DNA of 64,000 nt, from assembly GCF_000426365.1 (NCBI RefSeq), contig NZ_KE384525.1, positions 106,072 to 170,071 of the forward strand. The letters run 5' to 3'. The notes beneath the pieces are model-generated. The model did not search any database. It was not told the DNA's origin and saw only the letters and a program-made list of their open reading frames with translations. This DNA comes from Arenimonas composti TR7-09 = DSM 18010 (GTDB taxonomy: Bacteria; Pseudomonadota; Gammaproteobacteria; Xanthomonadales; Xanthomonadaceae). Position numbers and translations under genes: made by a program. Each line of letters opens with the position of its first letter. The stretch's first letter is position 1. Of the stretch, positions 1-64,000 are shown in pieces.

Positions 1-33
1 GCGTATCGTAGGCGCGAATCGGAGGCGATACGA

Positions 34-462
34 ATGGATACCGGCGCGCTGCTGCAGGAACTGGTACTGATCCGCTGGCTGCTGCTGTTCACCGCCGTGG
101 CCGCCGCGGTCGGTGCGCTCGCCTTCCTGGTCATCGCCGTGAACGTCGTCGGCATGGCGCGCGAGGTGCGCACGATGCGCCGTTCCGAATTCCGTCGCGC
201 CGAGATGGAAACCCTGCTCGCCTCCGGCCACTCGCGGGCGGCGAAATCCTCGGCGCTGGACTGGATCGTCGAACAGCCGCACAGCGCCGAGGCGCACTGG
301 GCCCTGGCGAAGGCGCATGCCCAGCTCGGCGAGCTGACCGAGGCCAAGCAGGTGCTCGACGATCTGCGCCGGCTGGCCCCGGACGAGGACTACCGCATCG
401 ATGCCTGGCTGGACCGCCTCGACAGCGAGTTCCAGGAGCGCCGGCCGCGGCCGGTGCCCTGA
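34..462 (+). CDS. small membrane-anchored protein, TPR-like
   Basis: I do not recognise a named family for this 142-residue protein. A hydrophobic stretch at about residues 12-41 looks like one N-terminal membrane anchor. It is followed by a basic stretch and then a helical, Ala/Leu-rich part (about 65-135) with the spacing of one or two tetratricopeptide-like repeats (an AEAHWALAKAHAQLGE-type helix pair). A GGAGG at 21-25 lies 8 bases before the ATG and supports the start. It is convergent with purA, with only 7 bases between the two stop codons. The likely topology is an inner-membrane anchor with a cytoplasmic helical domain, perhaps for protein-protein contact; the role is unknown. Confidence 0.75.
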   Translation: MDTGALLQELVLIRWLLLFTAVAAAVGALAFLVIAVNVVGMAREVRTMRRSEFRRAEMETLLASGHSRAAKSSALDWIVEQPHSAEAHWALAKAHAQLGELTEAKQVLDDLRRLAPDEDYRIDAWLDRLDSEFQERRPRPVP

Positions 463-469
463 TCAGGCA

Positions 470-1834
<1,365 letters not shown>

Positions 1835-1841
1835 TTAAAGC

Positions 1842-1934
1842 AGTTCGTAGTTCGTACGAGGCAGGAGGTAGTCGTCGCGGCCTTCGCGGCGTCCCGCCGG
1901 CCAACTACCTCGTACCTCGTACGAACTACGAACT
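1842..1934. repeat. inverted repeat, TAGTTCGTACGAG type
   Basis: Two 32-base arms (1842-1873 and 1903-1934) are reverse complements with two mismatches, separated by 29 bases. They consist of overlapping AGTTCGTA and GTACGAG words. The right arm contains the TAG stop codon of the DUF2065 gene (1926-1928). A single related arm lies at 12899-12920, at the stop of another gene. Confidence 0.85.
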
Positions 1935-2117
1935 CGTCTTCACCAGGTACAGCGCTGCCAGCCCGATCAGCAGCAGCACGGCGCCGACCCGGCGCAGCCG
2001 CGCCGGATGCCAGTGCGTCATTTCCGCCATCGCGTGCCGCCAGAAGCGCGGCACGGCGAACAGCAGCAGGCCCTCGAGCACCGCGACCAGGCACAGCGCC
2101 GCGAGCAGTTCCTTCAC
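1926..2117 (-). CDS. DUF2065 family small membrane protein (YjeT-like)
   Basis: This 63-residue protein begins with GTG at 2117, three bases after the hflC stop. It has two hydrophobic helices (about 3-19 and 44-59) joined by a basic loop, the pattern of the DUF2065/YjeT family, whose members sit between hflC and purA in many proteobacteria. No function is established. Its last codons (Ser-Ser-stop) lie inside an inverted repeat arm that supplies the TAG stop. Transcription most likely comes from the hfq-hflX-hflK-hflC run. Confidence 0.85.
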   Translation of the reverse strand: MKELLAALCLVAVLEGLLLFAVPRFWRHAMAEMTHWHPARLRRVGAVLLLIGLAALYLVKTSS

Positions 2118-2120
2118 GGC

Positions 2121-2996
2121 TCAGCGGCCGCCGGCGTTTTCGAAGTAGCGCAGGAACTCGGAATCCGGGTCGAGCACGAGCGTGGTCTGGCCACCGGCCA
2201 GCGCCTGCCGGTAGGCCTCCAGGCTGCGGTAGAAGCCGTAGAACTCGGCGTCGCGGCCATAGGCGGCGGCGTAGATCTCGGCGGCGCGGGCATCGCCCTC
2301 ACCACGCAGCTTCTGCGCGTCGCGCTCGGCCTCGGCCAGCAGCACCGCGCTGGCGCGGTCGGCCTCGGACTGGATCTTGTCGCGCTGCTCCTGGCCCTCG
2401 GCGCGCAGCTGGTTCGCGACCTGGGTGCGCTCGGTGCGCATGCGATCGTAGACCGTGCTCAGGATCTGGCTGTCGTCGGGCAGGTTGATGCGCTTGATGC
2501 GCACATCCAGCACCTCGACGCCGAGCGCGGCGGCGCCGCGGTTGACCTGGGCCAGCAGGCTGCCGGCGAGCTCGGCGCGGCCGGCCGAAACCACTTCCTG
2601 CAGCGTGCGCTGGTTGATCTGCTCGCGCAGCGCGTTCTTCACGATCGGGGTCAGACGCTGGCGCGCGATCGCCTGGTCACCACCACCGGCGGCGCGGTAG
2701 TAGGTGGCGACGTCGCTGATGCGCCACTTCACGAAGAAGTCGACCTGCACGTCCTTCTTCTCGGCGGTCAGGTAGCGCTCCGGCGCGTCGTCCAGCGACA
2801 GGATGCGCTGGTCGAACTTGATCACGTCCTCGACGATCGGCCACTTGAAGTGCAGGCCGGGCTCGAGGTCGGCGCGCACCACGCGACCGAGGTTCAGGAC
2901 GATCGCGGTCTGGCCTTCGCTGACCTGGAAGACCGAGCCCATGCCGGCGAGCAGCAGGAGGACGGCGGCGAAGATGGCGAGGGTGGGCGAACGCAT
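2121..2996 (-). CDS. hflC: protease modulator HflC
   Basis: HflC is a membrane-anchored SPFH/band 7 protein that forms the HflKC complex around FtsH and tunes its proteolysis. The chosen ATG at 2996 gives 291 residues beginning MRSPTLAIF, with one N-terminal transmembrane helix (about 5-22) followed by the SPFH domain and a charged coiled-coil segment rich in Glu, Arg and Ala (about 180-250). A longer reading to 3023 would run into hflK and is unlikely. Only one base separates the hflK stop from this ATG, so the two genes are probably translationally coupled. ftsH itself lies about 7 kb away in this window. Confidence 0.95.
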   Translation of the reverse strand: MRSPTLAIFAAVLLLLAGMGSVFQVSEGQTAIVLNLGRVVRADLEPGLHFKWPIVEDVIKFDQRILSLDDAPERYLTAEKKDVQVDFFVKWRISDVATYYRAAGGGDQAIARQRLTPIVKNALREQINQRTLQEVVSAGRAELAGSLLAQVNRGAAALGVEVLDVRIKRINLPDDSQILSTVYDRMRTERTQVANQLRAEGQEQRDKIQSEADRASAVLLAEAERDAQKLRGEGDARAAEIYAAAYGRDAEFYGFYRSLEAYRQALAGGQTTLVLDPDSEFLRYFENAGGR

Positions 2997-2997
2997 G

Positions 2998-4131
2998 TCA
3001 GCGGCCTCCGGCGGTACGGCCACGGTCGCGCGGGTCGCGCTCGACGCGCGGCTCCGGCAGCGGATCGGCCTGGGTGGCCGGCAGGCGGATGACCGGCGCG
3101 TCGGCGACGCCCGGCGTGCGCGCCGGCGCGGGCGCGCCGACCGGCAGGTAGAGGATGTTGCCGTTGTCGGCAGCGATCACCTTCGGATTGTTCGCGAGCA
3201 CTTCCTGCAGCGTTTCCAGGTACAGGCGCTTGCGCGTCACCTCCGGGGCGAGGCGGTACTGCGCGGCGAGCAGGCTGAAGCGCTCGGCCTCACCCTCGGC
3301 GCGGGCGATCACCGAGGCGCGGTAGCCTTCGGCCTCGGTGCGCATGCGGGCGGCACGGCCGCGCGCTTCGGGAACGACACGGCTGGCATAGGCGCGGGCT
3401 TCGTTCTCGATGCGGTTCTTGTCCTCGCGGGCGCTGATCGCATCGTCGAAGGCCTGCTTCACCTCTTCCGGCGGACGCGCGTCCTGCAGGTTGAAGTTAA
3501 CCACCGTCAGGCCGGTGTTGTAGAGGGTCAGCGACTCCTGCAGGCGGTCGCGCGCGGCGATCACCAGTTCGGCGCGGTCGAACAGCACCGTGTCCATCGT
3601 GCTGCGCCCGACCACCTCGCGCACGGCGCTCTCGGCGGCGTCCTTCAGCGTCGCCTCCGGATCCGGCGAACCGTAGAGGTACAGGCGCGGATCGACGCGG
3701 CTGTACTGGGCGTTGAACTTGATGTCGATCAGGTTCTCGTCGCGGGTCAGCACGCGCACCTGGTCGCTGAGTTCGACGACGGCGGTGGCGTCCACCACGC
3801 GCACGGTCTCGACCGGCCACGGCCACTTGAAGTTCAGGCCCGGGCCCATCGTGCGGTTGTATTCGCCGAAGCGCAGCACGACGCCACGCTGGCGCTCGTC
3901 CATCATCTTCACGCTGTTGAAGAGCAGCCAGATGCCGACCAGCGCGAGCACCCACGGCAGCGCGTTGAACGCGCCCTGGGGCGCGCCGCCGCCGCGGCCG
4001 CGGCCACCACCGCCCGACGAGCCGCCGAACATGCCCTTCAGCCGGTTGATGAAGGCCTCGACCTCGTTGCCGGGGTCCTTGCCCTTCCAGGGGTCCTTGT
4101 TGCCGCCGTTGCCGGGCTGGTTCCAGGCCAT
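2998..4131 (-). CDS. hflK: protease modulator HflK
   Basis: HflK is the partner of HflC in the periplasm-facing SPFH complex that encloses FtsH. The 377-residue protein starts with a Gly/Asn-rich cytoplasmic stretch containing a glycine-arginine cluster (about residues 38-50), then one transmembrane helix (about 59-75), then the band 7 domain (motif ERQRGVVLRFG), then a charged coiled coil and a Pro-rich tail. It precedes hflC and follows hflX after 58 bases, the usual hfq-hflX-hflK-hflC order. Confidence 0.96.
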   Translation of the reverse strand: MAWNQPGNGGNKDPWKGKDPGNEVEAFINRLKGMFGGSSGGGGRGRGGGAPQGAFNALPWVLALVGIWLLFNSVKMMDERQRGVVLRFGEYNRTMGPGLNFKWPWPVETVRVVDATAVVELSDQVRVLTRDENLIDIKFNAQYSRVDPRLYLYGSPDPEATLKDAAESAVREVVGRSTMDTVLFDRAELVIAARDRLQESLTLYNTGLTVVNFNLQDARPPEEVKQAFDDAISAREDKNRIENEARAYASRVVPEARGRAARMRTEAEGYRASVIARAEGEAERFSLLAAQYRLAPEVTRKRLYLETLQEVLANNPKVIAADNGNILYLPVGAPAPARTPGVADAPVIRLPATQADPLPEPRVERDPRDRGRTAGGR

Positions 4132-4189
4132 GCTTGCTCCGTGCCACGGCCCCGGATGCGGCGGTCGACGCCGTCCGGGACGCGGTTTT

Positions 4190-5533
4190 TCAGTCAGTGT
4201 CGGGATTGTAGGTAGGGGCGTCGGGGGTCACAAGCAAGAGCGCCTGCAGCGGATGCCCGCCCGCTTCGGCCGCCAGCCGCTCGGCCGCGGCCAGGGCCAG
4301 GTCGATATCCAGCACGCTGTGGCCCTCGGCATCGACGCGTTCGGCGCGCACGGCGCCGGCATCGTGCAGGCGGGCACGCAGGCGGCCGTCGGCCGGTCCG
4401 AGCACCAGTTCGCCGGTGAAGCGATGTTCCTGGAAGCGGCGCTGCAGCAGGTCCAGCAGCAGGTCGAGGCCGAGCCGGTCGCGCGCCGACACCCAGACCC
4501 GGGCGCGGCCCTCGACCTCGGCATCGACCCGCGCTTCGGCGCCTTCGATGCGGTCGATCTTGTTGAACACCAGCACCTGCGGAATGTCGCCGGCGCCGAT
4601 CTCCTCGAGCACCGCGTCGACCTGGCGGATGCGCTCGTCGCGCAGTTCGTCGGCGGCGTCGACCACGTGCAGCAGCAGGTCGGCCTCGCGCGCCTCGGCG
4701 AGCGTGGAGCGGAAGGCCGCGACGAGCTCGTGCGGCAGGTCGCGCACGAAGCCGACGGTGTCGCTGAGCACCAGCGGCGCCACACCTTCGACCCGGCGCA
4801 CGGTCGGGTCCAGTGTCGCGAACAGGCGGTCGTCGGCGTAGACGCCCGAGCCGGTCAGCGCGTTGAACAGCGTCGACTTGCCGGCGTTGGTGTAGCCGAC
4901 CAGGGCCACGCGCGGCACGGCGTTGCGGTTGCGCGCGCGGCGCATCTGCGTGCGCTGCACCTCGACCTTGTCCAGGCGCGACTGCAGCGATTCGATCTTG
5001 CGCTGCAGGATGCGCTTGTCCATCTCGAGCTGGGTCTCGCCGGGACCGCGCAGGCCGATCGCACCGCCGCGCTGGCGCTCGAGGTGGGTCCAGCCACGCA
5101 CCAGCCGCGTCTGCCAGTGCTTGAGCTGGGCGAGCTCGACCTGCAGCTTGCCTTCGTGGGTCGCGGCGCGCTGCGCGAAGATGTCGAGGATCAGGCCGGT
5201 GCGGTCGACCACACGCAGCTTCAGCGCGCGCTCCAGGTTGCGCTCCTGCGCCGGCGACAGCGCATGGTTCACCAGCACCAGGTCGGCGCCGGTGGCGGCG
5301 ACCGCCGACTGCACTTCCTCGACCTTGCCGCTGCCGATGTAGGTGGCGGCATTGGCGCGTTCGACCCGCGCGGTGATCGTGCCGACGATCGTCGCGCCGG
5401 CGGAACGCGCGAGTTCGGTGAACTCCTCGAGCAGGGCCGGATCGACCTGGCCCGGCGGATACGGCTGGATCAGCAGCGCGCGCTCGCCGCGGCGGGCGCG
5501 CTCGAACGCGGCGGAGCCCTGGGGGGTGCTCAC
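4190..5533 (-). CDS. hflX: ribosome-associated GTPase HflX
   Basis: HflX is a cytoplasmic GTPase that binds the large ribosomal subunit and splits or rescues stalled ribosomes. The start chosen is GTG at 5533, which overlaps the hfq stop as GTGA and gives 447 residues beginning [10 protein letters not shown]; upstream in-frame sequence is hfq read in another frame. The N-terminal HflX domain (about 20-200, including the [15 protein letters not shown] helix) precedes the G domain, with the P loop GYTNAGKST at 213-221, DTVG and NKID. Coupling to hfq by stop-start overlap is clear. Confidence 0.95.
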
Positions 5534-5802
5534 TCGGCCTGGCCGTCCTCGTCCTCGCCACCGGCCGCGGCCACCTGGCCGCCGCCCGGCCCGACGCGGA
5601 CGTTGCGCGCCGGTACCACGGTGGAGATCGCGTGCTTGTAGACCATCTGGCTGACGGTGTTGCGGAGCAGCACGACGAACTGGTCGAAGCTCTCGATCGT
5701 GCCCTGAAGCTTGATGCCGTTGACCAGGTAGATCGAAACCGGGATGCGCTCGCGACGCAGGGCGTTCAGGAAGGGATCCTGGAGGGACTGGCCTTTGGAC
5801 AT
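5530..5802 (-). CDS. hfq: RNA chaperone Hfq
   Basis: Hfq is a hexameric Sm-like protein that pairs small RNAs with mRNAs. The first 70 residues are almost the canonical sequence ([20 protein letters not shown], Sm1 with VNGIKLQG, Sm2 with [10 protein letters not shown]). The tail of about 20 residues is Gly- and acid-rich, ending DEDGQAE, unlike the His-rich tail of E. coli. The total is 90 residues. It lies 122 bases after miaA and overlaps hflX by four bases. The gap to miaA holds a short CCGGCGG/CCGCCGG hairpin (about 5879-5901) and could contain an hfq promoter. Confidence 0.98.
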
Positions 5803-5924
5803 GGGGGTGGACTCCGATCTTCTTGTTGTGGCGCGCCAGCGTGGCGCGATGTGCGGCCAATGGGTCCGAGGCCGCGAACCGGCGGATTCTAGCAGCCGCC
5901 GGTGTGCAGGCCGGGTGGCGGTGG

Positions 5925-6869
5925 TCATGCCCCGGGCAGGAACAGGCGCAGCGCGTGGTCGAGTTCGCCGCGGTCGTGCTCCGGATCCAGCCAGCGGATT
6001 GCCGGCCGCGCGCGCAGCCAGGTCAGCTGGCGCTTCGCGAGCTGGCGGGTCGCGGCGACCGCCTCGGCACGGAAGGTCGCCCCGTCGGTCAGGCCATCGA
6101 GATGGCGCCAGGCCTGGCGGTAGCCGACCGCCCGCATCGACGGCAGGTCCGGATGCAGGCGCGGGTCGGCGCGCAGCCGCCGCATCTCGTCGAGGAAGCC
6201 GGCGGCGAGCATCGCGTCGAAGCGACGGGCGATGCGCCCGTGCAGGACTTCGCGATCGCGCGGCACCAGGGCCAGCACCAGCAGCCGGAACGGGAACGGC
6301 GCCCGCCGCTGCCGCGCGGCCGCCTGCCAGTCGCTGATCGGCCGGCCGCTGAGGCGCAGGACCTCGAGGGCGCGGGTGATCCGCTGGGCATCGGCGGGCC
6401 GGATGCGCGCCGCGGCCGCGGGGTCGGCGGCCGCCAGTTCGGCATGCAGGGCGGCCCAGCCGCGCTGTCCGGCCTCGGTGGCGATGAGCGCGCGCAGCGC
6501 CGGGTCGGCTTCCGGCATGTCGGCGAGGCCGTCGACCAGCGCACTGAAATACAGGCCGGTGCCGCCGACCAGCATCGGCACCCGCCCCGAGGCCGAGAGG
6601 TCCTGCATCGCCGCGAGCGCGTCGCGGGCGAACTCCGCCGCCGAATAGGTTTCGTGGGGATCGCGCAGGTCGATCAGCCGGTGCGGCGCCCGCGTCAGGG
6701 TCGCGGCATCGGGCTTGGCGGCGCCGATGTCGAGGCCGCGGTAGACGAGGGCGGAGTCGACGCTGACGATTTCGCTGTCGAGCCGCTGTGCCCACGCCAC
6801 CGCCAGCGCCGTCTTGCCGCTCGCGGTCGGGCCGAGCAGCGCGATCGCCGGCGGACGCGGGTCCCGCAT
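5925..6869 (-). CDS. miaA: tRNA dimethylallyltransferase
   Basis: MiaA transfers a dimethylallyl group to the N6 of A37 in tRNAs that read UNN codons. The 314 residues match the family. The P loop GPTASGKT (13-20), the D-S-A-L-V-Y-R substrate segment (about 38-44) and the GGTGLY motif (about 102-107) are visible. It heads the conserved miaA-hfq-hflX-hflK-hflC block and follows putP with a gap of only 7 bases, so it may share upstream transcription with putP. Confidence 0.97.
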
Positions 6870-6876
6870 CGCGGAC

Positions 6877-8367
6877 TCAGAGCCCGCTGCGGCGCAGCTC
6901 GCCGTGCACGTGGTCGAACAGGCCCAGCATCGCCGGCGTCGGCTTACCGAGCAGGCTGACGCCGAGCACCGTCAGGGTCGCGGCCGCGAAGGCCGGCACC
7001 ATTTCGTACAGGCCGCTCGGCGCGGCATAGAACAGCTTCCACACGACCACGGTCACCGCACCGACGATCATGCCGGCGAGGGCGCCGTTGCGGGTCGTGC
7101 GGCGCCAGAACAGCGACAGCACCACCACCGGCCCGAACGCGGCACCGAAACCGGCCCAGGCGTAGCTGACCAGGCGGAGCACGCTGCTTTCGGGATTCGA
7201 GGCCAGCCAGATCGCCAGCACGGCCACCACCAGCACCATCGCCCGGCCGAACCAGACGCGTTCGGTCTGGCCGGCGTTCGGGCGCAGCAGGCCCTTGTAG
7301 AAATCCTCGGTCAGCGCGCTCGAGCACACGAGCAGCTGGCAGCTGAGCGTGCTCATGATCGCGGCGAGGATCGCCGACAGCAGGATGCCCGCGACCCAGG
7401 GATTGAACAGCACCGTCGCCAGCTGGATGAAGACACGCTCGGCGTTCGCCTGCACCGGCGCGGCCTGCTCCGGATGGCCGGCGAAATACGCGATGCCGAA
7501 GAAGCCGCAGGCCATGGCCCCGAGCAGGCAGAGCACCATCCACGTCATGCTGATCCGGCGCGCGGCCGGGATCCGGCTCGCGTGTTCGGCGGCCATGAAG
7601 CGCGCGAGGATGTGCGGCTGGCCGATGTAGCCCAGGCCCCAGGCCAGCAGCGACACCGTGCCGACCAGGGTGGCGCCGCGAAGGAAGTCGAGCTTGCCCG
7701 GATCGATCGCCTCGACCACCGCGACGCTCTCCACCGGCCCGCCGAGCGACAGCATCACGAACACCGGGGTGACGATCAGCGCGAAGATCATCAGCGTGGC
7801 CTGCACGGTGTCGGTCCAGCTGACCGCGAGGAAACCGCCGACGAAGGTGTAGAGGATCGTCGCGCCGGCGCCCCACCACATCGCCTGGGCGTAGGGAATC
7901 GCGAACACCGACTCGAACAGGCGCGCGCCGGCGACGATGCCGGAGGCGCAGTAGATCGCGAAGAAGAGCAGGATGATCGACGCCGAGACGATGCGCAGCA
8001 GCTTGTTGCGGTCCTCGAAGCGGTGGGTGAAGTAGTCCGGCAGCGTCAGCGCGTTGCCGCAGCGTTCGGTGTAGACGCGCAGCGGCGCCGCGACGTAGCG
8101 CCAGTTCGCCCAGGCACCGATCACGAGTCCGATCGCGATCCAGGCCTCGACGAGGCCACCGGCGTAGAGCGCGCCCGGCAATCCGAGCAGCAGCCAGCCG
8201 CTCATGTCGGAGGCGCCGGCGGACATCGCGGTCACGAACGGGCCGAGGGAGCGGCCGCCGAGGATGTAGTCGTCGAAGCTGCGGGTGAAATACCAGGCGG
8301 CCAAACCGATGCCGACCATGCCGAGGATGTAGATCGCGAACGTGACGTGCAGCGGCGAGTAGTCCAT
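6877..8367 (-). CDS. putP: sodium/proline symporter
   Basis: This is a member of the sodium:solute symporter family, most like PutP, which imports proline with Na+. From the ATG at 8367 it has 496 residues, the usual length, with about 13 hydrophobic helices. Conserved features include the early [28 protein letters not shown] region (about 28-55) that forms the Na+/proline site in PutP, and the SCQLLV segment in the second half. In-frame sequence upstream of 8367 is low-complexity and lacks a good start. The substrate is inferred from family similarity; no putA gene is present here. Confidence 0.9.
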
Positions 8368-8474
8368 GGGCGAACCGGGTCCGTATCGGGGCCGGGGCAG
8401 CTTAACCGGCGGCGCGCGGCGATGCGCGACCCGCCAGGACGACCCGGATGTCATCCCCCGATCCGGGGCGGGCG

Positions 8475-8521
8475 ATTTCCACAGGGGCTGTGGACAAGCC
8501 TGGGAGAACGCCTGTGGATGG
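8475..8521. promoter_or_regulatory. cluster of DnaA-box-like nonamers upstream of putP
   Basis: Three words resembling the DnaA box TTATCCACA occur within 47 bases: 8475-8483 (7 of 9), 8489-8497 on the opposite strand (8 of 9, TTGTCCACA) and 8513-8521 on the opposite strand (7 of 9). The last two are spaced by 24 bases. The rest of the 216-base gap between folP and putP holds no gene. This may be a chance GC-rich pattern. Confidence 0.3.
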
Positions 8522-8583
8522 ATCGCGGAGCGACCGCAACCACGCGGCCCACGCCCGGTCTGGTCAAATCCTCGCCAGTGCAC

Positions 8584-9480
8584 TCAGTCGTCGTCGGGCC
8601 AGCGGATCGCCGGCTTCGCCGCCGCCGGTTTCGGCGCCGGCATCGCCGCGACCGCGGCCTGCACCTTCAGCGCGTCGACGGTCGCGGCGACGTCGTGCAC
8701 CCGCAGGATGCGGGCGCCGTATTCGGCCGCCAGCACCGCGGCGGCGACCGAGGCGTGGACGCGCTCGCCGACCTCGCGGCCGGTGAGCTCGCCGAGCGAG
8801 CGCTTGCGCGACCAGCCCGCGAGCAGCGGCAGGCCGAGGTCGAGCAGGCGCGTCTGCTGGCGCAGCAGCAGCAGATTGTGGTCGGTGGTCTTGCCGAAGC
8901 CGTAGCCCGGGTCGAGCACGAGCTGCTTCTTCGCGATGCCGGCCATTTCGCAGGCGAAGATGCGCTGGGCCAGGAAGGCGTGCACGTCGGCGACGACGTC
9001 GTCGTACGCCGGCGCGTCCTGCATCGTCCGCGGCTCGCCCTGCATGTGCATCAGCACGACCGCGGCGCCGCAGGTGGCAGCGGCCTCGAGGGCACCGTCG
9101 CGGCGCAGCGCGTAGACGTCGTTGATCATGCCGGCGCCGGCGGCGACGGCAGCACGCATCACCTCGGGCTTGGAGGTGTCGACCGAGATCGGCAGCGAGG
9201 TCTCCCGCGCCAGCCGTTCGATCACCGGCACGACCCGGCGCAGTTCCTCGTCGAGCGTCACTGCGGCGGCGCCGGGACGGGTGGATTCGCCGCCGACGTC
9301 GAGGAGGTCGGCGCCCTCCTCCGCCAGCCGCAGCCCGTGCGCGACGGCGGCCTCGACATCGGCGTGGGCGCCGCCGTCGGAGAACGAATCCGGCGTGACG
9401 TTGACGATGCCCATGACCCGCGGGCGGTCGAGGCGCAGCACGCGGCCGGCGCAGTCGAGCTGGGGAACGATGTCGAACAT
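8584..9480 (-). CDS. folP: dihydropteroate synthase
   Basis: FolP joins dihydropterin pyrophosphate to p-aminobenzoate in folate synthesis and is the sulfonamide target. The ATG at 9480 (MFDIVPQLDC) has a strong GGAGGAG upstream and gives 298 residues. Family landmarks are MGIVNVTPDSFSDGG near residues 22-36, GGESTRPGA, and the SVDTSKPEV and GAGMINDV segments. The last about 20 residues are an Ala/Pro tail beyond the TIM barrel. It follows ftsH on the same strand but is separated from it by a terminator, so it probably has its own promoter. Confidence 0.97.
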   Translation of the reverse strand: MFDIVPQLDCAGRVLRLDRPRVMGIVNVTPDSFSDGGAHADVEAAVAHGLRLAEEGADLLDVGGESTRPGAAAVTLDEELRRVVPVIERLARETSLPISVDTSKPEVMRAAVAAGAGMINDVYALRRDGALEAAATCGAAVVLMHMQGEPRTMQDAPAYDDVVADVHAFLAQRIFACEMAGIAKKQLVLDPGYGFGKTTDHNLLLLRQQTRLLDLGLPLLAGWSRKRSLGELTGREVGERVHASVAAAVLAAEYGARILRVHDVAATVDALKVQAAVAAMPAPKPAAAKPAIRWPDDD

Positions 9481-9508
9481 GCGGCTCTCCTCCGGAAACC
9501 CGCCCATT

Positions 9509-9533
9509 GTAGGAGCGCCTTCAGGCGCGATGC
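9509..9533. repeat. REP element (GTAGGAGCG type)
   Basis: One copy of the 24-base palindromic element GTAGGAGCGCCTTCAGGCGC followed by GATG. It lies between folP and the ftsH terminator. The same element recurs about ten times in this window. Confidence 0.9.
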
Positions 9534-9535
9534 CG

Positions 9536-9567
9536 AAAAGGAAAGACCGCCTCGCGGCGGTCTTTCC
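9536..9567 (-). terminator. intrinsic terminator of ftsH
   Basis: A perfect 12-base-pair stem (GGAAAGACCGCC, 9540-9551, with 9556-9567) and a four-base loop is followed on the minus strand by TTTT. It lies 37 bases after the ftsH stop and before the folP start. Confidence 0.85.
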
Positions 9568-9603
9568 GATGGTCCGTTTCCCGCGGCCGCTGGCCGCGCC
9601 GCC

Positions 9604-11493
<1,890 letters not shown>

Positions 11494-12123
11494 TCAATCC
11501 TTCCCTCGACGCCGGCCCGTCGCCAGCGCGTAGACTTCATTGGACCGGCGACGGGATGCCGCCGGCTTGCGGATCACCAGACGCTCGTAACGGCCGCGGA
11601 GATCCTTCACGTAGGCGTCGAAACCTTCGCCCTGGAACAGCTTGATCAGGAAGGCGCCACCGACCTTGAGATGACGGTCGGCGAAGTCCCTCGCCAGTTC
11701 CGCCAGGTACATCGCCCGCGCCTGGTCGACGGTATCCACGCCGGACATATTGGGGGCCATGTCGGAAAGCACAAGATCGACCTCCGCCCCGTCGAGCAAC
11801 GCTTCCAGCTGCGAAAGTGGGCCTTCTTCTCTGAAATCGCCGTGAATGAACTCGACCCCGGCGATCGGCGGCATGTCGAGGATGTCGAGCGCGACGACGC
11901 GCCCGCGATCGCCCAGTTCACGCCGCACCACCTGCGACCAGCCTCCCGGCGCGGCGCCGAGATCGACCACCACCATGCCCGGTTTCAGCAGCCGGTCCTT
12001 CGCCAGCAGTTCCTCGAGCTTGTAGGCCGCGCGCGAGCGCATGCCCTCCGCCTGGGCCTTCTTCACGAAGGGGTCGGCGAAGTGCTCCTGGAGCCAGCGG
12101 GTGCTGCTGCGGCTGCGGGCCAT
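11494..12123 (-). CDS. rlmE: 23S rRNA 2'-O-methyltransferase RlmE (FtsJ)
   Basis: RlmE methylates U2552 in the A loop of 23S rRNA using S-adenosylmethionine. The ATG at 12123 gives 209 residues, the usual length. The start [15 protein letters not shown], the SAM motif [13 protein letters not shown] (about 57-69), the catalytic K-D-K-E residues (Lys in the DPFVKKA segment, Asp in LSDMAPN, Lys in [10 protein letters not shown] and Glu near SNEVY) are visible. It is stop-to-start adjacent to ftsH and divergent from yhbY with 81 bases between the two start codons. In-frame sequence upstream of 12123 is antisense to yhbY and not part of this gene. Confidence 0.97.
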
Positions 12124-12204
12124 CGGTCGGGGAGTCCGCGCGCGGACGGTGGGGTATGGCCTGCATGATACCCTAGCCGCCCTTTCCACCCCGTCCGGAA
12201 CGTC

Positions 12205-12510
12205 ATGGCCGTCGCCCTCAGCAATGCCCAGAAGCGCTACCTGCGCGGCCTGGCGCACGACCTCAAGCCGGTGATCCTGGTCGGGGCGAAGGGCGTCACC
12301 GACAACATCGTCGCCGAAACGGGCCTCGCGCTGGAGCACCACGAGCTGATCAAGGTGCGCATCGCCGCCGATGACCGCGAGCTGCGCGACGAGTGGATCG
12401 GCGAACTCGCCGCGCGCGCGCAGGCGCACCTGGTCGGCCGCATCGGCCATGTCGCGATCCTCTACCGTCGCAGCAGCGAGCGCCCGCTGATCGTGCTGCC
12501 GAAGGGCTGA
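12205..12510 (+). CDS. yhbY: RNA-binding protein YhbY
   Basis: This is a 101-residue CRS1/YhbY-domain protein that associates with the large ribosomal subunit during assembly. Its start [20 protein letters not shown] and the GAKGVTDN and [11 protein letters not shown] segments are typical, the latter two carrying the GxxG-type RNA-binding surface. It is divergent from rlmE, another 50S maturation gene, a common arrangement. A Mth938-domain gene follows after 7 bases. Confidence 0.95.
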
Positions 12511-12517
12511 GCCCGCC

Positions 12518-12904
12518 ATGCAGCTGGTGCAGGACAACCCGGATTTCCGCTACGTCCTGCGCGGTGCCGACGGCGCTGCGGTGCGCGTCAACGAGCGCAC
12601 GCTGACCAGGAGTTTCCTGCTCGCGCCCGATCGCCTGGTCGAGGACTGGCGGCCGCGGACCGTCGTCGAACTGGACCCGGCCGACTTCGAACCGGTGCTG
12701 GCGCTGGCGCCCGAACTGGTGCTGCTGGGCACCGGTGCCACCCATCGCTTCCCGGGGGCCGCCGCGATGGCCGCCCTGCTCACGCGTGGCATCGGCCTCG
12801 AGGCCATGGACAACGCCGCCGCGGCGCGCACGTTCAACGTGCTCGCCGGCGAGGGGCGGCGGGTGGTGGTGGCGTTTCTGCTCGACGCTGACGCCGGGTC
12901 GTAG
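12518..12904 (+). CDS. Mth938-like (DUF498) domain protein
   Basis: This 128-residue protein carries one Mth938-like domain, recognised by the [25 protein letters not shown] stretch and the Ala-rich helix after HRFPG, with the [18 protein letters not shown] ending. The family is widespread, small and cytoplasmic; its function in bacteria is not established, although the human member NDUFAF3 helps assemble complex I. It is probably co-transcribed with yhbY. Its TAG stop lies in a TCGTAGTTCGTCCGAG word that matches the repeat at 1842-1934. Confidence 0.9.
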
Positions 12905-12920
12905 TTCGTCCGAGGTAGTG
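12899..12920. repeat. single arm of TAGTTCGTACGAG-type repeat
   Basis: The sequence TCGTAGTTCGTCCGAGGTAG overlaps the stop codon of the Mth938-domain gene and matches the repeat arm at 1842-1873. No second arm is seen; a REP element follows at once. Confidence 0.6.
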
Positions 12921-12923
12921 GAG

Positions 12924-12947
12924 GATCGCGGCTGAAGCCGCTCCTAC
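12924..12947. repeat. REP element (GTAGGAGCG type)
   Basis: One inverted copy of GTAGGAGCGGCTTCAGCCGC plus GATC, in the 51-base convergent gap between the Mth938-domain gene and nlpD. Confidence 0.9.
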
Positions 12948-12955
12948 AGGCGCTT

Positions 12956-13948
12956 TCAGCGCGCGGGCAGCACCGTCAGCGGGTCGACCGGCTTGCCGGC
13001 GCGGCGCACCTCGAAATGCAGCATGTCGCGGCTGGTGCCGGAGCGGCCGAGTTCGGCGATCTGCTGGCCGCGGCGCACACTGGCGCCCTCGGCGACCAGG
13101 CGGACGCGGTTGTGGGCGTAGGCCGACAGCCAGTCGTCGCTGTGCTTGACGATGATCAGTTCGCCATAGCCGACGAGGCCGGCGCCCGAATACACGACGA
13201 CCCCGTCCGCGGCCGCCCGCACCGGCTGGCCGGCGGTACCGGCGATGTCGAGGCCCTGGCGCTTCGGGTCGTCGGCAACGAAGCGGCCGATCAGCTGCCC
13301 CTCGGTCGGCCAGCTCCAGCCGCTGGCGCTGACCGCGCCGGGGTTGACCGGGACCGGCGTGGCGGGCGCGGGCGTGGCCGGTGACACGGTGGGCACCGTC
13401 GGCCGCGGCGGCGGCGATCCCGCATTCGCCGGCGGCGGGGTCCCTGCCGTCGCCGGTGGCGCGACCGTGTCCGGCGGTGTCGGAGCGGCGGCCGCCGGGC
13501 CGGGCGGAGTCGCGTCGACGAAACCCGGCGAGCTGCTGCGCGGCGGCGGCATGCCGGTCACCCCGGTATTCGCCGGCGTCGGGCTCGCCGGTGTCGGGCT
13601 CGCCGGTGTCGGGCTCGCCGGCGTCGCGGCTGGCGGCCGCGAGGCCACGGCGCCTTCGGGGCGCAGCCGCAGGCGCTGCCCGGGGTAGATCGTGTAGGGC
13701 GCGGCGATGCGGTTCCAGCCGGCGACGTCGCGATAGTCCAGGCCGTGGCGGAAGGCGATGCCGTAGAGGGTGTCGCCGCGCTGCACGGTATAGCTGTCGG
13801 CGCCGTCACGCACTGGCGCCGGCCGTGCCGACGAGGCCGGCCGCGCCCCCGGTTCGCGCTGCACCACCCGCGAATGCCCGCATCCAGCGAGCATCACGAC
13901 GGCGGCGATCATCAGGAAGACGGCGGCGGGCGACGGCAGGCGCTTCAT
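12956..13948 (-). CDS. nlpD: NlpD-like murein hydrolase activator (LysM, LytM)
   Basis: This outer-membrane lipoprotein activates the amidase AmiC for cell separation. From the ATG at 13948 it has 330 residues. A signal peptide ends in the lipobox LAGC (Cys22). LysM (52-96) is followed by a Pro/Ala/Ser/Thr linker holding three copies of a five-residue TPASP unit, then a LytM domain (about 220-330). The LytM domain lacks the metal ligands of true M23 peptidases (GLDIA and MLHFE in place of HxGxD and HxH), as in E. coli NlpD. A longer start at 13996 would overlap yqaA as ATGA, but the signal peptide favours 13948. rpoS, the usual next gene, is absent. Confidence 0.9.
   Translation of the reverse strand: MKRLPSPAAVFLMIAAVVMLAGCGHSRVVQREPGARPASSARPAPVRDGADSYTVQRGDTLYGIAFRHGLDYRDVAGWNRIAAPYTIYPGQRLRLRPEGAVASRPPAATPASPTPASPTPASPTPANTGVTGMPPPRSSSPGFVDATPPGPAAAAPTPPDTVAPPATAGTPPPANAGSPPPRPTVPTVSPATPAPATPVPVNPGAVSASGWSWPTEGQLIGRFVADDPKRQGLDIAGTAGQPVRAAADGVVVYSGAGLVGYGELIIVKHSDDWLSAYAHNRVRLVAEGASVRRGQQIAELGRSGTSRDMLHFEVRRAGKPVDPLTVLPAR
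13576..13620. repeat. three 15-base tandem repeats in nlpD
   Basis: Three direct copies of a 15-base unit (G[C/T]GTCGGGCTCGCCG) encode the TPASP repeats in the NlpD linker. Copy number probably varies by slippage. Confidence 0.85.
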
Positions 13949-13992
13949 CCGGGGTCCGGCTGACTTCGATGCCATCAGGATAACGCGTCCGC

Positions 13993-14586
13993 TCATGCGC
14001 CCTGTGCCTGCCACACCAGCCAGCCGACCACGGCCGCCAGCAGCACCAGCGCGATCCAGCCGATCGGCTCGATGTGCCTGCGCAGCGCCGCCTCCGCACG
14101 CGCGCCGCCGAGGCGGATCGCCAGCGCCACGAGGAACACCCGCTTGCCGCGCCCGATCAGCGCGCCGATGAAGAACGGCAGCAGCGGCATGCCGACGGCG
14201 CCGGAGGCGATCGTGAACACCTTGAACGGCACCGGCGTGAAGCCGGCCAGGATCAGCAGCAGCAGCCCGTTCTCGGCCGCCTGCTGCTTGATCTGCTCGA
14301 ACTGTCCGGCATAGCCGAGGCGTTCGACCAGCGGCATCGCCAGCTCGAGCGCGTAATAGCCGAGCGCGTAGCCGACGAACATGCCGACCATCGAGCCGGC
14401 CAGGCTCAGCGCCGCGAACCAGAACGCCCGCTTCGGCTGTGCGAGCGACATCGGCGCCAGCATCACTTCGGGCGGGATCGGGAAGATGATCGCCTCGAAG
14501 AAGCTCAGCGCGGTCAGGTACCACGGCGCGTGCCGGTGGGCGGCCCAGCGCAGGGCCCGTTCGTACATCGGTCGGAAGAGCTGCAC
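13993..14586 (-). CDS. yqaA: YqaA family membrane protein (DedA/SNARE-associated)
   Basis: This 197-residue inner-membrane protein has about five hydrophobic helices. Its FFEAIIFPIPPEVMLAPM segment and the GFTPVPFKVFTIASGAVGMP segment are the re-entrant-helix signatures of the VTT/DedA superfamily, here of the YqaA type. Members are linked to lipid scrambling and membrane homeostasis, but YqaA itself is not assigned a substrate. It directly abuts pcm and precedes nlpD, an order common in Xanthomonadaceae-like genomes. Confidence 0.9.
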   Translation of the reverse strand: MQLFRPMYERALRWAAHRHAPWYLTALSFFEAIIFPIPPEVMLAPMSLAQPKRAFWFAALSLAGSMVGMFVGYALGYYALELAMPLVERLGYAGQFEQIKQQAAENGLLLLILAGFTPVPFKVFTIASGAVGMPLLPFFIGALIGRGKRVFLVALAIRLGGARAEAALRRHIEPIGWIALVLLAAVVGWLVWQAQGA

Positions 14587-15261
14587 TCAGAGGATTCCCG
14601 GCAACAGGGGGACGAAGACGACGCCACCGAGGTCGTCCTGGCGCAGTTCGCCGTCGCTGCGGCGGAAGCGCAGCAGGCGCTGCGAGCTCGCACTGCCCAG
14701 CGGCGCGACCAGGCGGCCGCCTTCGGCGAGCTGGTCGAAAAGCGGCGGCTCCAGGGCTGCGGCGCCGGCGGTGACGATGATGCCGTCGAAGGGTGCGTAT
14801 TCGCCCCAGCCGGCGCGGCCGTCGTCGTGTTTCGTGCGCACGTTGAGGCCGAGGTGGCGGAAACGGCGGCGGGCGACCCGCAGCAGCTCCTCGATGCGCT
14901 CGACCGTCCAGGTCTCGATGCCGAGCGTCGCCAGCACCGCCGCCTGGTAGCCCGAGCCGGTACCGACTTCGAGCACGCGCGCCGGCATGCCGTCCTCGAT
15001 CAGCGCCGCGGTCATGCGCGCGACCACGTACGGCTGCGAGATCGTCTGCCCCTGCCCGATCGGCAGCGCGGTGTCCTCGTAGGCGCGGCTGGCCAGAGCC
15101 TCGTCAATGAACAGGTGGCGCGGCACGGTGCGCATCGCGGTCAGCACGCGTTCGTCGGCGATGCCGGCCTCGCGCAGGCGTTCGACCATGCGGTCGCGGG
15201 CGCGCTGCGAGGTCATGCCGAGGCCCATCACCCCGGCCCGGTTCTGGAAGCGCGGGGTCAT
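14587..15261 (-). CDS. pcm: protein-L-isoaspartate O-methyltransferase
   Basis: Pcm repairs isoaspartyl residues in aged proteins by methylating them with S-adenosylmethionine. The ATG at 15261 overlaps the surE stop as ATGA and gives 224 residues. Diagnostic motifs are [18 protein letters not shown] (about 74-91), the SAM loop [10 protein letters not shown] and the [20 protein letters not shown] stretch. The first 15 residues may not all be translated, since a second Met begins [10 protein letters not shown]. The surE-pcm pair is typically induced in stationary phase. Confidence 0.97.
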
Positions 15262-16037
15262 GCGTCCGGCCCGAGCGCCTGGCTCATGCCGCCGACCCAG
15301 CTGGCGACCTTCTCGAGCGCCTGGTAGCGGGTCAGGTCGACGTGGATCGGGGTGATCGAGATGCAGCCGCTGCGCACCGCGTGGAAATCGGTGCCCGGAC
15401 CGGCGTCCTGCTCCGGACCGGCCGGGCCGATCCACCACAGTGGCCGGCCGCGCGGATCGGTTTCCTGGATGCAGGCCTCGGCGCGGTGACGGTGGCCGAG
15501 GCGGGTGACCTCGAAGCCGCGGATCTCGTCCCAGGGCAGGTCCGGCACGTTCACGTTGAGGATGGTGTCCGCCGGCAGCGGATCGACCAGCAGGCGCGCG
15601 GTGATCTGCAGCGCGGCGCGGGCGGCGCTGGCGTAGTGGCGCGGGCTGCCGTCGCTGGTGACGAGCGACATCGCGATCGCCGGCAGGCCGAGGAAGCGGC
15701 CTTCCATCGCCGCCGCGACGGTGCCCGAATAGATGACGTCGTCGCCGAGGTTGGCGGCGCTGTTGATGCCGGAGACGACGATGTCGGGATCCGCCTCCAG
15801 CAGGCCGGTCAGGGCCAGATGCACGCAGTCGGTCGGCGTGCCGGCGACGCGCCAGACGCGCTCGCCGAGCTCGGCGACCCGGATCGGCGAATCCAGCGTC
15901 AGCGAATTGCTGGCCCCCGACCGGTCGCGGTCCGGCGCGACCACCGTCACCTCGTGGCCGGCGGCACGCAATTCCTCGGCCAGGACGCGGATGCCACGGG
16001 CTTCCACGCCGTCATCGTTGCTGACAAGTACGCGCAT
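15258..16037 (-). CDS. surE: 5'/3'-nucleotidase SurE
   Basis: SurE is a cytoplasmic divalent-metal nucleotidase and exopolyphosphatase linked to stationary-phase survival. The ATG at 16037 gives 259 residues starting [10 protein letters not shown]; the Asp-Asp of NDDG (8-9), Ser39-region SNSLTLD and Asn in [13 protein letters not shown] are the metal and substrate sites of the family. It heads surE-pcm-yqaA-nlpD, with four-base or zero-base junctions between the first three genes. It is divergent from the Smr-domain gene, with 78 bases between starts. Confidence 0.97.
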
Positions 16038-16115
16038 CGGGGACCCATTCGAACGAGCCGGCATGATAGCCGCCGGCGCACGCCGGGGTCACCCGACGCG
16101 GGCGATAATCGTTGC

Positions 16116-16715
16116 ATGGTCCGCATCCCGAAGCCGCCGAAACCCGTGAAGTCGCCGCCGGTCACGGCGGTCGACGACGACGATGCCGCGCTGTTCCGCA
16201 GCGCGATCGGCGACGTGCGCGAACTCGCTGCGCCGCCACCCCCGGAGAAACCGCGGCCGGCACCCGAACCGCGCATGCAGGAACGCGACGAGGCCGAGGC
16301 CCTCGCCCGCTCGCAGGCACTGGCCTGGAGCGAGGCGACGATCGACGCCGCCGAGGCCCTGGCCTGGCGCCGGGACGATGTGCCGGAAAAGGTGCTGAGC
16401 CAGTTGCGTCGCGGTGGCTGGAGCGTCGGCGCCGAACTCGACCTGCACCACATGCGCGTCGCCGAGGCCGAACGCTGGCTGCGCGACTTCCTGCGCGAGG
16501 CCCGCAGCGAGGGCGTCGCCTGCGTGCGCATCATCCACGGCAAGGGACCGCGCGGCGACGACGGCGGCTCGGTGCTGAAGGCCCTGGTCGACCGGATGCT
16601 GCGCCAGCGCGCGGAAGTACTCGCCTACGCCTCGGCGCCCGAGGCGATGGGGGGAACCGGCGCCGTGCTGGCGCTGCTCGCCAGGATGCGGCCCGGCGAG
16701 CAGCGCATCCGCTGA
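16116..16715 (+). CDS. Smr-domain endonuclease family protein
   Basis: A 199-residue cytoplasmic protein with a Pro-rich, charged N-terminal half and a C-terminal Smr domain (about 108-195). The Smr signature LDLHHMRVAEAERWL and the IHGKGPR loop (about 145-151) are intact. Stand-alone Smr proteins such as SmrB cleave mRNA on collided ribosomes, and SmrA has DNA-nicking activity; I cannot decide between them from sequence alone. Start ATG at 16116. It stands alone between divergent surE and a convergent lipoprotein gene. Confidence 0.9.
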   Translation: MVRIPKPPKPVKSPPVTAVDDDDAALFRSAIGDVRELAAPPPPEKPRPAPEPRMQERDEAEALARSQALAWSEATIDAAEALAWRRDDVPEKVLSQLRRGGWSVGAELDLHHMRVAEAERWLRDFLREARSEGVACVRIIHGKGPRGDDGGSVLKALVDRMLRQRAEVLAYASAPEAMGGTGAVLALLARMRPGEQRIR

Positions 16716-16719
16716 CGGC

Positions 16720-16932
16720 TTATTCCGCGCTGTTCTGCCTTTCCGGCGGGTTGACCCAGATCACGCGGACGCGGACCGGAGCCTTGTTCGCCGCATGTTC
16801 CACCGCCGCCACGTAGGCGGAATCGACCTTCGACGTGGTGGTGGGGCTGACCATTGCGGTGCCACCGGAGCTGGCGCAGCCAGCGAGCGCGATCACGGCG
16901 GTGGCGACGACGAGCTTGCTTGCGGTGTTCAT
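16720..16932 (-). CDS. small lipoprotein
   Basis: This 70-residue protein starts MNTASKLVVATAVIALAGC; the signal peptide ends in an LAGC lipobox at Cys19. The mature part of about 50 residues contains a Ser/Thr-rich linker and the motif APVRVRVIWVNPP. A GAGG lies upstream of the ATG at 16932. I do not recognise the family, but small lipoproteins of this type are common in the outer membrane. It lies 80 bases after truD on the same strand and is convergent with the Smr gene, 4 bases away. Confidence 0.8.
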   Translation of the reverse strand: MNTASKLVVATAVIALAGCASSGGTAMVSPTTTSKVDSAYVAAVEHAANKAPVRVRVIWVNPPERQNSAE

Positions 16933-17012
16933 GGCGACCTCCTCTGAAGGAAAACCGCAGCGCCAGCCTACTCCTGCCGTTCCCGGGCGCAACCATCCCG
17001 GGCTCCGGGACG

Positions 17013-18020
17013 TCAGCGCATCGCGCCGAGTTCGGAAAGGAGTGAGGTGGCGTAGGCGCCCGGCGGGAGGGAGAAGGCGAGTTCGAGCGTGCTGGCGTCG
17101 GGCTGCTGCCAGCGCAGGTCGGCGGCACGGACCCGCAGTGCCCGCCGCTCCTGCTTCAGGCCTGCGGCGACGAGCCCGGTGCAGAGTTCCGGGAACTGCG
17201 CGGCCACCGCGAGTTCGCGTGCGAGCAGCGGCTCGCCGGAACGCGGCGTTCCGGCGCCCCACAGCGGCCCGGTCGGGTGGATGTCCTGGCGGGCGGCGCG
17301 CTCGCGCAGGGTGTCGTCGAGCGGCGCCGGGCCGAAGACGCTGTGCGTGCCGTCGAGCATCCACACCTCGCCGTCGCTGCCGTTCGCCCAGTCGCCGGCG
17401 GCGATGCGTTCGTCGAGCACGGCATTGAAAAGGTGTGAGCGCGCCGCCGACAGCAGCAGCGAGCGCTGTTCGCGGCGCATCCGTTCGCCGGCGAACATGC
17501 GGCGGGCGGCATCGACATTGTCGCCGTCGCGGCCGAAGCGCTGTTCGCCGAACCGGTTCGGGAAACCGTACGCGGCGATCGCCTGCAGGCGCACATCGAT
17601 CGCCGCGGCCTCGCCCTCGACGTCGCGCAGGCGCAGTACGAAACGGTTGCCGGCGAGCGCGCCGCGCGGCAGCTTGCGCGCGTGCCAGGCGTGGTCGAGC
17701 ACGCGCAGGTCCTCGCTTTCCAGCGCCGCGAGATCGGGCGCGACGCGCTTCGGCAGATGCACGCTGAGCCGCTGCCGGGTCACGGCGTGGCGATCCTTCA
17801 GGCCGGCGTAGCCGATCGCCGATTCGTGCACGCCGGCCCACTGGGCGATGCGACGCGCGGCGAAGGCGGTGTTCATGCCGCGCTTCTCGATCGTCAGCAG
17901 CAGGTGCTCGCCGCTGCCCGAGGCTTCGAAGCCGGGCAGTTCCTCGACGATGAAATCCTCCGGCGCCACCCGCAGGCGCGCCGACAGCACCGGTGGGCCG
18001 AACGCGCCCGGCGGGCTCAC
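17013..18020 (-). CDS. truD: tRNA pseudouridine(13) synthase TruD
   Basis: TruD makes pseudouridine 13 in tRNA-Glu. The start is GTG at 18020, overlapping the ispF stop as GTGA, and the protein has 335 residues. The family landmarks are the N-terminal [15 protein letters not shown] segment, the catalytic Asp in GLKDRHA (about residues 75-81) and [10 protein letters not shown]; the TRUD insert domain is present ([14 protein letters not shown]). It continues the ispD-ispF-truD run, the same order as in E. coli. Confidence 0.97.
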
Positions 18021-18502
18021 GCGCGCACCAGCAGCGCGACCGCCGTCGCCGCGAGGCCTTCGCCACGGCCGGTGAAGCCGAGCTTCTCCGAGGTGGTGGC
18101 CTTCACGCTGACCGCGTCGACGTCGATGCCGAGGTCGGCGGCGAGGTTCGCGCGCATGGCCGGTGCGTGCGCGGCGACCTTCGGGCGCTCGCAGACCACG
18201 GTGATGTCGACGTTGCCGGCGCGCCAGCCGCGTTCGCGCAGCAGGCCGTCGACATGGCGCAGGAACATGCGGCTGTCGGCGTCCTTCCAGCGCGGATCCG
18301 ACGGCGGGAAGTGCACGCCGATGTCGCCGAGCGCGAGCGCGCCGAGCAGGGCGTCGCAGAGCGCATGGATGACGACGTCGCCGTCGGAATGCGCGAGCAC
18401 GCCGCGCGCGTGCGGAATGCGGACGCCGCCGAGCACGACGTGATCGCCGTCGCCGAAGGCGTGCACGTCGTAGCCCTGGCCGATGCGGAATTCGCTGCTC
18501 AT
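18017..18502 (-). CDS. ispF: 2-C-methyl-D-erythritol 2,4-cyclodiphosphate synthase
   Basis: IspF catalyses the cyclisation step of the MEP isoprenoid pathway. At 161 residues it is of standard length. The zinc ligands Asp and His in GYDVHAF (10-14 region), the [19 protein letters not shown] stretch and [15 protein letters not shown] near the end are all present. Its ATG at 18502 overlaps the ispD stop as ATGA and its stop overlaps the truD GTG. Confidence 0.98.
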
Positions 18503-19203
18503 GGCGTGCTTCTCCCCTTGCCGCGCCCGGCGAGCAGGAATTCCGCCAGTGCGAGGTCGGCCGGCGTCGTGACTTTCAGGTTGTCGTCGCGGCCTTCTAC
18601 CAGGCGCGGCTTCAGGCCCATGCGTTCCATCGCCATCGCCTCGTCGGTGACCGCGGCGCCGGCGGCGAGCGCCGCCTGCAGCGCGCGGGTCAGGCCGCCG
18701 CGGCGGAACAGTTGCGGGGTCAGTGCCCGCCACAGCCGTTCGCGCGGTTCGGTGCCGACGCTACGGCCGTCGTCGCCGGCACGCTTGAGGGTGTCGCGCA
18801 CCGGCGCCGCGAGCAGCGCGCCGACCGCATCGGCGCCGCCGGCTTCGAGCAGGCGCGCGAGGTCGTCGCGGTGCAGGCAGGGCCGGGCGGCGTCGTGCAC
18901 CAGCACCCACTGCGATTCGTCGACGGTCGCCGGCAGCGCCTGCAGGCCGGCGAGCACCGAATCGGCACGTTCGCCGCCGCCGATGCAGGACAGCACCGGC
19001 TTGCCGCCGACCTCGCGCCAGCCGGGCCAGTGCGGATCGTCGGCGGCGATCGCGATCACGGCGCCGTCGACGTCCGGATGGTCGAGCACCGCACGCAGGC
19101 TGTGCTCGAGCACGCTGCGGCCGGCGACTTCGTGGTACTGCTTCGGCAGCGCCGCGCCGAAACGGCGGCCGGCACCGGCCGCGGGAATCACCGCCCAGGC
19201 CAT
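18499..19203 (-). CDS. ispD: 2-C-methyl-D-erythritol 4-phosphate cytidylyltransferase
   Basis: IspD transfers CMP to methylerythritol phosphate in the MEP pathway. The 234-residue protein begins [16 protein letters not shown] and has LPKQYHEV, the nucleotide-binding elements of the family, and later [10 protein letters not shown] and [11 protein letters not shown]. It overlaps ftsB by one base (TGATG) and ispF by four, so ftsB-ispD-ispF-truD form one coupled operon. Confidence 0.98.
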
Positions 19204-19562
19204 CAGGGATCGTCCCCCGGCGCCGGTTCGGCGGCGCCCTCGCCTTCCGGCAGCATCGCCGGCGGCGGCGCGTCACCGCCCGGGGTGGGTTCGACGACGC
19301 GGAAGAAGACCTCGCCGGGGCGGATCATCCCGAGCTCGCTGCGCGCGCGGTCCTCGATCGCCGCCGCACCCGACTTCAGGTCCTCTACCTCGGCCTCGAG
19401 GGCGTCGTTGCGCTGCTGCAGGCGCGCGTTCTCCTGCCGCTGCGCCTCGACCCGCGCCTGCAGCGCCTCGACTTCCGGAAAGCCGCCGTCGCCGCGCCAC
19501 AGCTTGAGCTGCAGCCAGGCGGCGACCAGCAGCAACAGCGCGAGCAGGCCCCAGCGGCGCAA
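19203..19562 (-). CDS. ftsB: cell division protein FtsB
   Basis: FtsB is a bitopic divisome protein that bridges FtsL and FtsQ. The 119-residue product has a short N-terminus, one transmembrane helix (about 4-20) and a periplasmic coiled coil (about 30-65), then the family motif ERARSELGMIRPGEVFFRVV-like segment (residues 69-90) and a Pro/Gly/Glu-rich tail longer than in E. coli. The only possible start is TTG at 19562, because an in-frame TGA lies four codons upstream. It lies 4 bases after eno, as in E. coli. Confidence 0.93.
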   Translation of the reverse strand: MRRWGLLALLLLVAAWLQLKLWRGDGGFPEVEALQARVEAQRQENARLQQRNDALEAEVEDLKSGAAAIEDRARSELGMIRPGEVFFRVVEPTPGGDAPPPAMLPEGEGAAEPAPGDDP

Positions 19563-19566
19563 TCGA

Positions 19567-23997
<4,431 letters not shown>

Positions 23998-24091
23998 GCA
24001 GCCTGCGTAGGCCGGCTCCGCGCCACGAAAAGGTCGCAGGCGGCGAGATCCGAGCGGGTAGAATCGCGGGCTTCACCGGATCGAAGAACGC

Positions 24092-25981
24092 ATGAGCAGC
24101 CGCTACGACGCCGCAGATATCGAAGTCCTGTCCGGCCTTGACCCGGTCAAGCGCCGGCCGGGCATGTACACCGACACCACCCGCCCGAATCACCTGGCGC
24201 AGGAGGTGATCGACAACTCGGTCGACGAGGCCCTGGCCGGGCATGCGAAGACGATCGAGGTCACGGTCCATGCCGACGGCAGCGTCGAGGTCGCCGACGA
24301 CGGCCGCGGCATGCCGGTCGACGTCCACCCGGAGGAGAAGATCTCCGGCGTCGAGCTGATCCTCACGCGGCTGCATGCGGGCGGCAAGTTCAGCAACCGC
24401 AACTACACCTTCTCCGGCGGTCTGCACGGCGTCGGCGTCAGCGTCGTCAATGCGCTGTCGAAGCGGCTCGAGGTGTTCATCAAGCGTGGCGGCCAGGAAC
24501 ACCGGATGGCGTTCCGTGACGGCGACCGTGCCTCGGCGCTGGAAGTGGTCGGCAGCGTCGGCAAGCGCAACACCGGCACCCGCCTGCGGTTCTGGCCCGA
24601 TCCGAAGTACTTCGACAGCCCGAAGATCGCGGTGCGGGCGCTGCGCCACCTGCTGCGCGCCAAGGCCGTGCTCTGCCCCGGCCTGACCGTGAAGCTGTTC
24701 GACGAAGCGACCGGCGAGCGCGAGGAGTGGTACTTCGAGGACGGCCTGCGCGACTACCTGCGCGGCGCCCTCGCCGGCCGCGACACCCTCCCGGCCGAAC
24801 TCTTCGTCGGCCACCTCGGCAAGGACACCGAGGTCGTCGACTGGGCGGTGGCCTGGCTGCCGGAAGGCGAGCTGGTGCAGGAGAGCTACGTCAACCTGAT
24901 CCCGACCGCCCAGGGCGGCACCCACGTCAACGGGCTGCGCAGCGGTTTCACCGATGCACTGCGCGAGTTCTGCGACTTCCGCAACCTGCTGCCGCGCGGC
25001 GTCAAGCTGGCGCCGGAAGACGTCTGGGACCGGGTCGCCTACGTGCTCAGCCTGAAGATGACCGACCCGCAGTTCAGCGGCCAGTCCAAGGAGCGGCTGA
25101 GTTCGCGCCAGGCCGCCGGTTTCGTCGAGGGCGCGGCGCACGACGCGTTCTCGCTGTGGCTGAACCAGCACGTCGAGACCGGCCTGCAGATCGCCCAGCT
25201 GGCGATCGAGCGCGCGGCGGCGCGGCTGAAGACCGAGAAGCAGGTGATCCGCAAGAAGATCACCCAGGGTCCGGCCCTGCCCGGCAAGCTCGCCGACTGC
25301 ATCAGCCAGGACCTGTCGCGCACCGAGCTGTTCCTGGTCGAGGGCGATTCGGCCGGCGGCAGCGCCCGCCAGGCCCGCGACAAGGATTTCCAGGCCATCC
25401 TGCCGCTGCGCGGCAAGATCCTGAACACCTGGGAAGTCGAATCCACCGGCGTGCTCGCCTCCACCGAGGTGCACGACCTCGCGGTGGCCATCGGCTGCGA
25501 CCCGGGCTCGGAGAACATCGACGGCCTGCGCTACGGCAAGGTGATCATCCTCGCCGACGCCGACAGCGACGGCCTGCACATCGCCACTCTGCTCAGCGCG
25601 CTGTTCCTGCGCCACTTCCCGGCGCTGGTGCGCGCCGGCCACATTTTCGTGGCGATGCCGCCGCTGTTCCGCGTCGACGTCGGCAAGCAGGTCTTCTACG
25701 CGCTCGACGAGGAGGAGAAGCGGATCCTGCTCGACCGCATCGAGAAGGAGAGGATCCGTGGCGCGGTCAGCGTGACCCGCTTCAAGGGTCTCGGCGAGAT
25801 GAACCCAGCGCAGCTGCGCGAGTCGACGATCCACCCGGATACCCGCCGCCTGGTCCAGCTCACCGTCGACGACGACGCCGCCACCCGCGGCCTGATGGAC
25901 ATGCTGCTGGCGAAGAAGCGCGCCGGCGACCGCAAGGCCTGGCTCGAGGCCAAGGGCGACCTCGCCTCCCTCGAAGTGTAG
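24092..25981 (+). CDS. parE: DNA topoisomerase IV subunit B
   Basis: ParE is the ATPase subunit of topoisomerase IV, which decatenates replicated chromosomes. The 629-residue length and lack of the long GyrB insert point to ParE. The GHKL ATP site includes DNSVDEALAG (about 43-52) and DDGRGMPVD; the TOPRIM domain has EGDSAGGSARQARD and DADSDG; PLRGKILN is also present. ATG at 24092. The TAG stop (25979-25981) is provided by the GTAGGAGCG start of a REP element that overlaps the gene end. Confidence 0.96.
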   Translation: MSSRYDAADIEVLSGLDPVKRRPGMYTDTTRPNHLAQEVIDNSVDEALAGHAKTIEVTVHADGSVEVADDGRGMPVDVHPEEKISGVELILTRLHAGGKFSNRNYTFSGGLHGVGVSVVNALSKRLEVFIKRGGQEHRMAFRDGDRASALEVVGSVGKRNTGTRLRFWPDPKYFDSPKIAVRALRHLLRAKAVLCPGLTVKLFDEATGEREEWYFEDGLRDYLRGALAGRDTLPAELFVGHLGKDTEVVDWAVAWLPEGELVQESYVNLIPTAQGGTHVNGLRSGFTDALREFCDFRNLLPRGVKLAPEDVWDRVAYVLSLKMTDPQFSGQSKERLSSRQAAGFVEGAAHDAFSLWLNQHVETGLQIAQLAIERAAARLKTEKQVIRKKITQGPALPGKLADCISQDLSRTELFLVEGDSAGGSARQARDKDFQAILPLRGKILNTWEVESTGVLASTEVHDLAVAIGCDPGSENIDGLRYGKVIILADADSDGLHIATLLSALFLRHFPALVRAGHIFVAMPPLFRVDVGKQVFYALDEEEKRILLDRIEKERIRGAVSVTRFKGLGEMNPAQLRESTIHPDTRRLVQLTVDDDAATRGLMDMLLAKKRAGDRKAWLEAKGDLASLEV

Positions 25982-26001
25982 GAGCGCCTTCAGGCGCGAT
26001 C
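25978..26001. repeat. REP element overlapping the parE stop
   Basis: A GTAGGAGCGCCTTCAGGCGC element plus GATC; its second to fourth bases are the parE TAG stop codon. A C/T-rich repeat tract (CCTGCCCTCCCCGCACG words) follows to about 26080. Confidence 0.95.
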
Positions 26002-26206
26002 GGCGCCTCCGCGCGCCTGACCCTCCCCGCACGCCTGCCCTCCCCGCACGCCTGCCCTCCCGCGCGCCTGACCCGCCCTGCACGAATGTGACGCGCGGCG
26101 TCAGCGCGCGCCGGCCGCCGTGCCGCGCCGCCCGCGCCGCGCCGGCCTCCCGGTGATGGCATGCGAATTGCATATTTCCGCCGATGACCGCTCCGACGAC
26201 CCCGCG

Positions 26207-26971
26207 ATGAGCTTCGACCGGCGCACGCTGACGCTGCAGCTCTGCGGCCTGATGTTCGCGGTCGCGATGGCGGTCGGGCTGCAGGCGCGCGAGAAGCTCG
26301 CGACGGTCGACCAGGCCTATCCCTACCGCGTCGCCGACAGCGTGCGCGGCGGCTGCGGCTTCGACTACATCGACCTCGACGGCCATGCGAGCCCGCTACC
26401 GCTGGCGATCACCGGCGACGACGCCGACGACACCGGTGCGCTGCTGACGCTGCGGGAGCCCTTCGAGCTGTACCAGCGCCCGAGTCCGAGTCTGGTGGTG
26501 TCCGGCAACGGCTACCTGGCGGCCGTCGACGCGCTGGCCGCCGACGACGGCTCCGATTTCGCGAATGCCTGTCCGGAGGACGTCGGCCGCCGCCCGCCGG
26601 GCGGCAGCCGCATCCTCGTCTACCACGACGACCTGCGCGCCCGCCCCGGCGGCGGCGTCCGCCACGCCTGGTTCCCGAGCTGCCCGCGCGCGTCCGACAG
26701 TGGCGAGCCCGAGCCCTGCACCGTCATCGAATGGAACGGCTACGAGCGGGTCAGCCCGCTGCCGAGCTCGCGTCCGCTGCAGGCGCAGGCGGTGCTGTAC
26801 CACCGCAGCCACGAGATCGCCCTGCAGTACGCCTCGGTCGACGACAGCCATGCGGCGTCGGCGACGATCGGGGTGATGGGGCTCGAAGGCCGCGCCGCGC
26901 GCAGTGCCAGCTGCAATCTCGAGCAGCGGACGCTCGCGCGCAGTTCGGTCTGCTTCTTCGATCCGCGCTGA
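26207..26971 (+). CDS. secreted protein of unknown function
   Basis: From the ATG at 26207 the product has 254 residues. A signal peptide (about 1-27) ends near GLQA. The mature protein has paired Cys residues and follows the pattern of an extracellular beta-sandwich domain found in secreted proteins: LVVSGNGYLAA, then ILVYHDDLRA, CTVIEWNGYERV, AQAVLYHRSHEIALQYASVDD and ATIGVMGLEG. That domain pattern, with its NGY, DDL, EWN, QAVLY and IGV landmarks, resembles domains fused to secreted proteases, but here it stands alone. A start 87 bases upstream at 26120 is also open but would hide the signal peptide. Confidence 0.75.
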   Translation: MSFDRRTLTLQLCGLMFAVAMAVGLQAREKLATVDQAYPYRVADSVRGGCGFDYIDLDGHASPLPLAITGDDADDTGALLTLREPFELYQRPSPSLVVSGNGYLAAVDALAADDGSDFANACPEDVGRRPPGGSRILVYHDDLRARPGGGVRHAWFPSCPRASDSGEPEPCTVIEWNGYERVSPLPSSRPLQAQAVLYHRSHEIALQYASVDDSHAASATIGVMGLEGRAARSASCNLEQRTLARSSVCFFDPR

Positions 26972-27010
26972 GCGCGGCGACCGGGTGTCGGTGACTTCGT
27001 CGCCGGCGGT

Positions 27011-27790
27011 TCAGGCCAGGCCGGCGCGGAGCATCGTTTCCAGCAGACCCTGCAGGTGCGCCGCCCGGGCGCGGTCGTACATGCCGGCGGCCTCGTCCAT
27101 GTAGGTGGACTGCGCGAGCTCCAGCTGCACCGCATCGATGCGCTGCGCCGGGTCGCCGTAGTGGCGGGTGATGTAGCCGCCCTTGAAGCGGCCGTTGACC
27201 ACCCAGCGGTAGTCCTGCTGCGCGGCCAGCACGGCCTCGATCCGCTGCTGCCGCGCCGGCGTGCAGCTCGCGCCGCCGGCGGTACCGAGATTGAGGTCGG
27301 GCAGCCGGCCCTCGAACAGGAACGGCACTTCGCTGCGGATCGAATGCCCCTCCCACAGCAGCACCTGGCCATGCTGCGCGCGCAGGCGCTGCAGTTCCGC
27401 CTGCAGGGCATCGTGATACGGCCGCCAGTACTGTTCGACGCGGGCGCGGACCTCGTCGGCATCCGGCTCCTGTCCCGGCAGGTAGACCGGGCCGCCGTCG
27501 AAGCGGCGCACCGGGCACAGGCCGGTGGTGTTCTGGCCGGGATACAGCGAGGTGTCGTCCGGTGGCCGGTTCAGGTCGACCACGTAGCGCGAGTACACCG
27601 GCACCAGCACCGAGGCGCCGAGCTCGCGCGCGAAGGCGTACAGGCGGGCGACGAACCAGTCGGTGTCCGGCACCGACAGCGCCCCGGAACTCAGGCGGTT
27701 GCCGAGGTCGCCCGGGATCGCGATGCCGTCGTGCGGCAGGCTCACCAGCAGCGGCGCGGTGCCGCGGTGCAGGGTGTAGACGTCGTCCAT
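27011..27790 (-). CDS. hutG: N-formylglutamate deformylase
   Basis: HutG hydrolyses N-formylglutamate to glutamate and formate, the last step of the five-step histidine degradation route. The 259-residue protein shows LVSLPHDGIAIP (about 14-25), VVDLNRPPDD and the LLWEGHSIRS zinc-site segment. It is the last gene of a slyD-DUF418-dadA-like-hutG run and lies 10 bases after the oxidoreductase gene. No hutH, hutU or hutI is in the window, so an orphan role in cleaving N-formyl amino acids is possible. Confidence 0.92.
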   Translation of the reverse strand: MDDVYTLHRGTAPLLVSLPHDGIAIPGDLGNRLSSGALSVPDTDWFVARLYAFARELGASVLVPVYSRYVVDLNRPPDDTSLYPGQNTTGLCPVRRFDGGPVYLPGQEPDADEVRARVEQYWRPYHDALQAELQRLRAQHGQVLLWEGHSIRSEVPFLFEGRLPDLNLGTAGGASCTPARQQRIEAVLAAQQDYRWVVNGRFKGGYITRHYGDPAQRIDAVQLELAQSTYMDEAAGMYDRARAAHLQGLLETMLRAGLA

Positions 27791-27800
27791 GCGGGCCAGT

Positions 27801-29093
27801 CTAGCCGCCCCGTGCGGCGAAGCGGGCCGGCGCGTACGGTGCCGGGTCGATCGGTGGCTCGCGGCCGGCGATCAGGTCGGCGAGCAGGCGCCCGGTGCCG
27901 GCGCTCATGCCGACGCCCATCATGCCGTGGCCACCGGCGAGCCAGAGGTTGGTGTAGCCGGGCGCGCGACCGATCAGCGGCACGTCGTCGGCGCACATCG
28001 GCCGCCAGCCGCACCATTCCTCGCGCTTCACCGGGCCCTCGGGCTCGTGCAGGTATTCGCCGGCGCCGCGCACCAGGGCGTCGAGGCGCACACGGTTCAG
28101 GCGGTGGTCGTAGCCGCTGAATTCCATCGTGCTGCCGAGGCGGAAACCGTCGGCCCAGGCGGTGACGCAGACCGCGCGCTCCTTCAGCACCAGCGGCCGC
28201 CGCGGCACCCGCGCCGGGAGGTCGTAGGTGATCGAATAGCCCTTGCCGGGCTGGATCGGGATCGGCAACTGCAGCTGCAGCGCGAACTCCGGCAACCAGG
28301 CGCCGAGCGCCAGCACGACCTTGCCGGCGCGCCGACGGCCTTCGCTGGTGTGCACCGCGGTGATGCCGTTGCGGTCGCGCTCGCAGCCGGTGACGCAGAC
28401 GCCCTCCTCGATCACGCCGCCGGCGGCACGCACCAGCCGCGCCAGTTCCGCGACGTAGCGGTCGGGACGCAGCTGGGCATCGCCGGGGAAGAACAGCGCG
28501 CCGGCCATGCCCGGCTTCAGCGCAGGCTCGTCGGCGGCGAGCGCGGCGCCGTCGAGGACCTTCGCGGCGATGCCGAGCTCGGCCAGCAACGGCAGGTCGC
28601 GCTGCTGCTTCTCGAGCGCGCGCGGATCGCGGAACACGTAGTGGAAGCCGTTCGCCTCGTAGCCGCAGTCGAGGTCCTGGCCATAGACGAGATCGGCGAC
28701 CAGCGCCCGCGACAGTTGCAGCAGGCGCCCCTTGGCCATGCCACTGCGGTGCCAGCTGCCGGCATTGCAGCGGCGCGCGACCTGCCACAGCCAGCGCAGC
28801 ATCGCCGGATCCCAGCGCGGGGCGATGTACAGCGGCGCCGCCGGGTCGAACATCCAGCGCAGGGCCTGGCCGATCATGCCCGGCGCCGCCAGCGGCGGGG
28901 CGTGGCTCGGGGTCAGGGTGCCGCAGTTGCCGTGCGAGGCGCCGCCGCCGACCCGGCCCTGCTCGAGCACGCGCACCGAGCGTCCGTCGGCGAGCAGGTA
29001 GAACGCGCAGGCGAGGCCGACGACGCCGCCGCCGACCACCAGGACGTCGGCATCGCCGCGGGACTCCGCAATGTCCGGGACGGTCGTGCTCAT
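27801..29093 (-). CDS. FAD-dependent D-amino acid dehydrogenase-like oxidoreductase
   Basis: A 430-residue DAO-superfamily flavoprotein. The dinucleotide fold VLVVGGGVVGLACA (17-30), ASHGNCGTLTPSHAPPLAAPG and the C-terminal GHGMMGVGMSAGTGRLLADL motif place it close to DadA or the D-hydroxyproline dehydrogenases of hydroxyproline catabolism. It would oxidise a D-amino acid to a keto or imino acid, passing electrons to the membrane. The ATG at 29093 overlaps the DUF418 gene stop as ATGA. The exact substrate cannot be set from sequence. Confidence 0.85.
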   Translation of the reverse strand: MSTTVPDIAESRGDADVLVVGGGVVGLACAFYLLADGRSVRVLEQGRVGGGASHGNCGTLTPSHAPPLAAPGMIGQALRWMFDPAAPLYIAPRWDPAMLRWLWQVARRCNAGSWHRSGMAKGRLLQLSRALVADLVYGQDLDCGYEANGFHYVFRDPRALEKQQRDLPLLAELGIAAKVLDGAALAADEPALKPGMAGALFFPGDAQLRPDRYVAELARLVRAAGGVIEEGVCVTGCERDRNGITAVHTSEGRRRAGKVVLALGAWLPEFALQLQLPIPIQPGKGYSITYDLPARVPRRPLVLKERAVCVTAWADGFRLGSTMEFSGYDHRLNRVRLDALVRGAGEYLHEPEGPVKREEWCGWRPMCADDVPLIGRAPGYTNLWLAGGHGMMGVGMSAGTGRLLADLIAGREPPIDPAPYAPARFAARGG

Positions 29094-30343
29094 GTGATCT
29101 TTCGCCGGAAGGCCGGCCACTGCAGCCACGTCAGCGCGCGCCACAGCCACTCGGCCGGGCCGAAACGGTAGCGCGCCAGCCACCACGCCGAAAGCAGGCA
29201 CTGCACGAGGGTCAGCGCCAGCACCAGGCCGACCTGGCCGGGTCGCGACACCTGCCCCCACAGGCCGAAGCCGTAGCCGTAGAACAGCGTGCTGAACACC
29301 GCCGAGGCCATCAGGTAATTGCTCAGCGCCATGCGGCCGGCCGGCGCCAGCCAGCGCTGCAGGACGTTGGCGACCGCCGGCACCTGCATCGCCAGCACGA
29401 CCACGCCGATGTAGCCGAGGGTCATCGGCAGTGCGCCGACCCAGTGCGTCCATTGCGCGACCAGCGCGGCGCCGGCATCCGGCGCGTCGGCCATGCCGGT
29501 CGCGCGGCTGGCGCCGGCGACGGTGACCGCCAGTCCCAGCGGCAGCAGCACGAACGCGGCGATGCGGTGGAAACGCAGGTGCCGTTCCGGCTGCGCGAGC
29601 CGCCCGGTCTCGAGCAGCCAGCCGCCGAACAGGAACACCCCGAGCGCGACCGGCACCAGGAAGAACTCGAACGCCAGCGCCTGCACGAAGTCGCGCCCGC
29701 GCTGCGCCGTCACCGTCCACCAGTCACCGGCGGCGTAGGCGGTGGCCGCCTGGGCGAGTTCGGCGCTGCGGTCGACCGCCGGCAGCATCGCCGCCGCGGC
29801 GGTCTCGCCACCGACCAGCACCACCAGCACCATCAGCGTCAGCCAGGCGGTGAACAGCAGGAACAGCACCGCACCGAGGCTCAGGCGCAGGGTCGGCCCG
29901 AGCCGCGGCTCCAGTTCGCTGACGGGAACCAGCACCAGCAGGCCGAGGGCGGCGATCGCGTAGCTGTGCAGGATGTCGCCCGGCCACAGCAGCAGCGCGT
30001 GGGCGATGCCGAAGGCGAACAGCGCCGCCGTCCGCCGCAGGTAGCGGGCCAGGAAAGGCTGCCGCGCCGCCGCCAGCCGATGCCGCATCACCATGAAGCC
30101 GGCGCCGAACAACAGCGCGAACAGCAGCCAGAACTTGCCCTGCACCAGCACGTGCACCAGCCAGCCGGTGGCGTACTCGAGGCCTTCGGCCTGCGCCGGC
30201 ACGCCGTCGCCGAGCTCACCCGGCGGCCGGGTGAACCACTCGATGTTCATCAGCGCGATCCCGGGCAGCGCGAAGCCGCGCAGCACGTCCAGCAGCGGCA
30301 GCCGCTGCTGCAGGTAGGTCGGGACCGGCGCGGCGGCGGTCAG
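29090..30343 (-). CDS. DUF418 family membrane protein
   Basis: A polytopic membrane protein of about 417 residues with an N-terminal RLPLLDVLRGFALPGIALMNIEWF signature and a C-terminal WLARYRFGPAEWLWRALTW signature, both typical of DUF418/YeiB proteins (function unknown). About ten hydrophobic helices are present. No ATG, GTG or TTG lies upstream of the conserved N-terminus in this frame; the likeliest start is a CTG at 30343, overlapping the slyD stop as CTGA. If that is wrong, translation would begin at an internal Met and lose the signature. Confidence 0.8.
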   Translation of the reverse strand: MTAAAPVPTYLQQRLPLLDVLRGFALPGIALMNIEWFTRPPGELGDGVPAQAEGLEYATGWLVHVLVQGKFWLLFALLFGAGFMVMRHRLAAARQPFLARYLRRTAALFAFGIAHALLLWPGDILHSYAIAALGLLVLVPVSELEPRLGPTLRLSLGAVLFLLFTAWLTLMVLVVLVGGETAAAAMLPAVDRSAELAQAATAYAAGDWWTVTAQRGRDFVQALAFEFFLVPVALGVFLFGGWLLETGRLAQPERHLRFHRIAAFVLLPLGLAVTVAGASRATGMADAPDAGAALVAQWTHWVGALPMTLGYIGVVVLAMQVPAVANVLQRWLAPAGRMALSNYLMASAVFSTLFYGYGFGLWGQVSRPGQVGLVLALTLVQCLLSAWWLARYRFGPAEWLWRALTWLQWPAFRRKIT

Positions 30344-30819
30344 TGCTGCGCGCCGCCTTCGCCGTGCACGTGGCCGTGCTCGATCTCGACCGCCTCGGCC
30401 TCGCGGACTTCGACGATCTCGACGTCGAAATGCAGCGACTTGCCGGCCATCGGGTGGTTCATGTCGACGTCGACGACGGTGGCGCCGACCTTGACCACGG
30501 TCACCGGGCGCGGGCCGATGCGGGTGTTGATGACGATCTCCTGGCCCGGCAGCAGGCGCTTCTCGCGGATGTGCTTCTTCGGCACGCGCATGACCATGCC
30601 CTCGCGGCGCTCGCCATAGGCCTGTTCGGCTTCCAGGGTCACTTCGAAGCGGTCGCCGGCGGCCTTGCCCTCCATCGCCGACTCGAGGCCGGGGATGATG
30701 TTGCCGTGGCCGAACAGGATCGCCAGCGGCGCCCGCTCGCGCGAGGTCTCGATCGCCGGCTGGCCCGGCTCGGAGACGGTGTAGTGGAAGCGGACGACGC
30801 GGTTCTTCTCGATGTTCAT
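30340..30819 (-). CDS. slyD: FKBP-type peptidyl-prolyl isomerase SlyD
   Basis: SlyD is a cytoplasmic prolyl isomerase and chaperone, involved in nickel supply in some species. The ATG at 30819 (MNIEKNRVVRFHYTVSE) gives 159 residues. The FKBP halves flank an inserted flap; LAILFGHGNIIPGLESAMEGK and DVDMNHPMAGKSLHFDVEI are typical. The tail has only a few His residues (EHGHVHGE) and no metal-binding Cys cluster. It heads an operon with the DUF418 gene and is divergent from an NlpC/P60 lipoprotein gene (142 bases between starts). Confidence 0.95.
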   Translation of the reverse strand: MNIEKNRVVRFHYTVSEPGQPAIETSRERAPLAILFGHGNIIPGLESAMEGKAAGDRFEVTLEAEQAYGERREGMVMRVPKKHIREKRLLPGQEIVINTRIGPRPVTVVKVGATVVDVDMNHPMAGKSLHFDVEIVEVREAEAVEIEHGHVHGEGGAQH

Positions 30820-30961
30820 GCGATTTCCGTTGGTGGCGCGGCCGGCCCCGGCCGGCCGCACATGGCTGGCCGGTGACGTGTCCGGCGGGATCGGGCAGAC
30901 TCGGCCCGTGACTGCGGACGCGCATTATCCCGGCCCCTCCCGCCCGGCGCCAGCCGCGCCG

Positions 30962-31471
30962 ATGCGGCCCCTTCATTCCCTCACGATCCTGCTGGCGGCC
31001 CTGCTGCTGGCGGCCTGCGCGTCGGCGCCGGAACGCCGCACCGGCGGCACGGCGCCGGCGCCGATCCGCATCGTCGACGTGTCGCCCGACGATCCGCTGC
31101 GCGCCAACGAGGTGCTGATCCGCGCGATCGGCCTGGTCGGCACCCCCTACCGCTGGGGCGGCAACACGCCGGCCGGCGGCTTCGACTGCAGCGGCCTGGT
31201 CGGCTACGTCTTCCTCGACGCGGCCCGGCTGCCGTTGCCGCGCACCACCGGCGAACTGGCGCGCGCCCCGGGCAGGAGCCCGCCGCGCGACCGCCTCGCA
31301 CCCGGCGACCTGGTGCTGTTCGCGGACCGCGGCCAGGTCTTCCACGTCGGCATCTACGTCGGCGAGGGGCGCTTCGTGCATGCGCCGAGCAGCGGCGGCA
31401 CGGTGCGCCTGGACCGCATCGATTCCAGCTACTGGAGCCGCGTCTATGCCGGGGCGCGACGGATTCTCTGA
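30962..31471 (+). CDS. NlpC/P60 lipoprotein endopeptidase
   Basis: A 169-residue cell-wall peptidase. The signal peptide ends in the LAAC lipobox (Cys19). The NlpC/P60 domain (about 47-169) has catalytic Cys76 in FDCSGLVGYVF, His128 in FHVGIYVG and His140 in FVHAPSSGG. Such enzymes cut the D-Glu to diaminopimelate bond of peptidoglycan stem peptides. Start ATG at 30962 places the basic signal-peptide n-region correctly. A MepS/Spr-like outer-membrane role is likely. Confidence 0.93.
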   Translation: MRPLHSLTILLAALLLAACASAPERRTGGTAPAPIRIVDVSPDDPLRANEVLIRAIGLVGTPYRWGGNTPAGGFDCSGLVGYVFLDAARLPLPRTTGELARAPGRSPPRDRLAPGDLVLFADRGQVFHVGIYVGEGRFVHAPSSGGTVRLDRIDSSYWSRVYAGARRIL

Positions 31472-31526
31472 ACCGAACCGGACGGACTTCCGGTAACCGG
31501 GACTGACTTGTTTCCCGCGGCGACCG

Positions 31527-31576
31527 ATGTGACGCGAACATCGGAACACCCCCGAAAGCGGGCACAATGTGACGCA
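31527..31576 (+). promoter_or_regulatory. direct repeats upstream of the pilus promoter
   Basis: The word ATGTGACGC occurs at 31527-31535 and 31567-31575, exactly 40 bases apart, about 100 and 60 bases before a sigma-54 promoter. A short palindrome TCACC-TGG-GGTGA follows at 31587-31599. These are candidate sites for an enhancer-binding activator (inference). Confidence 0.4.
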
Positions 31577-31625
31577 GTTGGTCATTTCACCTGGGGTGAG
31601 TCGCCGTTACTTTCGCGGAATGAGG

Positions 31626-31643
31626 CTTGGCACGGTCCTTGCC
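31626..31643 (+). promoter_or_regulatory. sigma-54 (RpoN) promoter of the pilus operon
   Basis: The sequence TTGGCACG-GTCC-TTGC (31627-31642) matches the sigma-54 -24/-12 consensus TGGCACG-N4-TTGC exactly, with the required GG and GC spaced by ten bases. It lies 56 bases before the ATG of the first pilus gene. Confidence 0.8.
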
Positions 31644-31698
31644 AGTGGCCCATCGCGACCGGTTTTCCGGCCGAACCCGAACCCAACAGGACCCGACC

Positions 31699-32169
31699 AT
31701 GACCAAGTTCCGCAGCTCCCTCCTCGCGCTCGCCGCCGGCGCCGCGCTGTTCGCCGGCAACGCCGGTGCCGCCACCACCAGCAGCAGCTTCACCGTTTCG
31801 ATCCAGGTGCAGAACAACTGCACGGTCGCGGTCGGCAACATCGACTTCGGCACCGTCAACGACCTGAGCGCGGTGCACACCGCCTCGTCGACCGCGACGG
31901 TGACCTGCTCCGGCAACGGCGGCTGGGACGTCGCCTTCAGCGCCGGCGACAGCAGCAACCAGGCCGCCCGCTCGATGGACGGCGCGGTCGCCTACAACCT
32001 GTACACCGCCGCGGTGGCCGGCTCGGTCCTCGGCGACGGCAACGGCGGCACGGTCAAGCCGACCGGCAACGGCTCCGGCAGCTTCACCGTGTACGCGCGC
32101 ACCGTCGCCGGCCAGCCGATGGTCAACGGCACCTACAGCGACTCGATCACCGCGACGCTGACCTACTGA
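31699..32169 (+). CDS. spore coat U (Csu-type) pilin
   Basis: A 156-residue exported SCPU-domain protein. The signal peptide (about 1-24) ends AGNAGA. The mature chain has the CTV...FGTVN...ATVTCSGNGGWDVAFSAG pattern with two Cys (a donor-strand pilin fold) and ends TYSDSITATLTY. It is the CsuA/B-like major subunit of an archaic chaperone-usher pilus, which mediates attachment and biofilm. ATG at 31699; its stop overlaps the chaperone gene start (TGATG). Confidence 0.92.
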   Translation: MTKFRSSLLALAAGAALFAGNAGAATTSSSFTVSIQVQNNCTVAVGNIDFGTVNDLSAVHTASSTATVTCSGNGGWDVAFSAGDSSNQAARSMDGAVAYNLYTAAVAGSVLGDGNGGTVKPTGNGSGSFTVYARTVAGQPMVNGTYSDSITATLTY

Positions 32170-32876
32170 TGTCCGCACGCGCCGCCCTCGTCGCCGGTGC
32201 CGTGCTGCTGCTCGCCGCGGGCGGCGTTTCCGCCCGCGGCCAGCTGCAGGCCGGCCCGACCCTGCTCGAGATCCCGTCCGGGGCGAACGCCACGCGGCTG
32301 CAGCTCGGCAACACCGGCGACGCCACCGTGGCGGCCCAGGTGCGCGTCTACGCCTGGGTGCAGGAGGACGGCGAGGACCGCCTGCTGGAAACCGAGGCCC
32401 TCGTCGCCAGCCCGCCGATCGCCGAGGTCGAGGCGGGCGGCGAGCACCTCGTACGCCTCGTCCTCACCGGCACGCCGCCGGCCGGCACGGTCGACGCGAC
32501 CTTCCGCGTCGTCGTCGACGAACTGCCCGGCGACCCGCAGGTGGGCGAAACCGGCGTGCAGATGCGCATGCGCTACGTGATCCCCGCCTTCGTGCGCGCC
32601 GCCGCGGCGACGCCACCGGCGATCGAATGCGAACTCCGCGCCAGCGAACTGAGCTGCCGCAACCGCGGCGGCCAGGCCGCCCAGCTCGCGGTGACCGCGC
32701 TGCGCGGCGCCGACGGCCCGGCGGTGGTGCTGAGTTCCGGCCTCTTCGGCTACGTGCTGCCGGAAAGCGAGCGGCGCTGGACGCTGCCCGCCGGCACCGG
32801 GATCCCCGTCGGCCCCCTCCTTCTCGACACCCAGCTCAATGGCCAGGCCGCGACGATCGACGTCCGCCGGCCCTGA
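32169..32876 (+). CDS. Csu-type pilus periplasmic chaperone
   Basis: A 235-residue PapD-like chaperone with a signal peptide (about 1-22, ending VSARG) and two Ig-like domains. Landmarks are QVRVYAWVQEDGEDRL, LVRLVLTG and the conserved MRMRYVIPAFVR strand. It would bind the SCPU pilins in the periplasm and hand them to the usher. The 3' end overlaps the usher gene by 38 bases, so its final residues and the usher signal peptide are read from the same DNA. Confidence 0.92.
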   Translation: MSARAALVAGAVLLLAAGGVSARGQLQAGPTLLEIPSGANATRLQLGNTGDATVAAQVRVYAWVQEDGEDRLLETEALVASPPIAEVEAGGEHLVRLVLTGTPPAGTVDATFRVVVDELPGDPQVGETGVQMRMRYVIPAFVRAAAATPPAIECELRASELSCRNRGGQAAQLAVTALRGADGPAVVLSSGLFGYVLPESERRWTLPAGTGIPVGPLLLDTQLNGQAATIDVRRP

Positions 32877-35217
32877 GTTGCTCGCGCTCGCGATCGCCGC
32901 CGCCCTCGCGGGCAGCGGCAGCGTGCGCGCGGCGACCCCGGCGGGCGCCTATGCCAGCCTGGACCAGCATCCGGCGGCGATGGACGCGCTGCAGGAACAG
33001 CGGCTGTTCCTCGAGGTCTTCCACGGCGAGCGCCCGACCGGGCTGATCGCCGAGTTCCGCCTGCGCGACGGCAGCCTGGCGGCGACGCCGGCCGAGCTGG
33101 CCCAGATCGGTCTCGTGCTGCCGGCGGGGGTGTCCGCCGACGCGCGCGGCCTGGTGCCGCTGGACGCCCTGCCCGGCCTCGCCTGGCATTACGACGCCGC
33201 CGCGCAGCGCCTGCATCTGCGCATCCCAGCCGCGCTGCGCCCGCAGCAGGCCCTGGGCTACACACCGCCGCCGGCGGTGATGCCCGACCGCGCCCGCGGC
33301 TGGACGCTCGGCTACGACAGCTACCTGCACCGGCAGGCCGGCCAGCGCACCGCCGCGGTGTCGACCGCCTTCGCGGTCTTCGGCGACTGGGGCACCTTCG
33401 AACTCGAGGGCGTCACCCACTTCGGCGACGCCGTGGCCGGTGGCGAACGCGGCTTCCGCCGCCTCGGCAGCCGCTGGCGGCACAGCGACCCGCAGCGGCT
33501 GACGACCTGGACGGTCGGCGACCTCGACAGCGGCGGCCTCGGCTGGACCCGGCCGGTGCGCATGGCCGGCCTGCAGTGGCGGCGCAACTTCGCGACCCGC
33601 CCGGACCTGGTGACGACGCCGCTGCCGCAGTTCAGCGCCGACGCCACCCTGCCCTCGTCGGTCGAGCTGTACGTCAACAACGTGCGCCAGTTCGGCAGCG
33701 AGGTGCAGGACGGCCCCTTCGTGCTCGACGCGGTGCCGACGATCGGCGGTGCCGGCGTCGCCCAGCTGGTGGTCACCGACGCCCTCGGCCGCACCACCAC
33801 GACCTCGGTACCGCTGTACGTCGACGCCCGCCGGCTCGCGGTCGGGCTGAGCGATTTCAGCATCGAGGCCGGCGTACTGCGCCGCGGCTGGGGCGCCGAC
33901 GACGGCTACGGCGACATCCCGGCGGCGAGCGCGAGCTGGCGCCGCGGCGTGCGCGACCGGCTGACCGTCGAGGCGCATGCGGAGGCGACCCGTGGCCTGT
34001 GGCTCGGCGGCGCCGGCGCGGTCTGGTCGCCCGGCAACCGCTGGGGCCTCGTCACCGCCGCGCTCGCGCGCTCCGGCGGCGACCACAGCGGCTGGCAACG
34101 CAGCCTCGGCTACCAGTGGCATGCGCCGGCCTGGGGCCTCGACCTGGCGACGACCCGCCGCAGTAGCGGCTTCCGCGATCTCGGCGACGCCAGCGTGGTC
34201 GCCGGCGGCGCCCCGAGCTCGGCGCGTGCCGAGGATCGGGCGTCGGCGTGGACGAGCGGCGCGGCCGGCACCCTCGCCGCCAGCTGGATCCGCTACCGCG
34301 ACCGCCGCGACCAGGTCACGACCGTGCGCAGCCTGTCGTGGTCGCGCCAGTTCGGCACCCGCGCCCACGTCGCCGCCTCGCTGTTCGCCAGCAACGGCGA
34401 CGGCGGCGGCGGCCTGACCCTCAGCCTGCCGCTCGGCCGCGACCGCCACGCGACGATCGGCGTGCAGCGCGCCGGCGACGATTTCGACACGACCGCGACG
34501 TATCGCCGCAGCGCCCCCTACGAGGGCGGCTTCGGCTGGGGCGTGCTCGCCGGCGACCGCCATGGCGGCGAGGGCCGGGCGACGCTCGAGTACCGCGGCG
34601 ACCGCATCGAGGCCAGCGCCGGCGTCGAACGCCTCGCCGGCCGGGACGGCGCGTTCGCGCAGGCGCGCGGCAGCGTGATCGGCCTCGGCGGCGGCGTGTA
34701 TGCGGCACGCGCGCTGACCGACGCGTTCGCGGTGGTCGACGCGGGCGAGGCCGGGGTGCCGGTGCTGTACGAGAACCGCCTGTACGGCCACACCGGCGCC
34801 GACGGTCGCCTGCTGGTCACCGATCTGCGCGGCTGGCAGCGCAACCGGCTGGCGATCGATCCGGATGCGCTGCCGGCCAACTTCCGCGTCGGCGAGATCG
34901 AGCAGACCGCGGTACCGGTCGACCATGCCGGCGTCGTCGTCCGCTTCGAGGTCGAGCGGCGGGCGCCGGCGATCCTGCGCCTGCTCGGACGCGACGGCGC
35001 GCCGGTGCCCGCCGGCACCCGCGTCGCCGCCGGCGGGCGATCGCTGATCGTCGGCTTCGACGGCGAAGCCTTCCTCGAGTCCGCCGCCGCGGATACGGTG
35101 CTCGAGGGCCGGCTCGACGGCGGCCGCTGCCGCTGGACCGTCGCCGCGGTCGAGCTGCGTGCCGACGGCGCGCCGGCCCGGCCGCCGCCGCTCGCCTGCC
35201 ACTGGAGTGCGCCATGA
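32839..35217 (+). CDS. Csu-type outer-membrane usher
   Basis: A 792-residue fimbrial usher: signal peptide (about 1-31, with MARPRRS as basic region), N-terminal chaperone-binding domain (FLEVFHGERPTGLI), a 24-stranded barrel and plug region (VELYVNNVRQF, VPTIGGAGVAQLVVTDALGR), and C-terminal domains ending in the Cys-containing RCRWTVAAVELRAD segment. It is the assembly pore of the pilus. ATG at 32839 lies within the chaperone gene. Its stop overlaps the tip adhesin ATG (ATGA). Confidence 0.92.
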   Translation: MARPRRSTSAGPELLALAIAAALAGSGSVRAATPAGAYASLDQHPAAMDALQEQRLFLEVFHGERPTGLIAEFRLRDGSLAATPAELAQIGLVLPAGVSADARGLVPLDALPGLAWHYDAAAQRLHLRIPAALRPQQALGYTPPPAVMPDRARGWTLGYDSYLHRQAGQRTAAVSTAFAVFGDWGTFELEGVTHFGDAVAGGERGFRRLGSRWRHSDPQRLTTWTVGDLDSGGLGWTRPVRMAGLQWRRNFATRPDLVTTPLPQFSADATLPSSVELYVNNVRQFGSEVQDGPFVLDAVPTIGGAGVAQLVVTDALGRTTTTSVPLYVDARRLAVGLSDFSIEAGVLRRGWGADDGYGDIPAASASWRRGVRDRLTVEAHAEATRGLWLGGAGAVWSPGNRWGLVTAALARSGGDHSGWQRSLGYQWHAPAWGLDLATTRRSSGFRDLGDASVVAGGAPSSARAEDRASAWTSGAAGTLAASWIRYRDRRDQVTTVRSLSWSRQFGTRAHVAASLFASNGDGGGGLTLSLPLGRDRHATIGVQRAGDDFDTTATYRRSAPYEGGFGWGVLAGDRHGGEGRATLEYRGDRIEASAGVERLAGRDGAFAQARGSVIGLGGGVYAARALTDAFAVVDAGEAGVPVLYENRLYGHTGADGRLLVTDLRGWQRNRLAIDPDALPANFRVGEIEQTAVPVDHAGVVVRFEVERRAPAILRLLGRDGAPVPAGTRVAAGGRSLIVGFDGEAFLESAAADTVLEGRLDGGRCRWTVAAVELRADGAPARPPPLACHWSAP

Positions 35218-36164
35218 AGCCCCTGCTGCGTCTTTTCGCCGTGCTCGCCCTGCTGGCCTTCGCGCCGCTGGCGGCGGCGCAATCCTGTTCGATCGATACC
35301 CAGTCGCTGCAGTTCGGCGTGCAGCAGGGGCTGCCGACCGGCCAGATCGACATGACCACGACCATCGTCGTGTCGTGCCCGCGCGGCATCGGCGCGATCA
35401 TCACCGGCTACAACGTCTGCGTGTCGATCGACGCCGGCAGCGGCAGCGGCAGCACGGTCGCCGACCGCCGGATGTCGCTCGCCAGTCCGGCCGGCAGCTT
35501 CCGCTACCAGCTGTACACCGACGGCGCCCATTCGCAGGTGTTCGGCAACACCGCGGCGACCGGCGTCAACGTCACCTTCCCGTGGCTGGACGGCACTCCG
35601 AGCCGGTCGATCGTCGTGCACGGGCGCGTACCGGCGAACCAGAACGGCCAGGCGGTCGGTACCTACACCTCGCAGCTGACGGTGACGATGTACGAACAGG
35701 GCGCCCTGTTCGGCACGCCGGCGAGCTGCGGCAATGCGCCGGCGGCGACGCGCACCTTCCAGGCCAGCCTGCAGCTGCAGCCCTCCTGCACGATCACCGC
35801 ACAGCCGCTGGACTTCGGCGTCTACTCGCCGACGGCCGCGCGCGACGGTGCGACGAACCTGTCGGTGACCTGCACCCGCAACGGCGCGTGGTCGCTCGCC
35901 CTCGACGGCGGCAGCGTCGCCGGCGACGTCAACAACCGGCGCATGCGCCTCGGCGCCGGGCCGGCGACGATCAACTACCAGCTCTACAGCAACGCGGCGC
36001 GTACCAGCGTCTGGGGCGCCGCGGCGATCTGTCCGCCCGGGGTGAGCTGCCTGGGGACTGGCGCCGCGCAGTCGGTGCCGGTCTACGGCCGGGTGCCGGC
36101 GGGCCAGGGGGCGAAGGCGTCGGGGACCTACGTCGACACGGTGACGGCGACGGTGACGTATTGA
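35214..36164 (+). CDS. two-domain spore coat U protein, probable tip adhesin
   Basis: A 316-residue exported protein with a signal peptide (1-21, ending LAAAQ) and two SCPU domains in tandem (about 22-170 and 180-316). Both have the CSI or CTI start and the RRMxL...YQLYT/S...W pattern. Two-domain SCPU proteins, as CsuE, form the adhesive tip of Csu pili. It is the last gene of this minimal four-gene operon (pilin, chaperone, usher, tip); larger Csu loci have extra minor subunits, absent here. Confidence 0.9.
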   Translation: MKPLLRLFAVLALLAFAPLAAAQSCSIDTQSLQFGVQQGLPTGQIDMTTTIVVSCPRGIGAIITGYNVCVSIDAGSGSGSTVADRRMSLASPAGSFRYQLYTDGAHSQVFGNTAATGVNVTFPWLDGTPSRSIVVHGRVPANQNGQAVGTYTSQLTVTMYEQGALFGTPASCGNAPAATRTFQASLQLQPSCTITAQPLDFGVYSPTAARDGATNLSVTCTRNGAWSLALDGGSVAGDVNNRRMRLGAGPATINYQLYSNAARTSVWGAAAICPPGVSCLGTGAAQSVPVYGRVPAGQGAKASGTYVDTVTATVTY

Positions 36165-36186
36165 GGGATGGCTCCCGGGGGTGGGG

Positions 36187-36210
36187 CATCGCGCCTGATG
36201 GCGCTCCTAC
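36187..36210. repeat. REP element overlapping the DUF454 gene stop
   Basis: An imperfect GTAGGAGCGCC-type element (one mismatch in the loop) in the convergent gap between the pilus operon and the DUF454 gene. It supplies the TAG stop of the latter. Confidence 0.85.
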
Positions 36211-36635
36211 AGGAGGGCCGAGGGAGGTGTCGGGGGAGGTGTCGAGGGGGGCGGCGGCGGTGCGGACGGCGGTTCCGGGCGGCGCCAGAGCCAGGTGCCG
36301 ACGACCAGCATGACCGTGCTGCCGGTCGCGGCCATCCAGACTTTCGGCGCGGTCAGGAACATCAGCGCCGCACACAGCAGCATCGACACCGTCGCCGCCC
36401 ACTTCGCCCGCCGGCTCACCGCGCCGCTGGCCTGCCAGTCGCGGATCATCGGCCCGAACAGCCGGTGCGCGAGCAGCCAGCGGTGCAGGCGCGCCGAGCC
36501 GCGGGCGGCGGCGTAGGCGGCGAGCAGCACGAACGGGGTCGTCGGCAGCCCCGGCAGCACGATCCCTACCACCCCGAGCGCGAGCGCGAGCCAGGCCACC
36601 AGCAGCCACAACAGCCGCACCGGCGCGCTCGCCAT
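36207..36635 (-). CDS. DUF454 (YbaN-like) membrane protein
   Basis: A 142-residue inner-membrane protein with hydrophobic helices at about 7-38 and 80-113 and the DUF454 signature VVGIVLPGLPTTPFVLLAAY (about 21-40) plus HRLFGPMIRDW. The function is unknown. The C-terminal 25 residues are Pro-rich (PSAPPPPPSTPPPTPP) and run to a TAG stop inside a REP element, suggesting that the original stop was lost. It follows the DUF1232 gene by 5 bases. Confidence 0.88.
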   Translation of the reverse strand: MASAPVRLLWLLVAWLALALGVVGIVLPGLPTTPFVLLAAYAAARGSARLHRWLLAHRLFGPMIRDWQASGAVSRRAKWAATVSMLLCAALMFLTAPKVWMAATGSTVMLVVGTWLWRRPEPPSAPPPPPSTPPPTPPSALL

Positions 36636-36640
36636 CGTCG

Positions 36641-37234
36641 TCAGCCGGCGTCCGCGCCTTCGACCAGGGTCTCGTCGCCGGCGCGGTCCTCGCCGGAACG
36701 CCCGGCGACCCCGGCCAGCGCGTCGCGCAGCGTGCGCTTGCGCATGCGCGCGTGCAGGCGGTCGCGGCGGCGGGCGAGTTCACGCGCCAGGCGCACGCGG
36801 TCCTCGGGGTCGGCGGCCTCGGGCTGGGCGTCGCGCGCGGTGCAGAACTCGCCGTAGGCGGTCATCACGTGGCGGATCCGCTTCATCAGCAGCTCGAGCA
36901 TGATCGCGTCGTCGAGCAGGCCGATCACCGCGACGTCGTCGGGGATCAGGTCCTCCGGATCGCTGAAGTAGGCGAGCAGGCGCAGCACCTCGGCGCGCTC
37001 GACCTGCGGCAGCGCCCAGGCCTCGTCCTCCAGCATCGCCAGCAGGTGCTCGACCTCGAGGATGCGGCGGCGGATGTAGCCGGGCGCGCTGAGGATCGGC
37101 AGCGTTTCCAGCGCATGCCGCGCGGCGTCGACGATGTCGTGCTCGTCGGCGCAGGCCACCCGCTGCTCCGCCCGCGCCAGCGCCTCATGGAAGCGCTCGA
37201 TGTCGTCGGGTTCGAGCTCGAAGCTGATCTTCAT
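36641..37234 (-). CDS. DUF1232 (YkvA-like) domain protein
   Basis: A 197-residue protein. The middle (about 60-125) carries the DUF1232 pattern with LLAYFSDPEDLIPDDVAVIGLLDDAIML. This domain is usually a short membrane or membrane-associated unit of unknown role. The remainder is charged and helical, with an Arg-rich C-terminus. Start ATG at 37234 (MKISFELEPDD). It forms a two-gene run with the DUF454 gene. Its upstream region is the long palindrome-rich gap. Confidence 0.85.
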   Translation of the reverse strand: MKISFELEPDDIERFHEALARAEQRVACADEHDIVDAARHALETLPILSAPGYIRRRILEVEHLLAMLEDEAWALPQVERAEVLRLLAYFSDPEDLIPDDVAVIGLLDDAIMLELLMKRIRHVMTAYGEFCTARDAQPEAADPEDRVRLARELARRRDRLHARMRKRTLRDALAGVAGRSGEDRAGDETLVEGADAG

Positions 37235-37400
37235 GGCTGCATGGTAATGCCTCGGCCGACGGTCGGCACCGCGACGCAGGGGGCGCATTTGCGCGGGTCC
37301 GGGACGGGGGTCCGGGCGCGCGGTCCTGGCCCGCCGTCGAGGTTTCGCCGGGTTTGCGGACGAGCGCCTTGCGCAGCGATCGTGGCCTACACCGCATCCC

Positions 37401-37694
37401 GGTCTACCGATCCGTGCGCGCGCTCGCCTGAGCGCGTCGGCCGGGTCCGCGGTGACCGGAGCGCAATACCGCGCCTGCGGTGCGTCTCTGATTCCTGGGT
37501 ATCGACGAAGTGACGCGGAGCCATCGCCGCCGACCCCTTCGCGGTTCCTGCGCCGCCATGCGGGATGCGACGGTCGCGCCGCGAAACGCCGTCGATACCC
37601 GGCATCCAGAGACGCGCCGCAGGCGCGTGTCGCGCTCAGGTCACCGCGCTCCGACCGACGCGCTCAGGCGAGCGCGCGCCCGGATCGGTAAACC
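37401..37694. repeat. large imperfect inverted repeat (about 110-base arms)
   Basis: Left arm 37401-37510 and right arm 37587-37694 are reverse complements at roughly 85-90% by eye, with a loop of about 76 bases. Internal palindromic words such as CGCTCGCCTGAGCGCG occur in each arm. No transposase gene is present. Confidence 0.85.
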
Positions 37695-37817
37695 GGTGCA
37701 GGTGAAAGCCGCCGGTCGCCACACCGGCGGTTCGTCCGCAGACCCCGGCCATTACGCCGGTAACGCCCCTCGCGCGCTGACGTACCGGGTTCCGGAGCGT
37801 ACGCGTAGCCGCCACGG

Positions 37818-37899
37818 CGGTGCCGCGCCGCAGGGGTGCGCTTCTGCCGACATAAGATGCTCCACGGAGGCAGAAGCGCACCCCTGTGGCGCGGTACCG
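37818..37899. repeat. long stem-loop with 31-base arms
   Basis: Arms 37818-37848 and 37869-37899 pair with two mismatches (shared word CAGGGGTGCGCTTCTGCC), leaving a 20-base loop that reads GACATAAGATGCTCCACGGA. No U-run follows on either strand, so it is not a plain terminator. Confidence 0.88.
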
Positions 37900-38168
37900 A
37901 CCGGCGCCCGGGCGTCAAGGTGAACCCGCGGTTCAGGACGGCGGGCGCGGGACGTCGGATGCGGCTACAATCGCCGCGTTTGCTGCACGGCTGACCGTTT
38001 TCCCCCGGTTGCCCGCCTACCGCCGGCTCCCCCGAGCCGCGGCCACGGCCCACTCCGCACGACTTTCGCTGCGCAAACCGGCGGACCAGCCTGGTCCCTC
38101 GCCAACATGCGGTACCACCCACAGCGCGGTTTCAGGGAACGCTCCGGGTGACTCAACGGAGCTCCACC

Positions 38169-39593
38169 ATGTCCTTCGAAACCCTCGGGCTCGCGCCCGA
38201 GCTCGTCCGCGCGCTGGGCGAAATCGGCTACACCTCCCCGACCCCGATCCAGGCGGAAGCGATTCCGCTGGTGCTGGCCGGCCACGACCTGATGGGCGGC
38301 GCCCAGACCGGCACCGGCAAGACCGCCGCCTTCGCGCTGCCGCTGCTGCAGAAGATCGCCGCCGGCACGACGTCGGCGCGTGGCCCGCGCAAGCCGCGCG
38401 CGCTGGTGCTGACCCCGACCCGCGAGCTGGCGGTGCAGGTGCACGACAGCCTGCGCGCCTACGGCAAGCACCTGAAGTTCAACAGCACCACCGTCTACGG
38501 CGGCGCCGGCATGCAGCCGCAGGTGGACGCGCTGCGTCGCGGCGTCGACATCCTGATCGCCTGCCCGGGCCGCCTGCTCGACCACATGCAGCAGCGCAGC
38601 GTCGACCTGTCGCAGGTCGAGATGCTGGTGCTCGACGAAGCCGACCGCATGCTCGACATGGGCTTCCTGCCCTCGATCCGCCGCATCCTCGACAGGCTGC
38701 CGAAGCAGCGCCAGACGCTGCTGTTCTCGGCGACGTTCGAGGACGACATCCGCAAGCTGGCGCTGGATTTCCTGCGCGAGCCGAAGGAAGTGCAGGTCGC
38801 CGTGCGCAATGCGGTCGCGGCCAGCGTCACCCACGTGATGCACCCGGTCGACGGCAGCCGCAAGCGCGACCTGCTGGTCGACCTGCTCAGCCAGCGCTGG
38901 CAGGACCAGATCCTGGTGTTCGGCCGCACCAAGCACGGCTGCAACCGCCTGGCCGAGCAGATCGGCAAGGCCGGCATCAGCGCGGTCGCGATCCACGGCA
39001 ACAAGAGCCAGGCGCAGCGGCTGAAGGCGCTGCGCGACTTCAAGTCGGGCGATGCGCGCGTGCTCGTCGCCACCGACGTCGCCGCCCGCGGCCTCGACAT
39101 CCCGTTGCTGCCGCTGGTGATCAACTACGACCTGCCGATGGTCGCCGAGGACTACATCCACCGCATCGGCCGCACCGGCCGCGCCGGCGCCAGCGGCGAA
39201 GCGATCTCGCTGGTAGAGGCCGACCAGGCGCCGCTGCTGCGGCAGATCCAGCGCCTGCTGAAGACCGAGGTGGCGCTGGTGGAGGTCGACGGCTACGCGC
39301 CGACACGGCCGATCCGCATGGGCAACGACGGCCCGTCCGGCGGTCGTGCGGCCGGCAACGGCGCCCCGCGCCGCGGCCAGGGCCAGCCGCGTGGCAACGG
39401 CGGTCATGGCGGCAATGGTGGCAACGCCGGCAACGGCGGCAACGGCGAGCGCAGCGGCCGGCCGGCGCAGCGGCACGCGCGTCGCCCGCATGCCGGCAAC
39501 GGCGGCGGTCATGCCCACGCCGGTCCGAAGGCGCACGGCGGTGGCCAGCGCGACGGCGGCAACCGCGGTGGCGAGCGCAACGGCACCCGCTGA
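38169..39593 (+). CDS. rhlE: DEAD-box RNA helicase RhlE
   Basis: A 474-residue ATP-dependent RNA helicase. The Q motif, motif I AQTGTGKT (45-52), PTRELAVQV, GRLLDHM, DEAD (about 155-158), SAT and HRIGRTGRAG are intact. The last 90 residues are low-complexity Gly, Asn, Arg and His (GGNGGN, RNGGH words), an RNA-binding tail typical of RhlE in this group. RhlE acts in ribosome assembly, mRNA turnover and cold adaptation. Start ATG at 38169 with GGAG upstream. Confidence 0.93.
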   Translation: MSFETLGLAPELVRALGEIGYTSPTPIQAEAIPLVLAGHDLMGGAQTGTGKTAAFALPLLQKIAAGTTSARGPRKPRALVLTPTRELAVQVHDSLRAYGKHLKFNSTTVYGGAGMQPQVDALRRGVDILIACPGRLLDHMQQRSVDLSQVEMLVLDEADRMLDMGFLPSIRRILDRLPKQRQTLLFSATFEDDIRKLALDFLREPKEVQVAVRNAVAASVTHVMHPVDGSRKRDLLVDLLSQRWQDQILVFGRTKHGCNRLAEQIGKAGISAVAIHGNKSQAQRLKALRDFKSGDARVLVATDVAARGLDIPLLPLVINYDLPMVAEDYIHRIGRTGRAGASGEAISLVEADQAPLLRQIQRLLKTEVALVEVDGYAPTRPIRMGNDGPSGGRAAGNGAPRRGQGQPRGNGGHGGNGGNAGNGGNGERSGRPAQRHARRPHAGNGGGHAHAGPKAHGGGQRDGGNRGGERNGTR

Positions 39594-39625
39594 CCGCGCA
39601 ATCCGGTTCGCGGATCTGATCGCGG

Positions 39626-39653
39626 AAAAAAAGAGCCCGCCTTTCGGCGGGCC
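39626..39653 (-). terminator. intrinsic terminator of the TonB receptor gene
   Basis: On the minus strand a GC stem GCCCGCC-GAAA-GGCGGGC is followed by CT and seven T. It lies 36 bases after the receptor stop codon, in the convergent gap with rhlE. On the plus strand the hairpin is followed by A residues and is not a good terminator. Confidence 0.88.
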
Positions 39654-39688
39654 GGGAAAAAACGATCCGATGACCCGCTGGCGGGGCG

Positions 39689-42600
39689 CTACAGCGCCTC
39701 GCCACCGAACTTGTGCGTGTACTGCAGATAGAAAGTGCGGCCCTCGGTGTCGAACCACGAGATGTCGTAGTACGGGTACGAGGTATAGGTCGGGTCGGCC
39801 GGCGGCATCGCGTCGAACAGGTTGACCACCGTCAGCGTCAGCCGCGCGTGGTCGCTGAAGCGGAAGCCGAGCGTCGCGTTGTAGCGGTAGGTCGCCGGGA
39901 TCGTCGGACCCGGGTCGCCGTCCTCCCACACCTCGTCGTAGGACCAGCCGTTCGGCAGGCTGCCGAGACGGCGGCCCTGGATCGACGCGCTCCAGCCCTG
40001 GCGTTCCCACGACAGCCGCAGGCTCGCCTTGCTGCGCGGAATGTCGTAACCGCTGTTGACCGCGAACATGTCGACGATCGCCTCGTCCGGGTACTCCTGG
40101 ATCTGGTGCTCGCGCACCCAGGTATAGCCGGCGGCGACGCGGAACAGGCCGAAGCGGGTGTCCCAGCGCAGATTGGCGGTGACGTCGACGCCCTCGGTGT
40201 TCTCGCGGGCGATGTTGATCGGGTTCACGTGCACGCCGTAGATCGCCCCGGTCGGCGTGCGGGTGATCCGCGCGAGCATCTGCTGGCAGGTGTCGGAGCC
40301 CGGATCGACGCCGTTGACGCCGAGGCGGCAGTCGCGCTCCCAGCGCATCACCTCGTTGGCGCGCAGGTCCTGCACCTGGTCGCGCATGTCGATGCTGAAC
40401 CAGTCCAGCGACAGGTCCACCCACTCCGCCGGCGACCACACGAAACCGGCCGTCCACGAATCGCTGGTCTCCGGCTCGAGGTCGCGGTTGCCGACGCGGC
40501 TCCGGATGATGCCCTCGTCGCCCCAGCTGCAGTCGTCGTAGTCCTCGCCCGGCTCCTGGGTGTCGCAGCGGTAGTAGTCGGTGACCGAGGTCTCGTCGTT
40601 GCCCGGACCGGTGAACACGTAATGCAGGTCCGGCGCGCGGAACGCGGTGCCGTAGGAACCGCGCACGAGCACGCTGTCGACCGGCCGCCACTCGACACCG
40701 GCACTCCAGGTGAAGCGGTTCGGATCGTTGCCGGCGAATCGGTACTGGTCGAAACGCCCGGCGAGGCTCAGGTTCAAGGTCTCCAGCACCGGCATGCGCA
40801 GCTCGCCGGCGAGCGCCCAGCGGTTGCGGCTGCCCTTACCGTCGGAATCCTTCCAGCTGTAGTAGTAGTACTGCGTCGCCAGCGGATCGGGCTTCAGGTC
40901 GTAGGACTGATGACCGAGTTCGGCGGTCGCGGCGAAGCCGGCGGCGCCGCCCTGCAGTTCGAACAGCGCGGCGTTGGTCAGCGTGAACGACAGCGTCTGC
41001 GTCTCGGACTGCGGGTGGTAGGTGGTGCGGGCGAAGATGCTTTCGTACTCGGCGCGGGTCAGCGGCGTGTACATGCGGTCGTAGGGCGCGTCGTAGATCG
41101 GGTAGCCGTCGGCGTCGTAGCCGAGTAACGGGCCCAGGAACAGGTCGTTCGCCGCCGAAGCGACGATCTGCGGCCAGCTGATCTCGGCGCGGTACTGCGA
41201 ATGGCTCAGCGCCGCCTCGAAGTCCCAGGCCTCGCCGAGCGTGCCGGAGAAGCCGGTGGTGATGCCGAAGGTCTTCTGCACCGTCTCGACCATGCCGTTG
41301 CGCAGCCCGCCCATCTCCTCGACGGTGAACTGCCGCTGCCAGTATTCGAGCTGGTCGGTATTGCGGTTGTAGAAGTAATCCCACTCGACGCCGTCGGGGG
41401 TCATCAGCGCCCAGCTGCGCGGCGCCCGGAACAGCTTCACCTCGTGCCGGCCGGCCTGCACGTCGGCGAACCAGCGCAGGCCGTCGCCGAGGTCGTAGCC
41501 CATCGACATGAACAGGTTCACGCCGTCGCGTTCGCTCTTCATCGTGCGGTAGGCGACCGCGCGGTCGCTGCCGCAGTAGTAGCCGTAATTGCGGCGGTAG
41601 GCGTAGTGCATCGAACCTTCGTTGAGCTGCGACAGGCCGTCGCAGGTCGCCTCGCCCGGATCGATGTAGTCGTCCCACCAGTCGGTGATCAGGAAGTTGC
41701 GCGGCGGGTAGCCGTAACGGTCGGGATTCGGCGCGTCGTAGCTGGAATCCTGCTGCTCGCGCTGGTAGCCCCAGAGCGGATCCTGGCGGCGGTATTCCAG
41801 GCCGGCGACGAAGTCGAAGCGGTCGGTGCCGAAACCACCGCTGAGGTTGAGCTGGTGCGATTCGCCGTCGCCCTCGCCGGTGACGCCGTAGCGGTAGTCG
41901 ACCATCGCACCGTCGGCGCGACGCTTCAGGATCACGTTGACGACGCCGGAGATGGCATCCGAGCCGTAGATCGCCGAGGCGCTGCCGGTCAGTACCTCGA
42001 TGCGCTCGATCATGCCCAGCGGCAGGCTGGAAATGTCGGTGAAATTGCTGCGGCCGCCGAAGGGCAGCGGGAAGTCGGCGATGCGGCGGCCGTTGACCAG
42101 CACCAGCGTGTGATTCGGACCGAGCGCGCGCAGGTCGACCTGCTGCGCACCCGGCGAGAAGTCGGCGCCGCCGGCGGACTGCTGGCTCTGCGTCTCGCCG
42201 CCGTTCTGGGTCAGTGCCTGCAGCACGTCGGGCACGCTGGTGAAACCACCGGCCTGGATGTCGGCGGCGGTCATCACGGTGATCGGCGCCGGGCCCTCGA
42301 CCTGCGCGCGCGGAATGCGCGATCCGGTCACCTGCAGCGTTTCCAGCGTCGTCGGTTCCTCCTCCGGCGGCGGCGCCGGCGCGGGGGTCGGCGCGGGGGC
42401 GGCGCGCGGCGGCGCCGGCGCGGCGGCCGGGGCGGCTTCGCGCACGATCACCACGGCGCCACCGTCGCCGCGGCGGGCGCGGAAACCGCTGCCCTGCAGC
42501 AGCGCATCGAGGGCCTGGTCGGGACTCAGGTTGCCGTGCACGCCCGCGGTCTGGACGCCGCGCAGCTGGTCGGCCGGATAGACGACCTGGGTGCCGGACT

Positions 42601-42739
42601 GCCGAGACAGTGCGTCGAGCGCACCGGCGAGGCTGCCGGCCGGAATGTCGAAAGCCTGCGCCGGCAGTTCCTGCGCCTGCACGGACAGCGCGGCGGAACA
42701 GGCCAGGCTCAACAGCAGAAGTCGGAACGGCGAACGCAT
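39689..42739 (-). CDS. TonB-dependent receptor with STN signalling domain
   Basis: A 1016-residue outer-membrane receptor. The signal peptide (about 1-22) is followed by an STN domain (about 30-78; QAFDIPAGSLAGALDALSRQSG), a Pro/Ala linker, a TonB box-like ETLQVTGSR segment, plug domain (QVDLRALGPNHTLVLVNGRR, SAIYGSDAISGVVNVILKR) and a long beta barrel ending in LQYTHKFGGEAL. STN domains signal ligand binding to a FecR-type regulator. It lies downstream of the FecR gene. A GGGGGAG lies before the ATG. The ligand is unknown; context suggests cyanophycin or isoaspartyl peptides. Confidence 0.93.
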   Translation of the reverse strand: MRSPFRLLLLSLACSAALSVQAQELPAQAFDIPAGSLAGALDALSRQSGTQVVYPADQLRGVQTAGVHGNLSPDQALDALLQGSGFRARRGDGGAVVIVREAAPAAAPAPPRAAPAPTPAPAPPPEEEPTTLETLQVTGSRIPRAQVEGPAPITVMTAADIQAGGFTSVPDVLQALTQNGGETQSQQSAGGADFSPGAQQVDLRALGPNHTLVLVNGRRIADFPLPFGGRSNFTDISSLPLGMIERIEVLTGSASAIYGSDAISGVVNVILKRRADGAMVDYRYGVTGEGDGESHQLNLSGGFGTDRFDFVAGLEYRRQDPLWGYQREQQDSSYDAPNPDRYGYPPRNFLITDWWDDYIDPGEATCDGLSQLNEGSMHYAYRRNYGYYCGSDRAVAYRTMKSERDGVNLFMSMGYDLGDGLRWFADVQAGRHEVKLFRAPRSWALMTPDGVEWDYFYNRNTDQLEYWQRQFTVEEMGGLRNGMVETVQKTFGITTGFSGTLGEAWDFEAALSHSQYRAEISWPQIVASAANDLFLGPLLGYDADGYPIYDAPYDRMYTPLTRAEYESIFARTTYHPQSETQTLSFTLTNAALFELQGGAAGFAATAELGHQSYDLKPDPLATQYYYYSWKDSDGKGSRNRWALAGELRMPVLETLNLSLAGRFDQYRFAGNDPNRFTWSAGVEWRPVDSVLVRGSYGTAFRAPDLHYVFTGPGNDETSVTDYYRCDTQEPGEDYDDCSWGDEGIIRSRVGNRDLEPETSDSWTAGFVWSPAEWVDLSLDWFSIDMRDQVQDLRANEVMRWERDCRLGVNGVDPGSDTCQQMLARITRTPTGAIYGVHVNPINIARENTEGVDVTANLRWDTRFGLFRVAAGYTWVREHQIQEYPDEAIVDMFAVNSGYDIPRSKASLRLSWERQGWSASIQGRRLGSLPNGWSYDEVWEDGDPGPTIPATYRYNATLGFRFSDHARLTLTVVNLFDAMPPADPTYTSYPYYDISWFDTEGRTFYLQYTHKFGGEAL

Positions 42740-42806
42740 GATCTCCCCCGGTGGCGCACGCGACGGCGCCTTCAGAAAGCGGGGACGAACGAGACCGGCG
42801 AATCCC

Positions 42807-43814
42807 CTAGCGGCAGTGCGGATCGCCGGCGGTGTACAGGACGATCCGCTCCGGGGCACGGGCGGCGCAGACCGGGAAACCGGCCTCGAGCAGCCCCACG
42901 AAGCTGTCCAGTTGGTCCCAGCGGAAGCTGCCGCCGATGCGTAGCGCGCCGGCGGCGGCGTCGCCGATCTCGAGCCGCCGCGCGTTGTAGCGGTTGAATT
43001 CGTCGGCGGCGGCGGCCAGCGCGCTGTCCTGGAACACCAGGAAGCCGTTGCGCCAGTCGACCAGGCGCGCGACCTCGGCCAGCGGCTGCGAGCGCACCAG
43101 CACGCCGCCGCCGCCGGTGGTGGCGACGCTGCCGGCCGGCAGCAGCAGGCCCTCGCCGGGATCGCTGCCGGCGGCGACCAGGCGCACGGTGCCCTCGGTG
43201 ACGACGATGCGGATGCCGTCGTCCTGCCGGCGCACCGAGAACGCGGTGCCGACCGCGATCACCTCGTGGCTGCCGGCGGCGACGACGAAGGGCCGGTCCG
43301 GCGCCTTCGCGACCTCGAAAAAGCCTTCGCCGCGGGCGAGCGCGATGCGCCGCTCGGCGCGGTCGAGACGCACGCTGATGTGGCTGTCGGTGCCGAGGGT
43401 CGCGCGCGAGCCGTCGGACAGGGCGACGGTTTCGATGCGCCCGAGGCCGCTGCGGAAATCGGCTTCCTCGACCGGCCCGCGCCAGCGGTCGCCGAACACG
43501 CCCACAGCGAGCGCCAGCAGCGCCGCGGCGGCCGCGGCCGCCGGCAGCCGCCAGCGGCGCCGGCGCGGTGCCGGCGCACGCACGCGCAGCGGCGCCGCGG
43601 CGGCCCAGTCGGCGGCCGGCAGTGGCGGTCGCAGCGCCTTCAGCCGCACCGTTTCGTCCCACGCCGCCTGCAGACGCAGGAAGGCGACCCGGTGCGCGGG
43701 CTCGGCACCGAGCCAGGCCTCCAGCGCTGCCTCGTCGGCCGCCTGCCAGCCTTCGCCGTCGCGCCGCGCCAGCCAGTCGGCGGCGGCGCGCTCAGCCCGC
43801 GTGCCCGCGTCCAT
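42807..43814 (-). CDS. FecR family anti-sigma factor/regulator
   Basis: A 335-residue inner-membrane sensor. The cytoplasmic N-terminal domain (about 1-50; AAADWLARRDGEGW and the EAWLGAEPAHRVAFLRLQAAW helix) binds the sigma factor, one transmembrane helix lies at about 88-106, and the periplasmic FecR domain (about 115-215; VALSDGSRATLGTDSHI) and C-terminal STN-like part receive the signal from the receptor. Its start overlaps the sigma gene by 23 bases, and the receptor follows 67 bases later: a complete FecI-FecR-FecA-type cassette. Confidence 0.93.
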   Translation of the reverse strand: MDAGTRAERAAADWLARRDGEGWQAADEAALEAWLGAEPAHRVAFLRLQAAWDETVRLKALRPPLPAADWAAAAPLRVRAPAPRRRRWRLPAAAAAAALLALAVGVFGDRWRGPVEEADFRSGLGRIETVALSDGSRATLGTDSHISVRLDRAERRIALARGEGFFEVAKAPDRPFVVAAGSHEVIAVGTAFSVRRQDDGIRIVVTEGTVRLVAAGSDPGEGLLLPAGSVATTGGGGVLVRSQPLAEVARLVDWRNGFLVFQDSALAAAADEFNRYNARRLEIGDAAAGALRIGGSFRWDQLDSFVGLLEAGFPVCAARAPERIVLYTAGDPHCR

Positions 43815-44373
43815 CGCGTTCCCCGCGGGCCGCCGCCACGGCGCTGCCGACCTCGTCGCCACCGGCGCCGAGGAGGCCTTCCGCCATCAGTCGCATGCCC
43901 TTCGCCAGATGCTTCTCCACCGTCTTCTCGCTGATCCCGAGCCTGGCCGCGACCTGCTTCTGCGACAGATCCTCGACGCGGCGCAGCCACACCACCTCGC
44001 GGCAGCGTGGCGGCAACCGGTCGAGCGCCTCGGACAGCCGGCGCAGGCCCTGGCGGGCGCCGCACCAGTGTTCCGGCGACAGCCCGTCCACCATCAAGAC
44101 GCTCAGCGACTCGAAATCACCCATCGTCTCGATCGACACGACGCGACTGCGGCGGATGCGGTCGGCGATCAGGTTGCGCGCGGTGGCGAACAGGAAGGCC
44201 TTCGGCTGCTCGGGCAGCGCCTTGCCGGCGGCCTCGTAGACGCGCACGTAGATCTCCTGGCGCAGGTCGGCGAGTTCGTCGCGCTGCGGCCAGCAGCGGC
44301 GCAGCACGTGCATCAGCAGCGCCTCGTGGACGAGGATCTCGCGGACGAACCAGGCATCGAGCGCGGCGGGCAT
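43792..44373 (-). CDS. FecI-like ECF RNA polymerase sigma factor
   Basis: A 193-residue extracytoplasmic-function sigma factor. Region 2 (about 15-80) has DLRQEIYVRVYEAA and AFLFATARNLIADRIRR; region 4 (about 115-165) has LPPRCREVVWLRRVEDLSQKQVAARLGISEKTVEKHL. It should direct transcription of the receptor gene and perhaps the divergent fusion gene once FecR is triggered. The ATG at 44373 is preferred; a second in-frame ATG at 44442 would add 23 residues and overlap the divergent gene leader. Confidence 0.93.
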   Translation of the reverse strand: MPAALDAWFVREILVHEALLMHVLRRCWPQRDELADLRQEIYVRVYEAAGKALPEQPKAFLFATARNLIADRIRRSRVVSIETMGDFESLSVLMVDGLSPEHWCGARQGLRRLSEALDRLPPRCREVVWLRRVEDLSQKQVAARLGISEKTVEKHLAKGMRLMAEGLLGAGGDEVGSAVAAARGERDGRGHAG

Positions 44374-44464
44374 CGGCGCAGCGTAGCCGAGGCGGGCGCG
44401 CCGCGGGTGGGGGAAGATGGTCGTACGTTCGTCCAGTTCCATGAACACACCGAAGGAGTGCGGC
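44374..44464. promoter_or_regulatory. 91-base divergent promoter region, sigma gene / cyanophycinase fusion
   Basis: The start codons of the sigma factor gene (leftward) and the fusion gene (rightward) are only 91 bases apart, so both promoters and any operator must be in or just beyond this space. AAGGAG at 44452-44457 is the ribosome-binding site of the fusion gene. I see no clear Fur box. Confidence 0.6.
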
Positions 44465-46399
44465 ATGACGTTTCCCTGGCTGCGGGCCCTGGCCCTGAGC
44501 TTCGCCCTGCTCGCCCCGGCGGCGTCGGCCGCGGACCTCGTCCGCCACACCATCGGCGACCTCGACGCGGCGACGCCCGGCGAGGTGCGGCCGGGCCTGC
44601 TGCTGATGGGCGGTGGCGACCGCAACCAGGATGCGCTGCGCTGGTTCTTCGAACGCGCCGGCCACGGCCACCTCGTCGTGCTGCGCGCATCCCAGGGCGG
44701 CGAGATCGGGGTCGAGTTCCACGACGAGGTCGGCGGCGTCGCCTCGGTCGAGACCTTCGTGTTCGGCAGCCGCGATGCCGCCACCGATCCGGCGGTGCTG
44801 CGCGCGCTGGGTCGCGCCGACGGCATCTTCATCGCCGGCGGCGACCAGTCGAACTACGTGCGCTACTGGAAGGACACCCCGGTCGCCGCGGCGCTCGACG
44901 CGCATGTGCGCGCCGGCAAGCCGCTCGGCGGCACCAGCGCCGGGCTGGCGATGCTCGGCGAGTTCCTCTACGGGGCGATGGACGGCGGTAGCCAGACCAG
45001 CCCGCCGGCGCTGGCGGATCCGCTCGGCGCCGCCAACACGATCGAGCGCGATTTCCTGCACATCGACCTGCTGAAGGGCGTGCTCACCGACACCCACTTC
45101 CGTGAGCGCAACCGCCTCGGCCGGCTGATCGCCTTCGTCGCCAAGGCGGAAACGCTGGCCGGTCCGGGGCGCACGCTGATCGGCCTCGGCGTCGACGAGG
45201 ACGCCGCGGTCGGCGTCGAGGGCGACGGCCGCGCGCGGGTGTTCGCGGCCGCACCGGGCGCCGGCGCCTGGGTCGTGCACGGCGGCTTCCCGCGCGGGCA
45301 GCGCGAGGACGAGCCTATGCAGCTCGGACGCGTCGAGGTGGTCGGCGCCGGTGTCGGCTCGACCCTGCGCCTGCCGTCCGGCGAGGTCGAAGCCCCGCAG
45401 TTCCGCCGCGAGTACGCGGTGCGCGACGGCGTGCTGGTCGCGCTGCACCAGCCGCTGCTGGTGATCCACGGCGGTGCCGGCGTCGAACGCGCCGGCCTGT
45501 CGGCGGAAGAGGAAGCGGCCGCGCGGGCGGCGCTGGCGGACGCCCTGCGCGCCGGCCATCGCGCGCTGATGGACGGCAAGCCGGCGCTCGACGCCGTCAC
45601 CGCCGCGATCACCGTGCTCGAGGACGCGCCGCAGTTCAACGCCGGCCGCGGCGCGGTGTTCACCCACGACGGCCGCAACGAACTCGATGCTTCGCTGATG
45701 GACGGCCGCAGCGGCCGCGCCGGCGCCGTCGCCGGGGTCGGCCGCGTGCGCAATCCGATCCTCGCCGCGCGGGCGGTGATGGAGCGCTCGCCGCACGTGA
45801 TGATGGTCGGCGCCGGCGCCGAGACCTTCGCCGGCGAACAGGGTCTCGAACTCGTCGACCCGGCGTACTTCCGCACCGACAAGCGCTGGCAGCAGCTGCA
45901 GCGCGCGCTCGAGGAAGAGGCGCGCGCGGCGGAGGCGCAGGCAGTCCTGGAGCTGCCGGCCACCGCCTGGTTCGGCACCGTCGGCGCGCTGGCGCTGGAC
46001 GCCGACGGCCACCTCGCCGCCGGCACCTCCACCGGCGGCATGACCAACAAGCGCTACGGCCGTGTCGGCGACTCGCCGGTGATCGGCGCCGGTACCTGGG
46101 CCGACGCGCGTTGCGCGGTTTCCGGCACCGGCTGGGGCGAGTACTACATCCGCGCCGCCGCCGCCCACGACATCTGCGCCCGCGTGCGCTACCGCGGCGA
46201 CCGCCTGCAGCGCGCCGCCGACGACGTGATCAACGCGGCGATTCCGGCGGCCGGTGGCGACGGCGGCGCGATCGCGCTCGGCGCCGACGGCAGCGTCGCC
46301 TTCCCGTTCAATACCGAGGGCATGTACCGCGGCTGGATCGGCGCGGACGGGGTGCCGCATGTGGCGGTGTTTCGCGGCGAGGAACTCGCGGAGCCTTGA
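44465..46399 (+). CDS. exported cyanophycinase-isoaspartyl peptidase fusion
   Basis: A 644-residue bifunctional protein with a signal peptide (1-22, ending SAA). Residues about 28-300 are a peptidase family S51 cyanophycinase: GGGDRNQD, FIAGGDQSNY, nucleophile Ser158 in GGTSAG, His211 in DTHFRERNRLGRL and the GLGVDEDA loop. This family cuts cyanophycin to beta-Asp-Arg. Residues about 330-640 are a type 2 (Ntn) isoaspartyl peptidase/asparaginase: VIHGGAG, PQFNAGRGAVF, autocleavage site Gly504-Thr505 in WFGTVGALALD, GTSTGGMTNKR and GAGTWAD. That domain would split beta-Asp-Arg to Asp and Arg. ATG at 44465 with AAGGAG seven bases before. Divergent from the FecI-FecR-TonB receptor genes. Confidence 0.92.
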   Translation: MTFPWLRALALSFALLAPAASAADLVRHTIGDLDAATPGEVRPGLLLMGGGDRNQDALRWFFERAGHGHLVVLRASQGGEIGVEFHDEVGGVASVETFVFGSRDAATDPAVLRALGRADGIFIAGGDQSNYVRYWKDTPVAAALDAHVRAGKPLGGTSAGLAMLGEFLYGAMDGGSQTSPPALADPLGAANTIERDFLHIDLLKGVLTDTHFRERNRLGRLIAFVAKAETLAGPGRTLIGLGVDEDAAVGVEGDGRARVFAAAPGAGAWVVHGGFPRGQREDEPMQLGRVEVVGAGVGSTLRLPSGEVEAPQFRREYAVRDGVLVALHQPLLVIHGGAGVERAGLSAEEEAAARAALADALRAGHRALMDGKPALDAVTAAITVLEDAPQFNAGRGAVFTHDGRNELDASLMDGRSGRAGAVAGVGRVRNPILAARAVMERSPHVMMVGAGAETFAGEQGLELVDPAYFRTDKRWQQLQRALEEEARAAEAQAVLELPATAWFGTVGALALDADGHLAAGTSTGGMTNKRYGRVGDSPVIGAGTWADARCAVSGTGWGEYYIRAAAAHDICARVRYRGDRLQRAADDVINAAIPAAGGDGGAIALGADGSVAFPFNTEGMYRGWIGADGVPHVAVFRGEELAEP

Positions 46400-46427
46400 G
46401 TTGGTGCAGTCGCCAGGAGCGGGGGGA

Positions 46428-46805
46428 TCAGATCCAGACGTCGTTCGGCGCGGTCATCGCGCCGCCGGCGTCGCCGGTGTTCACCACGCCGCGCGGCTCG
46501 ACCAGCATGATCGCGCACTCGCCGTGCGCGACCGGCCGGTGCTCGACACCCTTCGGCACCACGTACATCTGCCCGGCCTTCAGCGGCACCGCGTGGTCGC
46601 GGAACTCCAGCACCAGTTCGCCGTCGAGGATGATGAACACCTCGTCGGTATCCTCATGCGCATGCCAGACGAACTCGCCCTGCACCTTCGCGAGCTTGAA
46701 CTGGTAGTCGTTCATCTCGGCGACGACGCGCGGCGACCAGTGCTCGTGGATGCGCAGCAGCTTTTCCTTCAGGTCGATCGCAGCGGCAGTCGTGATCTCG
46801 TGCAC
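46428..46805 (-). CDS. cupin domain protein
   Basis: A 125-residue single-domain cupin. Motif 1 ([20 protein letters not shown], about 47-66) and motif 2 ([16 protein letters not shown], about 78-93) carry the usual two His, Glu and His metal ligands. The start is GTG at 46805 with GAGGA upstream. Small cupins of this type act as isomerases, dioxygenases or sugar-binding proteins; no substrate can be assigned. It is convergent with the fusion gene, 28 bases away. Confidence 0.88.
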
Positions 46806-46971
46806 GGTGAGTCCTCGGGGTCGGCGTCAGCCGCGACAGCTTCGGGGCCGCCGGCGGGGCGGCACCACTACCCTTCGTCACCCTCGGCGCCGAATTGGCC
46901 GGCACGACCCGCGTCGTCGACGCCAGATATTTCCCGGGCAGGTGCCGGGCGCACCGGGCACGGCAGCCGAA

Positions 46972-47835
46972 CTACGCTTTCCGCGTCACCGCCAGCCCCG
47001 CCCCCGCGAGCAGCAGGCCGACCGCCACCGCCTGCGTCCAGTGCGGCGCGCCGCGGCCGAAGGCCAGCAGCCAGCCGGTCGACAGCACCGGCGCCGCGTA
47101 GCCGAGGGCGCCGAGCACGGCGATGTCGCCGCGCTTGGTGCCGACGTCCCACAGTCCGAAGGCGATGCCGGTCGGGCCGAGGCCGATCGCGATGATCGCC
47201 AGCCACTGCCCGGCCGTCGGGGCCACCCAGGTTTCGAACAGCGCATGCGCGAGCCCGCCGATCACGGCGACCGCCAGGCAACTGCCGGCCATCGCCGTCA
47301 CCGGCACCGCCGCGAAACGGCCGTTGAGCACCGAGTACAGCGACCAGACCAGGGCGGCGCCGATCGCCGCGGCATAGCCGAGCGCGTGCCGCTCCTCCAG
47401 CGCGAAGGCCTGGCCGCGGCTGACCAGCAGCACCGCGGCGGCGAGCCCGAGCGCGGTGCCCAGCCACTGCCCCGCCCGCACCCGCTGGCCGCCGATCAGC
47501 GCGGCGAACACCACGATCAACAGCGGCCAGAGGTAGTTCAGCAGGTTGGCCTCGACCGCCGGGGCATGCTTCAGCGCCGTGAAGTAGAGCGCGTGGTAGC
47601 CCGCCAGCGCGGCGATCGTCAGGGTCGCCGCCGCCGCAGGCTGGCGCAGTGCCCCGGCCCCCGGCCCGCCCGGGCGCAGCAGCCAGCCGACGCCGGCGAT
47701 ACCGGCGATCCCGAAACCGAGGGCGAGCAGTTGGAACGGCGGGATGCCGGCCGTTGCGGTGGTCAGCACCGCCAGCGTCGACCACAACAGCACGGCGGCG
47801 AAGCCCGCCAGGGTCGCCCGGGAACCGGGGATCAT
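46972..47835 (-). CDS. EamA family (DMT) exporter, YddG-like
   Basis: A 287-residue inner-membrane drug/metabolite transporter with about ten hydrophobic helices in two EamA repeats. The early LLWSTLAVLTTATAGIPPFQLLALGF and the NYLWPLLIVVFAALIGGQRV segments resemble the aromatic amino acid and paraquat exporter YddG. It lies 10 bases after the hemJ-like gene, on the same strand. The substrate is not certain. Confidence 0.88.
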   Translation of the reverse strand: MIPGSRATLAGFAAVLLWSTLAVLTTATAGIPPFQLLALGFGIAGIAGVGWLLRPGGPGAGALRQPAAAATLTIAALAGYHALYFTALKHAPAVEANLLNYLWPLLIVVFAALIGGQRVRAGQWLGTALGLAAAVLLVSRGQAFALEERHALGYAAAIGAALVWSLYSVLNGRFAAVPVTAMAGSCLAVAVIGGLAHALFETWVAPTAGQWLAIIAIGLGPTGIAFGLWDVGTKRGDIAVLGALGYAAPVLSTGWLLAFGRGAPHWTQAVAVGLLLAGAGLAVTRKA

Positions 47836-47845
47836 CGCGATGCGG

Positions 47846-48295
47846 TCAGAACGGCTTGGCGAGGACCAGCCAGACCAGCGGGATCAGCAGCAGCAGCGGG
47901 ATCTCGTTGAACCAGCGCAGCGTCGTCGGCGACGGCAACGCGCCGCCGGCGGCCGCGCGCTTCAACCAGCGCCCGGTGACGATGAAATAGACCAGCAGCA
48001 GGACGACCAGGCCCAGCTTGGCGTGGATCCACTTCATGTCGCCGACCAGGTTCGGCAGCCACGCCGGCAGCAGCCGCCAGCCCAGCCACAGCGCCGCCCC
48101 GAGCAGTACCGCGACACCGAACATGTGGTGGCCGAAGCGGTACAGCCGCCGCCCCATCAGTGCCAGCCGCGCCTGCACCTCCGGCTGCCCGGTGCTCTCC
48201 GCGAGGTTCACGAGGATCCGCGGCAGGTAGAACACCGTCGCCATCCAGGCGATCACGAAGACCAGGTGGAACGTCTTTACCCAGAGATAGGCCAT
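47846..48295 (-). CDS. hemJ: HemJ-like protoporphyrinogen IX oxidase / CopD family protein
   Basis: A 149-residue membrane protein with four hydrophobic helices. KTFHLVFVIAWMATVFYLPRI at the N-terminus, GRRLYRFGHHMFG in the middle and MKWIHAKLGLVVLLLVYF in helix 3 are the HemJ/UPF0093 signature, with the conserved His10 and the Lys-His of the third segment. HemJ oxidises protoporphyrinogen IX to protoporphyrin IX in haem synthesis. It precedes the EamA gene by 10 bases and is divergent from a DEAD-box helicase gene. Confidence 0.88.
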   Translation of the reverse strand: MAYLWVKTFHLVFVIAWMATVFYLPRILVNLAESTGQPEVQARLALMGRRLYRFGHHMFGVAVLLGAALWLGWRLLPAWLPNLVGDMKWIHAKLGLVVLLLVYFIVTGRWLKRAAAGGALPSPTTLRWFNEIPLLLLIPLVWLVLAKPF

Positions 48296-48322
48296 GGCTG
48301 CAGGAACAAAGGATACGGGGAC

Positions 48323-48346
48323 GTAGGAGCGGCTTCAGCCGCGATC
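48323..48346. repeat. REP element upstream of hemJ
   Basis: A perfect GTAGGAGCGGCTTCAGCCGC element plus GATC, 27 bases upstream of the hemJ start, in the divergent gap with the deaD-like gene. Confidence 0.92.
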
Positions 48347-48428
48347 CCACCCCGCAAAGGGTACCCGACTCCCGCATCCGCCATCCCCCTGCGCGAGCGC
48401 CCCCCGCCGTCGGCGGGGGCTCACTCGA

Positions 48429-48458
48429 TCCTCGTTCCTCGTTCCTCGTTCCTCGCTC
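48429..48458. repeat. four tandem CCTCGTT units
   Basis: Four direct copies of a 7-base unit (CCTCGTT, the last CCTCGCT) in the hemJ/deaD divergent gap. Reverse complemented they read AACGAGG and resemble the AACGAGTA units of the repeats at 50373 and 52687. Confidence 0.8.
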
Positions 48459-48563
48459 CAGGCGGCGCATTCAGCCAGCCGGCGCTAGAATGCAACCCCT
48501 TCGCGCTCCTCCGTGGTCCGATTCCGGCATGCGACGAAGCTCCCAGACCCGACCGGATTCCCG

Positions 48564-50375
48564 ATGAACGACACCTCGCCCGAAGCGCCGAGCGCGCCGC
48601 TGCTTTTCCGTGATCTCGCGCTCGGCGAGCCGCTGCTGAAGGCCCTGGCCGACGTCGGCTACGAGGCCCCCTCGCCGATCCAGGCCCAGACCATCCCGCA
48701 CCTGCTGGCCGGCCGCGACGTGCTCGGCCAGGCCCAGACCGGCACCGGCAAGACCGCCGCGTTCGCGCTGCCGGTCCTCGCCCGCATCGACCCGGCACAG
48801 AATTCGCCGCAGGCGCTGGTGCTCTGCCCGACCCGCGAACTCGGCATCCAGGTCGCCGAGGCGTTCCAGAAGTACGCGGCACACATGCCGGGCTTCCGGG
48901 TGCTGCCGATCTACGGCGGCCAGAGTTACGGCCCGCAGCTTCAGGCCCTGCGCCGCGGCGCGCACGTGGTCGTCGGCACTCCGGGCCGGATCATCGACCA
49001 CCTCGACAAGGGTTCGCTGGACCTGTCGCAGCTCAAGACCCTCGTGCTCGACGAGGCCGACGAGATGCTGCGGATGGGCTTCATCGACGACGTCGAAGCG
49101 ATCCTGAAGAAGATGCCGGAGCAGCGGCAGACGGCGCTGTTCTCGGCGACGATGCCGCATGCGATCCGACGCATCGCCCAGACCTACCTGCGCGAGCCGC
49201 AGGAAGTGACGATCGCCGCGAAGACGCGCACCGCCGAGAACATCGAGCAGCGCTACTGGGAAGTCAGCGGCCTGCACAAGCTCGACGCGCTGACCCGCAT
49301 CCTCGAGGCCGAGCCCTTCGACGCGATGATCGTGTTCGCGCGCACCAAACAGATGACCGACGAGCTCGCCGAGAAACTGCAGGCGCGCGGTTTCGCCGCC
49401 GCCGCGATCAACGGCGACGTCGTGCAGGCGCAGCGCGAGCGCACGATCCAGCAGCTCAAGGACGGCAAGATCGACATCCTGGTGGCGACCGACGTCGCCG
49501 CCCGCGGCCTCGACGTCGACCGCATCAGCCACGTGCTGAATTACGACGTGCCCTACGACACCGAGAGCTATGTCCACCGCATCGGTCGCACCGGCCGCGC
49601 CGGCCGCAGCGGCCAGGCCATCCTGTTCATCGCCCCGCGCGAGCGCAGCATGCTGCGGGCGATCGAGCGCGCCACCCGGCAGCCGATCGCAGCGATGGAG
49701 CTGCCGACCGTCGCCGCCGTCAACGACGTGCGCATCGCCAAGTTCAAGCAGCAGATCAGCGACACCCTCGCCCGTGACGACCTGGCGCCCTTCCGCGCCC
49801 TGGTCGAGACCTACGAGCAGGAAATGAACGTCCCGGCGATCGAGATCGCCGCCGCGCTCGCGCGCATGGCCCGCGGCGACGTGCCGCTGCTGCTCGAGCC
49901 GCCGAAGGTCGAACCGCGCAAGCCGCGCGTCGACCGCGACCTGCTCGCCGCCAGCGACCGCTACGCCGATCGGCCGGCCCGCTTCGACAAGGGCCCGCGC
50001 CCGGAACGTGCCCGCCCGGACTTCGCGAAGAAGGTGCGGGTACCGCGCGCGCCGGATGCCGGCAAGACCACCTTCCGCATCGAAGTCGGTTACCAGGACG
50101 GCGTGAAGCCCGGCAACATCGTCGGCGCGATCGCCAACGAAGCCGGCCTGGAGGCGAAGCACATCGGCCGCATCGAGATCTTCGACGACCACAGCCTGAT
50201 CGACCTGCCCGACGGCATGCCGGTCGACGTGATGCAGCACCTGAAGGGCGTCTGGTGCGCCGGCCGCCAGCTGCGCATCACCCGCGACGGCGAGACCCCG
50301 GACGCACCGCCGGCGCGGCGGCCGGTGCCGCCGTTCAAGGGGCCGCGGAAGGCGCATCGCAAGGGAAAGCCGTAG
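48564..50375 (+). CDS. deaD: DEAD-box RNA helicase, DeaD/CsdA type
   Basis: A 603-residue RNA helicase with motif I AQTGTGKT (about 56-63), PTRELGIQV, the DEAD box in VLDEADEML, SATMP and HRIGRTGRAG. Beyond the helicase core it has a DbpA-type RNA-binding domain (about 500-575; TTFRIEVGYQDGVKPGNIVGAIANEAGL) followed by a basic tail, the layout of DeaD. It acts in ribosome assembly and RNA turnover, often in the cold. The TAG stop is followed immediately by TAACGAG, the first unit of an inverted repeat. Confidence 0.95.
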   Translation: MNDTSPEAPSAPLLFRDLALGEPLLKALADVGYEAPSPIQAQTIPHLLAGRDVLGQAQTGTGKTAAFALPVLARIDPAQNSPQALVLCPTRELGIQVAEAFQKYAAHMPGFRVLPIYGGQSYGPQLQALRRGAHVVVGTPGRIIDHLDKGSLDLSQLKTLVLDEADEMLRMGFIDDVEAILKKMPEQRQTALFSATMPHAIRRIAQTYLREPQEVTIAAKTRTAENIEQRYWEVSGLHKLDALTRILEAEPFDAMIVFARTKQMTDELAEKLQARGFAAAAINGDVVQAQRERTIQQLKDGKIDILVATDVAARGLDVDRISHVLNYDVPYDTESYVHRIGRTGRAGRSGQAILFIAPRERSMLRAIERATRQPIAAMELPTVAAVNDVRIAKFKQQISDTLARDDLAPFRALVETYEQEMNVPAIEIAAALARMARGDVPLLLEPPKVEPRKPRVDRDLLAASDRYADRPARFDKGPRPERARPDFAKKVRVPRAPDAGKTTFRIEVGYQDGVKPGNIVGAIANEAGLEAKHIGRIEIFDDHSLIDLPDGMPVDVMQHLKGVWCAGRQLRITRDGETPDAPPARRPVPPFKGPRKAHRKGKP

Positions 50376-50503
50376 TAACGAGTCGAGAGTAACGAGTGAA
50401 GAGTGACGACCCGCGCCTTCGGCACGGGCGCGCTTCGCGCGAGTGACAAGATCGCGCCGAGACCGCTCTTACTCGTTACTCGTTACTCTTCGCTCGCTTC
50501 TCG
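50373..50503. repeat. GAGTAACGAG-type inverted repeat, copy 1
   Basis: Left arm TAGTAACGAGTCGAGAGTAACGAG (50373-50396 region) to 50408 and right arm 50465-50503 (TACTCGTTACTCGTTACTC on the plus strand) are inverted. Between them lies a GC-rich CCCGCGCCTTCGGCACGGGC segment. It spans the convergent ends of deaD and the DUF4349 gene and supplies stop codons to both. Confidence 0.85.
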
Positions 50504-51317
50504 CTTTCCGCCGGCGCCACAGCCCCCGGACCACGAGGAACAGGATCCAGCCGGCGACCGCGAACGGCAGCAGGGCCACTGCGATCGTGATCAGCACGGC
50601 GGTGCTGGCGTCGAGGATGTCGACCGCTTCGTGCAGGGCGTCGCCGATCTCGGAGGTCTCGAGGGTGACGCCGTCGGTACGGAAGTTCAGGGTCAGCAGG
50701 TTGGTGCGGATGCGCCGCTGCTGCATCGCGGCCTCCTGTTCGGCGTATTGCAGCTCGGCCTCGATCTGCGCGAGCTGGCCGCTCAGCGACACCAGGGCGT
50801 CGGCGGCGAGGTCGTCGCGGTCGAGGTATTCGAGCAGCCGCGCGTGCTGCTTCTCGAGGCGGCTGCGGCGCAGGCCGTTGTCGCGCACCGCATCGGCCAG
50901 GTCCTCGGCGCTGGTCGACCGCGCCGCCAGCTCGCCACCCTCGGCGGCCAGCGCGACCAGCGGCTGGATCGCCTCCGGCACCGCGCGCACGCGCAGGTTG
51001 CCCGAGGGATGGTCCCCGGCCTGCTGCGATTCGCCGAGCACGGTGCAGTCGCCGAAGCGGCGCTGCATGCAGGCCTCGCGCACCGCGTCGACGCGGGCGC
51101 CGATCTGGGCGGCGTCGACCCGGATGGTGGCGTCGTGGCTGTAGGCGAGGAAGCTGCCTTCGGCATTCGTCTGGCCGACGAAGCCGTCGGCGCCGCGCTC
51201 CCGCCCGCCTTCCGCCACCGGCGCCGACGCGGGCGCTCCGGCCTGGTCGACCTTGTGGCATCCCCCGACCGCCAGCACCAGGGCCAGGGTCCACACCATC
51301 GTCCGCATCGTCGCCAT
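50469..51317 (-). CDS. DUF4349 lipoprotein
   Basis: A 282-residue protein starting at ATG 51317 with AGGAGG upstream. The signal peptide ends AVGGC, a lipobox. The DUF4349 domain (about 55-265) has a helical coiled-coil middle (SRLEKQHARLLEYLDRDDLAADAL) and a C-terminal transmembrane helix (about 243-264). The function of DUF4349 proteins is unknown. The last 10 residues (RSERRVTSNE) are encoded by repeat units, and the TAA stop is part of a GAGTAACGAG unit. Confidence 0.88.
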   Translation of the reverse strand: MATMRTMVWTLALVLAVGGCHKVDQAGAPASAPVAEGGRERGADGFVGQTNAEGSFLAYSHDATIRVDAAQIGARVDAVREACMQRRFGDCTVLGESQQAGDHPSGNLRVRAVPEAIQPLVALAAEGGELAARSTSAEDLADAVRDNGLRRSRLEKQHARLLEYLDRDDLAADALVSLSGQLAQIEAELQYAEQEAAMQQRRIRTNLLTLNFRTDGVTLETSEIGDALHEAVDILDASTAVLITIAVALLPFAVAGWILFLVVRGLWRRRKARSERRVTSNE

Positions 51318-51409
51318 GCCGCGCCTCCTGTCGATCGCAGGGTATCGGAACGCCCGACCGCCGCGAACGGGGTTGGTTCCCGGCGACGGTATCATCGCCA
51401 TCCCTTTCC

Positions 51410-52645
51410 ATGGACTTTGGCATGGCCGGCGAAGACATCGACGTGCTGGTGATCGGTGGCGGCGCCGCCGGCCTGATGTGCGCGCTGACCGCCGGCGCCC
51501 GCGGCCGCCGCGTGCGGGTGATCGAACACGCCAACCGCTGTGGCAAGAAGATCCTGATGTCGGGCGGCGGCCGCTGCAATTTCACCAACACCGGCACCAC
51601 GCCGGCGAATTTCCTGTCGGCCAATCCGCATTTCTGCAAGTCGGCGCTGGCGCGTTACCGCCCCGACGACTTCATCGCGATGGTCGATGCGCACCGCATC
51701 GGCTGGCACGAGAAGGAACTCGGGCAGCTCTTCTGCGACGAGTCCTCGAAGCGGATCGTCGCGATGCTGCTCGAGGAGAACCGGCGCGCCGGCGTGCGCA
51801 TTCACACCGCGACCGCGGTCGCCGGCATCGACGCGCTGCCCGGCGGCGGCTTCCGCGTGCACAGCGAGCCCAGCCATGCCGGCGGCAGCCGCGGCGAAGG
51901 CATCGCCGCGACCTTCGACGCCGCAGCGCTGGTGGTGGCCACCGGCGGCCTGTCGATCCCGAGCCTCGGCGCCACCGGCTTCGGCTACGAGCTCGCGCGC
52001 CGCTTCGGGCACACGCTCGTGCCGACCCGCGCCGGACTGGTGCCGCTGACGCTGTCCGGGAAACACCAGGAGCACTACGCCGACCTCGCCGGCGTCGCCG
52101 TGCACGTGTCGGCCCGCTGCGGCAAGGCGCGTTTCGACAACGCGATGCTGGTGACCCACCGCGGCCTCAGCGGCCCGGCGATCCTGCAGATCTCGAACTA
52201 CTGGGAGCCCGGTCGCGAGCTCTGGCTGGACCTGCTGCCGGAGCTCGACGCCGAGGCGTGGCTGCTGCATCGCCAGCAGGAACATCCCGACGCGCTGCTG
52301 CAGACCGCGCTCGCCGACGTGTTCCCGAAACGCTTCGCGCAGCGCCTGTGCGACCAGTGGTTCGGCAACCGGCCGCTGCGCCAGTACACGCACCGGCAGC
52401 TGCCGGAGATCGCCGCGAAACTCGCGCACTGGCCGATCACCGCCAGCGGCACCGAGGGCTACCGCACCGCCGAAGTCACCCTCGGCGGCGTCGATACCCG
52501 CGAGATCTCGTCGAGCACGATGGCGTCGAAGAAACAGCCGGGCCTGTACTTCGTCGGCGAAGTCCTCGACGTCACCGGCTGGCTCGGCGGCTACAACTTC
52601 CAGTGGGCCTGGGCCAGCGGCCGCGCGGCGGGCGAGGCGGTCTAA
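51410..52645 (+). CDS. HI0933/BaiN family flavoprotein
   Basis: A 411-residue FAD-dependent oxidoreductase. VLVIGGGAAGLMCALTAGARG (about 14-34), the SGGGRCNFTN motif (about 51-60) and the C-terminal GLYFVGEVLDVTGWLGGYNFQWAWASG are the hallmarks of this widespread family (YhiN, BaiN). Only the gut BaiN is known biochemically; the general substrate is unknown. ATG at 51410 is used; an ATG at 51422 is equally possible. It is divergent from the DUF4349 gene with 92 bases between starts. Confidence 0.9.
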   Translation: MDFGMAGEDIDVLVIGGGAAGLMCALTAGARGRRVRVIEHANRCGKKILMSGGGRCNFTNTGTTPANFLSANPHFCKSALARYRPDDFIAMVDAHRIGWHEKELGQLFCDESSKRIVAMLLEENRRAGVRIHTATAVAGIDALPGGGFRVHSEPSHAGGSRGEGIAATFDAAALVVATGGLSIPSLGATGFGYELARRFGHTLVPTRAGLVPLTLSGKHQEHYADLAGVAVHVSARCGKARFDNAMLVTHRGLSGPAILQISNYWEPGRELWLDLLPELDAEAWLLHRQQEHPDALLQTALADVFPKRFAQRLCDQWFGNRPLRQYTHRQLPEIAAKLAHWPITASGTEGYRTAEVTLGGVDTREISSSTMASKKQPGLYFVGEVLDVTGWLGGYNFQWAWASGRAAGEAV

Positions 52646-52660
52646 CTCCCACGCCCCCCT

Positions 52661-52684
52661 GTAGGAGCGGCTTCAGCCGCGATA
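52661..52684. repeat. REP element after the flavoprotein gene
   Basis: A perfect GTAGGAGCGGCTTCAGCCGC element plus GATA, 15 bases after the flavoprotein stop and directly before a GAGTAACGAG-type repeat. Confidence 0.92.
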
Positions 52685-52686
52685 CC

Positions 52687-52838
52687 AGGAACGAGCGGAG
52701 AGTAACGAGTAACGAGTGAAAGCCCGCGCCTCCGGCGCGGACGCGCTGCGCTCGAGTGGAGAGATAGTGGGTGCGCCGCGCCCTTCGCGCGCAGCGCGCG
52801 TGTCCACTCGTTACTCGCTGCTCTCCACTCGTTACTCG
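52687..52838. repeat. GAGTAACGAG-type inverted repeat, copy 2
   Basis: Left arm about 52687-52720 (AGAGTAACGAGTAACGAGTG) and right arm about 52800-52838 (CACTCGTTACTCGCTGCTC, then a second unit) enclose a GC-rich CCCGCGCCTCCGGCGCGGAC segment homologous to that in copy 1 at 50373. The right arm supplies the TAA stop of the DUF885 gene. Confidence 0.85.
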
Positions 52839-54646
52839 ATCGGCTCGTCGAGCAACAGCTGCCGCGCATACCGCACCGGCGGTGCGCCGTAGGACAGCAT
52901 GCGGTCGTGGAAGTCCTTCAGGTCGAAGGCGGCGCCCCACTTCGCCTCGGCGGCGCGGCGGGCGTCGAAGTGTTCCTGGGCACCGACGAAGTAGGTCGCG
53001 AGCTGGGTCGACGACAGCTGCGCCCGCACCCACTTGCCCTCGGCTTCGCTGGCCTGCTGGAAGGTCTGGCGGACCATCAGGTCCATCGCCTGTTCCTTCG
53101 TCCAGCCCTCGACGTGCACGCCCTGGTCCAGGATCGCGTTGGCGACGGCGCGCGCGTAGAACTTCAGCTGCATCAGGCGGAACAGCGGGTCGTTGTCGAG
53201 GTAGCCGGCGTCGGCGACCATGCGCTCGGTGTAGACCGCCCAGCCCTCGGCGAACGGGCCGGAACGCAGCACCGCGCGCAGCACCGACGGATGGTTCGCC
53301 GAATGCGCGCCCTCGAGGTAATGCCCCGGCATCGCCTCGTGGATCGTCAGCACGTGGATCAGGAACTTGTTGTACTCGCGCAGGAAGGAGTCGACCTGTT
53401 CCTGCGTCCATTCCTCCGGGATCGGCGAGATCGCGTAGTAGGTGTCGAGCCCCTTGTCGAGCGGGCCCGGCGAATCGCAGTAGGCGACCGAGAACCCGCG
53501 CTGGAACTCCGGCATCAGGATGATCTGCACCGGCGCGTCCGGCACCGTCACCAGGTCCTTCTCGCGCACGAAGGCGGTGGCGACCTCCAGCGTGTGCCGG
53601 GCGAAATCGACGACCTCGTCGCGCGCCGGCCGCTCGGCGTAGGCCAGTTCCAGCGCCGCTTCGATCGCCGCCTGCTGCTGGTCGGCATCCGGCGTGTCCG
53701 GCGTCGGCGGCGCGCCCTCGCGGCCGGCGAGCACGCTGCGCGCGACCAGGTACATCTCGTCGCGCACGCGCGCGAGTTCGGCGGTCGCCCGGTCGCGGAT
53801 CTCCTGCCGCGACAGCGACGAGTTCAGCGCGAAGCGCAGCTGCTGGTCGTACTTCTCGGCACCGATGCGGAAATCGCCCTTCGCGTTCGGCACCAGGGTG
53901 GCGTCGATCCAGGCCTGGTGCTCGTCCAGCGCCGTGCGCAGCGCAGCCATCGCCGCGTCGAGGCGCGCGCGTTCCTCGCCCTGCAGCTGGTCCGCCGCCG
54001 GGATGATGAACTGCTCGAGCAGACCGGCGACGCCGGCGTTCTGCCGCGAATAGGTCTGCGCATGCGTCGGCGGCACCCGTGCCGGCTCGAGGTTGGCGCG
54101 CGCCTGCGCCAGCAGCGCCGGAATCGCCTCCATGCGCGCGGTCGCCGAACGCAGGCGATCCGGCATGGGCGCGAATTCGCGCGCCATCAGCGAGTAGATC
54201 GCGCCGCCGGCCAGGCCGCTGTAGACCTGCGGGTCCCAGGCCCAGCGCTGCATCACTTCCTCGTCCCAGATGCCGTATTCGAGCTGGTTGCGCAGGATCG
54301 CGGCGTCGACCTGGTTCTCGCGCGACAGCGTCGCGACGTCGATCGCGTCGAGGTCGGCGAGCAGCGAGCGCGCGGTCGCCAGGCTCTTCGCGCGGCCCTC
54401 GGCACTCATGTCGTCGACGAGATGATCGTGCCGGTGCTCGCCGATGCCGGTCGCCGAGACCGGGCTCATCGCCAGCAGGTCGTCGAGCGCGCGCTGCGAC
54501 AGCGCCGCGAAGGCCGCATCGGCGGCCGACTGTGCGGGCGCGGCGGCGGCCGCGTCGGCCGCCGGGGCGGCGGCGCCGGTGGATGCAGGGTCGCCGCAGG
54601 CGGCGAGCGCGAGGACGAGGGCGAGGACGAGCGGCGTGCGACGCAT
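52832..54646 (-). CDS. DUF885 family metallopeptidase, lipoprotein
   Basis: A 604-residue exported protein with a lipobox (LALAAC, Cys17) after a short signal peptide. The DUF885 domain covers the rest. TIHEAMPGHYLEG carries a HExxPGH zinc motif and EGWAVYTERM provides a downstream Glu. The family contains carboxypeptidase-like and aminopeptidase-like enzymes; the substrate is not known. The final residues DEPIE are followed by a TAA that belongs to a GAGTAACGAG repeat. It is divergent from the acyl-CoA dehydrogenase gene (118 bases). Confidence 0.9.
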   Translation of the reverse strand: MRRTPLVLALVLALAACGDPASTGAAAPAADAAAAAPAQSAADAAFAALSQRALDDLLAMSPVSATGIGEHRHDHLVDDMSAEGRAKSLATARSLLADLDAIDVATLSRENQVDAAILRNQLEYGIWDEEVMQRWAWDPQVYSGLAGGAIYSLMAREFAPMPDRLRSATARMEAIPALLAQARANLEPARVPPTHAQTYSRQNAGVAGLLEQFIIPAADQLQGEERARLDAAMAALRTALDEHQAWIDATLVPNAKGDFRIGAEKYDQQLRFALNSSLSRQEIRDRATAELARVRDEMYLVARSVLAGREGAPPTPDTPDADQQQAAIEAALELAYAERPARDEVVDFARHTLEVATAFVREKDLVTVPDAPVQIILMPEFQRGFSVAYCDSPGPLDKGLDTYYAISPIPEEWTQEQVDSFLREYNKFLIHVLTIHEAMPGHYLEGAHSANHPSVLRAVLRSGPFAEGWAVYTERMVADAGYLDNDPLFRLMQLKFYARAVANAILDQGVHVEGWTKEQAMDLMVRQTFQQASEAEGKWVRAQLSSTQLATYFVGAQEHFDARRAAEAKWGAAFDLKDFHDRMLSYGAPPVRYARQLLLDEPIE

Positions 54647-54764
54647 GGCGGGTTTCCCGGATTCAGAACGCCGGGACTATAGGCCGATCGCGCCGGAGCC
54701 GCCCCTGCCGGTTGGCCGTACGGACCAGTATGGTAGAGTCGCCGGCGAACTTCCGGAGCCCGTC

Positions 54765-56546
<1,782 letters not shown>

Positions 56547-56561
56547 TCCCCGCCCCCTCCT

Positions 56562-56640
56562 GTAGGAGCGGCTTCAGCCGCGATGCTCTTCCTGCGGGTC
56601 GGTGGGAGGAAGAGAGCATCGCGGCTGAAGCCGCTCCTAC
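56562..56640. repeat. inverted pair of REP elements (BIME-like)
   Basis: Two perfect REP copies in opposite orientation (56562-56585 and 56617-56640), with complementary GATGCTCT/AGAGCATC continuing inward and about 20 bases of loop. The structure fills the convergent gap between the acyl-CoA dehydrogenase and DUF1415 genes. The right copy supplies the TAG stop of the DUF1415 gene. Confidence 0.92.
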
Positions 56641-57227
56641 GGTGGGGGGGCGCGCTTGAAGAGCGCGTCCCAGCCGGCGCGCCCGAGTCGGCGCAACGTC
56701 TCGATGTTGGCCTCGTAGATGCGTTCCGCCTCCGGGAACGCGGCGACCGCGCGATCGACGCTGTCCTCGCGCAGCAGGTGCAGGGTCGGATACGGCGAGC
56801 GGTTGCTGAAGTTGGCGATGTCGTCCTCGCCCTCGCTGTCGGCGAAGCGGTAGTGCGGGTGGAAGCTGGCGACCTGCAGCACGCCGTCGAGCCCGAGTTC
56901 CTCGACGGCCGCATCGGCGAGATCGAGGAAGTCGTTGTAGTCGAGGAAATCGCCCAGTACCTCCGGGTGGATCAGCAGCGTCGTCTCGATGTCGCCCGGG
57001 TCGGCGGCGGCGAGCAGCTGCAGTTCGTGCAGCAGGTCGGCCAGCAGTGCCTCGACGTCGCCGGCATGACTGACCACGTAGCGGATCTGCCGTTTGACGT
57101 GCACCGCCTTCGCGAAGGGGCACAGGTTCAGGCCGATCACCGCCTTCTCGAGCCAGACGCGGGTCGCCGCGACGACGTGGGCGTCGGTATCCCCGGGAGC
57201 GGGGGTGGACGACGGATGCCGGGGCAT
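56637..57227 (-). CDS. DUF1415 family protein
   Basis: A 196-residue cytoplasmic protein of the DUF1415 family, recognised by TRVWLEKAVIGLNLCPFAKAV near residues 23-43 and LQVASFHPHYRFADSEGEDDIANFSNRSPYPTLHLLRE-type continuity (residues about 115-150, with NRSPYPTLHLLRE). The conserved Cys in NLCPFA suggests redox or metal binding but the function is unknown. The ATG at 57227 has AGGAGG upstream. The TAG stop comes from a REP element. It is divergent from the Wsp-like operon. Confidence 0.88.
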   Translation of the reverse strand: MPRHPSSTPAPGDTDAHVVAATRVWLEKAVIGLNLCPFAKAVHVKRQIRYVVSHAGDVEALLADLLHELQLLAAADPGDIETTLLIHPEVLGDFLDYNDFLDLADAAVEELGLDGVLQVASFHPHYRFADSEGEDDIANFSNRSPYPTLHLLREDSVDRAVAAFPEAERIYEANIETLRRLGRAGWDALFKRAPPP

Positions 57228-57326
57228 GGCGACCTCCTGCCGGTGGATCCGGTGCGGGTCCGGAAGTCTGCCACGCGCCGCGGCGACGTGTTCAAATGGC
57301 GACGTCACGTTCAGGGGGAAGTGGCG

Positions 57327-58976
57327 ATGCGCGAGTCCTTGCTTGCCGGGAAGCTCACCTTGCTGGTGTTCGCTTTCGCGGTGCTGTTCCTGATCTTCGG
57401 CTTCACCACCTGGCGCACCCTCGAAGAGGTGCGGGTCAAAGGCCCGATCTACACGGAGATCATCCTCGGCGAGGATCTGATCGCCGACGTACTGCCGCCG
57501 CCGGCCTACATCATCGAGTCCTATCTGCTCGCCCTGCAGATGGCCGACGAGACCGACGCGACCAAGATCTCCAAGCTCGTCGACCGCGGCGACACGCTGC
57601 GCCAGCAGTTCGAGGCGCGGCAGGCCTTCTGGGACCGCACGCTTCCGGAGAGCGAGTTGCGCGACAACATGGTCGGCCTCGCCAATCGCCACGCCCAGGA
57701 CTTCTTCCGCCTGCGCGAGGAGCAGTTCGTGCCGGCCATCCGCGCCGGCGACCAGGAACGCGCGCGCCGGGCGCTGGCGCAGATGGGCGCGGCCTACGAG
57801 AAGCATCGCCTGGCGGTCGACCGCGTCGTCGAGATCTCGACCGCGAACAACATCGCCTACGAGGCCTCCGCCGAGAACGTCGTCGCGACCCGCACGCGCA
57901 CGTTGCTGTTCCTCGGCACCGCGATCCTGCTGGTCGTCACCTTCATGGCCCTGTACGCGCACCGCTCGGCGCGCACGCTGTCGAGCCGCATCCAGCTCGC
58001 CGCCGGCATCGCCCACCAGGTCGCTTCCGGTGACCTCGCGACCGAGGTGCCGACCACCGACGGCCGCGACGAGGCCGGCCAGCTGCTCAACGCGATCGCC
58101 GGCATGACCCGCAGCCTGCGCGCCCTGGTCACCCGCGCCAAGCAGGCCTCGATCGAGCTGATGAGCACGGCGACCGAGTTCGCCGCGACCAGCCGCCAGC
58201 AGGAAGCGACGGTGCAGAGCTTCGGCGCCTCGACCAGCGAGATCGCCGCCGCGGTCAAGCAGATCAGCGCGACCAGCCAGGAACTGATGTCGACGATGGA
58301 CGGCGTCAACACCGTCGCCGGCCAGACCGCCACCCTCGCCGAGGAAGGCCAGGCCGGCCTGCGCAACCTCGACACGACGATGGAGCGCATGGCCCAGGCC
58401 GCGAACACCATGGCCGCCCGCCTCGCCGCGATCCGCGAGGAAGCCGCCGAGATCACCGGTGTCGTCACCACGATCTCGAAGGTCGCCGACCAGACCAACC
58501 TGCTGTCGATCAACGCCGCGATCGAGGCCGAGAAGGCCGGCGAGCAGGGCCTGGGCTTCCTGGTGCTGGCGCGCGAGATCCGCCGCCTCGCCGACCAGAC
58601 CGCGGTGGCGACGCTCGACATCGAGCAGATGGTGAAGCAGATGCAGGGCGCGGTTTCTGCCGGTGTGATGGAGATCGACCGCTTCGCCGAGGAAGTGCGC
58701 AGCGGCGTCGGCAATGTCGCCCGTGTCGGCGGCCAGTTCGGCCAGATCATCGGCCAGGTCAAGACGCTGTCGGAACGCTTCGACGCGGTGAACCACGGCA
58801 TGAAGAGCCAGAGCCAGGGCGCCCGCCAGATCGGCGACGCGATGGGCCAGCTGATCGAGGGCGCACGCCAGACCTCGGTGTCGCTGCGCGAGTTCAACAG
58901 CGCCACCGAGAGCCTGCGCGACGCGGTCTCCGTGCTGAAACAGGAGATCGCCCAGTTCAACGTCGGCGGCAACTGA
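57327..58976 (+). CDS. wspA: WspA-like methyl-accepting chemotaxis protein
   Basis: A 549-residue transmembrane receptor: helices at about 9-27 and 192-211, a periplasmic four-helix-bundle-like domain between them (LPPPAYIIESYLLALQM near 56-72), HAMP (about 213-265) and a coiled-coil signalling domain. The tip region reads DQTNLLSINAAIEAEKAG with the EAEKAGEQG form seen in WspA rather than the usual EAARAGE, and the ADQTAVATLDIEQMVKQMQ following it is also WspA-like. It heads an operon with CheW, CheR-TPR, CheW and CheA-REC genes. In Pseudomonas WspA senses surface contact. Confidence 0.88.
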   Translation: MRESLLAGKLTLLVFAFAVLFLIFGFTTWRTLEEVRVKGPIYTEIILGEDLIADVLPPPAYIIESYLLALQMADETDATKISKLVDRGDTLRQQFEARQAFWDRTLPESELRDNMVGLANRHAQDFFRLREEQFVPAIRAGDQERARRALAQMGAAYEKHRLAVDRVVEISTANNIAYEASAENVVATRTRTLLFLGTAILLVVTFMALYAHRSARTLSSRIQLAAGIAHQVASGDLATEVPTTDGRDEAGQLLNAIAGMTRSLRALVTRAKQASIELMSTATEFAATSRQQEATVQSFGASTSEIAAAVKQISATSQELMSTMDGVNTVAGQTATLAEEGQAGLRNLDTTMERMAQAANTMAARLAAIREEAAEITGVVTTISKVADQTNLLSINAAIEAEKAGEQGLGFLVLAREIRRLADQTAVATLDIEQMVKQMQGAVSAGVMEIDRFAEEVRSGVGNVARVGGQFGQIIGQVKTLSERFDAVNHGMKSQSQGARQIGDAMGQLIEGARQTSVSLREFNSATESLRDAVSVLKQEIAQFNVGGN

Positions 58977-58989
58977 GCCGGCGCTGTCG

Positions 58990-59439
58990 ATGCTCGCGCT
59001 CTGCTTCAGCATCGGCGAGCTGCGCCTGGCGCTGCCGGGCCGCTGCGTCGTCGAGGTGCTGCCGCGGCACGTACTGCGGCCGGTCGCGCTCGCACCCGCG
59101 GCGGTCACCGGCCTGCTGCCCTTCCGCGGGGCGCTGGTGCCGGTCGTGGACCTCTGCCGGCTGGTGCTGCAGCGCGATGCCCGGCCCGTGCATTCGAGCC
59201 GCATCGTGATCGTGTCGGTCGCCGAACAGACCGGCGGCGCGCGCCTGGTCGGCCTGCTCGCCGAGGACGTGCTCGACCTGGTGCCGGCCGGCGAAACCGT
59301 CCCCGGCCTGCAACTCGCCGACGCCCCGTGGCTCGGCGCGCACCTGGCCGAACCGCCGGGGCTGCCGCAGCTGCTCGATCCGTCGCGGCTGCTGCCGGAC
59401 GAGCTGGCGGCGCTGTTCGTCGCGGACGCCGCCGCATGA
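58990..59439 (+). CDS. wspB: CheW-like adaptor (WspB position)
   Basis: A 149-residue CheW-domain protein that would couple the receptor to the CheA kinase. The CheW fold is seen in ALCFSIGELRLALPGRCVVEVLPR and LLPFRGALVPVVDLCRLVL, which correspond to the conserved GxxxPVVDL strand. It starts 13 bases after the receptor gene and its stop overlaps the next ATG (ATGA). Its position (second gene) matches wspB. Confidence 0.87.
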   Translation: MLALCFSIGELRLALPGRCVVEVLPRHVLRPVALAPAAVTGLLPFRGALVPVVDLCRLVLQRDARPVHSSRIVIVSVAEQTGGARLVGLLAEDVLDLVPAGETVPGLQLADAPWLGAHLAEPPGLPQLLDPSRLLPDELAALFVADAAA

Positions 59440-60713
59440 GCCGCGAGGCCCTGCTGGACCTGCTGCGCGAGCGCATCGGCCTGGATCCGGCGACGCTCGG
59501 CGAGCGCGTGATCGACGATGCCTGCGCCGAGGCCCGTCGCCGCCTCGGCGTCGCCGACGACCTGGCGCTGCACGCGCGCGTCGTCGGTGATGGCCAGGCC
59601 TGGACCGCCTGCGTCGAAGCCTTCACGGTGCCCGAGAGCTGGTTCTTCCGGGCCGGCGAACAGTTCGCCGACCTCGCGCGGCATGCACGTGCCCTGCCCG
59701 CGCGCCCCTATCGGGTGCTCTGCCTGCCGTCCGCCGCCGGCGAGGAAGCGTGGTCGGCGGCGATCTCGCTGCTCGACGCCGGCCTGGCGCCCGGCGAGTT
59801 CGAGGTGCTCGGCATCGACGTGTCGCCGGCGGCGATCGCGAAGGCCGGTGCCGGCCTCTACCGCCGCTCGGTCTTCCGCGGGCAGACGCCGCCGGCGACC
59901 TGGCTGCACCCGGCCGGCGAGGGCGGCTACCGGGTCGACCCGCTGCTGCGCCGCTGCGTGCGTTTCCGGACCGGCAATGCGCTCGATCCGCGCCTGCTCG
60001 CCGACGAGGCGCCGTTCGCCGCGGTGTTCTGCCGCAATCTGCTGATCTACCTGCATGCCGACGCGCGCCGGCGGGTGCTGCTGGCGCTGCTCTCGCGCCT
60101 GCGACCGGACGGGCTGCTGTTCGCCGGCCAGGCCGAGGTGCTCAGCAGTTTCGACCAGCGCCTGCAGCCCTGGCCCGGCGGCAGTCCGCTGACCTTCGTG
60201 ACCGCCACCGGCAGCCGCGCGGCCGGCGAAACGCCGGCATCGCGCCGGGAATCGCCGGCGGCGCCCGCGCCGATGCCGCGGCCGGCGACTGCCGCCGCGG
60301 CCGCGCCCCCCGCTTCCCGCCCGCCGCCGCCCCGCCCGGCGCCGCCACCTGCGGCCGCCGTGCCCGACGACGCCGATACCGCGGTCGCCGCCGACCCGAT
60401 CGCCGAGGCGCACCGGCTCGCCGATGCCGGCCGCGTCGGCGAAGCGCGCGCGGCCTGCCTGGCGCAGCTTTCGCGCCGGCCCGACGACGTCGCCGCGCTG
60501 TTCCTGCTCGGCCTGCTGGAATCGGCGGCCGGCGACATCGACGCCGCCGACCGCGCCTTCGGCCAGGTGCTCTACCTCGACCGCGGCCACCTCGACGCGC
60601 TCGAGCAGCGCATCGCCCTCGCCGAACGCCGCGGTGAACGTGGCCGCGCCGCCGACCTGCGCGCCCGCGCCGGCCGCCTGCGCAATCGCGCGACGCCCGG
60701 AGGTGCCGCATGA
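59436..60713 (+). CDS. wspC: CheR-type methyltransferase with TPR (WspC-like)
   Basis: A 425-residue protein. The CheR methyltransferase domain (about 1-265) has FTVPESWFFR, the SAM loop SAAGEEAWSAA (in place of the usual SxGEEPYSxA) and VFCRNLLIYL. A Pro/Ala linker (about 270-320) leads to a C-terminal TPR-like segment (about 325-405; AEAHRLADAGRVGEARAACLAQL). CheR fused to TPR is the WspC architecture; WspC methylates WspA and sets adaptation. It overlaps both neighbours by ATGA. Confidence 0.9.
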   Translation: MSREALLDLLRERIGLDPATLGERVIDDACAEARRRLGVADDLALHARVVGDGQAWTACVEAFTVPESWFFRAGEQFADLARHARALPARPYRVLCLPSAAGEEAWSAAISLLDAGLAPGEFEVLGIDVSPAAIAKAGAGLYRRSVFRGQTPPATWLHPAGEGGYRVDPLLRRCVRFRTGNALDPRLLADEAPFAAVFCRNLLIYLHADARRRVLLALLSRLRPDGLLFAGQAEVLSSFDQRLQPWPGGSPLTFVTATGSRAAGETPASRRESPAAPAPMPRPATAAAAAPPASRPPPPRPAPPPAAAVPDDADTAVAADPIAEAHRLADAGRVGEARAACLAQLSRRPDDVAALFLLGLLESAAGDIDAADRAFGQVLYLDRGHLDALEQRIALAERRGERGRAADLRARAGRLRNRATPGGAA

Positions 60714-61348
60714 ACGCCGTGGCCCATTGCTGGCGCACGATCGGCGTGCACGGCGGCGACCACAGCTGCGAACGCCTCGCCGAGGTCCTGCACTGCCGCA
60801 ACTGCCCAGTGTTCTCCGGCGCCGCGCGCAACCTGCTGCAGCGCGAATCGGCGGCCGTGGCCGACGACGCCGGCCTCGACGACGCCGGCGCCGGCGCCGG
60901 CCGCGCGACCGCGCTGGTGTTCCGCATCGGCCGCCAGTGGCTCGGGCTGCCGCCGGCGCTGGTCGGCGAGGTCGGTGCCGACCCGCCGGTCCGCCGGCTC
61001 GCGCACCGCACCGCCGGCCGCATCGAAGGCGTCGTCAACGTCCGCGGCGAACTGCGGCTGTGCATCGCTTTCGGCGAACTGCTCGGGCTCGGCCGCCGCA
61101 CCGAGTCCGGGCGCGGCACCCGCCTGGTGCTGATCGAGGACGCCGGTGGCCCGCTGGCCTTCCGCTGCGACGAAGTGCGCGGCCTGGTCGGCTACCCGCC
61201 CGAGCGCGAGACGCCGCCGCCGGACACCCTGCGCGCCCCGCTCGACGAATGCGTGCGCGCGCTGCTGCCCGAGGACGACGGCGTCGCGGTGGCGCTGCTC
61301 GACGGCGAGGCGGTGGCGCGACTGCTGCGCGCGGCGGTGTTCGGATGA
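60710..61348 (+). CDS. wspD: second CheW-like adaptor (WspD position)
   Basis: A 212-residue CheW protein with an N-terminal extension that contains a Cys/His-rich segment (HCRNCPVFSGAARNLL, about 28-43), as in WspD, before the CheW domain (about 67-210; GRIEGVVNVRGELRLCIAFGELLGL). It sits between the CheR and CheA genes and overlaps both by four bases, matching the fourth gene of wsp operons. Confidence 0.9.
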   Translation: MNAVAHCWRTIGVHGGDHSCERLAEVLHCRNCPVFSGAARNLLQRESAAVADDAGLDDAGAGAGRATALVFRIGRQWLGLPPALVGEVGADPPVRRLAHRTAGRIEGVVNVRGELRLCIAFGELLGLGRRTESGRGTRLVLIEDAGGPLAFRCDEVRGLVGYPPERETPPPDTLRAPLDECVRALLPEDDGVAVALLDGEAVARLLRAAVFG

Positions 61349-63987
61349 GCGCGCTCTGGCCGCTGATGCAGCAGGAACTGCGGCGGCTGCTGCCGCAGTT
61401 GCAGGAACTCGCCGGCCAGCTGACCGGCGGCTGGGATGCGGCCGCGTCGGCGCAGTGGCAGAAGCGCCTTGCGGCGTTCGCCGGCAGCACCCGCGTGCTC
61501 GGCGACACCCCGCTGCTGAACTTCGTCGCCCGCCTGCAGCCGCTGTGGCGTTCGCCCGGTGGCCGTGCCGGTGACGGCGACGAGGCGCGCACCCTGCTGA
61601 TGGCGCTGGACGACCTCGCCGGGCTGCCGTTCGACGAGGCGATGGCCTTCGCGGCGTCCGCGCTGCAACCGGTGGCGACGCCGCCGCCGGTGCTCGGCGA
61701 TGGCGGCGCGCCGGCGGCCCCGCCTGCCGCCACGCCGGCTTCCGCCGCGGCGGTCGAGACGGCACCCGCCAGCGCCGCCGACCAGCGCCTGCGCACGCTG
61801 TTCGCGACCGAGATGGCCGACAAGTGCCAGGCGATGGAACGCGTGCTGCTGCAGCTCGAGCAGGCGCCGGAGCGGCTCGAGCTGATCGCGCCGCTGATGC
61901 GCGCCGCGCACTCGATCAAGGGCGCCGCGCGGGCGGTGCGCATCGACCCGGCAGTGAAACTCTCGCATGCGCTGGAAGACCGGCTGAGCGCGGCGCAGAA
62001 GCGTGGCGAAGCGCTGCCGCCGGCGCTGCTCGAACTGGCGTTGCAGGCGGTCGACCGCCTGCGCCGGCTCGGTACCGATGACGGCGAGGCCGCGCGCCAG
62101 GCCGCCGCGGACACCACCGCGGCGCTGCTGTCCGCGGACGCCGGGACGGCGACGACGGCCGCCGCGCCGGCGCCGGCGTCCGCCGCCGGCGGCGCGATGG
62201 CGCCGCCGGCCGACGCGCCGACCTACATCGACGTCGAGGAAGCCGACCCGATCCTGCGCGTGCGCGCCAGCCACATCGGCCGGCTGATCGCACTCGCCGG
62301 CGACGGCATCGTCGAGAACCGCCGCCTGCGCGGCTTCGGCGAGCGCCAGCTGCGCCTGCGCCGCGAACTCGGCGACAGCGCGCGCGCCCTCGACGAACTG
62401 CACCGCGCCCTCGGCGCGCCCGGCGCCGACACCGCGATCGGCGCGCTGGTCGCCGGCCTGCGCCACCGGCTGTCCGATGCCCGCCACCGCATCAATCACT
62501 GGCTCGACGAATTCAGCGCCTTCGAACGCGAGTCGGCCGACCTCACCGAACGCCTGTACCACTTCGCGAACCAGACCCGGCTGCGGCCGTTCTCCGACAT
62601 CGCCGCGGCCTACCCGCGGGTCGTGCGCGATCTCGGGCGCAGCCTCGGCAAGCGCGTGCGCGCGATCGTCGAGGGCGAGCAGCTGGCGGTCGACCGCGAC
62701 GTGCTCGAACGCCTCGACGCCCCGCTGACCCACCTGCTGCGCAACGCCGTCGACCACGGCATCGAGGCGCCGGCCGTGCGCCTGGCCGCCGGCAAGCCGG
62801 AGGAAGGCACGCTGCGCATCAGCGCCAGCTACCGCGCCGGCATGCTGGCGATCGAGGTCGCCGACGACGGCGCCGGCGTCGACTACGCGAAAGTGCGCAA
62901 GCGCTGGCAGAAACAGCGCGGCCTGGACGCCCGGGCGGCCGCCGCGCTGGACGAGGAGGCACTGGCCGAGACCCTGTTCGTCGCCGGTTTCTCGACCCGC
63001 GACGAGGTCAGCGAGATCAGCGGCCGCGGCGTCGGCCTCGACGCGGTGCGGCAGATGCTCACGCAGCTCGACGGCGAGGTGAGCCTGCACTCGCGCCGCG
63101 GCGGCGGCACCGTGTTCTCGCTGCGGCTGCCGATCTCGCGCGCGGTCACCCGCGCGGTCGCGGTCGAGGTCGCCGGCGAGACCTATGCCTTCCCGCTGCA
63201 GCGCATCGAGCGCCTGGTGCGCGCCGGCGACGACCGGCTGCACCGCCGCGGCGCCTTGCAATACCTCGCGCTCGACGACGACGCGGTGGGTCTGGTGCCG
63301 CTGGCCGAACTGCTCGAACTGGGCACGACCCGGCCGGCCGGCGAAGAGATCGACATCGTCGTCGTCGCTCATGAAGACCGCCGCGTCGGCTTCGCGGTCG
63401 ATGCCGTGCTCGGCGAGTTCGATCTGGCGACGCGGCCGCTGGACCCGCGCCTCGGCCGCGTCGCCGACCTCGCGGCGCTGGCGCTGATGCCGGACGGCGC
63501 CCCGGTGGTGCTGCTCGACATCGAGGACCTGCTGCGCGGCGCGCTGGAACACGAACGCGAACTCGGCCGGCTCGCCGGCGGCGAGGAGGAAGCGCCGCGG
63601 GCGCTGCGCCGCGTGCTGGTCGTCGACGACTCGATCTCGGTGCGCGAACTGGTGCGCCAGCTGCTGGTCGCGCGCGGCTACGAGGTCGAGGTCGCGGTCG
63701 ACGGCATGGACGCCTGGGCGCGCCTGCGCGAATGGCCCTGCGACCTCGTGGTCACCGACGTCGACATGCCGCGCATGGACGGCATCGAGCTCACCCGGTC
63801 GCTGAAACAGGACCCGAAGCTGCGCGCGCTGCCGGTCGTGATCGTCTCCTACCGCGACCGCCCCGAGGACCGCGCGCGCGGCCTCGAGGTGCATGCCGAC
63901 GCCTATCTGACGAAGGCCGATTTCCAGGAACACGGCTTCCTCGACGTCGTCCACCAGCTGATCGGCGACGCCGAGGTCGGCGCGTGA
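61345..63987 (+). CDS. wspE: CheA-REC hybrid histidine kinase (WspE-like)
   Basis: An 880-residue hybrid kinase. A short N-terminal region is followed by an Hpt (P1) domain with His189 in AHSIKGAARAV, a dimerisation region, the HATPase domain (about 450-600; LLRNAVDHGIE, ADDGAGVDY, SGRGVGLDAVRQML), a CheW-like domain (about 600-735) and a C-terminal receiver domain (about 750-875) with phospho-acceptor Asp805 in VVTDVDMPRMDG and the VVDDS start. This layout is that of WspE, which phosphorylates the diguanylate cyclase WspR and the methylesterase WspF. Its stop overlaps a GTG that begins the next gene. Confidence 0.92.
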   Translation: MSALWPLMQQELRRLLPQLQELAGQLTGGWDAAASAQWQKRLAAFAGSTRVLGDTPLLNFVARLQPLWRSPGGRAGDGDEARTLLMALDDLAGLPFDEAMAFAASALQPVATPPPVLGDGGAPAAPPAATPASAAAVETAPASAADQRLRTLFATEMADKCQAMERVLLQLEQAPERLELIAPLMRAAHSIKGAARAVRIDPAVKLSHALEDRLSAAQKRGEALPPALLELALQAVDRLRRLGTDDGEAARQAAADTTAALLSADAGTATTAAAPAPASAAGGAMAPPADAPTYIDVEEADPILRVRASHIGRLIALAGDGIVENRRLRGFGERQLRLRRELGDSARALDELHRALGAPGADTAIGALVAGLRHRLSDARHRINHWLDEFSAFERESADLTERLYHFANQTRLRPFSDIAAAYPRVVRDLGRSLGKRVRAIVEGEQLAVDRDVLERLDAPLTHLLRNAVDHGIEAPAVRLAAGKPEEGTLRISASYRAGMLAIEVADDGAGVDYAKVRKRWQKQRGLDARAAAALDEEALAETLFVAGFSTRDEVSEISGRGVGLDAVRQMLTQLDGEVSLHSRRGGGTVFSLRLPISRAVTRAVAVEVAGETYAFPLQRIERLVRAGDDRLHRRGALQYLALDDDAVGLVPLAELLELGTTRPAGEEIDIVVVAHEDRRVGFAVDAVLGEFDLATRPLDPRLGRVADLAALALMPDGAPVVLLDIEDLLRGALEHERELGRLAGGEEEAPRALRRVLVVDDSISVRELVRQLLVARGYEVEVAVDGMDAWARLREWPCDLVVTDVDMPRMDGIELTRSLKQDPKLRALPVVIVSYRDRPEDRARGLEVHADAYLTKADFQEHGFLDVVHQLIGDAEVGA

Positions 63988-64000
63988 GGCTGGCGGTCGC
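63984..64000 (+). CDS. start of a CheB-like gene (WspF position), cut by window end
   Basis: GTG at 63984 overlaps the CheA-REC stop (GTGA) and opens a frame reading VRLAV, like the MRIAIV start of CheB proteins. The next gene in wsp operons is wspF, the methylesterase. Only 17 bases are visible, so this is an expectation from context. Confidence 0.4.

Follow-up and report, generated by a model that had tools for sequence, protein, structure and literature searches.

A locus in the window, the 64,000-nucleotide stretch of Arenimonas composti DNA analysed here, probably encodes a regulon, controlled by surface signalling, for the use of extracellular cyanophycin. It centres on a gene for a single protein with an export signal, a cyanophycinase-type S51 domain and an isoaspartyl peptidase domain, which lies divergent from genes for a FecI-like sigma factor, a FecR-like regulator and a TonB-dependent receptor. 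The same promoter motif precedes the receptor and fusion genes. The features of the fusion gene are:

44465..46399, + strand: fusion gene, 644 aa, with a signal peptide, a CphE-type S51 cyanophycinase and an IaaA-type isoaspartyl peptidase (fused in 59 of the best 80 loci)
44465..44530, + strand: predicted Sec signal peptide, cut after residue 22 (ASA/AD), with no lipobox by eye (sequence reading)
44576..45439, + strand: S51 domain including the C-terminal beta segment, residues 38-325 (residues, model and fold matches)
45452..46378, + strand: isoaspartyl aminopeptidase / type III asparaginase domain, residues 330-638 (Pfam; Foldseek)
45977..45979, + strand: Thr505 codon, predicted nucleophile and autocleavage site after Gly504, where the beta chains of solved relatives start

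The original prediction of one open reading frame holding a signal peptide and both domains is borne out by the 644-aa frame and by Pfam. Its N-terminus reads MTFPWLRALALSFALLAPAASA/AD, a predicted export signal, and by a crude hydropathy rule 65 of 67 relatives also have a signal-like N-terminus. The possibility that a sequencing error had joined two genes, for which the prediction allowed, is ruled out by the loci of the best 80 of 171 confirmed relatives: 59 carry both domains in a single frame (counting L060, a contig-end fragment), in 9 the domains sit in two neighbouring ORFs and 12 have the second domain alone. The fusion is real and conserved. A single origin is ruled out as well, by trees and by differing junction sequences. 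The fused state requires 3 changes in the S51 tree (77 rows) and 5 in the IaaA tree (86 rows), with at least two fusion or fission changes forced by supported branches; since both trees need several changes and the junctions differ, fusion or fission occurred more than once. The trees omit L001 (the same as the window), L060 (a fragment), L061 and the row for the second domain of L082, in which the matched stretch contains a stop; L002 was used only as outgroup in the S51 tree. The cupin, EamA and UPF0093/CopD genes downstream of the fusion (46428-48295) have no match across the 80 fetched loci, and are therefore not counted as parts of the locus.

The S51 domain contains the catalytic residues Ser158 (GXSXG), His211 and Glu245, the pocket residues Gln128, Asp209, Arg215, Arg217 and Arg220, and Thr210. 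Ser158 and His211 are located where they were predicted, and the third catalytic residue is the Glu245 of GVDEDA. In CphE of Pseudomonas (CphEal, CphEpa), which is also an exported S51 enzyme, the corresponding residues are Ser171, His224 and Glu251, with a pocket of Gln136, Asp222, Arg228, Arg230 and Arg233, and Thr223 replaces Gln173 of CphB (PMC3235067, excerpts). All eight catalytic and pocket residues common to CphB and CphE are present in the fusion, which also has the CphE state, Thr, for CphB Gln173. Counterparts of the CphE catalytic and pocket residues are invariant in 40 of 40 aligned fused proteins; position 210 is T in 19 and S in 10 of 29 exported relatives, and Q at the equivalent position in the CphB of the same genome. 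The likeness to CphE rests on these published residues, and while CphEal is a stand-alone protein of ~420 codons, the window protein adds IaaA within the chain (PMC3235067, excerpts).

The S51 model (pLDDT 93.5) has cyanophycinase entries as its nearest solved folds, with chains of 7uqw, 3en0 and 7uqv making up the nine best solved matches and peptidase E chains coming after them. The 7uqw entry is bound to a cyanophycin dimer, and 7uqv is titled 'pseudo-CphB'. Residues and fold ranking together reject a generic S51 peptidase E as first choice. They also bear on whether the locus degrades a different beta-aspartyl material, either another isopeptide-linked polymer or isoaspartyl peptides of aged proteins, which we consider unlikely. 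S51 does include peptidase E-type aspartyl dipeptidases, which rank next after cyanophycinases in the fold search, but a cyanophycinase chain leads that search (E = 6.8e-17, against 7.1e-11 for 6nqc, the first other peptidase, and 7.9e-8 for the first dipeptidase E), and the five pocket residues are kept together with the CphE-type Thr. Pfam Peptidase_S51 matches residues 110-254 with 37.8 bits (cut-off 23.9). The fusion scores 91.5 against the TIGR02069 cyanophycinase equivalog, below the cut-off of 126.6, and is not assigned as a member; a CphE-like protein adjoining a receptor in another family is also below the cut-off at 85.9, and the CphB of the same genome scores 259.7. Because 'pseudo-CphB' 7uqv shows the same visible motifs, the pocket residues are necessary, not sufficient, for a cyanophycinase. 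The S51 domain is complete, as predicted, and its residues read as the signature of extracellular cyanophycinases.

The second domain is matched by Pfam Asparaginase_2 at residues 330-634 (367 bits; gathering 27). Its best Foldseek match is 2zak, with a TM of 0.93 by target length and 50-51% identity to EcAIII over the fold match. It resembles IaaA/EcAIII (2zak; 8dqm) in its fold, in the Thr after Gly at the cleavage site and in its active-site residues, and differs in being exported (as predicted) and fused behind a cyanophycinase. At 324 against a cut-off of 567 for NCBIfam beta-aspartyl-peptidase NF007589, it is a relative and not the E. coli-type equivalog. Thr505, Asn392, Thr523, Arg533, Asp536 and Thr555 are invariant in 40 of 40 aligned fused proteins, the last five of which we take to be active-site residues. 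The predicted Gly504-Thr505 autocleavage site lies where it was first placed. Maturation outside the cytoplasm had been raised as a special puzzle, but it is not special, as unfused IaaA genes of the lineage also carry signal peptides (by eye). Autocleavage of the Asparaginase_2 type is intramolecular. IaaA and IadA enzymes are promiscuous (PMC10206079, excerpts), so the IaaA domain need not be dedicated to beta-Asp-Arg, a point in favour of a substrate other than cyanophycin.

On the opposite strand lie the receptor and signalling genes:

39689..42739, - strand: TonB-dependent receptor, 1016 aa, with signal peptide, STN, plug and barrel (Pfam)
42440..42589, - strand: STN signalling domain of the receptor (Pfam)
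42807..43814, - strand: FecR-like sigma regulator with DUF4880 and FecR domains (Pfam)
43792..44373, - strand: FecI-like ECF sigma factor, 193 aa (Pfam Sigma70_r2, Sigma70_r4_2)

The receptor most likely starts at ATG 42739 and not at the upstream GTG of its ORF, and fecR probably at ATG 43814. Linkage of the receptor to the cyanophycinase, which the original prediction expected in relatives, is near-absolute. Among 149 family genomes, a strong S51 gene (E <= 2e-80; next match 5e-47) occurs in 47, each of which also encodes this receptor type (>= 836 bits, with the next group at <= 634 bits; best five candidates per genome scored), and the two are divergent neighbours in 45. The exceptions are G026, where gene and receptor are on different contigs, and G016, where the pair is split across contigs. 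On the same scoring of the best five candidates, one further genome (G114) has the receptor type without S51, and in three genomes another strong receptor is encoded elsewhere. In L040 the fusion is still present, but all that is left of the receptor is a remnant. Outside the family, the linkage recurs in Sphingomonas (L057), in a different class of the phylum (L110-L113) and in a further family of Gammaproteobacteria (L114). The locus has a patchy distribution and is seldom seen outside the family, with the fusion in 2 of 6 genomes of the genus and a strong S51 match in 6 of 369 class genomes. Weaker S51 matches, at 34-39% identity, are seen in five family genomes.

Cyanophycinase, isoaspartyl peptidase and a predicted transporter gene are thus clustered here, as cyanophycinase, isoaspartyl dipeptidase and transporter are in the cyanophycin utilization loci that serve to scavenge this polymer (Ben Hania et al., via PMC10206079, excerpts), whereas the window has both steps in one exported protein, a predicted TonB-dependent transporter and FecI/FecR. 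In 2012, a receptor encoded close to a cyanophycinase gene of Citromicrobium sp. JLT1363 was suggested to take cyanophycin (PMC3400609, excerpts); that report concerns one genome, and the passages in question do not describe the fusion, sigma or promoter.

Pfam upholds the proposed FecI-like sigma, FecR and STN-plug-barrel receptor, and, as predicted, a divergent gap of 91 bases separates the fecI start codon (44373) from the start of the fusion. FecR has one strongly hydrophobic segment (residues 91-109 of the frame read), and the locus combines an STN receptor, a FecR with one membrane segment and a FecI-like sigma, the components of surface signalling. The sigma is FecI-like and not the ferric citrate sigma, scoring 35.8 against a cut-off of 260 for NCBIfam NF041727. 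By alignment coverage, STN, FecI and FecR are all present in 57 of 64 loci and all missing from the other 7; by Pfam, STN is absent from 8 of 8 receptors without FecI/FecR, as well as from L114, and present in 2 of 2 with them.

An ECF-type promoter motif, GGGGGA...CGTTCGTC, is found upstream of both the receptor and the fusion, and not upstream of fecI, which has a different candidate element:

44410..44433, + strand: ECF-type promoter motif of the fusion gene, 31 bases upstream of the ATG (motif and matrix)
42784..42807, - strand: ECF-type promoter motif of the receptor gene, 44 bases upstream of the ATG (motif and matrix)
44380..44385, - strand: TAnnnT (TACGCT), possible housekeeping -10 of fecI (similar elements in relatives)

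The receptor-gene motif shares one base, the last of the stop codon, with fecR. The first pattern tried, a FecI-type GGAA-N16-20-TC from the literature, was rejected as a shared promoter, occurring in 45 of 62 fusion-side but only 10 of 58 receptor-side sequences; the shared motif was recognised by reading aligned upstream sequences. GGG-N12-16-TTCGTC precedes the fusion/S51 gene in 57 of 61 loci and the receptor in 52 of 58 (six receptors lack TTCGTC), and is found in the fecI direction in 0 of 61, where a TAnnnT element lies <=22 bases from fecI in 60. Of those 52 receptor-side matches, the one in L063 falls within fecR and probably arose by chance. A matrix built solely from receptor sites reaches >= 10 upstream of the fusion/S51 gene in 55 of 61 loci; its median score is 15, and 200 column-shuffled matrices give -1.4 at most. 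This test is not fully blind, because the motif had been recognised by eye on either side and TTCGTC was used to pick the receptor sites. L016, L065 and L067 have no good site upstream of the fusion/S51 gene, and in 12 loci without FecI/FecR the best matrix score is 1.6. Within the 3.16 Mb genome, the three exact matches are the two promoters and one that lies within a ligA-like frame; allowing one mismatch gives 14 matches against 8 for the reversed pattern, so that nothing short of an exact copy is informative. The window has two more matrix matches, at 53864 and 53075; both fall within the reading frame encoding a DUF885 protein and were discarded. The earlier suggestion that the sigma controls both transcripts gains support from a motif that precedes both genes and is absent without FecI/FecR, and we infer that the sigma recognises it.

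These data bear on whether the receptor is an ordinary siderophore type and a mere neighbour, with the FecI promoter driving the receptor only. FecI/FecR/STN systems are best known from iron uptake, E. coli FecI serves one promoter (PMC9249621, excerpts), and the receptor partially matches NCBIfam models of iron, heme and B12 receptors without reaching any of their cut-offs. We nevertheless regard this as improbable, as the receptor accompanies the strong S51 gene in all 47 family genomes that have it, as a neighbour in 45, the linkage persists in lineages without FecI/FecR, and the motif also precedes the fusion. The ferric citrate FecIRA system likewise has an STN receptor, FecR and FecI, with a promoter before the receptor and fecIR outside it; in the window, the predicted nutrient is a poly-amino acid and the motif also precedes a divergent catabolic enzyme (PMC9249621, excerpts). 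AtxE isopeptidase clusters also pair a TonB-dependent receptor with sigma/anti-sigma factors (PMC9266682, excerpts), but it is very improbable that the fusion is a hydrolase for a lasso-type or other isopeptide-bonded signal peptide, given that AtxE-type isopeptidases are of the prolyl-oligopeptidase type (PMC9266682, excerpts) and Pfam finds S51 and Ntn hydrolase domains here.

In the cyanophycin regulon that we favour, the TonB-dependent receptor would bind cyanophycin or its fragments and move them into the periplasm, with binding signalled from its STN domain through FecR so that the FecI-like sigma is freed or activated. The sigma would then use the matching promoters to transcribe two units, one for the receptor and one, on the other side of the divergent gap, for the fusion enzyme. 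Once exported, to the periplasm or outside the cell, the S51 domain (Ser158-His211-Glu245) would cut the aspartate backbone to release beta-Asp-Arg, and the IaaA domain, after self-cleavage at Gly504-Thr505, would split beta-Asp-Arg into Asp and Arg. A fuller version, where cyanophycin enters through the receptor, the polymer itself or fragments of it induce the system, the sigma is private with only two divergent targets genome-wide, and one protein is a complete depolymerase, stands at an even chance.

The component parts of the locus are already known, and cyanophycin degradation has been described as two enzymes in turn (PMC10206079, excerpts); no earlier description of the fusion and regulon was found in the limited literature searched. 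The locus offers a testable system for cyanophycin sensing and uptake by Gram-negative scavengers and a candidate for a poly-amino acid receptor, and a single exported protein carrying out both steps could be useful to make arginine or dipeptides from cyanophycin. With the conserved ECF promoter, FecI-type control would extend beyond iron carriers to a nitrogen polymer. A survey of cyanophycin clusters reported many genomes with one enzyme not recognised (PMC10206079, excerpts), and fused proteins with a divergent S51 below the TIGR02069 cut-off could be missed in such surveys.

The intracellular cyanophycin genes of the same genomes point both ways on the substrate. In 17 of 31 family genomes with the fusion, cphA1 was not found (E <= 1e-200), so those species seem not to make cyanophycin, which would suit another beta-aspartyl material. 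Against this, cphA1 is commoner with the fusion (14 of 31 genomes) than in the others (18 of 118; Fisher p = 0.0009, kinship not corrected). The genome of the window itself also has a separate intracellular iadA-cphB-cphA1 set, and since some species thus store cyanophycin too, the exported system could serve to salvage what lysed kin or neighbours had stored.

The locus is laid out as the original prediction described it: a single frame of 644 residues, with a signal peptide, a full S51 domain and a full isoaspartyl peptidase domain, lies divergent, across 91 bases, from genes for a FecI-like sigma factor, FecR and a TonB-dependent receptor with an STN domain, which lead away from it in that order on the opposite strand of a 3.16 Mb assembly. 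The features are:

44465-46399, + strand: fusion gene, 644 residues; Sec-type signal peptide, Peptidase_S51 and full Asparaginase_2 domains (ORF and domain search)
43792-44373, - strand: FecI-like ECF sigma factor (domain search)
42807-43814, - strand: FecR (domain search)
39689-42739, - strand: TonB-dependent receptor with STN, plug and barrel (domain search)

Within the fusion, the S51 domain ends at about residue 325 and the isoaspartyl aminopeptidase (IaaA) domain starts at 330, so that there is almost no linker; longer junctions occur in certain other fused proteins, for example those of L110 and L120 among the fetched loci of relatives. The full-length model (pLDDT 86.0, pTM 0.84) has low confidence at residues 20-22, 497-501 and 527-541.

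By its residues, the S51 domain is predicted to be CphE-like, resembling the extracellular cyanophycinase of Pseudomonas. In its available parts, the paper on the Pseudomonas alcaligenes enzyme CphEal names a triad and five pocket residues common to CphE and the intracellular cyanophycinase CphB, and places a Thr in CphE at the position of CphB Gln173 (PMC3235067). The fusion has Ser158, His211, Glu245, Gln128, Asp209, Arg215, Arg217, Arg220 and Thr210, and an alignment of 40 fused proteins (out of 60, from 59 loci and the window) shows no variation at any of the nine positions; Ser158 and His211 are as named at the outset. The eight shared positions also do not vary across a broader group of 29 exported relatives, split and non-gammaproteobacterial proteins among them; at position 210, 19 of these have Thr and 10 have Ser. 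CphB of the same genome has Gln at the matching position and, by eye, no signal peptide. Because the fusion's S51 domain scores below the TIGR02069 cut-off, as does a lone CphE-like protein of another family, we file it as CphE-like by residues and not as a member of that family.

The top phmmer matches of the S51 domain are 3en0, 7uqw and 7uqv, each named cyanophycinase, and a model of the domain alone (pLDDT 93.5) finds chains of the same three entries as its nine best fold matches (E 6.8e-17 to 6.9e-15), followed by 6nqc at 7.1e-11 and then peptidase E chains, the first at 7.9e-8. Of these, 7uqw is a cyanophycinase bound to a cyanophycin dimer and 3en0 a cyanophycinase, while 7uqv is a 'pseudo-CphB', which shows that S51 motifs alone are insufficient to prove substrate. 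The chief rival, that the fusion acts on a different beta-aspartyl substrate, seems unlikely to us; cyanophycin as the substrate is what we infer, together with the protein's location after export, uptake and induction.

The second domain is a complete IaaA, with 50-51% identity to the E. coli enzyme EcAIII in a fold alignment (TM 0.93 by target length). Thr505 corresponds to the first residue of the beta chain in solved relatives, consistent with the predicted Gly504-Thr505 autocleavage site, and it is invariant in 40/40 fused proteins, as are Asn392, Thr523, Arg533, Asp536 and Thr555, which we take to be active-site residues. Comparison with relatives shows two complete active sites behind an export signal, along with the receptor partner, the signalling module and the common promoter motif described below. 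The fusion is the sole IaaA match of its genome at E <= 0.001.

A collection scan confirmed 171 relatives, and among the best 80 the same two-domain order, for which the original prediction proposed to search, recurs in 59 fused loci (one of them, L060, a fragment). Nine more of the best 80 have two adjacent ORFs (L052, L053, L064-L069, L081), the second with its own signal peptide in 9/9 by eye, and 12 have the second domain only, with a signal peptide by eye in the four genes inspected. These IaaA-only loci (L070-L080, L082) are mostly from Xanthomonas; ten of the 12 have no S51 or receptor match within about 8 kb either side, and two (L079, L080) are cut just upstream. The isoaspartyl step may have a use independent of cyanophycin.

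Full-length fused matches were found in 31 of 149 genomes of the family and 2/6 of the genus, and the fusion is rare outside the family. There are three such matches in 398 phylum genomes, and a strong S51 match occurs in 6/369 class genomes, one of which (G553) holds a lone CphE-like gene. Fused proteins also occur in Sphingomonas (L057), in its close relative L055 and in 4/60 genomes of one family in another class of the phylum. Trees of the S51 and IaaA domains require more than one change between the fused and split states, at least two being forced by supported branches. In Pseudoxanthomonas sp. NC8 (L061), the fusion frame is intact and the receptor, FecR and FecI matches are in pieces, through decay or assembly errors.

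The receptor is the constant partner of the S51 gene. Among the 149 family genomes, receptor matches of at least 836 bits occur in 48 (the next reach at most 634 bits) and a strong S51 match (E <= 2e-80; next 5e-47) in 47, 31 fused and 16 split. The expected linkage holds: all 47 have a strong receptor, and in 45 the two genes are divergent neighbours, the other two (G026, G016) having them on separate contigs. The one strong receptor without S51 is in a genome 85% complete (G114), where the receptor is cut by a contig end, and three genomes (G006, G058, G085) have an additional strong receptor at another place. Outside the family, the receptor gene neighbours a fused gene divergently in L057 and L110-L113, as it does the lone CphE-like gene of L114, which is from another family; in L040 the fusion is kept and the receptor reduced to a 41-residue remnant. 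The L114 locus, which by eye also has an Lrp-like regulator and is possibly a wider amino-acid polymer locus, reads:

L114, 1465-17001: lone CphE-like gene and receptor near an MFS transporter, alanine dehydrogenase, carbon-nitrogen hydrolase and second TonB receptor

FecI and FecR make up an optional module tied to the STN domain. S51 and receptor sequence are both present in 64 fetched loci. In 57 of them FecI and FecR accompany a receptor whose alignment extends over STN, and in seven all three are missing (including the remnant of L040 and L055, cut by a contig end). By Pfam, STN is absent from all eight receptors without FecI/FecR (L017, L052, L053, L057, L069, L110, L117, L120) and from that of L114, and present in the window and in 2/2 receptors with FecI/FecR (L119, L121). 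The family's neighbour pairs divide likewise: 38 have gaps of 1,726-2,190 bases, with room for fecI-fecR, and seven have gaps of 262-454 bases, their receptor matches starting at query residue 116-130, beyond STN.

The fusion and the receptor have the same candidate promoter motif upstream:

44410-44433, + strand: promoter motif of the fusion; GGGGGA, A/T-rich bases, spacer, CGTTCGTC
42784-42807, - strand: promoter motif of the receptor; the same GGGGGA...CGTTCGTC pattern

GGG-N12-16-TTCGTC lies upstream of the fusion or S51 gene in 57/61 loci and of the receptor in 52/58 (one, in coding sequence, probably by chance), and in the fecI direction in 0/61. A matrix trained on the 52 receptor sites alone scores at least 10 on the fusion/S51 side in 55/61 loci (median 15.0; highest median of 200 column-shuffled matrices, -1.4), a test not fully blind because the motif was first spotted by eye on both sides and the receptor sites were chosen by TTCGTC. 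At most one site per whole locus scores higher in 45/61 and at most two in 58/61; L016, L065 and L067 fail this ranking. A matrix of 43 sites, built without the window and its nine-odd near kin, ranks these two sites first in the 64-kb window (26.4 and 19.3; next 10.9). The exact pattern occurs three times in the genome, the third inside a ligA-like frame; it is uninformative with one mismatch (14 genome matches vs 8 for a reversed control) or two (five window matches vs 3.5 expected). In 12 loci without FecI/FecR (L040 and L055 left out), the best matrix score is 1.6. This co-occurrence suggests that the FecI-like sigma recognises the shared promoter. A TAnnnT element lies within 22 bases of the fecI start in 60/61 loci, vs 6% in shuffled sequence, in line with E. 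coli fecIR, which the available part of one paper describes as not autoregulated (PMC9249621).

A second, intracellular system is predicted on another contig of the genome:

L118, 6804-13518: iadA-cphB-cphA1 cluster and Mur-ligase protein (TIGR models)

Here iadA (TIGR01975), cphB (TIGR02069) and cphA1 (TIGR02068) all score above cut-off, and the match of the Mur-ligase protein after cphA1 to cyanophycin synthetase is confined to the synthetase's C-terminal half and scores far below the cut-off for that family. In the family, cphA1 (E <= 1e-200) occurs in 32/149 genomes: 14/31 with the fusion vs 18/118 others (Fisher p = 0.0009, kinship ignored). By this count, 17/31 species with the fusion seem to lack cyanophycin synthesis, in keeping with scavenging, and the others would both store and scavenge the polymer.

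The literature already covers the enzymes as separate proteins, clusters for scavenging and one case of a receptor near a cyanophycinase: a 2012 paper, in its available text, notes such a TonB receptor in one Citromicrobium genome (PMC3400609). Among the literature matches listed, from a title and abstract search with subscription papers mostly outside it, no paper describes an S51-IaaA fusion or FecI control of cyanophycin genes, and the words 'fusion' and 'fused' are absent from the main text of PMC10206079.

Elsewhere in the window, a repeat that looks like a REP-type palindromic element has six copies vs 0.06 expected:

12925-12945 (-); 21808-21828, 48325-48345, 52663-52683, 56564-56584 (+); 56618-56638 (-): 21-base repeat AGGAGCGGCTTCAGCCGCGAT

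In a ligA-like reading frame of the same genome (L122, contig C1, near 260843) there are repeated peptides resembling a related repeat read in frame. A long frame at 34248-36164 of the window has two Spore Coat Protein U (SCPU) domains at its end and likely encodes a secreted pilus-type protein, the upstream part of which may be a wrong-frame extension.
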